Assembly (NCBI RefSeq): GCF_000186365.1
Contig: NC_014961.1
Span: 620,001-684,000, forward strand
DNA length: 64,000 nt
From: Desulfurococcus mucosus DSM 2162
Lineage (GTDB): Archaea; Thermoproteota; Thermoprotei_A; Sulfolobales; Desulfurococcaceae
Direction of reading: 5' to 3'
The first letter of the stretch is position 1; each line of letters starts with the position of its first letter. The notes under the pieces were generated by a model. The model did no database searches and was not told where the DNA came from. It saw only the letters and a program-made list of their open reading frames with translations. The position numbers were made by a program, and so were the translations under genes. Positions 1 through 64,000 of this stretch are shown piece after piece.

Positions 1-2
1 GC

Positions 3-587
3 AAGATGCTCGGCGTGAAAGACTGGAGCGGGATCCTGCTGCTCGCCGAGTCCCCTGATAGAGTTGACGCCGTATCAGAGAAGATAAAGGAGATGTACGG
101 GGGGAAAGTCGACGTTATCTCCTTCCTTGCTATTGCAAGGATAGCCTCCAGCATAGTCTCCGCTGTGAACTTCATAACTTTTGCGGCAACATTATCAGCT
201 TTCGCTGTAGCCGTGGCCGGCACGGCTTCAACCATGATAACAAGTGTCGTGGAGAGAACAAGGGAGATAGGCGTAATGAAGGCACTTGGATTCAAGGATA
301 GAGAGGTACTCGTACTCATAATAATGGAGGGCGTGCTAATGAGCCTCATCGGATGCGTTATCGGCCTCTCAACCGGGGCCATCGGGGCACATGTACTGTC
401 TTCAAGGGGGTTAACAATATCGAGCGGCGGAGCCTTTACATTAAGCATTCAGGCTTCACCGAAGATCACCCTGGAGCTACTGGCCGAGACCGTGTCGCTG
501 ACCATACTCACAGGTATCCTTGGATCAGTGTTCCCCGCCTACCGTGCAATGAAGATACCGCCAGCCGTCGCGTTGAGATACGAGTAG
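3..587 (+). CDS. FtsX/MacB-type ABC transporter permease, C-terminal part (5' end outside window)
   Basis: This is the C-terminal part of an ABC permease of the FtsX/MacB class; the reading frame is already open at the window edge, so the start lies upstream. Three strongly hydrophobic segments are visible, near residues 45-75, 100-125 and 160-180. Between the first two is the typical cytoplasmic stretch TSVVERTREIGVMKALGF, and the protein ends PAYRAMKIPPAVALRYE, the usual end of this family. Such permeases pair with a LolD/MacB-like ATPase and act on lipids, peptides or drugs at the membrane by a mechanotransmission cycle. The substrate cannot be read here, and the ATPase is probably upstream. 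The family call is firm. Confidence 0.9.
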   Translation, partial: KMLGVKDWSGILLLAESPDRVDAVSEKIKEMYGGKVDVISFLAIARIASSIVSAVNFITFAATLSAFAVAVAGTASTMITSVVERTREIGVMKALGFKDREVLVLIIMEGVLMSLIGCVIGLSTGAIGAHVLSSRGLTISSGGAFTLSIQASPKITLELLAETVSLTILTGILGSVFPAYRAMKIPPAVALRYE

Positions 588-598
588 CCGGCGAACCT

Positions 599-1618
599 CT
601 ACCCGGATGGCTTTTCTCCAAGGTGCACTAGCCTCCTGAGCTCGGGGTCCTCTCCAAGTAGCTTGATGACCCTGGCAGCCTCCACATCGCTCATCAAGCC
701 CGTTTCAAACCTGTAGAGGCATGCCCTACATACACGGTGGGAAGAAGGTTCTCCACATATCTCGCAGATGTACCCCCTGGTGCTGCTTGGCTGCCGATCC
801 CTTGTAAGCGATAGGAGGCTGTTCACTAAGCCGTATTTAACTCCTGGATACTTGTCTTCGAGCTCATTTATCATCCTCCTAATGGTGAATCTTATATTGT
901 AGTGGGCGTAAGGGCACTGAACGTATTCTGGTTCAACCAGGTTGTTCAGCAACGCATAGAGGGCTGACTCTTTCTCTAGAACCATGTAGAATGGTTTAAC
1001 CCTCCTGATGAACCCGCCTTCCCCATTACCCGTGACAGGTGTAAGCCTATATATCTTGTCAACACTGTTCGACGCCAGGTTCATTATGAATGTCTGCACC
1101 ACGTCATCCATGTTATGTGCTGTCGCGATAACAGTGCCCCCGAGCTCCCTGGCAGCCTTGTTGAGCACGTATCTTCTGAAGACCCCGCAGTAACTGCATG
1201 GAAGGTATGGTAGCCCCCTCGACCTACCTTTCTCCACTATCTCATCGAGTGTTGCACCAATGTATTCCTTGAAGCTTGCTACACGGTATTCGACGCCGTT
1301 CTCCTCAGCGTACTTGGCAAGGTTCCTAATGGTTTTCTCCCTGTACCCGCTTATCCCTTCATCAACGAGTACGGCTGTTATGCGCCAGCCGGGGATTTTC
1401 CTCGACAGCTTTCTAAGGAAATGGAGGAGTGCCATTGAATCCTTCCCACCGCTCACCGCTACTATTATGTGTTCTCTTTCCCCGAGCATCTCGTACTTCC
1501 TGATAGTCTTCTTCACCTTCTTCTCGAAGTACTCTATGAAATGAACCCTACAGTAAGCCTTCCCGTTAACCGGGTTCACGTATACTGCTGGCCTCCCGCA
1601 TACACTGCATTTCGCCAT
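599..1618 (-). CDS. ttuA: TtuA/TtcA-type tRNA 2-thiolation enzyme (PP-loop ATPase, 4Fe-4S)
   Basis: This is a PP-loop ATPase that thiolates tRNA, most like TtuA, which makes 2-thio-ribothymidine at position 54 and stabilises tRNA in thermophiles. An N-terminal zinc ribbon has C4, C7, C23 and H26. The PP-loop SGGKDS is at 56-61. C141, C144 and C235 fit the three cysteines that hold the 4Fe-4S cluster in TtuA. A C-terminal zinc ribbon has CEIC followed by CRAC. I start at the ATG at 1618, just before the first zinc knuckle; an upstream in-frame ATG at 1660 would add 14 unconserved residues. The sulfur donor TtuB is not seen in this window. NcsA (U34 thiolation) is the alternative in the same family. 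Confidence 0.85.
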   Translation of the reverse strand: MAKCSVCGRPAVYVNPVNGKAYCRVHFIEYFEKKVKKTIRKYEMLGEREHIIVAVSGGKDSMALLHFLRKLSRKIPGWRITAVLVDEGISGYREKTIRNLAKYAEENGVEYRVASFKEYIGATLDEIVEKGRSRGLPYLPCSYCGVFRRYVLNKAARELGGTVIATAHNMDDVVQTFIMNLASNSVDKIYRLTPVTGNGEGGFIRRVKPFYMVLEKESALYALLNNLVEPEYVQCPYAHYNIRFTIRRMINELEDKYPGVKYGLVNSLLSLTRDRQPSSTRGYICEICGEPSSHRVCRACLYRFETGLMSDVEAARVIKLLGEDPELRRLVHLGEKPSG

Positions 1619-1693
1619 GCTTGCACCCTGAAACCATTGATAAACCCATACGCGAATCAATATCCTCTGAGACGTTTAAATGGTGTAGGCTGC

Positions 1694-2359
1694 TTGATCA
1701 GGGTGCTCGTGCTCTCCGATATCCACGAGAGGACGAGGAGCCTCCCGAGGCTTGCACGCAGGGTCAGAGAGCTTGGAGGAGTAGACCTCGTGCTCCTCGC
1801 CGGCGACATCACATACTTTAAGCCCGTTGAAGCCGCCGTCAAAATACTGAGGGAGATAAGGGAATCCATCGGTACACCGGTCTTCTACGTGCCGGGCAAC
1901 TGCGACGACCCCAGGCTGACCACGGATGCAGAGTCCGCTGGCGACATAGTTAACATACATGGCAGGCACGTTGTGCACGGAGACTACGTGTTCTACGGTG
2001 TGGGAGGCGGCGGGATCTCACCGTTCAACACGTGGATCGAGTACGGTGAAAACGACTTTAAACGCCTCCTCGAGAACGCCAAGGCCCATGATCCAGGGAG
2101 GCTGGTGATGGTGACTCATCAACCAATAAAGGGCTTTTTCGATGAAGTCAACGGCGTCAACATCGGGTCGGAGGCATTCAGGGAATTCCTGTATAGTGTG
2201 CAACCACTTCTATGGGTGACGGGACACGTGCACGAGCACTCGGGATGGGTTAGAGCCGGGAAAACAACCGTGATCCACCCCGGTCCCTTCATGCGGGGAT
2301 ACTATGCCTTAGTCAGCCTCTCAAACAGCGTAGTTGACACACGTGTCGAGAGACTATAG
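1694..2359 (+). CDS. Calcineurin-like metallophosphoesterase (YfcE/MJ0936 type)
   Basis: A 221-residue single-domain metallophosphoesterase. The metal-binding motifs appear in order: SDIHE near the N terminus, LAGDITY, GNCDD, VTHQP and TGHVHEHSG, then IHPGP near the end. The family hydrolyses phosphodiesters (often 2',3'-cyclic nucleotides in vitro) with two Mn or Ni ions; the physiological substrate is unknown. I start at TTG 1694, because the conserved IRVLVLSDIHE begins there and a TATA-like TTTAAA lies at about 1675-1680, which suggests a nearly leaderless mRNA. The frame stays open further upstream, but that stretch runs antisense through the thiolase gene and is not conserved-looking. 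Confidence 0.85.
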   Translation: MIRVLVLSDIHERTRSLPRLARRVRELGGVDLVLLAGDITYFKPVEAAVKILREIRESIGTPVFYVPGNCDDPRLTTDAESAGDIVNIHGRHVVHGDYVFYGVGGGGISPFNTWIEYGENDFKRLLENAKAHDPGRLVMVTHQPIKGFFDEVNGVNIGSEAFREFLYSVQPLLWVTGHVHEHSGWVRAGKTTVIHPGPFMRGYYALVSLSNSVVDTRVERL

Positions 2360-2404
2360 CATTAATAAGACGCCACCCGTCTAACCACATGAAGCTGGTG
2401 AGGC

Positions 2405-3691
2405 ATGTTGACCACCGGCCAGCTAATAGCCCTGCTGATACTGGCATGGATCATTGGAGGACTCATAGTAAGATCGAGGAAGCCGAGTATACCTGTATGG
2501 GCGATAATGGCTGCGGCATCAACCCTCACAGTTATAACGGGGCTGGAACCATTCAACGAGATGGGGTATTCAATAGACCTAGACGTCATACTCTTCCTCA
2601 TAGGAATGTTCAGCCTAGTTGGCTTAGCTGACGAGAGCGGGTTGCTGAGCCTCATAGCCGTTAAACTAGTATCCAAGGCGAGGGATACACGCGAGGTCTT
2701 CATAGCAACCTCACTGGTACTGGGATTACTCTCCGCATTCGCTGTGAACGATACTGTAGCTTTAATGGGACCCCCCGTAGTGTACAGTATGGCGAAGATA
2801 ACGGGCACCGATCCCCTGCCATTATTCCTGGTGCTGGCATTCTCTGTTACAATAGGCTCCACCATGACGCCCATGGGGAACCCGCAGAACCTCCTCATAG
2901 CGATAGAGTCCGGTTTAACAGCCCCCTTCATAAGGTTCGTAACCATCCTCTCGATCCCAACGCTCGTAAACCTCGTGTTAACCCCACTGATAGTTATGAA
3001 GATGTACGGCGTGGGGAACAGGGGGCTCAGGGGCTTCATAGCTGTACCCGAGGAGCATCTGAGGAACCGTCGAGACGCCCTTATAGCTGGGTTCTTCTTC
3101 ACAGTCACCGTTATACTGCTCGTAGCTAACGATGTACTGGAGCTAATGGGGATTAGACTCGTAGAGCACAGGGGCTTCATACCCTTCGTTACAGCGTCGC
3201 TTGCATACATACTCTCATCCAACCCGAGGAAGACCCTTAGCAGGGTGGACTGGGGCACCATAGTCTTCTTCATAACGATGTTCATCACGATGGATGGCAT
3301 CTGGAGAAGCGGGGTGATTCAATCATGGCTTTCGCTCTTCATGCCGAGGGTACCGGGCAGCCGTGTCTTAGAATACATTGAGCTGATCACGGTATCACTG
3401 CTTCTCAGCCAGCTGCTCAGCAATGTCCCATTCGTCAAGCTATTCATAAACTACATGAAGTCCATGGGGTATACAGGTGTAGAGGCATCTCCATGGCTCA
3501 CACTAGCCATGGGTAGTACGATAGCCGGTAACCTCACGCTTCTCGGTGCAGCATCCAACATAATAATCCTTGAGGTTCTTGAAAGCAGGTATGGTAAAAC
3601 CATATCCTTCATAGAGTTCCTGAGGACAGGCGCTGTAATCACAGCTGTGAACATACTTGTCTACACGCCCTTCCTGCTTCTCGCAGGCTAG
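2405..3691 (+). CDS. ArsB/NhaD-type ion transporter
   Basis: A 428-residue integral membrane protein of the ion transporter superfamily (ArsB, NhaD, SLC13 and CitM relatives), with about eleven hydrophobic helices. The two family re-entrant motifs can be seen: FAVNDTVALMGPP near residue 117 and STMTPMGNPQNLLIA near residue 153, with a second GNLTLLGAASNIIILE near residue 375. These motifs line the ion and substrate site. Substrate choice among Na+/H+ exchange, arsenite and organic anions cannot be decided from sequence; no arsenic genes are nearby. It stands alone, with the aldolase gene converging on it from the other strand. Confidence 0.82.
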   Translation: MLTTGQLIALLILAWIIGGLIVRSRKPSIPVWAIMAAASTLTVITGLEPFNEMGYSIDLDVILFLIGMFSLVGLADESGLLSLIAVKLVSKARDTREVFIATSLVLGLLSAFAVNDTVALMGPPVVYSMAKITGTDPLPLFLVLAFSVTIGSTMTPMGNPQNLLIAIESGLTAPFIRFVTILSIPTLVNLVLTPLIVMKMYGVGNRGLRGFIAVPEEHLRNRRDALIAGFFFTVTVILLVANDVLELMGIRLVEHRGFIPFVTASLAYILSSNPRKTLSRVDWGTIVFFITMFITMDGIWRSGVIQSWLSLFMPRVPGSRVLEYIELITVSLLLSQLLSNVPFVKLFINYMKSMGYTGVEASPWLTLAMGSTIAGNLTLLGAASNIIILEVLESRYGKTISFIEFLRTGAVITAVNILVYTPFLLLAG

Positions 3692-3712
3692 TTAAGCTAA
3701 GGATACACATGA

Positions 3713-4348
3713 CTACTTCCCCAAGAGCCTGGAGACGGCTTCAGGAGGCAGTAGAGGGGTTTTCCCCCCGGTGAGTATCTCTGAGAGCAGGTATACCTGT
3801 GAAAGCCTTTCGAGTGAGACAAGCACCTCCAGGGCCTCCTCGAGGCTTTCACCAACGGCTACAACACCATGGTTCGCTAAGAGGGCTGCCTTACGTCCCT
3901 CCAGGGCCTTGACGACGTTCTCAGCTAGCTGAAGAGTGCCGTAGGGCGCGAACTCTGCTACCTTGACCTCGCCCCCGATCACCAGTATTGCCTCTTCGAT
4001 TACAGGGGGGAGAGGTCTTCTCGCTACGGCGAGTGCTGTAGCGTATACTGTGTGTGCATGTATCACAGCGTTGACGTCTCCCCTAGCCCTATATATTGCT
4101 AGGTGAAGGTTTACCTCCGATGATGGCTTCCTATGCCCCTCAACTATGGAGCCGTTTACATCGACCACTACTATGTCCTCGCTACTCAGACGGGACTTAA
4201 CCAGCCCACTAGGGGTTATGAGCACGTGGTTCACGCCCGGTATCCTAAGGCTTATATTCCCCGATCTACCGTGGTTTAACCCGTGTTCCTCAAGATACCT
4301 CGCGACCTCAACTATTCTAGCCTTGAGGTCAGTGTACACGACTACCAC
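3713..4348 (-). CDS. Class II aldolase (fuculose-1-phosphate aldolase / AraD family)
   Basis: A 211-residue zinc-dependent class II aldolase or epimerase of the FucA/AraD family. Diagnostic parts are HGRSGNISLRI near residue 26 (phosphate binding), TPSGLVKSRLS, KPSSEVNLHLAIY with the catalytic glutamate, the zinc pair HAH near 97-99, and the third zinc histidine in ANHGVVAVG near 158. In archaea this family often supplies a fuculose- or ribulose-phosphate aldolase for deoxysugar or methylthioribose-type metabolism; I cannot fix the substrate. The M32 carboxypeptidase gene follows upstream on the same strand after about 35 bases, so the two may be co-transcribed without an obvious functional link. 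Confidence 0.85.
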   Translation of the reverse strand: MVVVYTDLKARIVEVARYLEEHGLNHGRSGNISLRIPGVNHVLITPSGLVKSRLSSEDIVVVDVNGSIVEGHRKPSSEVNLHLAIYRARGDVNAVIHAHTVYATALAVARRPLPPVIEEAILVIGGEVKVAEFAPYGTLQLAENVVKALEGRKAALLANHGVVAVGESLEEALEVLVSLERLSQVYLLSEILTGGKTPLLPPEAVSRLLGK

Positions 4349-4383
4349 CCATGATTGTGGACTCCAGATGCGGGAAAAACTGG

Positions 4384-5889
4384 TTACATGCCGAGGTATT
4401 TCTCCCTTATGTACTTTATGAAGTATTCGGGATTGTACTCTTCACCGATCATCCTTCTAAGCAGCTCCTTCGGGGGGTATGTCGCACCCCACCTGTGTAT
4501 CCTTTCACGCAGCCATTCCTGAATGTCGTTGAACCTCTTGCTAGATATAGCCTCCCTTAGATCCATGCTTCCCGAGATCACGTGTCTTATCTGTGCAGCC
4601 ACGAGGTTGCCCAACGTGTAGGTTGGGAAGTACCCTATGCTCCCCATGCTCCAGTGTATATCCTGTAGTATTCCCTCGCTGTAGGTCTTCGGTTTAACTC
4701 CCAGCAACTCATCCATCATCTGACTCCAGAGCTCCGGTAGCTCTGAGACCTTGACCTCGCCCCCGATCACCAGCTTCTCTAACTGCGCCCTGAGCACTAT
4801 GTGCATGTTGTATGTTACTTCATCTGCATCGACCCTTATGAGGCTGGGGCGTACCGTGTTGAAGTATAGGTATAGGTCTTCAACCGTGTAGCCCTGTATG
4901 AAGTCGAGGTGTTCTTTCAGCAACGGGTATACTACCTCGGTGAACTCCCTGCTCCTGCCAATAATGTTCTCCCAGAACCTGCTCTGACTCTCATGTATGC
5001 CGAGGCTTACGCCTGTGCCTATAGGTGTGTAGGCTAGTGCTGGATCTATTTGTAACTGGTATAATGCGTGGCCATACTCATGTAGGACACTGTACATTGT
5101 TCTCTTGAAATCCACTCCCTCATACCTCGTAGTTATCCTCACGTCGTGTATACCCATATCTATTGTGAACGGGTGTGCTGAGACATCCAGCCTAGCCCTC
5201 TTGCCGAGAGGGTATCCCAGCATCTCCAGTATCTTCTTGTTGACGATCTCCATCCTCCCCTGATCATATTTCACTGATTCAAGGGGGTGGCTCCTCGGGA
5301 ACCTGGACTCGGAGGCCACTTTCTCTATGAGTGTCTTCAAGTCGCTTCTCAGCCTTGTAAGGATTGCGTCAACATCCCTTGTGGTCAACCCCTCCTCGTA
5401 GAGGTCCAGCAGGGCGTCGTAAGGGTGCTCCCTCCACCCTAGGAAGTCGGCTGTCTTCCTGCTTAGATCAAATATTTTCTCCAGGTAGGGTTTAAACTTC
5501 TCGAAGTCGTTCCTGGCTTTAGCCTCCCTCCAGGCCACCATGGCTTCCTGCGTTGTCTTAGCCATCTCGGCAACCAGCCACGGAGGGAGTGAACGAGCTA
5601 TTCTTATCGACCTCTTAAGGACTCTCACAACTCCTCTCTCATAGTCGTTTAAACCCTCCTCCTTCTCAGCCTTCTCAACGAGTCCGATGAACTCTGGTCT
5701 CAGCGTTAGTTGCTGCGAGAGAACCTCTAACTCGGCTCTAGCCACGGCTCTATCCCTGTAGCCTTCCTCAGGCATATATGTTTCACTATCCCAGCTCATC
5801 AGGGAGCCAGCGTGGCCTATAGCCCATATAACCCTGTACTTTTCAAGGATCTCTTTTACAACCTGGTTCTGGAAAACCAATCCATCCAC
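4384..5889 (-). CDS. M32 family metallocarboxypeptidase (Taq carboxypeptidase)
   Basis: A 501-residue thermostable carboxypeptidase of family M32, the usual full length. The zinc motif HEYGH is at 270-274, with the third ligand in the HESQSRFWEN motif at 299-308; the strictly M32-type stretch KYDQGRMEIVNKKI lies near 207-220. It removes C-terminal amino acids from peptides with broad specificity, probably in the cytosol because there is no signal peptide. The start is a GTG at 5889. It fits the peptide-fermenting lifestyle of the lineage, and the remains of a peptide ABC transporter lie elsewhere in the window at 48.6-50.3 kb. Confidence 0.93.
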   Translation of the reverse strand: MDGLVFQNQVVKEILEKYRVIWAIGHAGSLMSWDSETYMPEEGYRDRAVARAELEVLSQQLTLRPEFIGLVEKAEKEEGLNDYERGVVRVLKRSIRIARSLPPWLVAEMAKTTQEAMVAWREAKARNDFEKFKPYLEKIFDLSRKTADFLGWREHPYDALLDLYEEGLTTRDVDAILTRLRSDLKTLIEKVASESRFPRSHPLESVKYDQGRMEIVNKKILEMLGYPLGKRARLDVSAHPFTIDMGIHDVRITTRYEGVDFKRTMYSVLHEYGHALYQLQIDPALAYTPIGTGVSLGIHESQSRFWENIIGRSREFTEVVYPLLKEHLDFIQGYTVEDLYLYFNTVRPSLIRVDADEVTYNMHIVLRAQLEKLVIGGEVKVSELPELWSQMMDELLGVKPKTYSEGILQDIHWSMGSIGYFPTYTLGNLVAAQIRHVISGSMDLREAISSKRFNDIQEWLRERIHRWGATYPPKELLRRMIGEEYNPEYFIKYIREKYLGM

Positions 5890-5943
5890 ACCTTGACAGC
5901 TGGTTGAATCCCTTTGAAACTATAGGGGTTAAGCAATAAAAGC

Positions 5944-6489
5944 CTATCCATGGATAACCACTGCGTCCTTGAACTCAGAGGTGTGGAGAAGCCTGCATAC
6001 ATCCCTTGCAAGGGCCACGGGGTCACCGTATATCTTTAGCTCCGCCAGCTTTCTTTCATCGATGTAGGGTGCAAGCACCTCAAGCCTATCCGAGGGGAAC
6101 CCGTTTCTCAGCAGGTATACTGGTTTACCCATGCTATATGCAAGCATAACCTCGATCATCGTGCCGACGCCTCCTCCAAGAGCCACTAGTGCATCACTGC
6201 TCCTAACCAATGGTATGCTGCGTGCCTCTGGAGTTAGCCCTGTCTTGACTACCACTGCCTTCTCAGGGTAGTGGAGTCCCTCCATCTCAGCATACGGGTA
6301 TATCAGCACCTTTAAACCACATGTGAGCGCTGCGTCGACGATAATCCTCATCAAGCCCCAGTAGCCTCCTACAGCTACGGCTAAATCCCCGTTGCTACAC
6401 CTGCAGATCTCCTCGATGAACATTCTTGCACTATCGGTCTGCCGGGGATCCGGCTGGCCGCTGTAGGCAGCGACCGCTATGGTTCTCAC
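5944..6489 (-). CDS. LOG/TIGR00725-like Rossmann protein
   Basis: A 181-residue Rossmann-fold protein of the LOG / SLOG superfamily, closest in outline to the TIGR00725 group (sometimes named molybdenum-cofactor carrier-like). Glycine-rich motifs are visible: AVGGYWGLM near residue 40 and VALGGGVGTMIEV near 103, matching the PGGxGT signature in altered form. LOG proteins proper are cytokinin riboside phosphate phosphoribohydrolases, but archaeal TIGR00725 members lack a proven reaction. It is a single-gene unit upstream of the M32 gene, with a divergent promoter shared with the DUF4129-like operon. Confidence 0.72.
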   Translation of the reverse strand: MRTIAVAAYSGQPDPRQTDSARMFIEEICRCSNGDLAVAVGGYWGLMRIIVDAALTCGLKVLIYPYAEMEGLHYPEKAVVVKTGLTPEARSIPLVRSSDALVALGGGVGTMIEVMLAYSMGKPVYLLRNGFPSDRLEVLAPYIDERKLAELKIYGDPVALARDVCRLLHTSEFKDAVVIHG

Positions 6490-6541
6490 ATAGGGTCACC
6501 ATCATGCTGTGTGCAAGATATATTATGTCGCTTGAGCAGAC

Positions 6542-6550
6542 ATAATAAAT
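6542..6550 (+). promoter_or_regulatory. TATA box for the 6.6-11 kb operon
   Basis: ATAATAAAT matches an archaeal TATA box. It predicts transcription from about 6573, just ahead of the first possible codons of the DUF4129-like gene. Nothing else in the intergenic region explains expression of that operon. Assignment is by motif and spacing only. Confidence 0.5.
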
Positions 6551-6581
6551 CTAGTGGAAACGGTGGGGAAGCCTGGGTGTA

Positions 6582-7067
6582 CTGAGATACATACCTTTAC
6601 CGGAGCCGATTGGCCCGCCTGGTGAAAGCCCCCAGCATGGAGCCAATGAAAGCCTCACATATACGCCAGTAGCTGGTTCATGGGCAGCATCCCACAGCCT
6701 CCTACAGCCCAGCATAGTTATACCGCTGCTTGTCGCGGCCTCAGTAATCCTAGTAGTGCTACTTGTATTCACGCTTTCACCGACGCGGATCCCGCAGGGT
6801 TCAACCATGTTCAGAGTCTCATATGCCCAGAGGCAGGATCTACGATTAGCGTACCATTACACCGGGGTTAAAGAGATACTTTGGAGAATCCTGAAGAGGC
6901 TCAGGGAAAAGTATGGGTGCACTACATGCACACCAAGGGAGCTGGCACGCCTAAGGATGTCGGGAATCCTTAAGAGGTTTGCAGAAGTCTACGAGGACGT
7001 GGTCTACGGCGCCATGGATAGAGAGGACGCCCTGGATGCAGCGAGGCTCACCGAGGAGGCTGGATGA
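6582..7067 (+). CDS. DUF4129-like membrane protein, start codon unclear
   Basis: The frame runs from a stop at 6552-6554 to the stop at 7065-7067. It encodes a short polar N terminus, one transmembrane helix (SIVIPLLVAASVILVVLLVF) and a cytoplasmic tail with LRLAYHYTGVKEILWRIL and CTPRELARLRMSGILKRF. That layout resembles the C-terminal DUF4129 domain found beside MoxR, DUF58 and transglutaminase genes. No ATG, GTG or TTG occurs in frame before GTG 6756, which would cut into the membrane helix, so I place the start at CTG 6582, close to the predicted transcription start; CTG 6573 is an alternative. The gene might also be a truncated relic of a larger transglutaminase-DUF4129 protein. The product call is moderate and the start is weak. 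Confidence 0.55.
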   Translation: MRYIPLPEPIGPPGESPQHGANESLTYTPVAGSWAASHSLLQPSIVIPLLVAASVILVVLLVFTLSPTRIPQGSTMFRVSYAQRQDLRLAYHYTGVKEILWRILKRLREKYGCTTCTPRELARLRMSGILKRFAEVYEDVVYGAMDREDALDAARLTEEAG

Positions 7068-7068
7068 C

Positions 7069-7929
7069 ATGTCCAAGGCTTACTGGCTCGGAGTCCTAGT
7101 GCTATCGCTACTGATGATCGGGTACTCTAACACGCAGATGAGCCGGGGACTCGTAGGCGACCCACCCTCAATCTACAACAATATGCCGGGCGGCCTCACG
7201 ATTTTCACCGGCATGGAGTCACTTGAGAGAAGGGTAAACGCCATATACTCCTTTAGCGAGGTCGAAAAGTACACGCCGAGGAACCATGCCCTATTAGTCG
7301 TGGGACCCGACACCTCTCTCGAGTGGTCTCCTACCCTCGCTCACTGGGTGGAGGAGGGCGGGCTACTCGTAGTCATGGATGAATCCCCGAATTCCCAGAT
7401 GCTGCTAGAGGGCTTCGAGATACATGCTGGAAGTGGACGGGTCATCCAGGAGGTGGCAGTCGGGGTCTGCAATGTTGGCAACGCGAGCATAAGGGTGGTG
7501 TTCAATGTGTATGCCGAAGTGTATTCTACCAGTAGGCACGAGGTCCTCTGCCGGGTCGGAGGCGTTGTAACGGGTTTAAGCCGTAGGATCGGGGGTGGAG
7601 AAATAGTAGTTATAGGCGACTCCAGCCTAGTCATCAACGAGGTTTTATCGAAGAGCCCTACATACGGTAACAAGTTCTTCCTTGACGCCGTGACAGCTGG
7701 GAGAAACCTTGTCTTCTACGAGGGAAACAGACTCTACTCGTATTCTTCAACGCAGTCCGTGATCAATTACATCAAAGGCTTCACCACGCTGGCCACAAGC
7801 CTTACTCAATCCATGTATTGGAGTAACCCCGTGCAAAGGACTACCCTTATAATCATAGTCATTGCAGTAACCCTCGCCATCATACTCCTCGAGTTCGGAT
7901 CCCCGGTTATCCGTGGCAGGAAATATTAG
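7069..7929 (+). CDS. DUF4350-type membrane protein
   Basis: A 286-residue protein with an N-terminal membrane helix (residues 4-22), a large extracytoplasmic domain and a C-terminal helix (TLIIIVIAVTLAIILLEFG), ending in a short basic tail. The central part, ALLVVGPDTSLEWSP then VEEGGLLVVMDE, resembles the glutamine-amidotransferase-like fold of DUF4350 proteins, which accompany MoxR/DUF58 operons. It starts at ATG 7069, one base after the stop of the upstream gene, so translation is probably coupled. The biochemical role is unknown. Membership in DUF4350 is by context and general pattern. Confidence 0.65.
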   Translation: MSKAYWLGVLVLSLLMIGYSNTQMSRGLVGDPPSIYNNMPGGLTIFTGMESLERRVNAIYSFSEVEKYTPRNHALLVVGPDTSLEWSPTLAHWVEEGGLLVVMDESPNSQMLLEGFEIHAGSGRVIQEVAVGVCNVGNASIRVVFNVYAEVYSTSRHEVLCRVGGVVTGLSRRIGGGEIVVIGDSSLVINEVLSKSPTYGNKFFLDAVTAGRNLVFYEGNRLYSYSSTQSVINYIKGFTTLATSLTQSMYWSNPVQRTTLIIIVIAVTLAIILLEFGSPVIRGRKY

Positions 7930-7972
7930 TCATCAACAACATATTCGACCAATGCATGGAGGACTGCACGAT

Positions 7973-8935
7973 ATGGGCCGCGGGGAACTGGGAAGAAGCG
8001 AGGTGGAACGATACAAGCTTCTAATGGATAGCTGCGTCAGCAACATACAGAGAAAGATCATCGGTAAAAGCAGAGAGATCCAGCTAATACTTGCAACCCT
8101 CTTCTCCCAGGGACATGTGCTCCTCGAGGGCGTACCTGGAACAGCTAAGACACTGCTGGCTAAAACGCTGGCAGTCACCCTGGGATTAGACTTCAAGAGG
8201 ATTCAAGCCACCCCGGATCTCCTTCCCTCAGACATACTAGGGGTTAACATATATGATCCGGCCACAGGAGGCTTCATGTTTAGAAAGGGACCCGTCTTCA
8301 CCAACATCCTCTTGTTCGACGAGGTTAACAGGGCACCACCTAAAACACAGGCAGCCCTCCTGGAGGCCATGCAGGAGAGGCAGGTTACAGTTGAGGGCGT
8401 CACCTATAGGTTGCCGGAGCCATTCCTCGTTATAGCAACCATGAACCCGGTGGAGACGGAGGGAACGTTCCCATTGCCTGAGGCACAGGTCGACAGGTTC
8501 CTGGCACGCATCGTCATAGGGTATCCATCAATAGAGGAGACTGTTGAGATGTTGAAGAAGTATGACGATATAAGTGTTCTCGACGACCTTAAACCAGTGC
8601 TCGACAGGAACACGGTGATCGAGTTAACAGGTTTATCCAAGAAAATATATGTGGATGAAAACGTGCTTAAATACATCGCGGGAATAGTGGAGGCCACGAG
8701 GAGGCACCCGATGGTTAAGCTTGGCGCGTCGCCCAGGGGTGCGATAGCACTCCTACTCCTCTCCAGGAGCCTTGCACTGATACATGGGAGGAGCTATGTG
8801 ACCCCGGACGACGTGAAGCAGGTTGCACACGCCGCTCTCTCCCATAGAGTGATCCTTAGAAGCGAGGCCAGGTTGTCAAAGCTAACCCCGGAGTCCATAA
8901 TCGATGAGGTGCTGGATAAGGTGGAACCTCCTTGA
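7973..8935 (+). CDS. moxR: MoxR-family AAA+ ATPase
   Basis: A roughly 320-residue MoxR ATPase. It has Walker A GVPGTAKT, the MoxR-typical RIQATPDLLPSDILG, Walker B ILLFDEVNRAPP, sensor 1 IATMNPVE and the EAQVDRF arginine-finger region. MoxR ATPases act as chaperones that insert cofactors or activate VWA/DUF58 partners. I start at ATG 7973, because GGAGGA sits about 10 bases upstream; ATG 7952 is possible. The stop overlaps the TTG start of the DUF58 gene by four bases (TTGA), a strong sign of translational coupling and joint function. Confidence 0.92.
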   Translation: MGRGELGRSEVERYKLLMDSCVSNIQRKIIGKSREIQLILATLFSQGHVLLEGVPGTAKTLLAKTLAVTLGLDFKRIQATPDLLPSDILGVNIYDPATGGFMFRKGPVFTNILLFDEVNRAPPKTQAALLEAMQERQVTVEGVTYRLPEPFLVIATMNPVETEGTFPLPEAQVDRFLARIVIGYPSIEETVEMLKKYDDISVLDDLKPVLDRNTVIELTGLSKKIYVDENVLKYIAGIVEATRRHPMVKLGASPRGAIALLLLSRSLALIHGRSYVTPDDVKQVAHAALSHRVILRSEARLSKLTPESIIDEVLDKVEPP

Positions 8936-10167
8936 AGATCACGGGTGCCGGGGTGGCGTATACTGCAGCAGTAGCCCTTTCAACACTTTACTCTATTGCC
9001 TCGGCGAACCCGTTACTCTACATGCTTTCCCTATTCCTCATGCTCGTACTCCTCAACGAGTACCGCTTATTCAAAGATGCATCCGCAAGGATCAGTAGGA
9101 TACGTGTCTCAAGGGGGGCATCGAGTAGAAGCGTTATGGAACTCGAAGAGGTTGACTTGGAGATAGAGATAGAGAACAGTAGTGGTAAGAGTATTCCAAG
9201 GCTCCTGGTGATCGATGAGAAACCCGTCTACACCAGTGTGAAGGGGAAACCAGTGTTCACAGTATTTATTCCAGCATACTCCAGGACCAAGGTGAGCTAT
9301 GGCGCCAAGATCCTTGCACCCGGCAGGATAGATTTCTCAAGGATCCGGTTAGTGTTCACAGACCCATTGGCTTTCTTCTACGAGGATCTATTAGTCGAGG
9401 CAAGGCTATCCATAACTGCCCAACCATTGTACACCAGGATTAGTGAAACCTTTAGGAGCATTGAGAGGATCACCGGGATCCATGCAAGAGGGCTTGCCCT
9501 TAGCGGTGAATACGACTTAGCCGATATAAGGGAGTATACGCCAGGCGATGACACCAGGAGGATCCTGTGGAAGCATTACGCTAAAACAGGTAGGTTGCTT
9601 GTGAGGGAGGATTACGGTGAGGTGAAGCCCGTTGTGCTCCTCGTGATCGATGTGAGAAAAGAGCTCTGGGGAATAGGCACCGGGGTCAACACGCTTGCCC
9701 ACATACAGCTGAGGCTGGCTAGATCCCTGCTCAAGGAGCTTTCAGGCCTAGGTGTCACCGTGGATCTAGCCGTGTGTACTGAGCAATCGCCCAAGGTATA
9801 CTTGAACGCCGGCGGAGACGCTGATGCATCCCTCCACGCTTTACTGAGTACCTTGAAGGCGGGTGAGGGCTGCGAGATCCCATTATCCACTGTTAGACAG
9901 GTTCTAGCCGCATATGGGGAGGGCAGAAGGTATGATGCTGTCCTAGTTGTCGCGAACCCGTTGTCGATTCTGAATGAGGGCGTTGAATCCCTTGGGGAGC
10001 TGGCAGCTATCTCCCCGGGGAGAACCCTTGTAGTAGCCCCTAGATTCGAATACGAGGCGGCTGGGCTAACCATGGATGATATAGGGGAGCTGGCCGTCAG
10101 ACTCATGGATGAAGCCGGGGTGATCCTTATGGTGGCTGAGGAGGATTTAAGGGTGGTGCATGAGTGA
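8932..10167 (+). CDS. DUF58 domain protein, MoxR partner
   Basis: A 411-residue DUF58 protein, the standard partner of MoxR. An N-terminal hydrophobic hairpin (about residues 5-38) is followed by a beta-rich domain, then the signature DIREYTPGDDTRRILWKHYA near 200-220 and GRLLVREDYGEVKPVVLLVIDV, where a VWA-like fold begins. The GEYDLADIREYTPGDD motif is the hallmark of the family. The start is TTG 8932, which overlaps the moxR stop. The pair is thought to work on cell-surface or membrane complexes; no substrate is known for archaeal members. Confidence 0.9.
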   Translation: MKITGAGVAYTAAVALSTLYSIASANPLLYMLSLFLMLVLLNEYRLFKDASARISRIRVSRGASSRSVMELEEVDLEIEIENSSGKSIPRLLVIDEKPVYTSVKGKPVFTVFIPAYSRTKVSYGAKILAPGRIDFSRIRLVFTDPLAFFYEDLLVEARLSITAQPLYTRISETFRSIERITGIHARGLALSGEYDLADIREYTPGDDTRRILWKHYAKTGRLLVREDYGEVKPVVLLVIDVRKELWGIGTGVNTLAHIQLRLARSLLKELSGLGVTVDLAVCTEQSPKVYLNAGGDADASLHALLSTLKAGEGCEIPLSTVRQVLAAYGEGRRYDAVLVVANPLSILNEGVESLGELAAISPGRTLVVAPRFEYEAAGLTMDDIGELAVRLMDEAGVILMVAEEDLRVVHE

Positions 10168-10796
10168 CGTGGATGCTCATCATTCTAATAGTGTACCCTG
10201 TGCTTCTAGCTGTGGACATCCTGCTAGGCTTGGATCTCACGCCGCTGATAGCCTTGGCTATACCGCTCCTCTCATCGATTACACAGCCGGATCCCTCGAT
10301 AACGATTGCACCACTACTACTAGTCGTGGCCAGGAGCATTAACTACATCTACAGGACCAGATCCCCCGGCTTCCATGCTGCTAGACTACTCCTGGAGTTT
10401 TCATCTCTCCCCTTATTCTTCCTCCTCTATGGTTCAGCAGTAGTGCTACTACTGGGCTCAAACACCCTGCCGGGACTAGATCCATGGGTTTCAAGCGTGA
10501 TCTTCCTAACCACGTTCTTCACCGCGTCAATAAGCCTCTACATGACTGAACCCCCTGTGGCATGGATGGGTAGGCTACTGGAGCATGACGCTGGAAGCAT
10601 TGAGGACAACTTATGGAGGATCTCGCTCGCCTCCTCACTCCTCCTAGCAATCCAACTCTACATGGAGATACATGCATACATCATAGTCTACCTGGCCCTC
10701 CTAGGGTTAGCAGTGTACTATAGGAGGCAGCCATTCCACAGCAGGCTGCTACTGGTTGCATCGCTCGCATACTCTCTCGCATTAACAATTATTTAG
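10164..10796 (+). CDS. Hypothetical polytopic membrane protein of the MoxR/DUF58 operon
   Basis: A 210-residue protein of unknown family with about six hydrophobic segments and almost no soluble domain. It starts at GTG 10164 and overlaps the DUF58 stop by four bases (GTGA), so it is translated with that operon. Polytopic proteins of unknown sequence are common at this position in archaeal MoxR-DUF58 operons. No catalytic motif is visible. Being in the operon suggests it is a membrane partner of DUF58 and MoxR, but this is inference. Confidence 0.6.
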   Translation: MTWMLIILIVYPVLLAVDILLGLDLTPLIALAIPLLSSITQPDPSITIAPLLLVVARSINYIYRTRSPGFHAARLLLEFSSLPLFFLLYGSAVVLLLGSNTLPGLDPWVSSVIFLTTFFTASISLYMTEPPVAWMGRLLEHDAGSIEDNLWRISLASSLLLAIQLYMEIHAYIIVYLALLGLAVYYRRQPFHSRLLLVASLAYSLALTII

Positions 10797-10852
10797 CTAC
10801 AGCTTAGATACAGCTATAATTGCTGCAGGCTCGGCGATGACGGTGGAAAGGG

Positions 10853-11035
10853 ATGACGGGTAGTCTCGTGAAGGCGGCTTTCATAGGTCTGCTGGCGGCA
10901 TCCATCTTCTTCCTGGTGGTATCAGTCTGGCTACTCTACATAGATAGGGCTCTACCCTCACTGCTCTCGCTCTTGATCGGGTTAACCCTCCTATCTACAT
11001 CGCTATCCATTCTCAGAAAGCTGACCGAGGGCTAA
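10853..11035 (+). CDS. Small two-helix membrane protein
   Basis: A 60-residue protein made of two membrane helices: AAFIGLLAASIFFLVVSVWL and a second near residues 35-52, joined by the turn YIDRALPS. An ATG at 10853 follows a GGAAAGG ribosome site. It lies 56 bases after the previous gene and on the same strand, so it may be the last gene of the MoxR/DUF58 operon. No family is recognised. The good ribosome site and the clean hydrophobic pattern make a real gene likely. Confidence 0.5.
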   Translation: MTGSLVKAAFIGLLAASIFFLVVSVWLLYIDRALPSLLSLLIGLTLLSTSLSILRKLTEG

Positions 11036-11087
11036 CGCTTATTTACTCGGGTTTCATGATATCATGATCATTGGGGAGTGAAGCCGC

Positions 11088-12005
11088 GTGCGCATCGAGC
11101 TCCTCGCGTTCGACAGCATGGGAGTTAGATCCATGTCGACATTCGTGTCAACCAAGGACGTTAAGATACATATAGACCCAGCTGTCTCACTAGCACCTAA
11201 ACGCTACGGGCTGCCGCCTCATCCAAGGGAGATAGACAGGTTGATTCAAGCCGGGAAGGAGATAGAGGGTAAAGCGTACAGGGCGGATGTAATAATCATC
11301 ACACACTACCACTACGACCACCACGATCCAGGCTTCCTCATTCCAATCGAGATATACCGTGACAAAGTAGTCTACATCAAGGATCCCCAGAACAACATCA
11401 ATGCTAGTCAGAGAGCCAGGGCAGCGAGGTTCATCAAGCTCATCGAGCCCGTTGCACGGGAGATACATGTAGCAGAAGGAAGCGAAGCCAGGTTCGGCGA
11501 CACCGTTATACGGATGAGTAGTGCGGTTCCCCATGGTCCAAGCAATAAGCTTGGATACGTTGTCGAAGTAAGCGTGAAGCGCGGGAGGGAATCCTTCCTC
11601 TACACGAGCGATGTCGAAGGACCCTGCCTCGACGAACACGTCGGCTTCATACTCGAAGAAAAGCCTAGGATTCTCGTGGCGGACGGCCCACTAACCTATA
11701 TGCTTGGCTACAGGTACTCGATGAAAAGCCTTCAGGCAAGCATCGCCAACTTAAAGAGGATCATTGACGCCGGCGTGAAAGAGATAATAGTCGACCACCA
11801 TCTCCTCAGGGACCTCAAGTACGGAAGCCGGATGGCTGAGGCAGTAGACCACGCCTCAGTTAAGGGGGCTTCAATGAAAACCGCGGCCGAATACATGGGT
11901 AAGCCTGTTGAACAACTTGAAGCCCTACGCGATAAGCTCTATGAGGATGAACCCGTTAAGGAGGCCTCTATACCTGAAAACCTCAGGGAGCTCCTAGAGG
12001 AGTAG
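11088..12005 (+). CDS. UPF0282 family metallo-beta-lactamase-fold hydrolase
   Basis: A 305-residue member of archaeal family UPF0282. The N terminus ELLAFDSMGVRSMSTFV and the metal site THYHYDHHDP (an HxHxDH motif near residue 70) are characteristic, followed by SAVPHGPSNKLGYVV, YTSDVEGP and VDHHLLRD near 234-241, which supply further metal ligands. The fold is shared with RNase Z and other MBL hydrolases. No reaction has been assigned to UPF0282 to my knowledge. The start is GTG 11088, within a few bases of a GGGGAGTGA ribosome site. Confidence 0.85.
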   Translation: MRIELLAFDSMGVRSMSTFVSTKDVKIHIDPAVSLAPKRYGLPPHPREIDRLIQAGKEIEGKAYRADVIIITHYHYDHHDPGFLIPIEIYRDKVVYIKDPQNNINASQRARAARFIKLIEPVAREIHVAEGSEARFGDTVIRMSSAVPHGPSNKLGYVVEVSVKRGRESFLYTSDVEGPCLDEHVGFILEEKPRILVADGPLTYMLGYRYSMKSLQASIANLKRIIDAGVKEIIVDHHLLRDLKYGSRMAEAVDHASVKGASMKTAAEYMGKPVEQLEALRDKLYEDEPVKEASIPENLRELLEE

Positions 12006-12097
12006 TAGGCGGGCTTGGAGCAGGGTGTGAGGCGACTGTAGAGTATTTACTAATATAAATAGTTGCTACCGATATAGGGTCATATGGTGCACCTAAC

Positions 12098-13471
12098 ATG
12101 GTTAGACGATACGATATATTGGTAATCGGGGGCGGTGCCGCCGGCTTCACCGCCGCTATCACCGCTAAGATCCTTTACCGCGACTCAAAGGTGTTGATGG
12201 TTACGAAAACCGATAAATCACCCATAGTATGCGCACTACCCTACGCTATAGCCGGCAACAGACCTCTCGACGACTACCTGATGCCATACAGCTATGCCTC
12301 CAGTCTAGGTGTCGAGATACTTGTTGACGAGGTCGTAGACATAGACACGGAGGAAAGGGTTGCGAGAACACGTGGCGGGGAAGAGATACGCTTCGACAAC
12401 CTAGTGATAGCCACGGGCTCAAGGCCGGAGGCCTACATGGCTGAAGGAGTAGACCTCAAAGGAGTCTACGTCCTCGGCAAGGAGTATAGGGAGGTAGCAG
12501 AGCTTAGGGAAGCAGTTAACCGTGACGGGGTCAGGGTCGTCCTCGTGGGCAGCGGTCTCACAACAGCTGAGCTGGCTGACGCCCTGAGCGGCATCCCAGG
12601 GTTAACGGATCATGTTAAGAGGTATGTAACCATAGTGTCAAGGAGGAAGTATATTCTCTCAAGGTACTTCGACGAGGAGTTTGCGGAGCTAGCTGAAAGG
12701 GAGCTTGAGGCTAAGGGAGTCACCATATATTCCAATACAAGGGTTAAACGCATACACGGCCATGGGAGAGTCGAAGAAGTGGAATTAGACAACGGGGAAG
12801 TCGTTAAGGCCGATGTAGTCGTCATCGTCCCCACATGGGTCCCGAACACTGAGCTCGCGTCCAGAGCTGGCCTTGAAATCCGGGGGCGCGGCATAGTCGT
12901 CAACGACTACATGAGGACGAGCAAGCCCTACATATATGCTGCAGGAGACTGTGTTGAGAAACGCGACTTCCTCACCAGCGATCAAAGGGATATAAAGCTG
13001 GCTACCCTGGCATGCGAGGAGGCACGTAGAGCCATATCGGCGATCAAGGGTGTGACACTGAGTGCCGGGAGGATGGGGAGGATACCTGTCACCGTTACGA
13101 GGGTGGGCGGCGTGGTCATGGGTGCGGCAGGCTACATAGAGTCCCATGCCTTGAATGAGGGTATTTCATACATAGTGGGTAAGGCGAGAGCCGTCAACAG
13201 GCATCCAGCATGGCTACCCGGTGGCTGCGAGATCCAGGTTAAACTCCTCTTCCTCGAGGATGGGAGGCTGATAGGGGGTCAGGCGGCTGGGCGCTGTAAT
13301 GAGGTTGCTGAGATCGTTAACTCTATAGCGCTAGCCATACAGGGCTCCCTTAGGGTTGAGGACTTGATAATAGGGTTGCAGCATGGCTCACACCCGTTGC
13401 TAACGTACTCACCGGTGATGCATCCATTAATAAATGCAGCTGTTGAAGCATACCTTAAGATGAAGAATTAG
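12098..13471 (+). CDS. FAD-dependent pyridine nucleotide-disulfide oxidoreductase (CoA-disulfide reductase / NAD(P)H oxidase type)
   Basis: A 457-residue flavoprotein of the CoA-disulfide reductase / Nox group. The FAD motif GGGAAGFTAA is at 12-21, the single redox cysteine is in SPIVCALPYAI near residue 46, the NAD(P) motif VLVGSGLTTAELAD is near 150, and YAAGDCVE binds FAD near 286. The C-terminal dimer domain includes the stretch AGRCNEVAEIVNSIALAIQ. A single active cysteine rather than CxxxxC separates it from lipoamide dehydrogenases. In anaerobic hyperthermophiles such enzymes reduce CoA disulfide, polysulfide or oxygen; the exact acceptor is open. The promoter region 12045-12062 is AT-rich and contains TATAAATA. 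Confidence 0.85.
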   Translation: MVRRYDILVIGGGAAGFTAAITAKILYRDSKVLMVTKTDKSPIVCALPYAIAGNRPLDDYLMPYSYASSLGVEILVDEVVDIDTEERVARTRGGEEIRFDNLVIATGSRPEAYMAEGVDLKGVYVLGKEYREVAELREAVNRDGVRVVLVGSGLTTAELADALSGIPGLTDHVKRYVTIVSRRKYILSRYFDEEFAELAERELEAKGVTIYSNTRVKRIHGHGRVEEVELDNGEVVKADVVVIVPTWVPNTELASRAGLEIRGRGIVVNDYMRTSKPYIYAAGDCVEKRDFLTSDQRDIKLATLACEEARRAISAIKGVTLSAGRMGRIPVTVTRVGGVVMGAAGYIESHALNEGISYIVGKARAVNRHPAWLPGGCEIQVKLLFLEDGRLIGGQAAGRCNEVAEIVNSIALAIQGSLRVEDLIIGLQHGSHPLLTYSPVMHPLINAAVEAYLKMKN

Positions 13472-14589
13472 AGCCTGCCCATCAGCCGCCCAGCAAGCAT
13501 CAGCGACAGGCTGGCTGCGAGGATGGAGATCGAGTACCAGCCTATAGCATTAATGTCTGCGAGCACCCTGCCGAGTAGCAGTATTGCGAACCCGGCCACA
13601 CTGAGACTCGTTGTGAAGACGCCTGAGGCAAGCGACTGAAGTCTCCCCGGTAGCTTCCTGGATATGGATATCACTAATCCCTGCTCAAGCAATGGATATA
13701 TTGGGATAGCCCACAGCACGCTGACCACCACCGGGTCCCCTAGGTTTAGGAAGACGGCTATGAGAACCGCGTACTCGGCGACAGCGATCATCGCGAGGAG
13801 CACTGGGTTCCTATTATCGGAGACCCTGCCTATAATGGGCCATATGGCGGCACCAGTGATTGCAGGTATAGTGTTCACGACTAGACCATATACTACGGGA
13901 TCGGTGAGCATGGATCTCAAGGCTAGAACATAGTTGCTGAAGAAGAACCTGACACCCGTAAACGACAGCACTGAGGCAAGGAAAAGAGGCCAAACCCTTC
14001 CCGCACCATCCACAACCTCCATGAGGCTTGCACCAGGATAAGTCACCTTCCCCGGGTAGGCTGCGTAGACAGCCAGATAGCTCGCTGATACCATGGCTGC
14101 AAGCACAGTCATACATGCTGTAAACGAGAGGCTTTCAGCCATGTATCCCCCTATTACTCCGCCTATAGCCCACCCTATGGAGCCCGCCACGGCAATCAAA
14201 GAGTATGAGGAGCCCGATGAACCCGTGTAGTGCAGCAGCCCCCCGTACACGTTAGGCGATGCCATGCTTGTCAACACGCCGTACATAAGGATAAGGTAGG
14301 GAAGCGATCTAACCCCGCCCATGCCGGCAATGATGAACGGTATGGATGACAACGCGCCGAGCACTATCATTCTCCTCCTGCCAAGCATATCGCCAAGCAC
14401 GCCTCCTACAACGGAGAAGAAGCCGGGCAGGGTCTCCGATGCTACGAGGAGGCTCATGAACGCGTAGTCGGGTCCCACCTCTATGTAGACGGCGTTCCTT
14501 GAAACCACATAGTATGCGCCGCCAACGATCCCCAGCATCAGTGATGCAGCGTAAAACACCAGTAGCACCCTGTCCACCATTACCACCAT
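13468..14589 (-). CDS. MFS transporter
   Basis: A 373-residue major facilitator carrier with 11-12 hydrophobic helices. The loop 2-3 signature appears as GVLGDMLGRRRMIVLG near residue 60, and its repeat in the second half as IGRVSDNRNPVLLAM near 255. The substrate is unknown. The gene converges on the flavoprotein gene and overlaps its last four bases. Its promoter region is shared back-to-back with the ABC-2 operon (14590-14689), so the two may respond to the same signal as an efflux unit. Confidence 0.85.
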   Translation of the reverse strand: MVVMVDRVLLVFYAASLMLGIVGGAYYVVSRNAVYIEVGPDYAFMSLLVASETLPGFFSVVGGVLGDMLGRRRMIVLGALSSIPFIIAGMGGVRSLPYLILMYGVLTSMASPNVYGGLLHYTGSSGSSYSLIAVAGSIGWAIGGVIGGYMAESLSFTACMTVLAAMVSASYLAVYAAYPGKVTYPGASLMEVVDGAGRVWPLFLASVLSFTGVRFFFSNYVLALRSMLTDPVVYGLVVNTIPAITGAAIWPIIGRVSDNRNPVLLAMIAVAEYAVLIAVFLNLGDPVVVSVLWAIPIYPLLEQGLVISISRKLPGRLQSLASGVFTTSLSVAGFAILLLGRVLADINAIGWYSISILAASLSLMLAGRLMGRL

Positions 14590-14656
14590 GCTTCAACGCT
14601 AATGCTGAGACATTTAACGAAGCGGTTAAATCCTAAACGCTAAAAAGTTGAAGGTG

Positions 14657-14672
14657 CATCAATGTATTGATG
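14657..14672. promoter_or_regulatory. Inverted repeat, likely operator of the ABC-2 operon
   Basis: CATCAAT-GT-ATTGATG has perfect 7-base arms and a 2-base spacer. It lies directly after a TATA-like CTAAAAAG (about 14639-14646) and 18 bases before the TTG start of the ATPase gene, so a bound repressor would cover the transcription start. Multidrug-type ABC-2 operons are often controlled this way. No regulator gene is adjacent. Confidence 0.5.
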
Positions 14673-14689
14673 AAGCGGTGGCATAAGGG

Positions 14690-15688
14690 TTGGGGAACTA
14701 CACGGTTATCGCAGAGGATTTGAGGAAAACCTATAAGACCAGGGAGAGGAGAGGACTCCTCAAATCCACAGTGCAAGTCATTGAAGCACTTAAAGGAGTT
14801 AGCTTCAAGATTGCACGAGGAGAAGTGGTAGGCCTCCTGGGTCCCAATGGAGCCGGGAAGACGACCACCGTGAAGATCCTTGCCACACTACTCATACCGG
14901 ATAGCGGGGACGCATGGATCAACGGGTACCATGTCGTGAAGAACGTAGACGATGTGAGACGGAGTATAGGCGTGTTGTTCAGTGTTGAGAAAGGGTTTTA
15001 CGCTAAGCTAACCGGGAGGGAGAACCTCAGGTATTTTGCCGCACTATACGGGTTACACGGCTCCGAGGCCGATGCCCGTGTCGATGAATTACTTAGGCTA
15101 CTTGAGTTGGAGAAGCTCGGTGCATCGGACAGGCTATTCGAGGAGTACAGCCTGGGGATGAAGGCTAGACTCGGGTTAGCGAGAGCCCTACTAAGGGACC
15201 CACCAGTGTTGATTCTCGACGAGCCCACGTTGGGCCTTGATCCTCCTTCAGCAAGAAAGATAAGGGGCCTTGTTAGGGAAATGGCCAGGAATGGTAAGAC
15301 AATACTGTATACCACTCACAACATGTTTGAAGCCGAGATCGTGTGCGATAGGATACTCCTCATAGATAAGGGCAGGATAATTGCCGAGGGGACCCCGGGG
15401 GAGCTTAAGGATAAGATAGGGGGGAAGAGGACTATTATCGTGAAGGTGAGAGGCGATCCCTCACTGGTCTCAGCTGTACTCAGGGAACTCGGCTTCATGG
15501 ATGCTGTAGCCGAGAGTAGCGAAGACGATGGTTTAACCCTGAAGCTACTGACCAGCTCACCTGAAGACGATGCAACCATGTTGCTGAGAGAGCTGGTCAG
15601 GAGAGGTATCGGGGTGAGTAGCCTCAGGATTGAGGAGCCTACCCTGGAGGATGTCTTCATGTATTTTACGGGGAGGGCTGAGCCTTGA
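14690..15688 (+). CDS. ABC-2 type exporter, ATP-binding protein
   Basis: A 332-residue ABC ATPase of the drug/lipid exporter (DrrA/CcmA) class. Walker A is GPNGAGKTT near residue 48, the Q-loop region is IGVLFSVEKGFYAKLTGREN, Walker B and D-loop are LILDEPTLGLDPP, and the switch histidine is in LYTTHNM. The signature is an unusual YSLGMKARLGLARAL instead of LSGGQ. A C-terminal regulatory domain follows after about residue 225. It begins at TTG 14690 and its stop overlaps the first permease gene by four bases (TTGA). It is the motor for the two permeases that follow. Confidence 0.92.
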   Translation: MGNYTVIAEDLRKTYKTRERRGLLKSTVQVIEALKGVSFKIARGEVVGLLGPNGAGKTTTVKILATLLIPDSGDAWINGYHVVKNVDDVRRSIGVLFSVEKGFYAKLTGRENLRYFAALYGLHGSEADARVDELLRLLELEKLGASDRLFEEYSLGMKARLGLARALLRDPPVLILDEPTLGLDPPSARKIRGLVREMARNGKTILYTTHNMFEAEIVCDRILLIDKGRIIAEGTPGELKDKIGGKRTIIVKVRGDPSLVSAVLRELGFMDAVAESSEDDGLTLKLLTSSPEDDATMLLRELVRRGIGVSSLRIEEPTLEDVFMYFTGRAEP

Positions 15689-16497
15689 GGGGCTTGTTGG
15701 AGGTGGTTAAAGCCGAGTACGTCTTCGTCTACGGCGATGTCCTCAGGAGGAAGAGTGCATTAGTGTCCTTTTTAGCATACCCCTACATGCTCTCAGCCTT
15801 CATACTTATAGTGGGTTATGGTGTTGGAGGACTTAACGCTTTCACTGAGAAAACCGGGGTAGACCCGGTTTTATTCTATGTCTCCGGGAGCTACATCATG
15901 CTCAGCGTTATGGCTGTCAGCGATGATCTCATGTGGCGCCCTGATTTCGATCACTGGATGGGTACGCTTCCATACGTGCTTCTCTCACCGGTTAGCAGGG
16001 CGTACAGGTACATTGCTATACCCTTGCCACGTTTAACGCTCGTGGTGCTGCTTGGTGCGACAAGCGTTATGCCCGTGTTCACGGTTCTCGAAGGGCTTGG
16101 AGGGATCCTAGCTGGGTTAATAGTTGTCTTAATTGGAGTGCTAGCCTCCCTTTCATTCATACCGGTGTCGATGCTGGTAATGGGACTACTATACAGGTCG
16201 ACGGGGGAGAACTGGCGGGTGTTAAACATAGTGAGGCCCCTCCTAATGATACTCATCGGCGTGTATTATCCAAGGCAAATGATGCCCTGGATAGGTCGCT
16301 TAGTCACCTATCTGCTCCCGCCAAGCAACTCGGTGGAGGCTGCTCAGAGATTCCTTGCAACTCTCCAACTAGACACATACTCCTGGCTGCTCATCGGTCT
16401 CACAGTGGCTCTCTCCATCGTCTACCTACCGGTGGGGATTAAGGGTCTTGTTGCATGGGAGGGGAGGCTCCGCTTAACCGGGGTGAGAACCGAGTGA
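15685..16497 (+). CDS. ABC-2 type exporter, permease subunit 1
   Basis: A 270-residue ABC-2 permease with six membrane helices. It starts at TTG 15685 inside the stop of the ATPase gene and ends at a TGATG junction with the second permease gene, so all three are coupled. The pattern of a cytoplasmic amphipathic N terminus (MRGLLEVVKAEYVFVYGD), early helix pair and conserved region VLNIVRPLLMILIGVYYPRQMM fits the DrrB/ABC2_membrane family. With two different permeases, the exporter is probably a heterodimer. The cargo is unknown. Confidence 0.85.
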   Translation: MRGLLEVVKAEYVFVYGDVLRRKSALVSFLAYPYMLSAFILIVGYGVGGLNAFTEKTGVDPVLFYVSGSYIMLSVMAVSDDLMWRPDFDHWMGTLPYVLLSPVSRAYRYIAIPLPRLTLVVLLGATSVMPVFTVLEGLGGILAGLIVVLIGVLASLSFIPVSMLVMGLLYRSTGENWRVLNIVRPLLMILIGVYYPRQMMPWIGRLVTYLLPPSNSVEAAQRFLATLQLDTYSWLLIGLTVALSIVYLPVGIKGLVAWEGRLRLTGVRTE

Positions 16498-17294
16498 TGG
16501 AGACAGCATACCATACTCTCTCAGCCTACTTCAAGGCTGAAATGGTGAGGGAACACGGGTTCTGGATCAGCCTGCTGGGGTTCACACTGTGGGGCTTCCT
16601 CTTCATAGGGCCGGTTGTATTGTTCTCGCCGAGCAGCATGCCCCGTTCACTTGTAGCCGGCTACGCGCTGGTCGCGATGACTGTGTTCTCATCGTACATG
16701 ACTGCTACATGGGATTGGAGCGGGCATTTGAGGTGGATGCTTAGGAGCGGCGTGCTTGAACACGCTCTTGTAGCCGGTAGGAGTATATACGTATACTTCA
16801 TGGGTTTGCTCCCGGTTAGCTTGATGTGGCTGATGATAGAGGTGGGTGAAATATACTTGTTGCTCACAGTGCTTTACGCGCAGCCGGGCTTCAACATAGC
16901 AGACCCCGTGCTACTGGTTGCATCACTAATCATGCTACTGGTGGTGCTCGTGGCTCACAGCTTGATAATAGGTGCATCGGTTCTAGCCTCTGGTACAAGT
17001 AGTATTGTGACGGAGTTAATATCCTGGCTCATCCCGATTGCGAGCGGTGGCATGACTCCCCTAGCCTCGATGCCTCCACAGGTGCAGACGCTGGCATTGA
17101 TGACGCCTTACTCCTACCCGGCTGAACTACTCAGGTACTCCTTGCTCGGGGCCCCCATGGTGCTTCACACAGGGGACGTGTTGCTCTATGGATCACTCTA
17201 CGCCTCACTATATCTCGCAGCAGCTGTTGCCTCCAATACTCTTGCATTGAGAAACATTAGGAGGCGGGGTGCGCCCTCCATAGGCATGTACTAG
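16497..17294 (+). CDS. ABC-2 type exporter, permease subunit 2
   Basis: A second ABC-2 permease of 265 residues with six hydrophobic segments. I start at ATG 16497, which shares one base with the previous stop (TGATG); an upstream in-frame ATG at 16455 would add 14 residues overlapping the first permease. The motif SGGMTPLASMPPQVQTLALMTPYSYPAE is the usual ABC-2 loop before the fifth helix (seen here in pieces, near residues 180-207). It pairs with the upstream permease and ATPase. The operon ends here, about 45 bases before the AhpD-like gene. Confidence 0.82.
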   Translation: METAYHTLSAYFKAEMVREHGFWISLLGFTLWGFLFIGPVVLFSPSSMPRSLVAGYALVAMTVFSSYMTATWDWSGHLRWMLRSGVLEHALVAGRSIYVYFMGLLPVSLMWLMIEVGEIYLLLTVLYAQPGFNIADPVLLVASLIMLLVVLVAHSLIIGASVLASGTSSIVTELISWLIPIASGGMTPLASMPPQVQTLALMTPYSYPAELLRYSLLGAPMVLHTGDVLLYGSLYASLYLAAAVASNTLALRNIRRRGAPSIGMY

Positions 17295-17340
17295 GCTCTG
17301 CGGGGCCTTAAGGCTTAATAACTCGGAGTCCCATGACAAG

Positions 17341-17706
17341 GTGCTGGTGGCCTGCATGACCTATAGGGGTGAGCTTGAAAAACTCTCCTCTACACTTATG
17401 GAACTAGTATCCAAGGCACCTGAGCTCCAGGGCTTCGTGAAATATATTCAAGAGGCTGAGTCACCAGCCGTGCTAGACGCGAAGACCAAGGAGCTCATAT
17501 CGCTGGGGATAGCCATAGCCGTGAGATGTGAGCCATGCATTATCTGGCATACTGATGCAGCGTTGAAGGCTGGTGCATCGCTCAACGAGATCCTGGACGT
17601 TATAAAAGTGGCTGTCTGCATGGGTGGGGGCCCTGCACTCATGTATGCTTCAAAGGCCTACATCATCGCCAAGGAGTTCGCCTCAGAGAAGCAGGGAACC
17701 CTGTGA
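17341..17706 (+). CDS. AhpD-like / carboxymuconolactone decarboxylase family protein
   Basis: A 121-residue all-helical AhpD-fold protein. The redox site is CEPCIIWH (C-x-x-C plus histidine) near residues 60-67, in the family context ELISLGIAIAVRCEPC then HTDAALKAGAS. Small archaeal members of this family are peroxide- or disulfide-handling proteins of undefined role. Start is given as GTG 17341; ATG 17356 is equally possible and would lose five residues. The gene stands between the ABC operon and the CBS gene, each with its own upstream AT-rich region. Confidence 0.85.
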   Translation: MLVACMTYRGELEKLSSTLMELVSKAPELQGFVKYIQEAESPAVLDAKTKELISLGIAIAVRCEPCIIWHTDAALKAGASLNEILDVIKVAVCMGGGPALMYASKAYIIAKEFASEKQGTL

Positions 17707-17802
17707 CACCTCTTGTTTTCAAACACGCCTAATTTATAAGTTTCTAAAGCAGATCACAGAAACATAGCCTCCAACACATGGCGTGCGGAGAGGTAGCCCG
17801 AT

Positions 17803-18228
17803 ATGTCACTTTTCAGAAGAAAGAGGAGCCTACCCTTAAGGATAAGCGACATAATGTCGACTCCCCCTATAACGATAAAGGAGACTGAGCCCGTTGAGAA
17901 GGCTGCTAAACTAATGTTCGAAAACAACACGTCCAGCGTTATAGTCGTGAACAACGATGGCGTACTAACCGGCATAGTCACAGCGAAGGACGTGGTCGCC
18001 GCAGTAGCCCTCGGCAGGATAGGCCAGGGGATCCCTGTGGGGAGGTTCATGAAGGAGAACCCGTTGACGATAAGCCCTGATGCATCCATAACTGATGCAC
18101 TGGAGAAGATGAGGGAGTTTAACGTTAGACACCTACCCGTGGTGGATAAGGATAACAGGCCAATCGGCATGGTCAGCGTGAGGGACATAATGGATGTACT
18201 TCTCACGCTTCTGAGGATAATAGAGTAA
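17803..18228 (+). CDS. CBS-domain pair protein
   Basis: A 141-residue protein that is just two CBS domains in tandem after a basic N terminus (SLFRRKRSLPLRISDIM). The first domain has TPPITIKETEPVEKAAKLM and the second ENPLTISPDASITDALEKM, each followed by the typical VVV/LPVVD strand. CBS pairs bind adenosine nucleotides (AMP, ATP, SAM) and act as energy sensors on a partner enzyme or channel. No partner is adjacent. An upstream ATG at 17778 is in frame only if the first 8 codons are accepted; I prefer 17803. Confidence 0.85.
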   Translation: MSLFRRKRSLPLRISDIMSTPPITIKETEPVEKAAKLMFENNTSSVIVVNNDGVLTGIVTAKDVVAAVALGRIGQGIPVGRFMKENPLTISPDASITDALEKMREFNVRHLPVVDKDNRPIGMVSVRDIMDVLLTLLRIIE

Positions 18229-18241
18229 GCCTCCAACCCTG

Positions 18242-18751
18242 CTAAGGCGTTATGTCTAGACCGGTCTTTTCCCTCACTTTTTCCTCAAGCCTTCTAAGCC
18301 ATTCAGGTATCCTGAAGCCCACTATGGACCTCCCCTTGTCATATGGCTTTATATCGAGTACAGGTGTGCCATCGTAGAGGTCGAGGCCTCTGACGTAGAG
18401 CCTGTCCTCCTCTATTTTCTCAAGCTCCACTATGGTTAAAGCTATAGGGTTCGGTCTATGCGGGCTATCCGTGGCGAACACGCCTACCTCCGGCAACTCC
18501 TCAGGCTTCAAGCCCAGCGTCACGAGTCTCCGCGGCTTTACGAGAAGGGTGCTTCTAGCTTCATACGGCACCTTGTGCAGGTATGCTATGATGATCACAT
18601 GTGAGAAGCCTTCAAGCCCCCTGAGGCCCTGTGAATACTCGGGTAACACCTCTATGTAGCCGCGTACGCTACTCCTATCGAAGACGCTGCGGATTTCCTC
18701 ATCCCTGAGACTGGTTCTAACATATCCTATAGGCTTCAACACTATCTCCAA
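18242..18751 (-). CDS. trmO: TrmO/TsaA-type tRNA methyltransferase
   Basis: A 169-residue member of the TsaA-like (UPF0066) family, which N6-methylates t6A37 of threonine tRNA using SAM in bacteria. N-terminal LKPIGYVRTS, central GFSHVIIIAYLHKVP and the signature GVFATDSPHRPNPIALT are all present, as is LYDGTPVLDIKPYD near the end. It lacks the C-terminal extension of the E. coli enzyme, as usual for archaeal members, which in some lineages may have another substrate. It lies just 18 bases from the next minus-strand gene, suggesting co-transcription. Confidence 0.85.
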   Translation of the reverse strand: MEIVLKPIGYVRTSLRDEEIRSVFDRSSVRGYIEVLPEYSQGLRGLEGFSHVIIIAYLHKVPYEARSTLLVKPRRLVTLGLKPEELPEVGVFATDSPHRPNPIALTIVELEKIEEDRLYVRGLDLYDGTPVLDIKPYDKGRSIVGFRIPEWLRRLEEKVREKTGLDITP

Positions 18752-18769
18752 GACTCATCCCTCAGCCTG

Positions 18770-19510
18770 CTACACTGCTGCATGGTTTAAGACACTGCTT
18801 CTCAGCCTGCTACACGAGTACGCTACGGCCTGTGCCACTAGTATGGCGCTGCCGAGGAAACCAATGTAGTCGCCAGCCCTGTGTAACCCCACAAGCCTCT
18901 CCAGGTCGCCGAGGAACTCGGAGCCTAGTCTACGTAGTTTTTCATCCGTACTCTTCGACTTAGCCAGCCTCTTGACCCCTGCTACTGCCCTGTCGATCTC
19001 GCCAACCTGCTTTGAGAGCTCGTCTAGCTCCCCGCGAACTATAGAGACCACCGCAGTATTCAAAGCGTCCACAAGGCTCTTCATCAACAATCCTAGTTCT
19101 CCCTCGATCAACCCGTCTACATCGAGCTTTAAGACGGGCACATGTACAGCGTACACTAATACCTCCTCAGGGGTTTCCTCAAGGAGCCTGGGAACCACTT
19201 CCAATCCCAATAGCTGTGGCTCTATATCACTGTTGACGATGAGCCTACCCAGTAGTAGCATGTGGAGCTCTGCGTCACGGTATTTAACATGGATGTATGT
19301 GCATTCCCCTCGCTTTAGTAATGCCTCCAAGTGATCTCTCAATGCCTCACTGTACTGTTCCCCGGTGAAGTACTTTCCATGGAGCTCCGCCAGCAGGGTT
19401 ACCTCGAGTACCTGCAGCATCCTTCCCAGAGGTATTCGTGAGGATACCTCCGTTAACCTGTCGCCCAGCTCCAGTTCGACACCGTAGAAGTTTATTTTCA
19501 CCGTGGGCAT
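18770..19510 (-). CDS. Uncharacterised helical protein
   Basis: I do not recognise this 246-residue protein. It begins with a beta-like segment (MPTVKINFYGVELELG), then alternates charged helices. The stretch from about 145 to 205 (TAVVSIVRGELDELSKQVGE, then IDRAVAGVKRLAKSKSTDEK) is rich in E, K, L and could be a coiled coil. The only hydrophobic segment near the end (GFLGSAILVAQAVAYSC) is short for a membrane span. It sits upstream of trmO on the same strand and probably leads that transcript. It is likely lineage-restricted, and no catalytic motif is visible. Confidence 0.6.
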   Translation of the reverse strand: MPTVKINFYGVELELGDRLTEVSSRIPLGRMLQVLEVTLLAELHGKYFTGEQYSEALRDHLEALLKRGECTYIHVKYRDAELHMLLLGRLIVNSDIEPQLLGLEVVPRLLEETPEEVLVYAVHVPVLKLDVDGLIEGELGLLMKSLVDALNTAVVSIVRGELDELSKQVGEIDRAVAGVKRLAKSKSTDEKLRRLGSEFLGDLERLVGLHRAGDYIGFLGSAILVAQAVAYSCSRLRSSVLNHAAV

Positions 19511-19663
19511 CTGGCTCGCCTAGTCTTCGCATGGATTAACACGTAGCCCATTATAAAAATATTTCCCTGTAGGCATGGAAACCTGTGCAGGACTAGTGGT
19601 AACTAGGCAACGGTTTTAAACTAGTGAACCAGCTACTACTCCAATGTAGGTGGTGTCGAGGAG

Positions 19664-20629
19664 ATGAGCAGGTTCATCGTGACAGGGGGAGCTGGCTTCA
19701 TCGGCAGCCACTTGGTAGACTACCTTGTTGAAAGGCTTAGGGCTGAAGAAGTAATCATCATAGACAACTTGTCATCGGGTTCACTAGTGAACATTAAGGG
19801 GCACTTGGAGAAGGGTGTAGCCAGACTAGTGGAGGCCGACCTAGTCAGGGAAGGTGAATGGGTGAAGGCTTTCAGGGATGTCGACATCGTGTTTCACTAC
19901 GCTGCAAACCCGGAGGTAAGGGTTTCCACCGTGGAGCCAAGGATTCACTTCGACAACAATGTGGTGGCGACTTTCAACGTTCTCGAAGCCATGAGGGTCA
20001 GTGATGTTAAAGGGATTGTCTTCGCCAGCAGTTCAACCGTGTACGGGGAGCCCTCTGTCATACCGACACCCGAGGATCATCCATTGAAGCCTATCTCCGT
20101 TTACGGCGCCTCGAAACTAGCCTCTGAAGCACTCATCCAGGCCTACTGTGAGCTCTACGGGTTTAAAGCCCTTATACTCCGCTACGCTAACATTATAGGT
20201 GCTAGAAGCAACCATGGCGTAATAGTCGACTTCATAAATAAGCTCAGAGCGGATCCTTCAAGGCTAGAGATACTTGGCGATGGAACCCAGAGGAAGAGCT
20301 ACCTCCATGTCAGTGACGCTGTTGAAGCAACCATGCACCTGGTTGCAAGCAGGCTGGGAGCCGCTAGAGGCGCCGAGGTATATAATATCGGTAACAGGGA
20401 CTGGGTCACTGTAACCGAGATAGCCGACATAGTCGTGGATGAAATGGGGTTGAAGAGTGTGGAATACGTCTTCAAGAGGACTACTCCTGATGGAAGAGGG
20501 TGGCCTGGAGACGTTAAGCTAATGTTGCTAGACACCAAGAGGCTGGAGTCCCTTGGCTGGAGGCCGAAGCTGTCCTCAAGGGATGCAGTGAGGAAGGCTG
20601 CAAGAGAGGTACTCGGCAAGGAGCACTGA
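19664..20629 (+). CDS. galE: NAD-dependent sugar-nucleotide epimerase/dehydratase (UDP-glucose 4-epimerase like)
   Basis: A 321-residue extended short-chain dehydrogenase. The NAD motif GGAGFIGSH is at residues 8-16, the catalytic pair lies in VYGASK (YxxxK) near 147, the serine is in FASSSTVYG, and the sugar-binding region LRYANIIGARSNHGVIVDFI follows. Such enzymes interconvert UDP-glucose and UDP-galactose or related sugars for surface glycans. The promoter shows GGTTTTAAAC near 19610-19619, and GAGGAGATGAGC gives a good ribosome site for ATG 19664. The symbol is by family; dTDP-glucose 4,6-dehydratase is a less likely alternative. Confidence 0.82.
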   Translation: MSRFIVTGGAGFIGSHLVDYLVERLRAEEVIIIDNLSSGSLVNIKGHLEKGVARLVEADLVREGEWVKAFRDVDIVFHYAANPEVRVSTVEPRIHFDNNVVATFNVLEAMRVSDVKGIVFASSSTVYGEPSVIPTPEDHPLKPISVYGASKLASEALIQAYCELYGFKALILRYANIIGARSNHGVIVDFINKLRADPSRLEILGDGTQRKSYLHVSDAVEATMHLVASRLGAARGAEVYNIGNRDWVTVTEIADIVVDEMGLKSVEYVFKRTTPDGRGWPGDVKLMLLDTKRLESLGWRPKLSSRDAVRKAAREVLGKEH

Positions 20630-20668
20630 GGATGAGCCGGGATCGCTGGTGCCCGTCCTTGTCATGCT

Positions 20669-20774
20669 GACCTCCTCCCCCGCCCTAAAGGGGTGAGGGT
20701 TCCCCGTTTAGGGGGTTCACTGGTTCCCCTGCATCTCCCCGGGTTTACATCCGTCATCTGCGGGGCAGTCGGGG
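20669..20774 (-). mobile_element. Solo right end of a TnpB (IS605-group) element, candidate orphan guide-RNA scaffold
   Basis: This unit has no transposase gene. On the plus strand it begins GACCTCCTCCCCCGCCCTAA and runs to GGGGCAGTCGGGG. On the minus strand it translates as TAPQMTDVNPGRCRGTSEPP then KRGTLTPFRAGEEV, the well-known conserved C-terminal tail of archaeal TnpB, ending in the right-end hairpin and GGAGGTCAG. Bases 20703-20749 are identical to 28136-28182. The same end closes the complete tnpB element at 48.8 kb. In TnpB systems this end encodes the guide RNA scaffold and the guide is the next flanking DNA, here reading towards the epimerase gene. Confidence 0.7.
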
Positions 20775-20781
20775 TGGTAAG

Positions 20782-20791
20782 CTTTAAAAAC
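20782..20791 (+). promoter_or_regulatory. TATA box of the sulfhydrylase gene
   Basis: CTTTAAAAAC is an archaeal TATA-type sequence that predicts transcription from about 20813, some 20 bases before TTG 20833. It lies just outside the TnpB right-end relic, so the insertion stopped short of the promoter or supplied its upstream border. Confidence 0.5.
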
Positions 20792-20832
20792 CTATAACTA
20801 TGTTATAACGGGCTGGCCAAGGGTGATGAAAC

Positions 20833-22050
20833 TTGAGGCTAGTGGAGCCAGGTATGCTTAGAGCACGCAAGATAAGGCTCGAAGAGTATCTCAGCCTGCT
20901 AGGGAAGATTATCTCGGAGTGGAAGACCCCGGTTATCCGGGCGCCGGGCGGCGTAGTAGTAGATGAGGATTTAGGCGTCTACACGGCGCTACGCGAGTTC
21001 GGTGTCAGGTATATCCCGGTAGTCGATGACGCGGGCGAGGCAGGGGGAGAAGTCCCACTCGACCTTCTGGATCCATTCCATGAAGTACGTGGAGGCGGGG
21101 CAAGGGTCTACGACTCCGTAGTGGATTTAGTTTCACGGGATCTCCCGACGCCACTGGTAAAGCTGAAGTCCTTGAGCAGGGGAGACGTCAGGGTGTGGGC
21201 TAAGCTGGAGTGGTATCATCCTTTCAGCCTGAGCATTAAGGACAGGGTTGCCTGGTACATGCTTCACAGGTTGCTCGAGGAGGAGGGTAATCCACGGAAG
21301 CTGTATGAAGCTTCATCAACGAACACTGGCATGGCCCTCGTGGGGCTGGGGAACTACCACGGGGTCAAGGTAAGGGTCTACCTGCCTTCAACGGCTCAGA
21401 GGTGCGTCGACTACGTGTTCCAAGCCATGGGTGCAGAGGCGAGAAGGGAGTCAACCCCTATAACGATAGGGATGCTTAACAAGGTCCTCATAGAGGCCTC
21501 CAGGGACGGCGCCATCGTATTGAACCAGTTTGAGAACGACTATAATTTCCTCGTACACCTCAGGTACACCGCTAAGGAAGCCGACTACCAGTTAATGAGC
21601 ATGGGGGTCAGGCCGAGCGCCGTGGTAGCTGGGCTCGGGACAAGCGGGCATTTCTCAGCTCTCTCATTCTACTTTAAACACAGGTATGGACGTGTGAAGA
21701 CCATAGGTGTTCAACCAGCTCAGGGCTCAAGCATACCGGGTCTCAGAAGGATTGAGACGGGTGTTAAATGGTTGCATAGTGTTGAAGCAGACGAAGTCGT
21801 AGATGTCACATTAGAGGAGGCGTTGAAAGGCGTATTGCATGTAGCCAGGGGAGATGGGATAATGCCGGGCTTCAGCTCTGGTGCCGTGGCATACGCGTTG
21901 ATGAAGCTCGTTGAAAACGGGTCGCTGAGCGGAGACGTGATAGTTGTATTCCCGGACCACGGGTTAAAGTATGTTGAACTACTCGAAGGGCTTCTAGCGG
22001 AGAAGTGCGTTGAAGAAGCCCCGCAGAGCTGGCACCAGCCTTATGCTTAG
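20833..22050 (+). CDS. O-phosphoserine sulfhydrylase-like PLP enzyme (cysteine synthase, archaeal type)
   Basis: A 405-residue type II PLP enzyme. The PLP lysine is K136 in WYHPFSLSIKDR, with the phosphate-binding loop GTSGHFSALSFY near 275 and ASSTNTGMAL near 158. Compared from memory with the Aeropyrum pernix O-phosphoserine sulfhydrylase, shared features are the KLEWYxPFSLSxKDR core, the IGVQPAQGSSIPGLRR stretch, and an N-terminal domain of about 100 residues containing YTALREFGVRYIPV. That enzyme makes cysteine from O-phosphoserine and sulfide. Start TTG 20833 is chosen from the promoter position; ATG 20854 would trim seven residues. Cysteate synthase and threonine-synthase-like enzymes are the alternatives. 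Confidence 0.8.
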   Translation: MRLVEPGMLRARKIRLEEYLSLLGKIISEWKTPVIRAPGGVVVDEDLGVYTALREFGVRYIPVVDDAGEAGGEVPLDLLDPFHEVRGGGARVYDSVVDLVSRDLPTPLVKLKSLSRGDVRVWAKLEWYHPFSLSIKDRVAWYMLHRLLEEEGNPRKLYEASSTNTGMALVGLGNYHGVKVRVYLPSTAQRCVDYVFQAMGAEARRESTPITIGMLNKVLIEASRDGAIVLNQFENDYNFLVHLRYTAKEADYQLMSMGVRPSAVVAGLGTSGHFSALSFYFKHRYGRVKTIGVQPAQGSSIPGLRRIETGVKWLHSVEADEVVDVTLEEALKGVLHVARGDGIMPGFSSGAVAYALMKLVENGSLSGDVIVVFPDHGLKYVELLEGLLAEKCVEEAPQSWHQPYA

Positions 22051-22064
22051 CTGCTTCCAACACT

Positions 22065-23186
22065 CTAGTGGCCTAGGATGAATCCAAGTATCAATGATAC
22101 CACGAGGTAACCGTTGAAGTCTGCGAAGGTGGTCATCAACGGGAACACTATGTTGTCTGGATCCCATCCATGCTTGAACGACTCAAGGGTGAGGTACATT
22201 GTCGTGAAGGCTGAGAGGAAGTAGACTATGATGAATGATAAGGAAACCACCATTAGGGAGGATGCCCATGTTGACCCACTCCCTGAGGCCAATACGACTA
22301 CATAGGCTGCAAGCACCGAGGTAAATGTTGCAGCAGCCTCCACCAGGATTCTTCGCCTATATTCACGGTGGGACAGGCGACCCCTTATATGAAGCTCTAT
22401 GTTCATAATGTTCCCGATGTGCCCCATCGACGCACCTATTAGGGCGTTGAATGCTGGAAGAACACCGAGTACCTCGGGTGCCTTAGCCAGGGTTCCCAGG
22501 CTTGATGCAGCTATGAAGCCGCCTAGGCTGCTACCGGAGGCAGCTATAATGGATGATGCCGTGTTCTCCATAACCGGTCTCTCCTGGCGTACTCTAACCA
22601 GGTATGTGTAGGCCACTCCAATCGAGGCTACTACGGCTACCACGAAAACCGCTTTAACCAGCTGTGGTAGGGAACCGAGCATTAGGGAGACTGAGAGGAG
22701 TGTGAAAGGGGTTAGCGCGTCTCCCACCCCTGTGACGACCACCGCGACGAACCCGGATGGGTCCACGCCTTTCTTGAATAGCGTAATCGTGGAGGCAGTA
22801 ACCACGGGGTTAAGTATTGCGAACACTATGATTGTTGACGCTGTCACAGCGAAGAGGAGGGAGACCGGATCCATCATAGCCATGTTGAAGACGTATGAGA
22901 GAACCGCTCCTAGGATGCTGAGCTCGAGTGAGACTATGAGTGAAACCACGTAGCCTGTAAGCGTGTTGAACAGGTTGAACCTGGTGAAGAAACGCGGCTC
23001 AACCTCGCCGAGGTGGAGGGCGGTTGTAAGCCTGTAGCCTATGGCCCCGTAAACGTCTCCACGTAGATCCATTAACCCTGGTATAACTATCATTAGCACT
23101 GGGTAAGCGGTCAACAAGTCTATGTTGAAGCGTAGCGTTAACCCTGCTACGACTTCGCCGACCGCAAGCACTAGTAGCGGCACCAT
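22065..23186 (-). CDS. SLC41/MgtE-type divalent cation transporter (membrane domain only)
   Basis: A 373-residue membrane protein with two MgtE membrane repeats and no cytosolic N and CBS domains, like eukaryotic SLC41 and many archaeal proteins. Repeat motifs are STITLFKKGVDPSGFVAVVV followed by GVGDALTPFTLL in the first half-region, and FKHGWDPDNIVFPLMTTFAD near the C terminus; PDN/P...D residues bind Mg or other divalent ions in MgtE. It is transcribed divergently from the PhoU-TrkA_C gene. The lack of CBS sensor domains suggests control by that partner protein instead (inference). Confidence 0.85.
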   Translation of the reverse strand: MVPLLVLAVGEVVAGLTLRFNIDLLTAYPVLMIVIPGLMDLRGDVYGAIGYRLTTALHLGEVEPRFFTRFNLFNTLTGYVVSLIVSLELSILGAVLSYVFNMAMMDPVSLLFAVTASTIIVFAILNPVVTASTITLFKKGVDPSGFVAVVVTGVGDALTPFTLLSVSLMLGSLPQLVKAVFVVAVVASIGVAYTYLVRVRQERPVMENTASSIIAASGSSLGGFIAASSLGTLAKAPEVLGVLPAFNALIGASMGHIGNIMNIELHIRGRLSHREYRRRILVEAAATFTSVLAAYVVVLASGSGSTWASSLMVVSLSFIIVYFLSAFTTMYLTLESFKHGWDPDNIVFPLMTTFADFNGYLVVSLILGFILGH

Positions 23187-23292
23187 CGACTCGGCTAACT
23201 CCCTGAGCGTTGCAATCCCCGTACACCTTGAGCACTCTTGCTGATGCTTTTAAGAGGGGTCACGGTATATATATCTAGCATCGAGGAGTTGG

Positions 23293-24498
23293 GTGGTGTC
23301 AAAGAATCTCTCACCTGAGCAACATAGAAGGCTTCACAGTAAATTCACGAAGGTAAAGTATAAGCCGATATCCGTCAGCAACGTATTGAAGACCATTTGG
23401 AGCCTCAGCGACATAGGGTTGGACCTAGCCTTCTACGCTTATTTCTCAAAGGACTCTGAGGCAGCTGAACGGGTCCTCGATATAAACAAGATTATTGATG
23501 AAAACCTAGCCCAGTTCATAATGCACACGAGCCTAGCCTATGGGAGGACAAGGGAGGGAGCCGAGGCTAGTCTACTAGCATTCTACTATGGATCCGCCGT
23601 GGACACAATAGTGGACAGCGTTAAAGACATAGTCTACACGCTTCTAATAGGCTACACGCCCGGCGTATCCTACGAGGAGATAGCGCCGTTAATGGATGGC
23701 GAGATCGTTGCCAAGCTGGTCGTAGAGAAGCCTGTAAAGGTACTCGACCTCACCGACGCTTACCCTGTAGACATAGTGCTCAGCATACATGCAGGTAAAT
23801 GGATGCTGGCACCTGGGCCCGACACTATTATACCGGCTAGGTCAACGATATATGTGAGGGGTTACAGGGAGAACGTGTTAAGGCTGCTCAACGACCACGG
23901 GGTTCCCCTCCAGGAGAAGCTTACAGGAGACGAGCTGGATCAAGTCTTGAAAAGAGTCATCGAGTTGAAGGATTACACGAGGCTGATGATAGACCTAGCA
24001 CACTACACCCTGCTGGAAGCCGATCCAGGCGTCATAGAGGAGGTGGAGGATCTAGAGGTCTACATTGACTGGAGGCAGCTAGACACGTTGAACAAGCTCA
24101 AGGAGGTCAGCGGTAAGATAGACCCCGACACCTTCATAGGGCTTTCAATACTGCTTAAGGAGCTCGAGGATATAGCGGATGCCTCGAACACTATAAGCCA
24201 TATTCCCAGCCTATTAGAAGAGCTCCCCGAACACTACAGGGATGTATTCAGCAAGGTCTTTGAAACCGTGGGGGAGAGAATAAAGACAGTGACCTTGAAG
24301 AGAGAGGTCAGCATGGATAAAGTAGTGGCGTGGCTGAGAAAGTACGGTGGCATGGTTCTCGCTGTTAAAATAGGGGATACATGGATAGCCTACCCGTTGG
24401 CGAAGAACCCTGCTCTAAGGCCCGGCGACAAATTAGTCATAGCGTATCCAACGGAGTTCGCTGACGAAGTAGGAAGGTTAATCGACAGCCAGGCATAG
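23293..24498 (+). CDS. PhoU / TrkA_C domain regulatory protein
   Basis: A 401-residue soluble protein with repeated layout: helical PhoU-like domain (about residues 25-115), TrkA_C-like RCK domain (about 120-195, ending TIIPARSTIYVRGYREN), a second helical PhoU-like domain (about 210-330), and a second TrkA_C domain (about 340-401, with AKNPALRPGDKLVIAYPTEF). RCK_C domains bind small ligands and gate transporters. Proteins of this type often neighbour MgtE/SLC41 carriers in archaea, and here the two genes are divergent with about 105 bases between them, so it probably controls that carrier. Start GTG 23293. Confidence 0.82.
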   Translation: MVSKNLSPEQHRRLHSKFTKVKYKPISVSNVLKTIWSLSDIGLDLAFYAYFSKDSEAAERVLDINKIIDENLAQFIMHTSLAYGRTREGAEASLLAFYYGSAVDTIVDSVKDIVYTLLIGYTPGVSYEEIAPLMDGEIVAKLVVEKPVKVLDLTDAYPVDIVLSIHAGKWMLAPGPDTIIPARSTIYVRGYRENVLRLLNDHGVPLQEKLTGDELDQVLKRVIELKDYTRLMIDLAHYTLLEADPGVIEEVEDLEVYIDWRQLDTLNKLKEVSGKIDPDTFIGLSILLKELEDIADASNTISHIPSLLEELPEHYRDVFSKVFETVGERIKTVTLKREVSMDKVVAWLRKYGGMVLAVKIGDTWIAYPLAKNPALRPGDKLVIAYPTEFADEVGRLIDSQA

Positions 24499-24577
24499 TG
24501 CCCGGATCCCTTTGTGGACTAGAGGCTGATTCTTTATATTCCAAGCCAAGCGTAATACTTATACAAGGTGCCATGTT

Positions 24578-25033
24578 TTGAAGAGTGATGGAGAGGTCAT
24601 CGGCTTAGTAGTGATAGTCACGTTAGCGGTTTTCATCAGCATAGCCTTTGCCTTCTGGATCCAGGGCAATCCATTCCTGAACACAGGCATAGACATAGTC
24701 GTCATAGCGCACAGCATCGATCCGACAAGCAACGGTTGGCGTATATGGCTAATGGTGGGTAACAAGGGGAGTCAGACAGCCTCCATCGAATACATACTCC
24801 TCAATGATAGAGTGTGCAGCGTAACCGTTAATGTGACCCGTGGCAATTCAACAGAGACACATGTGGTCCCAGGTGAGCCAATACCCCTTGAACCAGGTGA
24901 ATCCGTGGAGCTATCCTTCAACACGAATGATCTGAAGGAATGCAGTGTGACGATCACGCATGGCGTCTACCTGAAGATAACCCTGAGGACAAGCCAGGGA
25001 AGGGATTTCTTCAGGGAGTTCACGGTGCCCTGA
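24578..25033 (+). CDS. Type IV pilin-like / archaeal pilin-superfamily protein
   Basis: A 151-residue protein with a short charged leader (KSDG) followed by a single hydrophobic helix EVIGLVVIVTLAVFISIAFAF, then an exported beta-rich domain with two cysteines (C85 and C129 region) that might form a disulfide. The leader plus helix resembles archaeal type IV pilins processed by a PibD-like peptidase at G/E. The tail shows a CARDB-like pattern (VVPGEPIPLEPGESVELSF). It starts at TTG 24578 about 17 bases after ACTTATAC. No pilus assembly ATPase lies nearby, so it may be a stand-alone surface protein. Confidence 0.7.
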   Translation: MKSDGEVIGLVVIVTLAVFISIAFAFWIQGNPFLNTGIDIVVIAHSIDPTSNGWRIWLMVGNKGSQTASIEYILLNDRVCSVTVNVTRGNSTETHVVPGEPIPLEPGESVELSFNTNDLKECSVTITHGVYLKITLRTSQGRDFFREFTVP

Positions 25034-25189
25034 TGAGTGTTTTACAACTAGAAGCCTCTGATTCCATGCAGGGAAGACAGCTCCGCTGAAAGCCCTTCTA
25101 AATTTTACGTTTAAGACCGATGGTTCACTCCATGATGCGAGGGAAGAGAATACTTGCCTCCTGATCGGGATCCTGCGATGTTGGGCTCG

Positions 25190-25290
25190 ACTACCATTCA
25201 TGGCAGCCAGGGTGATAACCCGTGATCCCTGGGCGAGGCGGAAGCCCCTGGATACGGGCGGAAATGAAGAGATGGGAATGGGCGTCTAGA
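25190..25290 (+). other. Candidate TnpB right-end relic in an otherwise empty gap
   Basis: The gap 25034-25313 holds no convincing gene. This part contains a hairpin with arms CCAGGG and CCCTGG, then GGCGGAAGCCCC, a small GCCC/GGGC stem-loop, and GGAAATGAAG. That order resembles right ends of archaeal IS605/TnpB elements. The 11-mer ACCCGTGATCC also occurs, in tnpB sense, near the right end of the complete element at 48.8 kb. It could be a diverged end of a different TnpB subfamily or an unrelated structured RNA. Evidence is pattern only. Confidence 0.35.
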
Positions 25291-25313
25291 GATAAACGGT
25301 AGATGGAGCACTA

Positions 25314-26027
25314 TTAGAATACAGCGTCAAGCATTAGGAGGGAGGCCAGCGTAGCCAGCACCAAGTAGAGGTGTGCGTCCCTCGGCCTCACCACTGTAAG
25401 CTCAGCATGCACAGGCTTAACAGGGTACTGGAGCAGGGCCTCCAGCCTACTTCTAGTCGACAAAGCCGCGTGATATATGAGGGGTGTTAGAATAGACCCT
25501 TTACTAACCCCCCTGTGCTTTAGGCTCACAGTTGTAAGAGCCTCACTGAAATAGAGGATGGTTAAGGGGAGCTGTGAGAGGGCTAGTGTGAATGCCATGG
25601 CTTGATCACGGAGGCCTATGCGGGCTAGGATACCCCTCCACTCCTCCACGGTGATCAACTGGAAGAGCTGGGTGAAGGCGAGGAAGAACGCAACTACCCT
25701 GACAGCCCCTGCAACGGCTTCTCCAGGCTGCAGACGGGCTCCTCCGGGTAGCGGGAAGAACATGGTGAGGGCCACACTTATAACGGTGAATAAGGCAACA
25801 AGCTTCAACCCGTTTAAAACAACCCTGTGACCCCTGAGCCTTGAGAGAAAGAGTAACTCTACTAGGAGCACTATCGCAGGGTAGATGTAGTAGAGTAGCT
25901 GGTTCCCAATGGTTCTCGAGGCAACCAGCAGTAGTATTAGGCCTACAGAATATGTAACCTTGCCCAGTGTGCTGAACCCTGGATCCCTCCTTGACTGGAG
26001 GAACATATATGCTAGATCCCTGATCAC
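25314..26027 (-). CDS. ecfT: ECF transporter T component (EcfT)
   Basis: A 237-residue EcfT/CbiQ-family transmembrane scaffold of an energy-coupling factor importer. It has about six hydrophobic segments and the coupling-helix region FSEALTTVSLKHRGVSKGSI followed later by RSRLEAL, which correspond to the arginine-containing motifs that touch the ATPases. It overlaps the ATPase gene stop by four bases (GTGA at 26024-26027), so the order S, A-A, T is one operon. EcfT couples ATP hydrolysis to toppling of the S component. Confidence 0.85.
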   Translation of the reverse strand: MIRDLAYMFLQSRRDPGFSTLGKVTYSVGLILLLVASRTIGNQLLYYIYPAIVLLVELLFLSRLRGHRVVLNGLKLVALFTVISVALTMFFPLPGGARLQPGEAVAGAVRVVAFFLAFTQLFQLITVEEWRGILARIGLRDQAMAFTLALSQLPLTILYFSEALTTVSLKHRGVSKGSILTPLIYHAALSTRSRLEALLQYPVKPVHAELTVVRPRDAHLYLVLATLASLLMLDAVF

Positions 26028-34362: not shown

Positions 34363-35535
34363 GTGAAGAACGAGAGGGCTGCATTAGCCTTAACAGTAGC
34401 AATCACGGCGTTGATAGCTGGCGGAGTACTCTACTACGTCCTTACGACCGGTGGAAGCATCCAGTCAACTACACCTACCACGACAACCGGGGTCGCTGAG
34501 CCAGGCACCACGGTGAAAGTACTGGACTTCGCGAATAGAACAGTGGAGGTTAAAACACCCGTGAAAAGGATTGTGGCCATCGGGCCAGGTGCATTGAGAC
34601 TGATAGTCTACCTAAACGCCACGGAGCTGCTCGTGGGTGTTGAGGAGGTTGAGAAGACGTGGAGCCCTGTGGGGAGAGACTATGCCATGGCGTACGGCGA
34701 CGTACTCAAGGCGCTCCCAGTGATAGGGAAAGGAGGCCCCGGGAACCCGCCTGACCCGGAGGCCATAGCAAGCGTCAGGCCCGACCTGATAGTTATGAGT
34801 GCCTATTACACTACGCTCAAGGATCCAGATGAATTATCGAGGGCTACTGGTGCAGCCGTCATAGTAGTCGACTACAGCCCGGTTACATCAACCAACCTAA
34901 GTATGTTCTACAGGGCGTTAAGGCTCCTTGGAGAGGTGCTCGGGAGGAGCGACAGGGCTGAAGCCCTAGTGAACTACACTGAGAGCCTGCTGAAAGACCT
35001 CAGGTCGCGTACCACGGGCTTGAACACGACTAGTATCAGGGTGTATGTGGGAGCCGTCTCATATCGTGGTGGACAACCTTTCACCGGCACCCAGGTGCCT
35101 TATCCACCGCTGAGCTGGCTGGGCATGGCTAGCATCGCTGACACCATGGCTACAACAAGGGGCTTCCTCAACGTCGACTTCGACTCAATCCTGATGGCAC
35201 AGCCCGACGTGGTCTTCGTGGATGAAGGAAACTTGAACATCGTGGTACAGGACTTCAGCAAGGATCCTGGGAAATACTGTGCCCTCCGGGCTTTCACTGG
35301 TGGACGAGTTTACGGGCTTCTACCATTCAACTATTATCACTCGAACATAGCTACAGCACTAGCCAACTCCTATTACATTGGCAAGGTGTTGTTCCCGGAG
35401 AGATTCACTGATGTGGACCCAGCTTCCAAGGCCGACGAGATATACAGCGTGTTCCTCGGTAAGCAAGTATACAGCGTCTTCCTGCAGAAATACCCGGGTT
35501 ACATTAATCTTTCATCAATATTCCAGTGCAAGTAA
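34363..35535 (+). CDS. FecB/BtuF-type ABC substrate-binding protein
   Basis: A 390-residue solute-binding protein of the iron-siderophore/cobalamin/metal type. An N-terminal anchor (residues 6-27) is followed by a Thr/Ser-rich stalk (TTPTTTTGVAEPG), then a two-lobed domain starting TVKVLDFANRTVEVKTPVKR with ATELLVGVEE and ASVRPDLIVMSAYYT. The stalk and signal anchor suit archaeal surface binding proteins. Start GTG 34363 lies six bases after the FmdE stop. The cargo may be a metal complex such as molybdate/tungstate, an iron chelate or a corrinoid; the sequence alone does not decide. Confidence 0.85.
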   Translation: MKNERAALALTVAITALIAGGVLYYVLTTGGSIQSTTPTTTTGVAEPGTTVKVLDFANRTVEVKTPVKRIVAIGPGALRLIVYLNATELLVGVEEVEKTWSPVGRDYAMAYGDVLKALPVIGKGGPGNPPDPEAIASVRPDLIVMSAYYTTLKDPDELSRATGAAVIVVDYSPVTSTNLSMFYRALRLLGEVLGRSDRAEALVNYTESLLKDLRSRTTGLNTTSIRVYVGAVSYRGGQPFTGTQVPYPPLSWLGMASIADTMATTRGFLNVDFDSILMAQPDVVFVDEGNLNIVVQDFSKDPGKYCALRAFTGGRVYGLLPFNYYHSNIATALANSYYIGKVLFPERFTDVDPASKADEIYSVFLGKQVYSVFLQKYPGYINLSSIFQCK

Positions 35536-35548
35536 CGGTGTAGCAGTG

Positions 35549-36583
35549 ATGAGAAGCCTACTCATATACATGGCTCTAACGGTTTCACTGCTGATCGCCG
35601 TTCTCCTAGATATCTCTATGGGAGCCTACCCTGTAGGGCTACGAGATCTTCTAGGCTACATTGGAGGTAGCCTCGATGATAGGATCGCCTTAGTGGTTAT
35701 CGATGCAAGGGTGCGGAGGATTTTAACAGCTATCCTAGCGGGATCCGTGCTATCCCTTTCAACACTAGTACTTCAATCAGTGTTCAGGAACCCGCTTGCA
35801 TCACCCTTCACTCTAGGACTGCAACACGCAGCAAGCCTAGGTGCCGGAGTAGCCATAATGCTTCTGCAAGCCGGCTCCATACTGAAGAGCAGTACTCCAG
35901 GCGTCTACATTGGTAACCCTTTCACGGTTTCAGCGGCAGCCTTCCTCGCAACATTCGGACACGGAGTACTCGTGATCACTCTCTCCTCAATAGCAGGGCT
36001 AACGGTCTACTCGCTGATCTTAGCGTCCATAATACTCTCCTTCCTAACACAGTCGATCCTCTACCTGATGCAATACCTGTTCTTCAACGAGATCTCCGTC
36101 TCAACGCTTCTCTTCTGGAGTGTGGGGGATCTCTCTAGAACCACGTGGTGCGAGATAGCGTTAATAGCTTCCTCACTACTCTTACTCCTGGTCTACGCGT
36201 GGTGGGAATCAATGAGCCTAGACCTCCTTGGCTTCAGCGATGAACTAGCATCTTCAAGCGGTGTGAACCCTGCTTTAACCAGGTTATTGTCAATACTTCT
36301 CGTTTCACTAGCCGTAGGTGTGACAGTCTCGTTCACAGGCATAATAGGGTTCGCCGGCCTCATAGCGCTCTACGCATCCAGGATCCTCGTAGGCTGGTCG
36401 ACGCGTAGATGCATACCGGCAGTACTCTTAATGGGCTCGATAATCATGGTTTCAGCCGACATCATCGGTAGAAGCATTTTAAAACCTGTGGTCATACCTG
36501 TTGGAGTCGTGACATCCCTCATTGGCTCACCTCTCCTGCTACTATTGATGCTGGGTGGCCGTGGTGGTCTACCTAAGAGTTGA
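35549..36583 (+). CDS. FecCD-type ABC importer permease
   Basis: A 344-residue FecCD/BtuC permease with about nine or ten hydrophobic helices. The helix-2 to helix-3 region VRRILTAILAGSVLSLSTLV and the family motif FRNPLASPFTLGLQHAASLGAG match the family. The segment SFTGIIGFAGLIALYASRIL is the coupling region contacting the ATPase. I start at ATG 35549, which follows GCAGTGATG; upstream in-frame codons back to 35378 lie inside the binding-protein gene. It ends 29 bases into the ATPase gene. Confidence 0.9.
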   Translation: MRSLLIYMALTVSLLIAVLLDISMGAYPVGLRDLLGYIGGSLDDRIALVVIDARVRRILTAILAGSVLSLSTLVLQSVFRNPLASPFTLGLQHAASLGAGVAIMLLQAGSILKSSTPGVYIGNPFTVSAAAFLATFGHGVLVITLSSIAGLTVYSLILASIILSFLTQSILYLMQYLFFNEISVSTLLFWSVGDLSRTTWCEIALIASSLLLLLVYAWWESMSLDLLGFSDELASSSGVNPALTRLLSILLVSLAVGVTVSFTGIIGFAGLIALYASRILVGWSTRRCIPAVLLMGSIIMVSADIIGRSILKPVVIPVGVVTSLIGSPLLLLLMLGGRGGLPKS

Positions 36584-37325
36584 AGACGTGGTCTTCCACT
36601 ATAGGAGCACCAGGGTTTTAAACGGGGTCTCCGTTGAGATCAAGCCATCATCATTCACGGGCATAGTGGGTCCCAATGGAAGTGGGAAGACAACGCTGCT
36701 GAGAGTAATGCTAGGTATACTTAAGCCCCGTAGCGGTGTCGTGTATATTGATGGAAAAGCCATCGGGGAGTACGATAGGCGAAGACTTGCAAGTATCTAC
36801 GGGTATGTCCCGCAGAGATTAGACTCCATAACACCGCTCACGCTCTACGATTTCGTCTCAACAGGTAGGAGGCCGTATGCTTCGCTGAAAGGGTTGAGTA
36901 GCAGGGATCATGAAGCAGTTGCAAGAGCGATTAAAGCAGTTGGCCTCGAAGAGAAATCCTCAAGTCTCCTCACCGAGCTGAGCGGGGGCGAGCTGCAGAG
37001 GGCCTTAATAGCCAGAGCCCTTGCAGCAGAGCCGAGGATAATGCTGCTGGATGAACCAACATCCAACCTGGATCCCTACCACCAGTTAATGGTGATGAAG
37101 CTGCTGAGGAACCTGACGAGGAATGGTGTAACGGTGGTTGCAACACTACATGACTTAAACCATGCCTACAGGTACCCGGATACATTGATCCTCATGAACA
37201 AGGGGAGAATTGAACGGGTTGGCCCGCCGGGACACGTGTTAACCAGTGAGCTCATATACCGCGTATACGGTGTTAAGGCTATTGTAGATGAGCGGGTTGG
37301 AGCAGTAGTAGTGGACTCAGATTGA
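36555..37325 (+). CDS. FecE-type ABC importer ATPase
   Basis: A 256-residue ATPase of the siderophore/cobalamin import class. Walker A is GPNGSGKTT near residue 36, the Q-loop is GYVPQRLD, the signature LTELSGGELQRALIARAL, Walker B LLDEPTSNLDPY, and the switch ATLHDLNHAYRY. Start GTG 36555 overlaps the permease gene by 29 bases. It is the last gene of the FmdE/FecBCD operon; 37326-37461 after it contains no gene, only the relic at 37421-37456. Confidence 0.92.
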   Translation: MAVVVYLRVEDVVFHYRSTRVLNGVSVEIKPSSFTGIVGPNGSGKTTLLRVMLGILKPRSGVVYIDGKAIGEYDRRRLASIYGYVPQRLDSITPLTLYDFVSTGRRPYASLKGLSSRDHEAVARAIKAVGLEEKSSSLLTELSGGELQRALIARALAAEPRIMLLDEPTSNLDPYHQLMVMKLLRNLTRNGVTVVATLHDLNHAYRYPDTLILMNKGRIERVGPPGHVLTSELIYRVYGVKAIVDERVGAVVVDSD

Positions 37326-37420
37326 GCATACGGGTCTTCATCCCAATGGTAATGGTCTAAGTGGCTGCCCGCCTCATCACTGCCTGCTCCAGGGTATAGT
37401 AGGGGAAACAGCTTAATAAG

Positions 37421-37456
37421 TCCTCGCCACTCTTAAAAAGCGGAGGCTTTCAGCTG
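37421..37456 (-). repeat. Degenerate TnpB-element left end beside TBP gene
   Basis: TCCTCGCCACTCTTAAAAAG then CGGAGGCTTTCAGCTG matches, with changes, the left-end side of the unit at 28279-28313 (hairpin then GGCTTTCAGTTG). It lies a few bases after the TBP stop codon. It could also serve as a structured 3' end. Identity is partial, so the call is tentative. Confidence 0.35.
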
Positions 37457-37461
37457 AGCCA

Positions 37462-38052
37462 CTACTCCTCCGGCCTAGGCCCTACCAGGCACTTGGCTTC
37501 ATATAGTTGCCTCGCTATGTTGACTACCGCACGCTCCACCTCGCTCTCCTCTTTAGCCCCTGTGATCACCATTTTACCGCTGCTGAATATTAATAGCACG
37601 ACCCTGGGATCCCTCATCCTATGTATCAAACCAGGGAACTGCTCGGGCTCATACATACTGTCCTCTAAGTGGTATGCTGCCTTCTCGAGGTTTACATAGG
37701 CGTGTATGTCTCCTCCAGCGACAATGTTCTGTATCTGTACACGGGGCCTGCCCCGTACATCTACCCCGCTCTTCATGAAAACCTTTATTATCTTCTTAAC
37801 CGCCTCTACAAGTTGCTGCGTGCTCTTAGTACCCGTTACAACCATCTTACCCGACTTGAAGACCAGGGCTGTGGCCCTGGGTTTATCCAGCCTGAATATC
37901 AAGCCGGGGAACTGATCCGGCTTATACGTGATGCTCGGGATCCTGGTCTCAATGAGCTCTAAATCAAGGTCGTGTTCAAGGATCACGGTGGCAACAATGT
38001 TCTCGACACGGTAGCTTGTTTTAAAAGGGGGTTCCCCGCTCACGCTCTCCAC
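37462..38052 (-). CDS. tbp: TATA-box binding protein (TBP)
   Basis: This is archaeal TBP, the general transcription factor that binds TATA boxes with TFB and recruits RNA polymerase. The two imperfect repeats are clear: YKPDQFPGLIFRLDKPRATA with FKSGKMVVTGTKS in the first, and YEPEQFPGLIHRMRDPRVVL with FSSGKMVITGAKE in the second. A short acidic C-terminal tail (GPRPEE) follows, as in other archaea. GTG 38052 opens the frame; GTG 38043 is nearer to the transcription start expected from the TATA box at 38060-38069 and may be the true leaderless start. A single copy is seen in the window. Confidence 0.98.
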   Translation of the reverse strand: MESVSGEPPFKTSYRVENIVATVILEHDLDLELIETRIPSITYKPDQFPGLIFRLDKPRATALVFKSGKMVVTGTKSTQQLVEAVKKIIKVFMKSGVDVRGRPRVQIQNIVAGGDIHAYVNLEKAAYHLEDSMYEPEQFPGLIHRMRDPRVVLLIFSSGKMVITGAKEESEVERAVVNIARQLYEAKCLVGPRPEE

Positions 38053-38059
38053 CGCCGGG

Positions 38060-38069
38060 TTTTTAAATA
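38060..38069 (-). promoter_or_regulatory. TATA box of the TBP gene
   Basis: TATTTAAAAA on the minus strand fits the consensus well and predicts transcription from about 38040. It favours GTG 38043 over GTG 38052 as the TBP start. Confidence 0.55.
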
Positions 38070-38120
38070 TTTCTATATGGGAGGGGCTTTATAAACTATT
38101 GAAGATCACGTGGTGAACCA

Positions 38121-39812
38121 TTAATGAACCAACCTTGGCAGCCCGAGCAGTAATGGAAGAATAAACGCGTACGAGACGAGGAGCACCGTTGCCTCTAGAT
38201 ACGTGTCCTTCAATAGTTTCTCAAGCAAGCTTGCCGTGTAACCCATTACCTTTATATCGAACCTCGATGACGAATACTGTGCTCCACGCTCATAGGGCTC
38301 CGTCATCAACCCCCTAGTTGCCTCTAGGATATCCCTGACAAGCTCCGGGGACTCGTGGACGGGCACGTAGGCCAGCGATGACCTGATCCCTGTCTCACTG
38401 TGCTCGTCGTTTGTAAACACCTCTACATGGTCGGCTCCAGTGATACCCCTAAGGGCCTCCACGAGTCTATCCCTGAGACCGGGCTCCATGTTATTGCCTC
38501 TGAGATACAGGAGGATAACCCTCTCCCTTCCCTCACCGGTCACCTCTATAATGCAGGAGTCGCCGTTGATTAATCCAGGGGCATTCGTCTTAATGCACTT
38601 GTACCTTGAAAGCACCTCCACGGAGGGACGGCTCTTCTTCAATTCCAGTGCTTTATTCACGGTTTCCTCTATCAGCTCGGCGAGGGCATCTATATGAAAC
38701 TCCTCCTGCTTCTCCCAGTTATGCGAATCTATGAATACCACGTCGCCGAGCCCTTTCTTCCTGGCCACAACATTATAGTGTAAGTGCAGGTTGTAGGGTA
38801 TGTCGTCTATTCCTTTACCCGGCCTCGAAACAAATACTATGGATAGCCTGTCGAAGACCAGGGTCAGGGTTTCCCAGCCGTCGTCACCGCGAAGCCTTAG
38901 AGCCCCATGATACCTTAATTCCTCTCTTTCAGCATCCATTACTGTCGTGTAAATCTTCTTCAAGTATTCACCCAGGTACCTTGATGAAGCCAGGTTCCTG
39001 TCGTGTGAACCGAAGCCGTGAAGCGTGACAGCCGTGTAGCCCAGTTTAGATAGGAGCGAGCTGAGTTCCCCGGGTAGCTCACTGCTACCTGTATTCGAGA
39101 AGGGCCCGTAGTGTAGATCCGTGTATACTACTGCGAGGTCGCCTAGGAATACTATGCGTGGATGGACGTTTTCATGCGTGGAGAGCTTGTCGAACACCTC
39201 CTCTATGTTCTTCCTCCTCTCAAGCCAGTTTTGAAGGAAGAGCGTGCCTAGATCCGGTGCCCTGTAGCCGTTAATCCGGTGTCTCCCCATGGCGAGATAG
39301 ATTATGAAGTCTGCCAGGGAGAAGAGCAGTAGCAGTATGATTGCTCTTGAAAGCTCCCCTCGTAGTGTCACCGGGGCTGTAAGCCATAGAGAGATCGCTA
39401 TGGATGCACCTGCCGGGAGTGTTGCTACAATATACCTCCACCACTTGGTGCCATCTAGCCCCTGGAGCACTGCAATGACTATTGTAGAGGATGCTGCAAC
39501 AGCGAGAACCCAGTCCCTGAGAACAAGGTTGTATATTAATGCATATATAAGGGTTGTCAGCGACAACCCCATTATCCTCTTCAACTTGTGGAAGACCGTG
39601 TAGGGGTAGAGCACCCTGTAGGCCTCTAACACCACTATCACTATAAGGGAGTTCAACAGGAATGGCAACGCGTTGACGCCGAGCGAGATAAGGGCTGCGG
39701 CAGCGATCACTATGAAAACAACTGCCAGGATCTCCCAGTGGGGGAGCGAGAACAGCACCGAGTAGTACCTGCCTATAGCGGTGTTAGGCCGGTATAGCCT
39801 CATTTTCACCAC
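38121..39812 (-). CDS. DUF2070 family membrane protein
   Basis: A 563-residue archaeal DUF2070 protein. The N-terminal 180 residues hold about six helices; the rest is a large soluble domain with HENVHPRIVFLGDLAVVYTD, TLHGFGSHDRNLASSRYL and VFIDSHNWEKQEEFHIDALA, and one last helix. The conserved aspartates and histidines (SHD, DSHN) look like a metal-dependent hydrolase site, but the family has no assigned activity. The gene shares seven bases with the small membrane gene upstream and is probably its operon partner. Confidence 0.85.
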   Translation of the reverse strand: MVKMRLYRPNTAIGRYYSVLFSLPHWEILAVVFIVIAAAALISLGVNALPFLLNSLIVIVVLEAYRVLYPYTVFHKLKRIMGLSLTTLIYALIYNLVLRDWVLAVAASSTIVIAVLQGLDGTKWWRYIVATLPAGASIAISLWLTAPVTLRGELSRAIILLLLFSLADFIIYLAMGRHRINGYRAPDLGTLFLQNWLERRKNIEEVFDKLSTHENVHPRIVFLGDLAVVYTDLHYGPFSNTGSSELPGELSSLLSKLGYTAVTLHGFGSHDRNLASSRYLGEYLKKIYTTVMDAEREELRYHGALRLRGDDGWETLTLVFDRLSIVFVSRPGKGIDDIPYNLHLHYNVVARKKGLGDVVFIDSHNWEKQEEFHIDALAELIEETVNKALELKKSRPSVEVLSRYKCIKTNAPGLINGDSCIIEVTGEGRERVILLYLRGNNMEPGLRDRLVEALRGITGADHVEVFTNDEHSETGIRSSLAYVPVHESPELVRDILEATRGLMTEPYERGAQYSSSRFDIKVMGYTASLLEKLLKDTYLEATVLLVSYAFILPLLLGLPRLVH

Positions 39813-40333
39813 TTTGAAACTGTATAAAGGTATGCGCGGAGAACCATAGCTAGAAGGACTACTATGAGGGCTACCGCGGGGTTTACAAGGGATGAAACAC
39901 CAGTGTATATCATTACCAGTCCCCCAATGACTGCTACAATCGTCACCAGTGTCTCAGACACCATATAGAAAACCACTACGAGGAGTACCAGTAGGAGTAT
40001 CGCCGGGAGCTCAGAGCGGGAGAACCCCAGTAATTTCAAGGAAACCAGCCATATAGGTGTCGATGCAACAAGCGATAAAGCCAGCTTGAACACGTACCAG
40101 CCCGCTAGGGATGCTAAAGGGAAAACCAGGAGAAACACTACTAGGGAGCCGAGGACCCCGAAGCCGAGGCGTAGCCCGGTTAGATACGCGAGGTACCCGG
40201 CGAGGAAGCCCACGCCCAGCGAGACCACGACCTTCATGATAAACCTACCAGCGAACAGCAGGATTAAGCCGTAGAGTGTTGTAAGCAACGCTGTTAAAAC
40301 ACCCATTTCAACAGGTGTCTGAAGCCAATGCAT
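39806..40333 (-). CDS. Hypothetical membrane protein upstream of DUF2070
   Basis: A 175-residue protein with about six hydrophobic segments and short loops (for example VSLGVGFLAGYLAYLTGLRL and LLVLLVVVFYMVSETLVTIV). It resembles DUF4203/TMEM198-like membrane proteins in outline, but I cannot assign it. Its stop overlaps the start of the DUF2070 gene, so the two are co-translated. A TATA-like ATTATTAAC at about 40378-40386 (minus strand) predicts transcription near ATG 40333. Confidence 0.65.
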   Translation of the reverse strand: MHWLQTPVEMGVLTALLTTLYGLILLFAGRFIMKVVVSLGVGFLAGYLAYLTGLRLGFGVLGSLVVFLLVFPLASLAGWYVFKLALSLVASTPIWLVSLKLLGFSRSELPAILLLVLLVVVFYMVSETLVTIVAVIGGLVMIYTGVSSLVNPAVALIVVLLAMVLRAYLYTVSKW

Positions 40334-40396
40334 TTCGGATTCCCTAGCGTGCTCATGGCGAGTTAAGCTATCCTGTTGAGTGGTTAATAATTGTTC

Positions 40397-41164
40397 TCAG
40401 GTTAGATCCCCGCATGCACAGAAAGCCTCGTGGAGAAGCATGTGGAGGGAGTCGAGGCCCTCTCCACGTGTCGCCGAAACCTCAACGGCCCTGAAAGGCC
40501 CCTTGGTCTTCGAGGCTATGTTAAGGAGGTCGGGCATTATTTCTAATGCGAACCCGGATTCATCACTTATTAACCCGGGTAGATCCATGGGTTTCTCCAC
40601 CAGCGCTCTCACTATGTCACGTCTCCCCGCTGCATCAGACTTACTTATAACGGGCACGGTGATCAATCCTGTTTTAACCTGGAGTAGTACATAGATGAAC
40701 CAAAGCGACACAGCATCCGTCACCGAGCCTATTGAGGAAGCGTCTATAAGGTAGGCTAGCACAGTGTTGCCTAACCCAGCTATCTTTTTAAGTAGAATAT
40801 TACTGGCAGGCCTAAATATGAAGGCCTCCATCTGGCCCGGTGTATCGATGAGTACTAGATCCCATTGATGCATGTTTGAGAAAGGCGGCCTCGCCAATAT
40901 GTCCCCTAGATAGTCCAGTATCAGCTCGGATGACTTTATGAAAGCCCCGTTTGGTCCGAGACCATACTTCGACATGACATCCCTGAGCGTGAAGAACCAC
41001 CTTATGTCCAGGGTGGGCTTGTAGCCGGGCTCCTCCACGCCTGGATCAAGGTTCACTATAGCTGTCCTAAGCAGGAGACTCCTCCTAACCCATTCACTAT
41101 ACGCTTTAACAAGGCTGGTCTTCCCTGAGCCTGCTGGACCAGTAAACACAACTATGGAGACCAT
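40397..41164 (-). CDS. GPN-loop GTPase
   Basis: A 255-residue GPN-loop GTPase (XAB1/PAB0955 family). The P-loop GPAGSGKTS is at 9-17, the family-defining GPN motif is in LGPNGAFIKSSE near 71, G3 is LIDTPGQMEAF, and G4 is VISKSDAAGR. GPN proteins are dimeric GTPases; eukaryotic ones assemble RNA polymerase II, and the archaeal homologue has been linked to replication and repair proteins. The DNA ligase gene lies 46 bases downstream... on the same strand it precedes this gene's promoter, so co-expression with ligase is possible. Confidence 0.92.
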   Translation of the reverse strand: MVSIVVFTGPAGSGKTSLVKAYSEWVRRSLLLRTAIVNLDPGVEEPGYKPTLDIRWFFTLRDVMSKYGLGPNGAFIKSSELILDYLGDILARPPFSNMHQWDLVLIDTPGQMEAFIFRPASNILLKKIAGLGNTVLAYLIDASSIGSVTDAVSLWFIYVLLQVKTGLITVPVISKSDAAGRRDIVRALVEKPMDLPGLISDESGFALEIMPDLLNIASKTKGPFRAVEVSATRGEGLDSLHMLLHEAFCACGDLT

Positions 41165-41210
41165 CCAGGGGCACCGGTGTGACGCTACCTGGTTACTTGG
41201 TTAGGGCGGC

Positions 41211-43043
41211 TTAGGCTTCCTCGCTTGGCTTGGTTTCACCCGTTATCTTCTTCAATTGCTGCTGATACATCTCCACTAGCTCGTTGCTCGTCGTAGCATC
41301 CTCGGGACTCTTATCGGGTCTCCACCGTATGAACCTGGGGAACCTTATCGATATGCCTGCATCGCTCTTCACCTTGCCGTAGGCACATGTGTGCACTGGT
41401 GAAAGCGTTAGCTCGGCACCTATTATCTCCGCGACCAATGCAGGCTCAACCCATACATCGGGCTCCATGTTGGCTACCACGCGTGGATGCCTCCTGTCCC
41501 TCATATACGGCTTCAATATCTCGGGGAGCTTGTCGAGGTCTTCGTCCTTGAAGCCTGACCCGACTTTACACACTGTTTCAAATACGTCTTTCTCATCGTT
41601 GTATGCAGCCATGAGCAGGGCCCCGTATTTCCCTCCTCTCCTCCCCTTCCCGTGGAAGGCGCCTACCACGACTAGATCCACTGTGTCAACCATTTCACTC
41701 CTGTAGTCGCGTTTAAACTTGATCCATAGCCAGCCTCTTGTGCCAGCCTGGTATATTGAGTCCCCGTGGAGAGCTTTCACCATGACTCCCTCGGCTCCCT
41801 CGCTTATAGCCTTTAAGAAGAACTTCTCCAGCTCATCCACCTTGTTGGTCCTTATGTACTCGGCTATTGTGAACTCCTCTACTTTATCCACTACCTCCTC
41901 GAGCTTGCTTCTCCTGACCGGGAGGGTTTCCACAGTGTAGTCGTGTCCATTAAGGTACAGGAGGTCGAAGAGAAATACTTTCACAGGGTACTCCTTGATC
42001 GCTGAGTGAATATCATGCTTCCTCTTCCTATGCATGAGCTCCTGGAAGGGCTTCAACTCACCTGTCTCCGGGTCGTATGCGACGATTTCTCCCTCAACTA
42101 TTGCTTCGTCAGCCTTCAAATGGTTTCTGGCGAGCTCGACTACATCGGGGTATTGCTGAGTTATGTTTTCAAGCCTTCTTGAAAATATCCACACCTTGTC
42201 GCCCTTCTTATGTATCTGGGCTCTCTCACCATCATACTTGTACTCGATGAATGCGTCTCCTCCAACCTTCTCAAGGATCTCCCCTGGATCACTCAGTCTC
42301 TCAGCTAGCATGGGGCGTATCGGTGTCCCAACCTCAGGCCTCACTTCCTTCACAGCCTCCAGGCCTTTCGAAGCAAGTATCTTTGCTACCTCGCCCAGGT
42401 CTGCTCTTAGATTATACGCCCTCTCGATCAACGGCCTCGCCGCTACCCCGCCCCCGTAGATTGTTGCAAGCGCATCCATGATCGTTGCCTCACCTATACC
42501 GACCCGTAGACGCCCCTCAACAAACCTCACTATGAACTTGGCTTCCTTGGGCGAGGCCTCCTTGAGTAAGCCGGCCAGCAACCTTATCTTTATATCCTTG
42601 CTCCCCTCGCCCTGGGCCATTGCCACCCTCACCAGCGTCTCATACACCCTGTTGACTGTTAGCTCGGTTCTCTGCTGCGTGTAGCTCAGCAGTGTGACGC
42701 CCTGGGATCTACCAGTGCTCTTAGACTTCAATTGCTCAGCCGCCTTACCCAGGTCGCCGAGGCTCTTTGAAAGCCCTTCTACACTGGCCTCTGTGACACC
42801 GGTGGCCAGGGCAATGGCTTTCACGAGCAGCTTCTCGCCGACACCTATCTCAGGGAGCCCTTTCCAGTCGGGCCACAGCCTGCCCTGAATCAGGTAGACA
42901 ACCCTGTCTATGATTTCTGGGGGCGTTTGCTTGAATAAGCCGACTAGTAGTGCAGTCATCTGGGTTCTAGAGGTTATTGCCTCTATGCGCTCGAAGACAT
43001 CGGCGAGGAGCCCCACAGGCATGTCTGCCTGCCTACTACTCAT
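41211..43043 (-). CDS. lig: ATP-dependent DNA ligase
   Basis: A 610-residue replicative DNA ligase of the archaeal/eukaryotic ligase I type. The N-terminal DNA-binding domain fills residues 1-245. The adenylated lysine is K269 in motif [13 protein letters not shown], motif III is [12 protein letters not shown], motif [10 protein letters not shown], and motif [12 protein letters not shown], followed by the OB domain with [20 protein letters not shown] near the end. It seals nicks using ATP, possibly also ADP as in some Desulfurococcales. It recruits PCNA through an N-terminal peptide. Start ATG 43043. Confidence 0.97.
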
Positions 43044-43218
43044 GGATTACACCGTCCAATTAATGACTTTACACATACTGTGTTATAAAGGTGAGTGGGG
43101 GTCACGTGTTGAAAGCCGGGGTTTAAGCAGGGCCTAGTACACCAGGTTTTTCAACCCCGCTACACATATCGCTATTCAGGTGATGATAACCCGGCAATTA
43201 TGAGCCGGAGGGCTATGA

Positions 43219-45054
43219 TTGATCAGTGTTACGCTGATAAACCGCCATAGGCTTGCCGTGCTCCTCATACTTGCCGCCCTGATAATCTCCCTGGGAAGCC
43301 CCCTGATAAGTGTCGGTGTCGAACACTGGGTTAGGGAAGCCGGCTTCAAGCTACTCGCAGTAGGCGAGAAGGGGGAGGGGTTAACGATAGATGTGGCTGC
43401 CACGATAATCTACCCGGGCACCGGGGTCTTGAGAACTAGAGGGGAGGGCAGCGTAGCCGGGGACACCGTTAACTCGATGAGGCTTGCACTATGGTATGCC
43501 TCAGTGTTAACCGGTGTTGATCCAGGCGTGATCGACGTGTACATCACGTTGAGGAACCCGGTTAAACTAGAGGGGCCTAGTGCAACCCTGTTGTTCACGC
43601 TAGTGTTTACGGCACTGCTACGTGGAGACCGGGTTAACTCCTCCTACACTGCCACAGGTATAATAGCTCCGGGCGGCGTGGTTGGTGCTGTAGGCGGGCT
43701 TGAAGCAAAGCTGAGTGCAGCCGCTGAAGCCGGCTTGACGAGGGTTGTAGCCTCATCAGTTGCCCCGGTTGATTCCCCGCTTTACTATCCATCGCTCACG
43801 CTTCTCGACGCCTACCACGCGTTCACGGGAGTCGACTTGGTTAGCCGGGTTGAGTGGTCTCCCGTAATGCACGCATTAAACAGCTCCATGCTCGCAGGCT
43901 TCAATGAATCCTACAACTACTTCACCGGTCTCTACGAGTCGCTTGATGAGAGGCTACCGGTCTCCTGGAGCGATGAGTACCGTGTAACTGCGAGACTCTA
44001 CCATGAGAGGTCTCTTGAAGCATACTCGGCGAGGCTGTACTATGCAGCCGCATCAATGGCGTTCGCCAGCCTCCACAGTATCCTAGCCTCATACCTCCAC
44101 TATGTGAGCACGTACAGCCCCCAGCTACTTCGAGGAGAACTCTCCAGGCTCCTTGCGGAGAGCAATGAAACCATCAATAGAGTGAGGAGTGGCATGGCCG
44201 AGCTCAGCAGGGAGATTTCCTCTCAGGGAAGCGTGGACTTATGCCTCCTCGACTCCCTCGTGTTAACTTATGAGAGGATAATTGAAGTTGACCGAGGGAT
44301 ACAGGTCCTCCAGAGGGAGCTCTCAGGCACTCAACGCCTAGAGGACCTAGTACCGGAGGCCAGCTACTTGTATGCTAGATCCCTGACAGCCCTCGAATGG
44401 TTAAGGATCACTAATTCGACAAGACACCCCTGCGGGATACCCGTGGGTTTAAGCAGTGTAGAGGGGCTTATAGACAGCCTTAAAGAAGCACTGGAGGTAC
44501 ACGTCGCCTACCTAGATGACCTAACGAACTCCAGCATAATATTGACTGGTGACACATGGGTAGAAGACGGTGTAGGAAGGCTTGCATACTATGTCTCACT
44601 ATTCCAAGACATCGCCTCACAGTTCTACTCGCTCACCGGGCTCCCGCGAGTGCTCCCTATCCATGTGGATCACGATGCATACGCAGCCCTCCTCGATACG
44701 TATGCAAGCCTCCTCGCCGCCCTCAGCCAAGCGGGCCGGGAGGGTTGGACACCGCTTCCAAGCAGTCTTGCACTAGCTGAACTCGTTGAAGCCGGTGTCA
44801 TGGCAACCGGGAACAACACTTACTCAGCGAGCCTGATTCTCAAGGAGTGCTCCAGGCTCTACACGTACCTCTTCCTGGCAGAGGCTTTGAAACGGAGCGG
44901 GGAGAACACCTATATGTATTCATGGATGAGCATTAGGAACATCGTGGCCTACGCATCACTGGTACTGGTAGCCACTGGCTCCCTGATCATGTTGAAAGCC
45001 CGTTTTCGAGGAGGAAGACCGGGGCATGTAGACCTGGTGAGCCAGCACCCGTAG
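43219..45054 (+). CDS. Exported Lon-like (S16) serine protease
   Basis: A 611-residue protein with a signal helix (residues 11-30), a Lon-type S16 domain without ATPase, a long helical region and a C-terminal membrane helix with basic tail (residues 575-598). The Ser-Lys dyad is S121 in EGPSATLLFTL and K164 in GGLEAKLSAAAEAGLT; the GVVGAVGGL motif between them is characteristic. Archaeal Lon proteins are normally membrane-bound AAA+ enzymes facing the cytosol; this one would face outside and lacks ATPase motifs. Residues 230-560 look like an elongated helical domain. Start TTG 43219. The gap 43044-43218 carries divergent promoters for it and ligase. Confidence 0.8.
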   Translation: MISVTLINRHRLAVLLILAALIISLGSPLISVGVEHWVREAGFKLLAVGEKGEGLTIDVAATIIYPGTGVLRTRGEGSVAGDTVNSMRLALWYASVLTGVDPGVIDVYITLRNPVKLEGPSATLLFTLVFTALLRGDRVNSSYTATGIIAPGGVVGAVGGLEAKLSAAAEAGLTRVVASSVAPVDSPLYYPSLTLLDAYHAFTGVDLVSRVEWSPVMHALNSSMLAGFNESYNYFTGLYESLDERLPVSWSDEYRVTARLYHERSLEAYSARLYYAAASMAFASLHSILASYLHYVSTYSPQLLRGELSRLLAESNETINRVRSGMAELSREISSQGSVDLCLLDSLVLTYERIIEVDRGIQVLQRELSGTQRLEDLVPEASYLYARSLTALEWLRITNSTRHPCGIPVGLSSVEGLIDSLKEALEVHVAYLDDLTNSSIILTGDTWVEDGVGRLAYYVSLFQDIASQFYSLTGLPRVLPIHVDHDAYAALLDTYASLLAALSQAGREGWTPLPSSLALAELVEAGVMATGNNTYSASLILKECSRLYTYLFLAEALKRSGENTYMYSWMSIRNIVAYASLVLVATGSLIMLKARFRGGRPGHVDLVSQHP

Positions 45055-45705
45055 CTAGCCCTGTCTACTGGAGTCGCCTAGGAAGTCAAGTATAGTCCTA
45101 CCCTTCCTACTGGTCGAGGAAGCCTTGAAGGCCTCCTCGATATGCTTCCTTATCACTCCTTCAAAGTCTTTTCTAAGCTCATCCTTTAAACCAGGATTGT
45201 AGAGGGCTGCAGCCGGGTGGAATGTCGGTATTATAACAGTGTGAACCCCGTTGATGACCGCGTTGAAGGCTTTTCCATGCATACTGCTCATATTCACCCA
45301 TTTAAGGCCCCCTAGCTCGAAGAGTGTTCTAGCAGCATGCCTCCCGAGCGCCACTATCACCCTCGGCTTAAGCAGCTCTATCTGCTTCAACAGGTATGGT
45401 AGGCAGGCCTTTATCTCATCGTCCTCGGGGTCCCTATTGTTCGGCGGCCTGCACTTGACTACATTGGTTATGTAGAGGCTCTCACGCTTAAACCCTATTG
45501 ACTCTATGAGCTCAGTGAGGAGCTTGCCTGCCGCACCGACGAATGGCCTCCCGGTTTCATCCTCCCTTTCACCAGGTGCCTCGCCGACAAGCATCACCCT
45601 GCTATTCGTGTCCCCCTCCCCTGGCACCGGGTTCTTCCTGTGCTCGCTGAGCCTGCATCTCTTACAGCTCAGTATTGAGTTAACGAGGCTGCCCCACTCA
45701 TCCAT
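45055..45705 (-). CDS. udg: Family 4 uracil-DNA glycosylase (4Fe-4S)
   Basis: A 216-residue type 4 uracil-DNA glycosylase. Motif 1 is GEAPGEREDETGRPFVG at 41-57 and motif 3 is PTFHPAAALYNP near 168. The Fe-S cysteines are C14, C17, C85 and C101. It removes deaminated cytosine (uracil) from DNA, important at high temperature, and has a C-terminal extension with TILDFLG that might bind PCNA, as known in crenarchaeal homologues. Start is ATG 45705; the frame stays open for 76 more codons upstream but these are antisense to the GtrA-like gene and unlike the family. Confidence 0.93.
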   Translation of the reverse strand: MDEWGSLVNSILSCKRCRLSEHRKNPVPGEGDTNSRVMLVGEAPGEREDETGRPFVGAAGKLLTELIESIGFKRESLYITNVVKCRPPNNRDPEDDEIKACLPYLLKQIELLKPRVIVALGRHAARTLFELGGLKWVNMSSMHGKAFNAVINGVHTVIIPTFHPAAALYNPGLKDELRKDFEGVIRKHIEEAFKASSTSRKGRTILDFLGDSSRQG

Positions 45706-45781
45706 TGCTACCGCCGCCAGATACCAGGTTAAAAATAGTTGTCCCAGGATATTTATCCCTGCATACAGCGGTGTGCGGCAA

Positions 45782-46525
45782 TTGAAACCCGTGTACGTCA
45801 AGGTGCTTGAAAAGAATGGTTTGAAACTATATGTGTTGAAGGGGCTTGAAGACCTAGCGAACACCCTTGAACCAGGTGAAGCCAACGTAGTGTTACTGCT
45901 GGATACAGGGGTTATCGATAGGATTGCATTCAAGCTACTCGGGATCCCGGCCTACTTCTGCATGGGCAAGGCCGTCATAGGGTTCACGACGAGCAGGGAG
46001 GACGATGCCCCTCCATGTGAATCCGAGGGCCACAGGAACCTCTTCATGGAGCGTGACGGAGGAGTAAAGCTGAAGCTGTACAGTCAGAGACTCCCAAGGA
46101 TCCTCGCACTCCCCTTATCCGAGGTGAACAGGGTTGCGAGATTCATTGCGGTCGGCGCCTCAGGGGTCGCGGTGAACCTGGCCGTAGCCGAGCTCTCACA
46201 CAGGCTGCTGCAGGGTAACCCGCTGATAGCGAACCCTATAGCGTCCACTGCAGGCTTCGAAGCCAGTGTCCTCTGGAACTTCACGCTTCACGAGGAGTGG
46301 ACGTTCAAGGATGCAGGGCTTTCAAGCAAGGGGAGGCTGGTGAGGCTCATTAAATACCATTTGGCGAGTATTGCAAGCTGGATGAGCCAGGTCTTCTTCG
46401 CTACAGTGATGCCCATCTACCTTGGCACACCATTCTGGCTTGGCCAAGCTGTAGGAGTCCTAGTAGGCTTCACTGTAAACTTTATATTAGGATACATATA
46501 TACGTGGAGCTGGAGTAGACTGTAA
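45782..46525 (+). CDS. GtrA-like membrane protein with N-terminal extension
   Basis: A 247-residue protein. Its second half has four hydrophobic helices with the GtrA pattern: NRVARFIAVGASGVAVNLAV, then GFEASVLWNFTLHEEWTF and VGVLVGFTVNFILGYIYTWS. GtrA proteins are thought to flip polyprenyl-linked sugars or assist glycosyltransferases. The first 110 residues form a soluble alpha/beta part (LYVLKGLEDLANTLEPGEAN) that I do not recognise and that GtrA proteins usually lack. Start TTG 45782, about 30 bases after the TATA-like GATATTTATC; upstream open codons belong to the antisense of udg. Confidence 0.72.
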   Translation: MKPVYVKVLEKNGLKLYVLKGLEDLANTLEPGEANVVLLLDTGVIDRIAFKLLGIPAYFCMGKAVIGFTTSREDDAPPCESEGHRNLFMERDGGVKLKLYSQRLPRILALPLSEVNRVARFIAVGASGVAVNLAVAELSHRLLQGNPLIANPIASTAGFEASVLWNFTLHEEWTFKDAGLSSKGRLVRLIKYHLASIASWMSQVFFATVMPIYLGTPFWLGQAVGVLVGFTVNFILGYIYTWSWSRL

Positions 46526-46537
46526 CGGGTGCCAGCC

Positions 46538-46771
46538 ATGGGTTTGAAGCACGGTAAATACATCTACGTCAAGAGGAGCGACGGCTGGTATGTTAAGGTA
46601 CGCGTGCTCAACGTTAGGTTTGGAAAGAAGCAGGGTGAAGGAGTAGATGCGAGTAATCCAACGAGGTACATTGTGACAGGCTCTAAGACAAGGATTCCAC
46701 CGGTACACGCCGTCGTGGTCGAGGAGGAAGCCATCCCCCAGCCTGTGAGAAGCAGCCTCTACGAGGTATAA
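46538..46771 (+). CDS. Small conserved-looking basic protein
   Basis: A 77-residue protein of unknown function, beginning MGLKHGKYIYVKRSDGWY, with a beta-rich, basic N-terminal half (KVRVLNVRFGKK) and an acidic end (VVEEEAIPQP). It looks like a small SH3- or OB-like barrel. I start at ATG 46538; GTG 46529 would add three residues and itself forms a GGTG ribosome site. It lies 12 bases after the GtrA-like gene and three before the next gene, so the three may form one transcript. Confidence 0.6.
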   Translation: MGLKHGKYIYVKRSDGWYVKVRVLNVRFGKKQGEGVDASNPTRYIVTGSKTRIPPVHAVVVEEEAIPQPVRSSLYEV

Positions 46772-46774
46772 GGG

Positions 46775-47062
46775 TTGAGGAGGCTGCTTCACGAGGAGTT
46801 AAGCAAGTATTTTTCCAGGGTTGTCTCAGAGGAACAGGGCCCATATGTCTTCTTCCTGGTGTCGGGCAGGGATGCCGAATACGTTATCTGCGTGAGGAAA
46901 GCTGAGGAATACTTATACGGGAAGGTTGTGAAGGCTGATAAAGTCTCCGGCTTCAACTGTAGGGAAATAGAGTACGAGCCCCACGGGCTATATGTTTTCG
47001 CAAAGGAGCCCGGCGGGCTCGCTGAGAAGATATTGTTGAAGCTGGGGCAATACAATCTTTGA
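46775..47062 (+). CDS. Small uncharacterised protein following 46538-46771
   Basis: A 95-residue protein with no family I recognise. It opens with an amphipathic helix (RRLLHEELSKYFSRVV), then a beta hairpin (GPYVFFLVSG then EYVICVRKAEEYLYGKVV), another strand pair, and a helix at the end (GLAEKILLKLGQ). The two cysteines (ICVR and NCRE) might pair. Its TTG start is three bases after the preceding stop, which suggests translational coupling and a shared role with that small protein. Confidence 0.55.
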   Translation: MRRLLHEELSKYFSRVVSEEQGPYVFFLVSGRDAEYVICVRKAEEYLYGKVVKADKVSGFNCREIEYEPHGLYVFAKEPGGLAEKILLKLGQYNL

Positions 47063-47087
47063 GAGATCCTGGAGTCATGCAGGCCAT

Positions 47088-48605
47088 CTACCTGTAGCAT
47101 ATGTGAACCGTGTATTGATCTGTCAATGCCACACTCGATACAATGATGCTACCACCCTGCTGAAGCACTTTCTCAGCCACGTAAACAGCATACTGTTTAG
47201 CTAGGGCGTCACTATAGTACTTGAACCCCGGCCACGTGAAGTCCACGCATACCTGGGACCCTGCTCCCGGATTATACCTGCCGAGAGCCTTGAACACGTT
47301 GACGAGCTCTGAAGCGAAGGCCTGTGTTAAGCCATCCGCCGGGTTAGTGTCCGGGTATAATCTCGCCAAGTCGCCCAGGGATACACGGGTCATTAAGAGC
47401 CTGAGAGAACCGTTCTCCAACCATATTCTGTGAAGGAATATGTCGCTGTTCAACGATCCACCTATAAAGGACTCCAGGTCCCTGAAGTAGTCGTCAACCT
47501 CCACTGGCGGCAAGTGTTGATCCAGTATGAAGAAACCACCATTCACCACGACGCCTGCCACCGCATGCCCACCGTTCGTTGTGTTGAACACGAGGATGTA
47601 GACGTCCCAGCTAATGTTCACTAGTGCCGTCGCCGTGAATAAAGCGTAATCCGTGCATATCCCTTTTTTCAGCGTGGCGAATGTTATCGGGTCGTAGATG
47701 TAGGTTGAGTTGGATGCTGCTTTATCATAGTCGTAAGACGCGTTCTCATCAAGCCACTGTAAAACCCTCCATGTAGCATTAGGTAGGCTGGGCTCTGAGC
47801 CGGACTGGTAGAGAATACTTGAAACATAGCTTATCGATGTAGAGTTAACATACCTTACCACTGCCTCGATCATGCTCATACCTTTAGCAGGCCCCACGTT
47901 CAGAGATACCCGTGAGCAGTTTGCAATAGTCACCGCTGACTGCGATGAAGCAGTCAGGCTGCAACTCCATCCATCAGCAGCCTTGAAAAGCAGGATCGGC
48001 TTCGCCATCCCCATTGATGATATCCCGGCCACTACCTCGGCCACATCATAGAGCTCAGTATAGTAGAACCCGTCGTAGGAGAGCAGCTTAGCGTAGACAG
48101 CTGGCCCCTTCACCTGGAAGGGCGTGAGATACATACAGGTGGTGTTTGTATTAGCCTCACATACCGCTATGAAGGGCCTCCACGAGGCATACCTTAAAGC
48201 GAGGTAGCGTCCAGCCAACATCAGCTCGCCACCGCTGTCAGCCTGCCTAAATGAGGGTATCACAACCTCTACTCTGGTTAACCCCGGGCCCTCGGCAAGG
48301 ATTATCGTTGAAACAGAGTACTCCGTGAGGGTTGTCGTCACAGTGGTCGTTGAGACAAGCGTCTGGAAAGCTATACTGGTCAAGGTATTCGTGTAGGTTG
48401 TGGTCTTCCACATGGTCTCCGTAACAGTTGTCGTCACGGTTGACGCTGCAGCACCCGGAGACCCCGTGGTGATACCTGGGATCCCCACTGGAACCGGGTA
48501 CAGTGAGCCAATCATATAGGCGACTAGGGATGCCAGGATAACCGCTACCAGAACACCCTTCATGGAAGACATGATCCCACTAACCCATAGAGTGATAAGA
48601 GACAT
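47088..48605 (-). CDS. Exported transglutaminase-like protein
   Basis: A 505-residue exported protein. An N-terminal helix near residues 17-34 is followed by a long Thr-rich stalk (about 45-100, for example TVTTTVTETMWKTTTYTN). The transglutaminase-like triad is in KKGICTDYALFTATALV (Cys), NGGHAVAGVVV (His) and FILDQHLPP (Asp). The fold usually acts as a cysteine protease, peptide N-glycanase or cross-linker; the target is unknown. A TATA-like GTTAAAAGC at 48630-48638 (minus strand) supports ATG 48605 as a leaderless start. The TnpB-disrupted ABC gene relic starts just upstream. Confidence 0.8.
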   Translation of the reverse strand: MSLITLWVSGIMSSMKGVLVAVILASLVAYMIGSLYPVPVGIPGITTGSPGAAASTVTTTVTETMWKTTTYTNTLTSIAFQTLVSTTTVTTTLTEYSVSTIILAEGPGLTRVEVVIPSFRQADSGGELMLAGRYLALRYASWRPFIAVCEANTNTTCMYLTPFQVKGPAVYAKLLSYDGFYYTELYDVAEVVAGISSMGMAKPILLFKAADGWSCSLTASSQSAVTIANCSRVSLNVGPAKGMSMIEAVVRYVNSTSISYVSSILYQSGSEPSLPNATWRVLQWLDENASYDYDKAASNSTYIYDPITFATLKKGICTDYALFTATALVNISWDVYILVFNTTNGGHAVAGVVVNGGFFILDQHLPPVEVDDYFRDLESFIGGSLNSDIFLHRIWLENGSLRLLMTRVSLGDLARLYPDTNPADGLTQAFASELVNVFKALGRYNPGAGSQVCVDFTWPGFKYYSDALAKQYAVYVAEKVLQQGGSIIVSSVALTDQYTVHICYR

Positions 48606-48639
48606 TGAAACTATATTGTGTTAGCATGCTTTTAACCTT

Positions 48640-48783
48640 AACGAGCCTACCTCGGCACTAGATGTTTCCGTGCAGGCACAGGTACTTGAGCTACTGCGAG
48701 ATCTCCAGAAGAGATTCGGGCTCACATATCTCTTCATATCCCATGATATATCCGTTGTGAAGTATACGAGCAACAGGATGGCC
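48640..48783 (+). pseudogene. Fragment 1 of an OppF/DppF-type ABC ATPase gene
   Basis: In frame from 48643 the sequence reads [20 protein letters not shown] then [20 protein letters not shown] and YTSNRMA. This is the Walker B end, D-loop and switch-histidine region of an oligopeptide/dipeptide ABC ATPase. The normal D before EPTSALD is N, a stop lies at 48622-48624, and everything N-terminal is missing. At 48784 the frame enters the TnpB right end and stops as LTSSPP. The C terminus of the same family appears beyond the element at 50192. Confidence 0.85.
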
Positions 48784-50118
48784 CTGACCTCCTCCCCGCC
48801 CTAAAGGGGCGAGGGTCCCCTTAGGGTGGATCACGGGTTTGTGGTTTACCGCCTTCATTCTCACTACTTCATAGCTGGTGGCTTTCAGCCACCCCGCTCC
48901 ATTCGTCCAGCGGTAGACCACGGGCTGGGTCTTCAGCCCGTTACCCCTATCCCTCTCCGGGAGTTGCCCTCTACTCCCGGTTCCTTGGGACTCGGGGATA
49001 TGTAGGATGTTTATTGCGGCATTCAAGTCCGCGTTTATAACCCTCCCCATGCGGGGACACTTGAACAAACCACGCTTAACACGCCCATTATCGTGGGCTT
49101 CCCCGCATAGGGAGCAAGTCTTAGATGTGTGAGCCTCGTTAACCTTAACAACCTTAATTCCCAATTCCTCCCCGATCTCCTCGAAACGCCTGATAACGTA
49201 ATCATAGCTCCAGAAGTTTACCGTGAGCTTGTTGCCTCGACTCCTAGAAATCCCCTCAGGATAACCTACGATGATTTCACCCACTTCCCTCCCCTTTAGC
49301 TCCTCCATTATCCTCCTAACCATGCTGTTCAAGGCGTGCCTCAGAAACCTCCTCCTCTTGTCGTAGAGCAAGGCAAGCCTTCTACCCCTCCTTTGCCCGT
49401 GCCTAGATAGAATCTTCTGAACCCTGCTTATCCTCTTGCCGTAGTACTCATACTGCGAAAGAACGCTACCGCCCTTGAAAATGTACCAGTCACCGTCCTC
49501 AACGTAGACGGTGGCTAGGTTGACAATCCCCAGATCCACGGAAGCTCTAAGGTCGCCCCCGGCTTCGGTGGTACCTTCAACTTCCACGGGGATATGAGCG
49601 TACCAGCTTTTTCTAGCTTCGTTGTATATTATCTCCAGTCTGCCCTGTTTTCCGTGCCACTTGAGTTTTCCCTTAAACCTCAGAGAGAGGTTGAAGTCTT
49701 TTAAATAGATAGTCCTCTTTTCCTCGTCCACCTTGTAACGGTCGTTTCTAATGATGACCGTTAGTTTGTATCTTCCGCTCCCATCCTTCCAGTACCCCGG
49801 AGGCCTAGGTTTAAACCACCTCGACAATTTTCCCTCCTTCTTCTCTCCAATCAAGGAGAAGAAGCTCCTCCAGTCCTCGGCGTTCTTCCTAGCGACTTGC
49901 TGTGCGTTAACCTTCAACGCGTCCCTATACTTTCGGTACACCTCCCTCTCCGTTCCGGTGAAATCGACCCTCTCCCCCCTCTTAAACTGCCGCATTCTTA
50001 ACCAGTTCACCTCGTTCCAGCATTTCGCGGTAGCGATACCGAGTCCCACGAGCTTCTCGTGCGTCTCTTTATCTACGACGAGTTTAACCACATTAGTCCT
50101 TCTCACTCTCTCATCCAC
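48691..50118 (-). CDS. tnpB: TnpB RNA-guided nuclease of an IS605-group element
   Basis: TnpB, an omega-RNA-guided DNA nuclease related to the ancestor of Cas12. The RuvC triad is intact: D195 in [15 protein letters not shown]288 in [11 protein letters not shown] and D364 in [10 protein letters not shown]. The zinc-ribbon has C335 and C338, then C354, but the fourth position is M357 (CPRM) instead of Cys, so zinc binding may be weak. Residues from about 445 on ([13 protein letters not shown] onward) are read through the element's right end into host DNA, antisense to the OppF-like fragment. No tnpA gene is present, so it is a TnpB-only element. Start ATG 50118. Confidence 0.9.
48784..48930 (-). 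ncRNA. Predicted reRNA (omega RNA) of TnpB
   Basis: Known TnpB systems make their guide RNA from the 3' end of tnpB and the right end. Here that is the minus-strand stretch ending in the hairpin and GGGGAGGAGGTCAG. The guide would be the following flanking bases, from 48783 downwards, starting GGCCATCCTGTTGCTC, which is antisense to the OppF-like fragment. The 5' border is a guess. Confidence 0.45.
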
Positions 50119-50191
50119 TGTTCCTCAATAACACTTCGAAGTATTCAGGAGTCTTTAAGCCTTACCCCGCCCTAAAGGGCGAGGCTTGTTT
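48784..50191 (-). mobile_element. TnpB-only IS605-group insertion element
   Basis: The element lies between two fragments of one ABC ATPase gene. Its right end (low coordinates) begins CTGACCTCCTCCCCGCCCTA, the same as the solo units at 20669, 28107 and 54998. Its left end has the hairpin CCCCGCCCTAAAGGGCGAGG at 50166-50185. Both ends share CGCCCTAAAGGGCG. Around 70 codons of the host gene are missing between the flanks, so insertion was followed or accompanied by a deletion. Exact borders are good to a few bases on the right and about ten on the left. Confidence 0.85.
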
Positions 50192-50290
50192 CTTGTCAAG
50201 GACGTCTGTAGAAGGGAGAGTCCGCCCCTTGTAGAAGTTGAGAAAGACCACTATGTAGCATGCTGGCTCTACAGCTCCGGAACATCTTAA
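50192..50290 (+). pseudogene. Fragment 2 (C terminus) of the OppF/DppF-type ABC ATPase gene
   Basis: In frame from 50195 it reads VKDVCRRESPPLVEVEKD then HYVACWLYSSGTS and a stop at 50288-50290. This is the cysteine-containing C-terminal tail of oligopeptide ABC ATPases (C..E.PPL.EV..HYVACWL). Together with fragment 1 it shows that the TnpB element interrupted, and partly replaced, a peptide-transporter gene. The zone between 50119 and 50447 otherwise holds the left end, the relic at 50349-50393 and the MFS promoter. Confidence 0.85.
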
Positions 50291-50348
50291 CGGGTTTTTA
50301 GTCGCCTACAACTGAAGGCCTTGCCTGAAGCAGTTGAATTACGGATCT

Positions 50349-50393
50349 TACTTCCTCCCCGCACTAAAGTGGTTTTCCCGTTTAGGACGGGGA
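50349..50393 (-). repeat. Degenerate TnpB right-end relic
   Basis: TACTTCCTCCCCGCACTAAA followed by GTGGTTTTCCCGTTTAGGAC matches the right-end unit at 28107-28150 with several substitutions. It lies just after the ABC ATPase fragment and before the MFS promoter (CTATATTTAATC at about 50427). Likely an older insertion. Confidence 0.5.
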
Positions 50394-50447
50394 GATGGCT
50401 GGAGGGACACGGGTTAAAAACTCTGACTATATTTAATCAACCCGGGG

Positions 50448-51650
50448 ATGCTTATGAAGGGGTCTAGGAGGTATGTAGCTACCGTACTCGTATTACTGGT
50501 TGCATACATACTTGTATACTTCCATAGAACGATGACGGGTGTCATGAAGCCGGAGGTTGATCACTATGCAAGATACTATGGTGTTGACGCTAACCTCCTC
50601 CTGGCGGTAATGTCCTCAGCGTACTTCTACGCCTACGCTGTAAGCCAGGTGTTCATGGGTCCCCTGATAGACCACTACGGGGTTAGACGGGTTGGAGGAG
50701 TCATGCTCACCCTGCTAGGCGTTGCCACGCTTGTGATGAGCTTGCCTAACCCGGTTTCACTCATAGTTGGCCGCACCCTTATAGGTGTGTCGGCCACCGT
50801 AGCGTTCCTCTCATACATGAGGTCATCTTCCCTGGGATTCGGCCCGGGTTCGCAGGGTAGGCTCTCATCCTACGCGTTATTCGCTGGAGGCGTGAGCACT
50901 GTTCTAGCAACTTACCCGTTGAGGCTCATGTTGAATACCGCGGGAATATCCATGACGTTCCTGGCGCTAGCCGCCTTAGCATTCATGCTTGCCGCATCAG
51001 TGTACATGATATCGCCGGACAACGGGAACGGGGGAGGCAACGGCTCCCTCCTCAGGCAGGTTGCAATGTTGAAGGATATAGCGGGAAGCCCCCATGTATG
51101 GGGCGTTGGATTAGCTGCTGTAGCATCGTATGGGACGGGGCTCGCTTATCAATCAGCGTGGGGCCAGATACACTTAGCTAGGGTGTTCTCGCTTGGAAAA
51201 GACGCAGTCAGTCTCTACCTGATGCTGCTGGCCATGGTCTTCGTGGCGAGTTCTATCCCAACAGGGTATTTAAGCGATAAGCTGAAAAAGAGGCGGCCCT
51301 TCCTCCTGGCCGCTACTCTCGTAGCTGTGGCATCATGGCTTCTAATGTTCCTCTCAAGCTACATGGATAGTACAGGGCTGCTACTGGTGTCCCTTGGTCT
51401 CCTAGGTCTCTCACAGGGACTACATGTGATAGCTGCAACCATGGCTAAGGAGCCATATGACCCGGCGGTGTCTGGCACGGCTGTCGCATTCTTCAACATA
51501 ATACTCTTCATGGGCATAGCCGTGCTTCAAACAATATGCACGGTGCTGAACCCGTTGGCCTCGATACTCGTTAACCTGCTTGTAGCAATCGCTGGTTCTG
51601 CTGCAACGCTCACACTGGTCAAGGAAACCTATCCCTCGAAGCATGCTTAA
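50448..51650 (+). CDS. MFS transporter
   Basis: A 400-residue major facilitator carrier with about twelve hydrophobic helices. The first-half signature is MGPLIDHYGVRRVGGVML near residue 65, and the second-half one is PTGYLSDKLKKRRPFLLA near 270. The first residues after the start form helix 1, followed by HRTMTGVMKPEVDHYARY, a common loop of sugar-phosphate/organic anion type MFS carriers. Substrate unknown. ATG 50448 and ATG 50454 both fit; CTATATTTAATC upstream provides a promoter. Confidence 0.87.
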   Translation: MLMKGSRRYVATVLVLLVAYILVYFHRTMTGVMKPEVDHYARYYGVDANLLLAVMSSAYFYAYAVSQVFMGPLIDHYGVRRVGGVMLTLLGVATLVMSLPNPVSLIVGRTLIGVSATVAFLSYMRSSSLGFGPGSQGRLSSYALFAGGVSTVLATYPLRLMLNTAGISMTFLALAALAFMLAASVYMISPDNGNGGGNGSLLRQVAMLKDIAGSPHVWGVGLAAVASYGTGLAYQSAWGQIHLARVFSLGKDAVSLYLMLLAMVFVASSIPTGYLSDKLKKRRPFLLAATLVAVASWLLMFLSSYMDSTGLLLVSLGLLGLSQGLHVIAATMAKEPYDPAVSGTAVAFFNIILFMGIAVLQTICTVLNPLASILVNLLVAIAGSAATLTLVKETYPSKHA

Positions 51651-51699
51651 AGAGTACACAAGGGTTTTTAGTTGTTAAAAACTACATGGTAACATGAAT

Positions 51700-53874
51700 T
51701 CAGCCGAGCTTATACTCCCCTATGAGTTGCATAGTATCGGCACTCCACTCGGCTATAGAACTCCATGAGACAGTGTATATGCTTCCCCCTATGTAGACGG
51801 CTCTGATGGCTCCTGGATGCTGCAGTATCTTCACTAGGTGTAGCGATGAGTCACCCACCTTGACGACTAGGACTCCACTGGTAGTGTATGAGTATGGAAT
51901 ATACGCGTTCCCTCTCAGGGGATCCCATGTGAAGGCATGGTGATCCGAGAACACTGGGCTCCATCCAGGTAGCTCTATGTATGCACTCTCCCTGGGTTCC
52001 TCGGGCCTGGAAACATCGAACAGGCTTATCTTAAGCCCCCCGTTTCCACCGAGCCCGATCCCGAGAAGCCTGTCACCGCTCACCGGGTGCAGGTACTCGC
52101 TGAAACCCGGGGTCTTCAAGTAGCCGAGCACCCTGGGGTTCTCAGGGTTCGAGAGGTCTATTGCATACAATGGGTCAATCCTCCTGTAGGTCACCAGGTA
52201 GAACATGTTCTTGACTAGTCTAGCCGCGTATATTCTCTCACCGGGAGCCAGGTCGCTCAGCACCGCTACTGTTTTATTCACGCTTAGATCCACTACGGCT
52301 ACGAGGTTGCTGGTGTCGGACCCCGTTAACATGTACCAGAGGCCCCATGCAACGGGTTGCTGAATCATCCTTGAAGCATTGAGGAACACCGGTATTGTTA
52401 CGCATCTTGATTCAACGCACTCGACGACATTCACCTGGAGGTTTGATGCATCGCCAACCACCATGGGCGGCTGGTAGCGGGTGTAGTAAGCCTTGAAGAA
52501 AGCTGTTGTCAGAGTGGTGGCCGTGATAAATAGTCTTCTCCCATCTAGATTCATCTCCTCCATTGCGAACTGGTCTAGTATCAGCCCTTTGACCTTGATG
52601 GATCCCCTGAAAGCGAGGCTCGTCCCATTGACGTCCACCATGTAGAAGACTGTGGAATCCTCGACGCGGGGTATTAGGTCGCTGAGAACCCTGTTTACTT
52701 CGTCAATCAGCTTGCTGGCTTCCTCCATGCTGCGCGAGTTCAGGTACTCCACTATCCTCCTATACGCAGAGTTGTAGTCACCTCTACTCGCGTATGATGA
52801 AACATCACGTAGAACATCCTCCGGGAAAGCCCCTGACATTATTGACGCGTTCACCAATGCCTCCTGGAAGAACACGTCCAGCACCATGTATACAGGGTAT
52901 TTTGATGCAATGTATAATCGTTCACGCGACATGTATATCCAGTCAACGCTGCCTGTGACCACCGTCAGGTTCGATGAGTCCATTGAGGTGAGGTTAAGCG
53001 AGTAGACGGTGACCATGTACAATGGCAGCGTAAGTCCTTCGGGTATCAAGATGTCTTCAACAGGTTCACCATTGATACTTGGGATGAATGGTTTTATGGA
53101 TCCATTCTCACCGATGATGTACGCTGACGACGATGAAACAACATAGAGTATGCCACTGGAGAGCCTGGAACCGGTGAAGATACCGGATATCACCGCCCTC
53201 CCGACTTCAATAGGTGTTGAGGGGTTGCTCACATTGTAAACTACTACGAGTGTGCTACCGTGCTGCAAAGCTATACCAGTGTAGAGTAAGGTTATGCTCT
53301 GGAGGACTCCACGGCTCCCCGCTATCACGACTAGGTATCCTTTATCAAGGTAGAGGCCGTGAACCTGGTAGTTCTCGGGGAGCAGTATCCTGGAGACTGT
53401 TTTCTTTGAAACAGTGTCGAACACCCTTACTTCTCCACCGGTTGCAACATATATGTATCTTTCATCGTTCTTAACCACGTCTTCTTCGTCGACTCCCTCC
53501 ACCTGCACATTCGTCCCCGAGTAATACTGTGGTGAAGGCTGTGAGCGAGACTTCTCCAGTAAGGGTAAGCCCCCGACGATTATCGGGGTTATTGTTCTCG
53601 GCACACCTGTGGAGATGCTTAGCGAAACCCTCAGCGCCTCAAGCCTCCTTGCAAACAACTCCAGGATTGATGCCACACTAGTGTAGCCGTGTCTCTGACC
53701 GGTGCTAGGAGGCGGGACACTTATCTCTACGGGGATCCCGCTGGTTGAGGACGGGGTGGTATTCCTGCCGGTCCATTGCATACTTGTGAATGTCAGCGAT
53801 AATAGTATCCCTGCTACCACCGCTAGCACGGACAACGCTGCGAACGAGCGTGTTAAGGCATGCATTTCACTCAC
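51700..53874 (-). CDS. Exported protein with C-terminal beta-propeller domain (PF09826 type)
   Basis: A 724-residue exported protein of the beta-propeller family known as secreted proteins with C-terminal beta-propeller. The hallmark GTNVQVEGVDEEDVVKNDER is near residue 120, and blades follow, for example YIYVATGGEVRVFDT and YAIDLSNPENPRVLGYLKTP. An N-terminal signal anchor covers residues 9-30. A large insert (about residues 330-440) contains acidic helices (ASYASRGDYNSAYRRIVEYL). Function unknown; possibly a surface protease inhibitor or binding platform. It is divergent from the wHTH gene across an operator array. Start GTG 53874. Confidence 0.85.
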   Translation of the reverse strand: MSEMHALTRSFAALSVLAVVAGILLSLTFTSMQWTGRNTTPSSTSGIPVEISVPPPSTGQRHGYTSVASILELFARRLEALRVSLSISTGVPRTITPIIVGGLPLLEKSRSQPSPQYYSGTNVQVEGVDEEDVVKNDERYIYVATGGEVRVFDTVSKKTVSRILLPENYQVHGLYLDKGYLVVIAGSRGVLQSITLLYTGIALQHGSTLVVVYNVSNPSTPIEVGRAVISGIFTGSRLSSGILYVVSSSSAYIIGENGSIKPFIPSINGEPVEDILIPEGLTLPLYMVTVYSLNLTSMDSSNLTVVTGSVDWIYMSRERLYIASKYPVYMVLDVFFQEALVNASIMSGAFPEDVLRDVSSYASRGDYNSAYRRIVEYLNSRSMEEASKLIDEVNRVLSDLIPRVEDSTVFYMVDVNGTSLAFRGSIKVKGLILDQFAMEEMNLDGRRLFITATTLTTAFFKAYYTRYQPPMVVGDASNLQVNVVECVESRCVTIPVFLNASRMIQQPVAWGLWYMLTGSDTSNLVAVVDLSVNKTVAVLSDLAPGERIYAARLVKNMFYLVTYRRIDPLYAIDLSNPENPRVLGYLKTPGFSEYLHPVSGDRLLGIGLGGNGGLKISLFDVSRPEEPRESAYIELPGWSPVFSDHHAFTWDPLRGNAYIPYSYTTSGVLVVKVGDSSLHLVKILQHPGAIRAVYIGGSIYTVSWSSIAEWSADTMQLIGEYKLG

Positions 53875-53914
53875 CGCTGAATTATTTCGCCTGCATCCGA
53901 TTTATCTCAAATCA

Positions 53915-53941
53915 TTGAACGACTTGTTCAACCCGTTGAAC
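53915..53941. promoter_or_regulatory. Three-half-site operator array between divergent genes
   Basis: TTGAAC (53915-53920), GTTCAA (53926-53931) and TTGAAC (53936-53941) form two overlapping palindromes with 5- and 4-base spacers. It sits between the beta-propeller gene and the wHTH gene, just before the wHTH TATA-like ATTTAAGA. The wHTH protein is a natural candidate to bind it and control both genes. Confidence 0.6.
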
Positions 53942-53999
53942 ACTTCAAGATTTAAGACTAACTGTTCCAGATGAGTATAGTGGTCGGGAGGCTGTTTTA

Positions 54000-54413
54000 A
54001 TGAGTAGTGACCTAAGCGAGACCGAGCTGAGGATCTATGTCTACCTAGTTGAGAAACGTAGACCAATGGGTCTCCGCGAGATAGCTAGGGAGGTAAACCT
54101 GCCTGTGAGCACGGTACACTATAACCTTAGGAAGCTGGTTGAGAAGGGATATGTCGTGAAGAACCTTGAGGGATATGTGGCTAAGGGCTCCTTGAACATA
54201 GAAGGGTTTATCAGAGTGGGATACAGGGTTATCCCGAGGCTGATACTCTACTCACTCCTCTACCTGGGGATGTCCATAGGTGGAGCTATCTCCATGTATA
54301 TCCAAGGGTACTCGAGTGAGAGGCTGATGCTCATTGCAGTATCCCTCTCATCGTCATTACTGATGCTTCACGAGGGCCTCACCCTGAGAAGGAGGCTGAT
54401 GCATCGAGGTTGA
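54000..54413 (+). CDS. Membrane-anchored winged-helix transcription regulator
   Basis: A 137-residue protein. The N-terminal 65 residues form a winged helix: TELRIYVYLVEKRRPMGLRE, IAREVNLPVSTVHYNLRKLV as recognition helix, and EKGYVVKNLEGYVAKG as wing. Two membrane helices follow (LILYSLLYLGMSIGGAISMY and LMLIAVSLSSSLLMLHEGL), so the regulator is anchored in the membrane and could sense an external or membrane signal. It starts at ATG 54000 following TTTTA. The divergent beta-propeller gene and the TTGAAC array suggest it controls that gene and itself. Confidence 0.8.
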   Translation: MSSDLSETELRIYVYLVEKRRPMGLREIAREVNLPVSTVHYNLRKLVEKGYVVKNLEGYVAKGSLNIEGFIRVGYRVIPRLILYSLLYLGMSIGGAISMYIQGYSSERLMLIAVSLSSSLLMLHEGLTLRRRLMHRG

Positions 54414-54473
54414 AGCCGGTTAAAGAGCTTTATTAGGGTTAGCTACCAATACCTTCCACATGGTTGACCCAGC

Positions 54474-54725
54474 ATGATGGCCCTGCTCATGCTTCTCACA
54501 GGGCTGGTTCTCCTCGCAGCCGGCGTAATCCTCCTGGTTTTAGAGGAGGCTGTGGGAAGACGGGAGGGAGGCAGGGAGTTCAGGGGAGGTTTTGTCGTGG
54601 TGGTGGGGCCTATACCGATAGTGGTTGGCAGCGATGAGGAAACTGGGAAAACCCTCGTGATCCTTGCGATAGCTCTATCGCTAGTGGCCCTGGCACTCTT
54701 CCTGGTACCTCTAATACTGGGGTGA
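54474..54725 (+). CDS. DUF131/TIGR00304-type small membrane protein, copy 1
   Basis: An 83-residue protein with two helices (MLLTGLVLLAAGVILLVLEE and LVILAIALSLVALALFLVPL) joined by a loop with RGGFVVVVGPIPIVVGSDEE. The GPIPIVxGSD motif and size match archaeal DUF131 (TIGR00304). Function unknown. It is 12 bases before a second related gene, so the two probably act together. Confidence 0.75.
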   Translation: MMALLMLLTGLVLLAAGVILLVLEEAVGRREGGREFRGGFVVVVGPIPIVVGSDEETGKTLVILAIALSLVALALFLVPLILG

Positions 54726-54737
54726 GGTGCTTAGGCC

Positions 54738-55016
54738 TTGAGGCTCTCCTTACTCTTGATAGCCATCGGCGTAATCCTCTTGATCACCGGGGGAATCGTA
54801 GCCGTCCTTGAGGCATTGCTGAGCAGTAGCGGGGCCAGTATCTCGGCTGGGGGGTGTATCATAGTGTTCTTCATACCACTGTGCTTCGGTGTAGGCGAGC
54901 ACCACGATGTATTATTGCTGGTATCAATGGTTATCGGCGCTGTGATCACGCTCCTACTCCTGTGGGGCATCATACAGGCGTCGAGAAGTAGGAATCCGAC
55001 CTCCTCCCCGCCCTAA
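54738..55016 (+). CDS. DUF131-like small membrane protein, copy 2, tail altered by TnpB end
   Basis: A 92-residue relative of the previous protein: helix LLIAIGVILLITGGIVAVLE, loop with GGCIIVFFIPLCFGVGEHHD in place of GPIPIVxGSD, then helix LLLVSMVIGAVITLLLLWGI. Its last residues, PTSSPP and the stop, are encoded by the TnpB-type unit that begins at 54998, so its original C terminus has been replaced by the element. It starts at TTG 54738. Confidence 0.65.
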   Translation: MRLSLLLIAIGVILLITGGIVAVLEALLSSSGASISAGGCIIVFFIPLCFGVGEHHDVLLLVSMVIGAVITLLLLWGIIQASRSRNPTSSPP

Positions 55017-55038
55017 AGGGCGAGGCTCTCAGTTATAA
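54998..55038 (-). repeat. Minimal TnpB-type end unit of about 41 bases
   Basis: GACCTCCTCCCCGCCCTAAA (right-end type) runs directly into GGGCGAGGCTCTCAGTTATAAC (left-end type; compare 28293-28313), so the whole element shrank to the shared hairpin CGCCCTAAAGGGCG. It lies at the end of the DUF131-like copy 2 gene and gives its stop codon. Confidence 0.65.
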
Positions 55039-55106
55039 CGGATTAAGGATTGACGCCATGATGCTGGAGGGTGTGCAAGGGAAAAATGGATAGAGGGGAG
55101 GCCTAC

Positions 55107-56477
55107 TCATTTTCTCAACAGGTGTACAGGTTCGCCGAGAATGTACTCAGCTAGATCCCTGAGGGACTCCGACACTGTGAGGTGCGGATACGGTGTTCTC
55201 GCGGCTTCCCTGAAGCACAGCTTCCCTAAGTAGAGTGGAATATAGGCTGAGATAACCTCTGAGGCGTTTGGGGCTACTACATGTATTCCAAGCACTTTCT
55301 CCAGTCTTTCATCAAGTAATACCTTTATGAAGGACTGCTTACCGCCCTTTATCTTCACGGCTGAGAGGTAGTATGCAGGGATCCTCACCTTAACGTATTT
55401 CACACCTATGCTGGTGAGTTCCTTCTCGCTGTAGCCTATGGATGCTACTTCGAGACCTGTGAATATTGTCACAGGTATAGCCCGGTAATCTATGCGGAAG
55501 CCCTCCTCGCCGGCCATCCACTTGGCTGCAGATATGCTTTCAAGTATGGCTTTATGAGCTAGTAGAGGCCCTCCTACAGCGTCTCCGGCAGCGTACACCG
55601 CTGGTACCGTGGTCTCCTGCCTCTCGTTTATCTTTATGAAGCCTCTCCGGTCTAGTTGAACACCGTTCTCCACTAGTCCTATACCGCTGGTTCTCGGAGT
55701 CCTTCCTGTTGCAACAAGCACCTTGTCGACCTCGAGTCTTTCACCGTTCGATAACTCGGCAACATATCTGTCTCCAATCCTACTGATGGATCTAGTGCTT
55801 GTTTTCTCAAGTATCTTGACACCTCTAGAAGATAGATGAGTTTTCAATGCTTGTGCTATGTCCCTATCCATCGAGGGCAGGATGTGATCCATTAGCTCCA
55901 CAAGGGTTATACTTATACCTAGCGAGGAGAAGGCGTTCGCCAACTCAACACCTATTACTCCACCACCTATTATCAACATGCTCTCAGGCTTCTCCTGCAT
56001 GTATAGGGCTTCCCTATTGCTTAACACGCCTATTCCATCGAACACTACGCCGGGCACGGTAGACGGGTTGGAGCCAGGGGCTAGGAGCACTTTGCCGGCC
56101 TCAATCACCGCTTTCCCTGAGCCTTCCTCAACAACTATCTCGTGCGGCGTCTTCAACACTGCCTTACCGTTTAACACGTTGACTCCGTGGGACTCGAATA
56201 ATCCTTGTATCCCCTCCCGGCTCTCCTTGACCATGCTTTTAACCCAGTCAACCAGGCTTCCCCATTTAACCGATGCTTCGCCCCCTACCTTCCCAATGCT
56301 TCTGATAGCCTCAGCTATCTGATAGAACGCCTTGCTGGGGACGCAACCGTAGTTAGTGCACTCCCCTCCTATTAAGTGCTCCTCTACGACCGCTACTTTC
56401 AATCCTTTTCCAGCCAGGTATACTGCGGCAGGGTAGCCTCCAGTGCCGGAGCCCACTACGACTACATCATATCTCAC
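55107..56477 (-). CDS. lpdA: Dihydrolipoamide dehydrogenase (glycine cleavage L protein)
   Basis: A 456-residue FAD disulfide oxidoreductase. FAD motif GSGTGGYPAAVYLA is near residues 9-22, the redox pair is in GGECTNYGCVPSKA (CxxxxC), NAD motif GGGVIGVELANAFSSLG is near 173, and YAAGDAVGGPLLAHKA binds FAD near 300. It reoxidises the lipoyl arm of H protein with NAD+. The start is GTG 56477, overlapping the gcvPB stop by one base (TAGTG); an in-frame ATG at 56516 would run into gcvPB. The C terminus keeps the family HPHLTVSE-type motif as YPHLTVSES. The gcvPA-gcvPB-lpd order is one operon. Confidence 0.9.
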   Translation of the reverse strand: MRYDVVVVGSGTGGYPAAVYLAGKGLKVAVVEEHLIGGECTNYGCVPSKAFYQIAEAIRSIGKVGGEASVKWGSLVDWVKSMVKESREGIQGLFESHGVNVLNGKAVLKTPHEIVVEEGSGKAVIEAGKVLLAPGSNPSTVPGVVFDGIGVLSNREALYMQEKPESMLIIGGGVIGVELANAFSSLGISITLVELMDHILPSMDRDIAQALKTHLSSRGVKILEKTSTRSISRIGDRYVAELSNGERLEVDKVLVATGRTPRTSGIGLVENGVQLDRRGFIKINERQETTVPAVYAAGDAVGGPLLAHKAILESISAAKWMAGEEGFRIDYRAIPVTIFTGLEVASIGYSEKELTSIGVKYVKVRIPAYYLSAVKIKGGKQSFIKVLLDERLEKVLGIHVVAPNASEVISAYIPLYLGKLCFREAARTPYPHLTVSESLRDLAEYILGEPVHLLRK

Positions 56478-58039
56478 TATATCTCTCCCCTCAGCCTTTT
56501 CACATGGATCCTCCAAGTTGGGGTAACATGCTTGGGGTGATTAGCTTTAACCACGTCGACTCTTCCAACACTGGTGTTCCTTGGCCATGTCTTAGGCTCA
56601 CTGGGGTTGCTGTAGGCTATCCTACTTATCTCCTTGAGTCTCTCCACGTACTTCTCCACGTTCTCAGGTGTCTCAGACTCCGTGAACTCCACCATCAGGG
56701 CCTCCTTAACTATCAGCGGGAAGTATATGGTGGGCGCGTAGAAGCCTGCGTCCAGCAGCCCCTTGGCAACGTCTTCCGCTGTCACGCCGATCTCCTCTGC
56801 CATTGGTTGCGCACTCAACACAACCTCATGCTTTCTGAAGCGTCCTTTACCGTAGGGTATAGTGTAGCCTTTAACATTCTCCATGAGCTTCATGAAGTAG
56901 TTCGTTATCAGCACGGCGTGCTCGGTGGCCTTCCTCAATCCCTGGGGACCCATGCTCAGAATATATACATACCCCCATATCAGCGGCGTGATGTTGCCTA
57001 GGAACGCTTTCAACAAGCCGGCACTGTGCTCACCAGGCCCCTTAACCCTGTAGAGCCCGGTGTCCTCATCGTATATCACCCGGTAGCCTGGGGCCAGGTC
57101 TGATAGCCTCACACCCTTCTCCTTGTCGACCACTCTATCCTTTATACACACTGGCCCGGCGCCCGGTCCCCCGCCTCCATGTGGAGCCCCGAACGTCTTG
57201 TGTATGTTTATATGTGCTATATCGAAGCCCATGTCTCCAGGCCTTGCATACCCCATTATCCCATTGAGGTTGGCGCCATCGTAGTAAAGCAGGGCATCAT
57301 GCTCGTGGAGCAATCTTGCTATATCAGTTATGTGTTCTTCGAAGAGTCCGAGAGTACTCGGGTTCGTTATCATTAACCCTGCGGTTGAATCCCCAACAAT
57401 GGATTTCAGGGCCTCCATGTCCACGTTACCGTCTTCTGCCGAAGGTACTTCGACGACTCTGAAGCCAGCCATGGCGGCGCTGGCTGGGTTCGTTCCATGC
57501 GCACTATCCGGTATAACTATCTCGGTTTTCCTATCTATCTGGCCTTTGACCTCGTGATATCTTCTGATGGTTAATACACCGGCGAGCTCTCCATGGGCTC
57601 CTGCCGCCGGGTGGAGAATACATGTATCCATCCCGGTTATGTTGGCGAGCCACTTCTGTAGCTCGAACAGCATCTCGAGGAGGCCTTGAACCGTTCTTTC
57701 ATCCTGCAACGGGTGTAGATTAGTTATTCTGGGATCGCCAGCTATCTCCCATGCTATCCTTGGATTATACTTCATAGTGCAGGAACCGAGGGGGACGGGG
57801 CCGTTGTCCACTCCAAACGCTGCTTGAGAGAGGTTCGTGAAGTGCCTTACAACCTCCACCTCGCTTAGCTCGGGGAGCCCTGGCTCCCTGTCCCTCCTCA
57901 TTTCAGAGGGTATTTCTACCCTGCCGACACGTCTCTTGACCTCCTCCTCGGGCTCCGGGATCGCGATGCCGGTTCTGCCTTTACCGCCCAGCTCGAATAT
58001 CAATGGCTCCCTGTTACTGGCCTGCCTGAACCCCTTCAT
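56477..58039 (-). CDS. gcvPB: Glycine dehydrogenase (decarboxylating) subunit 2
   Basis: The 520-residue subunit of the split P protein that carries PLP. The PLP lysine is K281 in NIHKTFGAPHGGGGPGAGP, with SCTMKYNPRIAW near 86 and PDSAHGTNPASAAMAGF near 177. With GcvPA it decarboxylates glycine and passes the aminomethyl group to lipoylated H protein. It overlaps gcvPA by four bases at 58036-58039 and is coupled to lpd downstream. The archaeal split arrangement is normal for hyperthermophiles. Confidence 0.96.
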   Translation of the reverse strand: MKGFRQASNREPLIFELGGKGRTGIAIPEPEEEVKRRVGRVEIPSEMRRDREPGLPELSEVEVVRHFTNLSQAAFGVDNGPVPLGSCTMKYNPRIAWEIAGDPRITNLHPLQDERTVQGLLEMLFELQKWLANITGMDTCILHPAAGAHGELAGVLTIRRYHEVKGQIDRKTEIVIPDSAHGTNPASAAMAGFRVVEVPSAEDGNVDMEALKSIVGDSTAGLMITNPSTLGLFEEHITDIARLLHEHDALLYYDGANLNGIMGYARPGDMGFDIAHINIHKTFGAPHGGGGPGAGPVCIKDRVVDKEKGVRLSDLAPGYRVIYDEDTGLYRVKGPGEHSAGLLKAFLGNITPLIWGYVYILSMGPQGLRKATEHAVLITNYFMKLMENVKGYTIPYGKGRFRKHEVVLSAQPMAEEIGVTAEDVAKGLLDAGFYAPTIYFPLIVKEALMVEFTESETPENVEKYVERLKEISRIAYSNPSEPKTWPRNTSVGRVDVVKANHPKHVTPTWRIHVKRLRGEI

Positions 58040-59457
58040 CTCCCTCTCACCTCCTCTATTGCCTTCTTGAGGGTTTCAATGAGCCTATCTATGGCTTTGA
58101 CAGAGTGTAGCTCTGTGAAAGCATAGAGTGCTACCTCGCCGAGCTCGGGATAATAGCTTCCAATGTATAATCCTCCATGTATACCGTGCTCCAGTAGCTT
58201 CTCATGCACCGCCGAGTACTTGACACCGATGTTGTTGAAGGATACTGGGAACTCGTTGAAGAACTCGCCCTTGAATACACGTGTCAAACCTATATCGCTC
58301 ATCCTGCTTGAAGCATAGTGCGCCCTATAGTATACTAGCTCAGCCAACCGCCTCAAACCAGTCTTGCCTAGGAGAGCCATGTATACTGCTGAAGCCACAG
58401 CCATCAACGCCTCGTTCGTGCAGATGTTTGAGGTAGCCTTCTCCCTCCTAATGTGCTGCTCCCTAGCCTGCCATACCATTGCGAATGCCTTGCTACTTCC
58501 ATCAATGGTTGTTGTTAAGCCTATTATCCTCCCCGGCATCTGCCTAACCAGGTTCATATCGTATCTCACGGCAAATATACCCAGGTGGGGGCCACCATAG
58601 TTCATGCCTAACCCGAGTGACTGCCCGTCCCCAACCGCTATATCTGCGCCCAGCTCACCCGGGGGTTTAAGCAGTCCAAGTGCAACCGGGTACACCCCTG
58701 TTATGAATAACGCTCCCTTCTCATGGGCTATTTCACCTATGGCTTTAACATTGTCCTCTATTATGCCGAAGAAGTTAGGGTATTGCACGTATACAGCGGC
58801 CGTATCGCCATCCACCATTGATTTAACGGCCTCAGCATCCACTGTGCCAAGCTCCCTGTCGAAGGGAATAGTCTCAATCATTAATCCCTGTGGTTTGACA
58901 TATGTTTCAACGACCCTCCTATGTAGTGGATTCATGTTTCCCGGCAAGAGGATCTTTCTCCTCCCCTTTCTAACCCTGAAGGCCATTAGGGCTGCTTCAG
59001 CTATGGAGGAAGCCCAGTCATACATTGAGGCATTAACAATGTCCATCTCAAGTAACTCGGCCATCATGCTCTGGTACTCGAAGAGAGCCTGCATCAGGCC
59101 CTGCGAGATCTCAGCCTGGTACGGTGTGTATGCTGTAAGGAACTCCCCCCTGGAGATAATGTATCTGACGACTGGGGGGACGTAGTGCGGGTACACGCCT
59201 CCCCCCATGAAGGGCGGTGGATTGAACACCTTGTTCCTGGACAGCTTCTCTTCCACCAGCTCCTTTACCTCTATCTCGGAGAGAGGCCTACCCAGCCCTA
59301 TCTCCAGCTTGTTCCAGGAGTCTTCGCCGAGCAATATTTCTGAAGGAATATCCTTGAAGAGCTCGCTTACGCTTCCAACGCCTATTACTTCAAGCATCTT
59401 TTTAACCGACTCCTCCGTTAAGCTAGGTATCCAGGGATGACTCTTCGTTTCGATCAC
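58036..59457 (-). CDS. gcvPA: Glycine dehydrogenase (decarboxylating) subunit 1
   Basis: The 473-residue partner subunit of P protein. Typical parts are MGGGVYPHYVPPVVRYIISR near 84 with FLTAYTPYQAEISQGLMQAL, and GVDGQSLGLGMNYGGPHLGI-like VGDGQSLGLGMNYGGPHLGI near 272. It lacks the PLP lysine, which resides in GcvPB. The gene leads the gcvPA-gcvPB-lpd operon and is divergent from gcvT (about 80 bases between), so all components are controlled from one small region. Start GTG 59457 follows GGTG-type ribosome context. Confidence 0.96.
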   Translation of the reverse strand: MIETKSHPWIPSLTEESVKKMLEVIGVGSVSELFKDIPSEILLGEDSWNKLEIGLGRPLSEIEVKELVEEKLSRNKVFNPPPFMGGGVYPHYVPPVVRYIISRGEFLTAYTPYQAEISQGLMQALFEYQSMMAELLEMDIVNASMYDWASSIAEAALMAFRVRKGRRKILLPGNMNPLHRRVVETYVKPQGLMIETIPFDRELGTVDAEAVKSMVDGDTAAVYVQYPNFFGIIEDNVKAIGEIAHEKGALFITGVYPVALGLLKPPGELGADIAVGDGQSLGLGMNYGGPHLGIFAVRYDMNLVRQMPGRIIGLTTTIDGSSKAFAMVWQAREQHIRREKATSNICTNEALMAVASAVYMALLGKTGLRRLAELVYYRAHYASSRMSDIGLTRVFKGEFFNEFPVSFNNIGVKYSAVHEKLLEHGIHGGLYIGSYYPELGEVALYAFTELHSVKAIDRLIETLKKAIEEVRGR

Positions 59458-59538
59458 CTTGACGCCACTGTATTATTACATCCTAAACAGATATATACCT
59501 TATGTGACTAGTAAGAGACCTATGTAGTGGTGTGGGAT

Positions 59539-60648
59539 ATGCCTAGGATACCCTTGCTCGAATACTATGTGGAGAAGGGTGCTGAAACTGGCCTCTTCGG
59601 AGAATGGGAGGTACCCTATCGTTACACTAACGCGATCGAGGAACACATTAGCGTGAGAACGAGCGTCGGGCTGTTCGATGTATCCCATATGGGGAGGGTT
59701 CTCTTAAAGGGGCCTGACGTTCTACCCCTGGCACAGTACGTGTATACCAAGGATATCAGCAGGACAAAGGAGTACTCCATGAGCGGCCCCACACTTGCCT
59801 TGAACCAGTGGGCCAGGGTAAAGGATGACGAAATGCTGTACAAGATCAGTGACGAGGAGTGGCTACTGGTCACAAACGCGTTGACAAGGGAACACATGCT
59901 GAGCTACCTTGAAAAAGTGAGGAGCGAGAAGGGGTTCAGGGTTGAAATAGTGGATTTAACATTCAACTACTCCATGCTGGCACTACAGGGTCCTAGGGCT
60001 GTGGAAGTAATGGAGTCCCTTGGCGCCAAGTGGGCTGGAGACTTAAAGACCCTGGAGTTCCGCATGAATGAGGAGATACAGGGGGTTAGAACCTTCCTCG
60101 TCAGCAGGAGTGGATGGACCGGGGAGGACGGCTTCGAGATCTGGGGGGAGAGCGGGGAGCTGAAACGGCTGGTGGATTTATTCCTGTCCAAGGGCGTCAA
60201 GCTGGCTGGGTTGATCGCGAGGGATACTCTTCGTATAGAAATGGGCTTCGTACTAGGCGGCCATGAGTATGGTGAGGACCCGACGAGATTCCCATGTGCA
60301 CTAAGCCTACGGTATGGTCTAGGAGCAATCACATGGGAGAAGAAAGGATTCGTAGGGGAGGAAGCGTTGAAAGCATGTAGACGTGAAGGAGTGAGATGGA
60401 TCAGAGTCGGATTGAAGCTCGGCAAGGAGGCCGGGAGACACTTCCCCCGTCAAGATGCCGGGGTGTATAGTGAGGACGTGTGGGTTGGATGGGTTACAAG
60501 TGGAACATACTCGCCGGTTCTGAACAGGGGGATCGCAATGGCCTACGTTGACTCAAGGTATGCTTTATTCGGTGAGGAGCTGACGGTGGATATAAGGGGT
60601 AAGAGGTATCCAGCTAAAATAGTTGACTTCCCATTTATCAAGAAATAG
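59539..60648 (+). CDS. gcvT: Aminomethyltransferase (glycine cleavage T protein)
   Basis: A 369-residue T protein. It transfers the methylene group from H protein to tetrahydrofolate or an archaeal pterin, releasing ammonia. Motifs are LFDVSHMGRVLLKGPDV near the N terminus, FNYSMLALQGPRAVEVM, SGWTGEDGFEIW near 188, GLIARDTLRIEMGF with the folate-binding region, and GWVTSGTYSPVLNRGIAMAY near the end. I use ATG 59539 with GGTGTGG before it; GTG 59527 would add four residues. It is divergent from gcvPA and followed by glyA on the same strand. Confidence 0.94.
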   Translation: MPRIPLLEYYVEKGAETGLFGEWEVPYRYTNAIEEHISVRTSVGLFDVSHMGRVLLKGPDVLPLAQYVYTKDISRTKEYSMSGPTLALNQWARVKDDEMLYKISDEEWLLVTNALTREHMLSYLEKVRSEKGFRVEIVDLTFNYSMLALQGPRAVEVMESLGAKWAGDLKTLEFRMNEEIQGVRTFLVSRSGWTGEDGFEIWGESGELKRLVDLFLSKGVKLAGLIARDTLRIEMGFVLGGHEYGEDPTRFPCALSLRYGLGAITWEKKGFVGEEALKACRREGVRWIRVGLKLGKEAGRHFPRQDAGVYSEDVWVGWVTSGTYSPVLNRGIAMAYVDSRYALFGEELTVDIRGKRYPAKIVDFPFIKK

Positions 60649-60700
60649 TTTTTCCGGGCATACACATTACAATAATCCGGTCGCCGCGTGGAGGCGGGAA

Positions 60701-60712
60701 GACTTATAAGTC
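60701..60712 (+). promoter_or_regulatory. Palindrome overlapping the glyA TATA box
   Basis: GACTTATAAGTC is a perfect 12-base palindrome whose centre TTATAA is the likely TATA box of glyA. Transcription would start near 60732, ahead of GTG 60759. A regulator bound here would block TBP directly. It could also be a chance symmetric TATA box. Confidence 0.45.
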
Positions 60713-60758
60713 TAAATCGAGCATTCTATAATAACGTGTACCCACTTATAACGCCTGG

Positions 60759-62114
60759 GTGAGTCTATTGGCATACGAGTCCGGCGAGTTCCTAGGTATA
60801 GAGACCCTTAGACAGATGTATCCAGACCTAGACGCGGTGTTAAACCTCACTATAACCCACACCATGTGGCGTAAGCGTCAAACCATAAACATGATTGCAA
60901 GCGAGAACGTGATGTCTCCTCTAGCCATGCTCGTGTACTTGAACGACATGATGCATAGATACGCTGAGGGAAAACCATATAAGAGGTTCTACCAGGGACT
61001 AATATATGTAGACGAACTAGAGGTCAAAACCCAAGAGCTCATGGGAGAGCTCCTAGGCACCAAGCACGTGGATCTAAGGCCGATAAGCGGCACAATAGCT
61101 AATGCAACCGCCTTCAGGACTTTCACGAAACCCGGGGATAAAGCTGTTGTAGCCCCTGTGCAGGCTGGAGCACACGTAAGCCACACGAAGTTCGGCACGC
61201 TCGGCGCACTGGGCATAGAGCAGATTGAGATGCCCTTCGATATAGAAGAATGGAACATAGATGTCGACAAGGCCAGGAAGCTCATTGAGGAGGTTAAGCC
61301 GAAGATAGTGACGCTTGGAGGCTCCCTATACCTGTTCCCACACCCCACCAAGGAGATCGCTGATGTCGCACACGCCGTGGGAGCCAAGGTGATACATGAC
61401 GTCGCCCACGTGCTCGGGCTCGTTGTCGGGGGAGCATGGGAAAACCCGTTGAAGCTGGGGGCAGACGTGATTACCTCATCCACGCATAAAACCTTCCCGG
61501 GCCCACAGGGCGGGATAATAGCTTCATCAAACGAGGAGGACTATAAGGAGATGGGTAAAGTAGTGTTCCCAATGTTCGTCTCCAACCACCATCTCCACAG
61601 GTTAGCTGCCATGGCTGTGACAGCCATAGAGATGAAGCTATGGGGCAGCGAGTACGCTCGGCAAGTCGTGAGGAACGCCAAAGCCCTTGCAGAAGCACTG
61701 GCTGCAGAAGGCTTTAACGTTGTCATGGAGAGAAAAGGGTATACGACGAGCCACCAGGTTGTGGTCGACGTAGCTAATCTAGGTAGGGGGACAAGGATAG
61801 CCAAGCTGCTGGAAGACGCATACATCATTGTAAACAAGAACATGCTGCCATGGGATAGGCCGGAGGACGTGAAGGATCCAAGCGGGCTAAGGCTTGGAAC
61901 ACAGGAGTTAACCAGGTGGGGTATGAAGGAAGGAGAAATGAAGGAAATAGCTAGGCTGATGAAGATGGTTGTAATAGACAAACGAGATCCAAGCGAGGTG
62001 CGTCAGAAAGTAATGGAGTTCAGGAGGGAGTTCCTGGAGATACACTACGGCTTCAAGTTGACAAGGGAGGACGAGGTAAAACTATTGAAGATAATGCTTC
62101 ACGCCGAGAGCTAA
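60759..62114 (+). CDS. glyA: Serine hydroxymethyltransferase
   Basis: A 451-residue archaeal-type SHMT. The PLP lysine is K244 in [13 protein letters not shown], with [13 protein letters not shown] near 45, [20 protein letters not shown] near 66 and [15 protein letters not shown] near 211. It interconverts serine and glycine with a pterin C1 carrier, which links it to the glycine cleavage genes on both sides. Crenarchaeal SHMTs use modified folates rather than plain THF. The start is GTG 60759. GcvH follows after 31 bases. Confidence 0.96.
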
Positions 62115-62145
62115 GCTATTTTTACTTGCTTCAACATCATAGGTT

Positions 62146-62589
62146 ATGTCAGGTGGATACTTCATGAGCGATATCGTGATAGACGTAAAGGGGAAAAAAT
62201 ACGTAGTTAAAACCGATAGGAGGTACACTGAAACAGATGAATGGGCTCTCCTCGAAGGAGGCAAGGTCAGGATAGGCATCACGGACTACGCGCAGAAGGA
62301 GCTCAAGGACATAGTATCAGTCGAGCTACCTGAAGTCGGGAGACAAGTGAAGAAGGGTGAGGAACTGGGTGTAATAGACTCGATAAAGGCGTCATCAGCT
62401 TACTATGCTCCCGTGAGCGGTAGAGTGGTTGAAGTCAACGAGGAATTACTGTCTACCCCTGAGCTCGTGAACAAGGACCCCTATGGAGCCGGGTGGATCG
62501 CCGTAATAGAGCCCTCGAACCCAGGGGAGTATGAAGGCCTCCTCGACGCCGGCAAGTACTCTGAGAAAATAAAGAGTGAAAAACACTAA
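62146..62589 (+). CDS. gcvH: Glycine cleavage H protein
   Basis: A 147-residue H protein that carries the lipoyl arm between P, T and L proteins. The lipoylated lysine is K81 in GVIDSIKASSAYYAPVSG, with RIGITDYAQKELKDIVSVEL before it and NKDPYGAGWIAVIEPSN after. ATG 62146 is used; ATG 62164 (seven residues shorter) is equally likely. No lipoate ligase or LipA gene lies in the window, so lipoylation genes are elsewhere. Confidence 0.96.
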   Translation: MSGGYFMSDIVIDVKGKKYVVKTDRRYTETDEWALLEGGKVRIGITDYAQKELKDIVSVELPEVGRQVKKGEELGVIDSIKASSAYYAPVSGRVVEVNEELLSTPELVNKDPYGAGWIAVIEPSNPGEYEGLLDAGKYSEKIKSEKH

Positions 62590-62621
62590 GCGTTTTTCCC
62601 CGCCTCCTCCAGTTAACATCC

Positions 62622-63350
62622 ATGCTTAAAGCACGGGTGATGGAATTGATGAGTGAGCTAGTTGAAAAACTAAGTGTGAAAGACTTAGCCGCTATGATAG
62701 ACCACACTCTTTTGAAGCCGGATGCAGATGTAAAGCTACTGGATAAGTATATAGAGGATACAAGGAGATACGGGTTTAAACTCTTGATGATCCCCCTCTC
62801 ACTTGTCGACAGAGTACTGGAGTTAGCGGGGCGAACAATGGAAATCGGCGTCGTAGTAGGGTTCCCCCTAGGCAACACGTCAACGAGAACCAAGGTAGCC
62901 GAGGCCATTGATGCAGCCGAGCACGGTGTCAGCGAGATCGACATGGTAATGAATATCAACATGTTTAAGTCTAGGAACTACGAGTACGTGAAGAGAGATA
63001 TAAGGAGCGTTGTGGAGGCAGTTAAGCCCAAAGGCGTGAAGGCGGTTAAGGTCATCATTGAAACAGGCTTACTAAGCGACGAAGAGAAGAAGACAGCTAC
63101 CCAACTAGTTGCAGAGTCGGGTGCAGACTACGTTAAGACATGCACCGGGTTCCTTGGCTCAGTTGCCACAGTACATGATGTCAGCCTCCTGTACAAGGCG
63201 TCCTCAGGCAGGATAAGCGTCAAGGCCTCAGGCGGGATAAGGCGAGGCCTTGACGCATTAGCCATGATAGCTGCCGGCGCCTCAAGGATAGGTACTAGTT
63301 CAGGTGACAGGGTGATCGAGGACTTCATATCACTCAAGGAGGAGATGTAG
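62622..63350 (+). CDS. deoC: Deoxyribose-phosphate aldolase
   Basis: A 242-residue DERA. It makes or splits 2-deoxyribose 5-phosphate from acetaldehyde and glyceraldehyde 3-phosphate. The Schiff-base lysine is K172 in DYVKTCTGFLGSVAT, with K201 in VKASGGIRRGLD as the assisting lysine. IDHTLLKPDAD near 27 and GFPLGNTSTRTKVAEA near 80 are further family motifs. The spermidine synthase gene starts immediately after the stop (TAGATG), suggesting coupling. ATG 62622 is used; ATG 62649 is plausible. Confidence 0.94.
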   Translation: MLKARVMELMSELVEKLSVKDLAAMIDHTLLKPDADVKLLDKYIEDTRRYGFKLLMIPLSLVDRVLELAGRTMEIGVVVGFPLGNTSTRTKVAEAIDAAEHGVSEIDMVMNINMFKSRNYEYVKRDIRSVVEAVKPKGVKAVKVIIETGLLSDEEKKTATQLVAESGADYVKTCTGFLGSVATVHDVSLLYKASSGRISVKASGGIRRGLDALAMIAAGASRIGTSSGDRVIEDFISLKEEM

Positions 63351-64000
63351 ATGAACGGGGAAGGACTCTACCTTCTGGAGCCAGCCGGCAAAACCTTCAA
63401 GCTGCAGTTCAAGGTTCTCAAAGTCTACGCGGTTGAGAAAACTCCCCACCAGGAGATGATGCTAGTGGAGCTCGAGGGGTTTGGGAAGGCATTGGTGATA
63501 GATAACTTTATACAAAGCACGGAGGCTGATGAAGCATTCTACCATGAATCACTCGTTCACCCAGCAATGGCACTGCACCCCGACCCCGTAAGAGTACTCA
63601 TCATTGGCGGAGGCGAGGGAGCAACCCTTAGAGAAGTCTTGAAGCATGGAACCGTGCGGGAGGCTGTAATGGTCGACATAGACCCAGTCGTGGTTGAATT
63701 CTCGAAGAAATACTTGGAGTACATGCACCAAGGAAGCTTCAATGACCCTAGATCCCGGGTCCTCATCATGGATGGGTTGAGATATGTGAAGGAAGCCCCC
63801 AGCGACTACTTCGATGTCGCAATAATGGATCTCACAGACCCTTATGCCGGCGATGTCGCCAAGCCCTTGTACAGTGAGGAATTCTACAGGGATGTGAAGA
63901 GGGTTCTAAAGAGGGACGGGGTCATGGTCACCCAGGCTGGGAGCAGTTACTTCTACACAAGCGAATACGACTATGTGCTCGGGAACATAGGGAGGGTTTA
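63351..64000 (+). CDS. speE: Spermidine synthase family aminopropyltransferase (3' end outside window)
   Basis: The frame from ATG 63351 is open to the end of the window, so the gene is cut off. It reads as a spermidine synthase: a beta N-terminal domain (LQFKVLKVYAVEKTPHQEMM), the AdoMet-propylamine site LIIGGGEGATLREVLKH, VMVDIDPVVVEFSKKYL, and SDYFDVAIMDLTDPY, where the D carries out catalysis. It transfers aminopropyl groups from decarboxylated SAM; crenarchaea use it to make long polyamines that protect nucleic acids. It follows deoC directly. Confidence 0.93.
   Translation, partial: MNGEGLYLLEPAGKTFKLQFKVLKVYAVEKTPHQEMMLVELEGFGKALVIDNFIQSTEADEAFYHESLVHPAMALHPDPVRVLIIGGGEGATLREVLKHGTVREAVMVDIDPVVVEFSKKYLEYMHQGSFNDPRSRVLIMDGLRYVKEAPSDYFDVAIMDLTDPYAGDVAKPLYSEEFYRDVKRVLKRDGVMVTQAGSSYFYTSEYDYVLGNIGRV

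Follow-up and report, generated by a model that had tools for sequence, protein, structure and literature searches.

A class of transmembrane transcription regulators (TTRs) has been defined (PMC10269533), and transmembrane regulators are reported there to be widespread among archaea. ArnR, the closest studied analogue of the regulator described here, and ArnR1 are membrane-bound HTH one-component activators of Sulfolobus acidocaldarius; ArnR requires both of two inverted-repeat boxes (TCGAC-N5-GTCGA) upstream of the flaB core promoter, and its target is archaellin (PMC6396743). ToxR/ToxS, TcpP/TcpH, and VtrA/VtrC have been tabulated with associated proteins, and ArnR without one (PMC10269533). 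In our judgement, the sensing of the outside by archaeal one-component systems is poorly known, and no description of the regulator-propeller circuit analyzed here was found in the literature searched. The first-pass annotation of this DNA had called the circuit unusual for archaeal signalling, which holds only in a relative sense given the precedent of ArnR/ArnR1 (PMC6396743) and the wide occurrence of TTRs in archaea (PMC10269533).

The window, i.e., the whole stretch of 64,000 nucleotides of Desulfurococcus mucosus DSM 2162 that was analyzed, contains a gene for a membrane-tethered winged-helix regulator of 137 amino acids (54000-54413, forward strand). A Pfam scan revealed a winged-helix domain (TrmB/HTH_24), the TrmB match (PF01978, 41.8 bits) covering the winged helix alone. 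Two C-terminal membrane helices were recognized by hydropathy (residues 81-99 and 109-127) and in the AlphaFold model (residues 80-102 and 106-135; mean pLDDT 93), so the proposed fusion of a DNA-binding domain to two membrane helices was borne out. The DNA-binding domain spans approximately residues 5-61 and is followed by two short strands within residues 70-79 and then by the membrane helix that begins at residue 80; the two membrane helices are parted by a tight turn alone, and no extracellular sensor domain is visible in the model. The sensor function given to it in the first-pass annotation is therefore putative. TTRs are defined by a DNA-binding domain plus one or more transmembrane regions on a single polypeptide, and the protein is thus a TTR. 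When the whole chain was compared with solved structures by Foldseek, the best E value was 1.5e-3 and the match was driven by winged helices. By eye, the gene is preceded on the same strand by a Shine-Dalgarno-like GGGAGG (53986-53991) and a TATA-like TTTAAG (53951-53956), whose spacing to the operator array described below is not conserved in relatives.

Like ArnR, this crenarchaeal regulator combines an N-terminal HTH with two C-terminal membrane helices, and in both systems adjacent boxes directly precede the core promoter of a gene for a surface structure (for ArnR, PMC6396743). Unlike ArnR, which has a HAMP-like and sensor region between its HTH and its membrane helices, it has no such region in the model, the winged helix joining the membrane hairpin almost directly; moreover, its half-site reads TGTTCAA, and the gene served encodes a propeller. 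Candidates found beside archaellum operons, which by place, length, and topology are presumably ArnR, were 268-284 amino acids long at three of four loci, about twice the length of the regulator. The regulator profile matched these ArnR-like candidates weakly and mainly in the HTH (best single-domain E values of 0.001-0.004 among 55 ORFs). The regulator was not filed as ArnR because the HAMP-like and sensor region is missing and the profile match is weak. At three loci (L201:8285-9599, L202:1281-2582, and L203:1116-2483) the ArnR-like gene is followed by a gene for a protein of 162-170 amino acids with a C-terminal hydrophobic segment, and thus the theme of a regulator plus a partner may extend to ArnR. 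TrmB sugar regulators carry a C-terminal sugar-binding domain; no match to such a domain occurred among the 25 of 28 families listed, and the remainder of the chain consists of the two membrane helices. Bacterial ToxR-type regulators are single-pass proteins with a periplasmic domain, whereas the present regulator passes the membrane twice and has no outside domain; what it shares with ToxR/ToxS is a membrane-tethered DNA-binding protein encoded beside a gene for an exported candidate partner.

The divergent neighbor (51700-53874, reverse strand) encodes a protein of 724 amino acids that starts at GTG 53874 or at an ATG located a few codons downstream. It matched PF09826 (Beta_propel) with 352.5 bits over profile positions 1-494 of 495, above the family cut-off, and has one N-terminal membrane segment (residues 11-29, hydropathy), which agrees with the earlier description of an exported beta-propeller protein beside the array. 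Its AlphaFold model consists for the most part of strands (mean pLDDT 80) and resembles WD-type proteins with a best E value of 3.9e-11 and TM scores of at most 0.26 among the 50 matches listed; a PDB search with the propeller profile detected no sequence relative at an E value of 0.1. A scan of named genomes for the propeller found two loci. COG4880 is named nowhere in the literature searched, and PF09826 is named there by a paper on a protein-family pipeline. The core promoter of the propeller gene (53899-53911, reverse strand), recognized by column conservation in aligned relatives, consists of TTTGAG followed by a non-canonical TATA-like ATAAATC, and the same alignment columns show that the distance from this promoter to the array is kept in relatives.

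Between the two genes, three TTGAAC half-sites were said to alternate in orientation, and all three are exact and conserved in relatives: 53915-53920 on the forward strand, nearest the propeller; 53926-53931 on the reverse strand; and 53936-53941 on the forward strand, nearest the regulator. A degenerate fourth half-site, TTGAGA (53905-53910, reverse strand), overlaps the propeller core promoter. The three half-sites at this spacing occur perfectly once in the window and nowhere else in the whole 1.31-Mb genome. When three mismatches are tolerated, the window holds two matches where 0.03 would be expected by chance, and the second of these is the array itself in a shifted register. Over both spacings tried, the genome contains six further independent matches with at most three mismatches (one at two, five at three), and a reversed-pattern control gave none. 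Each of the six falls within an ORF of 100 amino acids or more, and they were therefore rejected as further targets, leaving the array as the sole match outside an ORF.

The distribution of the two genes was investigated in an order-level sample of 147 genomes. A close regulator (E value of at most 1e-18) was found in 44 of them and the propeller family in 80, the window's own genome included in both counts. The propeller was present in all 44 genomes with a close regulator vs 36 of the 103 others, and the two genes lay within 3 kb of each other in 39 of the 44; the two further genomes of this genus among the 147 lack both. Propeller neighborhoods were taken from 60 of the 79 other propeller genomes, fragments and lower-scoring cases being mostly left out; L064 and L110 had too little upstream DNA and were dropped, so that 59 propellers, the window's included, were scored for the array (three half-sites; maximum 21; strict cut-off at least 16). 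The cut-off was reached upstream of 32 of the 59; among 2,360 dinucleotide shuffles 3 did so, and among 324 control genes taken from these loci 1 did. As with all counts over relatives given here, these include related genomes and are phylogenetically non-independent. The suggested co-occurrence of array and gene pair was supported: among propellers with a regulator homolog in the fetched stretch 29 of 43 passed, vs 3 of 16 without one, and the remaining 14 paired loci scored lower, some having variant layouts and others no recognizable array. The refuting condition named in the first-pass annotation, a missing array in relatives that have the pair, thus did not hold for these 29. The variant layouts of L079, L081, L084, and L090 were missed by the first array score and kept as misses. 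In four variant loci (L113, L115, L117, and L120) an exported gene overlaps the start of the regulator by 19-22 bases, the propeller is divergent from that pair, and a motif CTAGrGTnTCGAACA is shared.

The sole passing control gene (L083:3052-3903) adjoins a propeller locus and encodes an N-anchored exported protein of 283 amino acids without a Pfam match. It has a good array of its own (TGTTCAG/TTGAACG/TGTTCTA) and a TATAAA-like promoter and, judging by these features, is probably a second array target in that genome.

Rearranged loci help to decide which gene the array serves. The 44 loci with both genes comprise 32 divergent pairs, nine in which the regulator precedes the propeller, and three in which the propeller precedes the regulator. 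Of 11 co-directional loci that could be tested, 7 have an array scoring at least 16 in front of the propeller, three of the seven being near-identical. Of 12 such loci examined on the regulator side, none has an array of that score upstream of the regulator itself; three related ones carry two half-sites there (score 14). In addition, the distance from the third half-site to the TAGAG-TTAT core promoter of the propeller is nearly constant in relatives, and no fixed core-promoter spacing to the array was observed on the regulator side of 24 divergent loci. Since rearranged loci keep the array at the propeller and the spacing is fixed there and not at the regulator, the array is an element of the propeller, in line with the control of the propeller proposed in the first-pass annotation. 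Its companion idea that the regulator also controls itself fared poorly, and autoregulation was rejected as a conserved feature because none of the 12 co-directional loci has an array of score 16 or more before the regulator and no spacing is kept on its side in the 24 divergent ones, although it may occur where the intergenic region is shared.

These data make it probable that the regulator is a membrane-tethered one-component activator that binds the array and drives expression of the exported propeller, in the manner of ArnR. The cytoplasmic winged helices would bind the alternating TGTTCAA/TTGAACA half-sites as dimers, the half-sites lying approximately 10-11 bp (about one helical turn) apart and directly upstream of the propeller BRE/TATA, and the bound regulator would most likely activate the propeller by assisting TFB/TBP, the core promoter being weak. 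The protein would act as a dedicated local regulator with one recognizable promoter target in its genome. We infer activation rather than repression because half-sites spaced in this way directly 5' of a weak TATA are reminiscent of the boxes used by ArnR at the archaellin promoter. As the membrane hairpin has no outside domain, any signal has to reach it via the membrane or a partner; exported neighbors are frequent beside such regulators, which makes the exported neighbor a candidate source, comparable to ToxS and TcpH, the tabulated associates of ToxR and TcpP (PMC10269533), and it may be speculated that either this partner or the state of the membrane supplies the signal. That the operator recurs in many related archaea with its spacing to the propeller promoter preserved, as read from sequence, points to an unstudied form of membrane-based gene control.

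Other explanations of the same array have to be considered. That the half-sites are a chance arrangement has a negligible probability: single TTGAAC words are over-represented in the window (52 vs 21 expected), so only the ordered array is informative, but the perfect array occurs just once in the genome and is conserved over an order at a nearly fixed promoter distance, by which the chance explanation is refuted. It is unlikely, but less so by far, that the regulator binds the array and represses, its dimers covering the propeller BRE/TATA and, in the window, the regulator promoter too, until a membrane signal releases them. Such repression would fit the degenerate fourth half-site that overlaps the propeller core promoter and the close flanking of the array by both promoters in the window; however, the strong half-sites lie upstream of the TATA and not on top of it, the propeller TATA is non-canonical in relatives (TTATC), and ArnR activates from a similar position (PMC6396743).

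A site for an unrelated soluble regulator, with the membrane protein linked to the propeller for some other reason (e.g., assembly or quality control of the exported product), is a rather improbable alternative that draws on the propellers lacking a nearby regulator. The upstream region held at least one exact TGTTCRA for 27 of the 43 propellers that have a regulator no more than two genes away, for 10 of the 17 that do not, and for 17 of 378 control genes; with exact half-sites about equally common where no regulator is near, the sites do not depend on linkage, and their binder could be another protein. On the other hand, some genomes without a linked pair (e.g., G001, G013, G015, G040, and G060) have a regulator homolog elsewhere, and thus binding in trans is possible. 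More directly opposed to a soluble regulator, the composite operator is rare in control genes (4 of 374) and recurs upstream of some genes that share with the propeller just the neighboring regulator family. This last comparison relied on an operator matrix trained on 32 propeller arrays and applied to 62 upstream neighbors of regulators outside the training set, which include seven upstream of propeller-linked regulators (L080, L089, L105, L106, L107, L111, and L119) and one propeller (L172). Thirteen of the 62 (L150, L142, L176, L144, L177, L172, L175, L154, L189, L165, L173, L117, and L174) scored above the 99th percentile of the 374 controls, in counts uncorrected for kinship, and 49 failed the cut-off. 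Passing exported partners belong to the same family (L150), the same order (L144 and L142), and other families of the phylum (L175-L177, 432-464 residues, L175 and L176 without a propeller match); among the others, L172 is itself a propeller gene, found outside the order and divergently arranged in the same manner, the intergenic region of L117 is also that of a propeller, and the L165 match is unconvincing on visual inspection. Because paralogs often adjoin unrelated exported proteins, a minority of them with the same composite operator, the regulator is the likely ligand of the array, and on this ground we infer that it binds there, as the activator reading holds.

The regulator family extends well beyond the order. 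A profile built from the 44 regulators found matches in 165 of a phylum-wide sample of 300 genomes, as many as nine in some; f12 and f30 include genomes with eight or nine. At loci without an adjacent propeller, the upstream gene was classed as exported in 25 of 40 cases vs 79 of 378 background genes, the class being assigned from hydropathy to ORFs that had been picked mechanically. L145, L147, L148, and L164 fell outside the exported class, for which incomplete sequence or start choice may be the cause. Among 20 further phylum loci inspected by eye without a control set, 12 had next to the regulator a protein of 228 residues or more whose N-terminus carries a hydrophobic segment (the L172 propeller is one of these proteins), and the remaining eight had a neighboring protein of 79-132 residues with two hydrophobic segments. 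In a Pfam scan of eight non-propeller partners, seven had no match and one had a sub-threshold match. On the matrix results, some paralogous regulators across the phylum probably use the same operator logic beside different exported proteins. A broader scheme is possible though doubtful, in which split receptors occur throughout the phylum, each comprising a minimal winged helix on a two-helix hairpin without an outside domain and one of many unrelated exported proteins that would be both its regulated product and its extracellular sensor, with a conserved operator of alternating half-sites joined to a weak core promoter. The regulator family and, for part of it, the operator and exported partner are readable from sequence, and from this it is predicted that the PF09826 propeller, itself little studied, and several exported proteins outside any Pfam family have regulated roles. 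In f11 genomes, presumably Sulfolobaceae, which have the version without a propeller (L133-L139), the regulator is followed by a convergent gene for a membrane protein of 94-101 amino acids (L133-L139 and L155-L158).

Two small membrane proteins are encoded 3' of the regulator on the same strand (54474-55016), a DUF131/TIGR00304 protein and a weaker relative below the cut-off. The DUF131 genes were rejected as part of a conserved module, as none of the matches listed lay within 50 kb of a propeller in the order-mates compared; at L172, outside the order, a DUF131-like small protein was seen by eye two genes from the regulator. Elsewhere in the window, a TnpB-like ORF was recognized by eye at 48691-50118; its last zinc motif reads CPRMG, and one cysteine may thus be lost.
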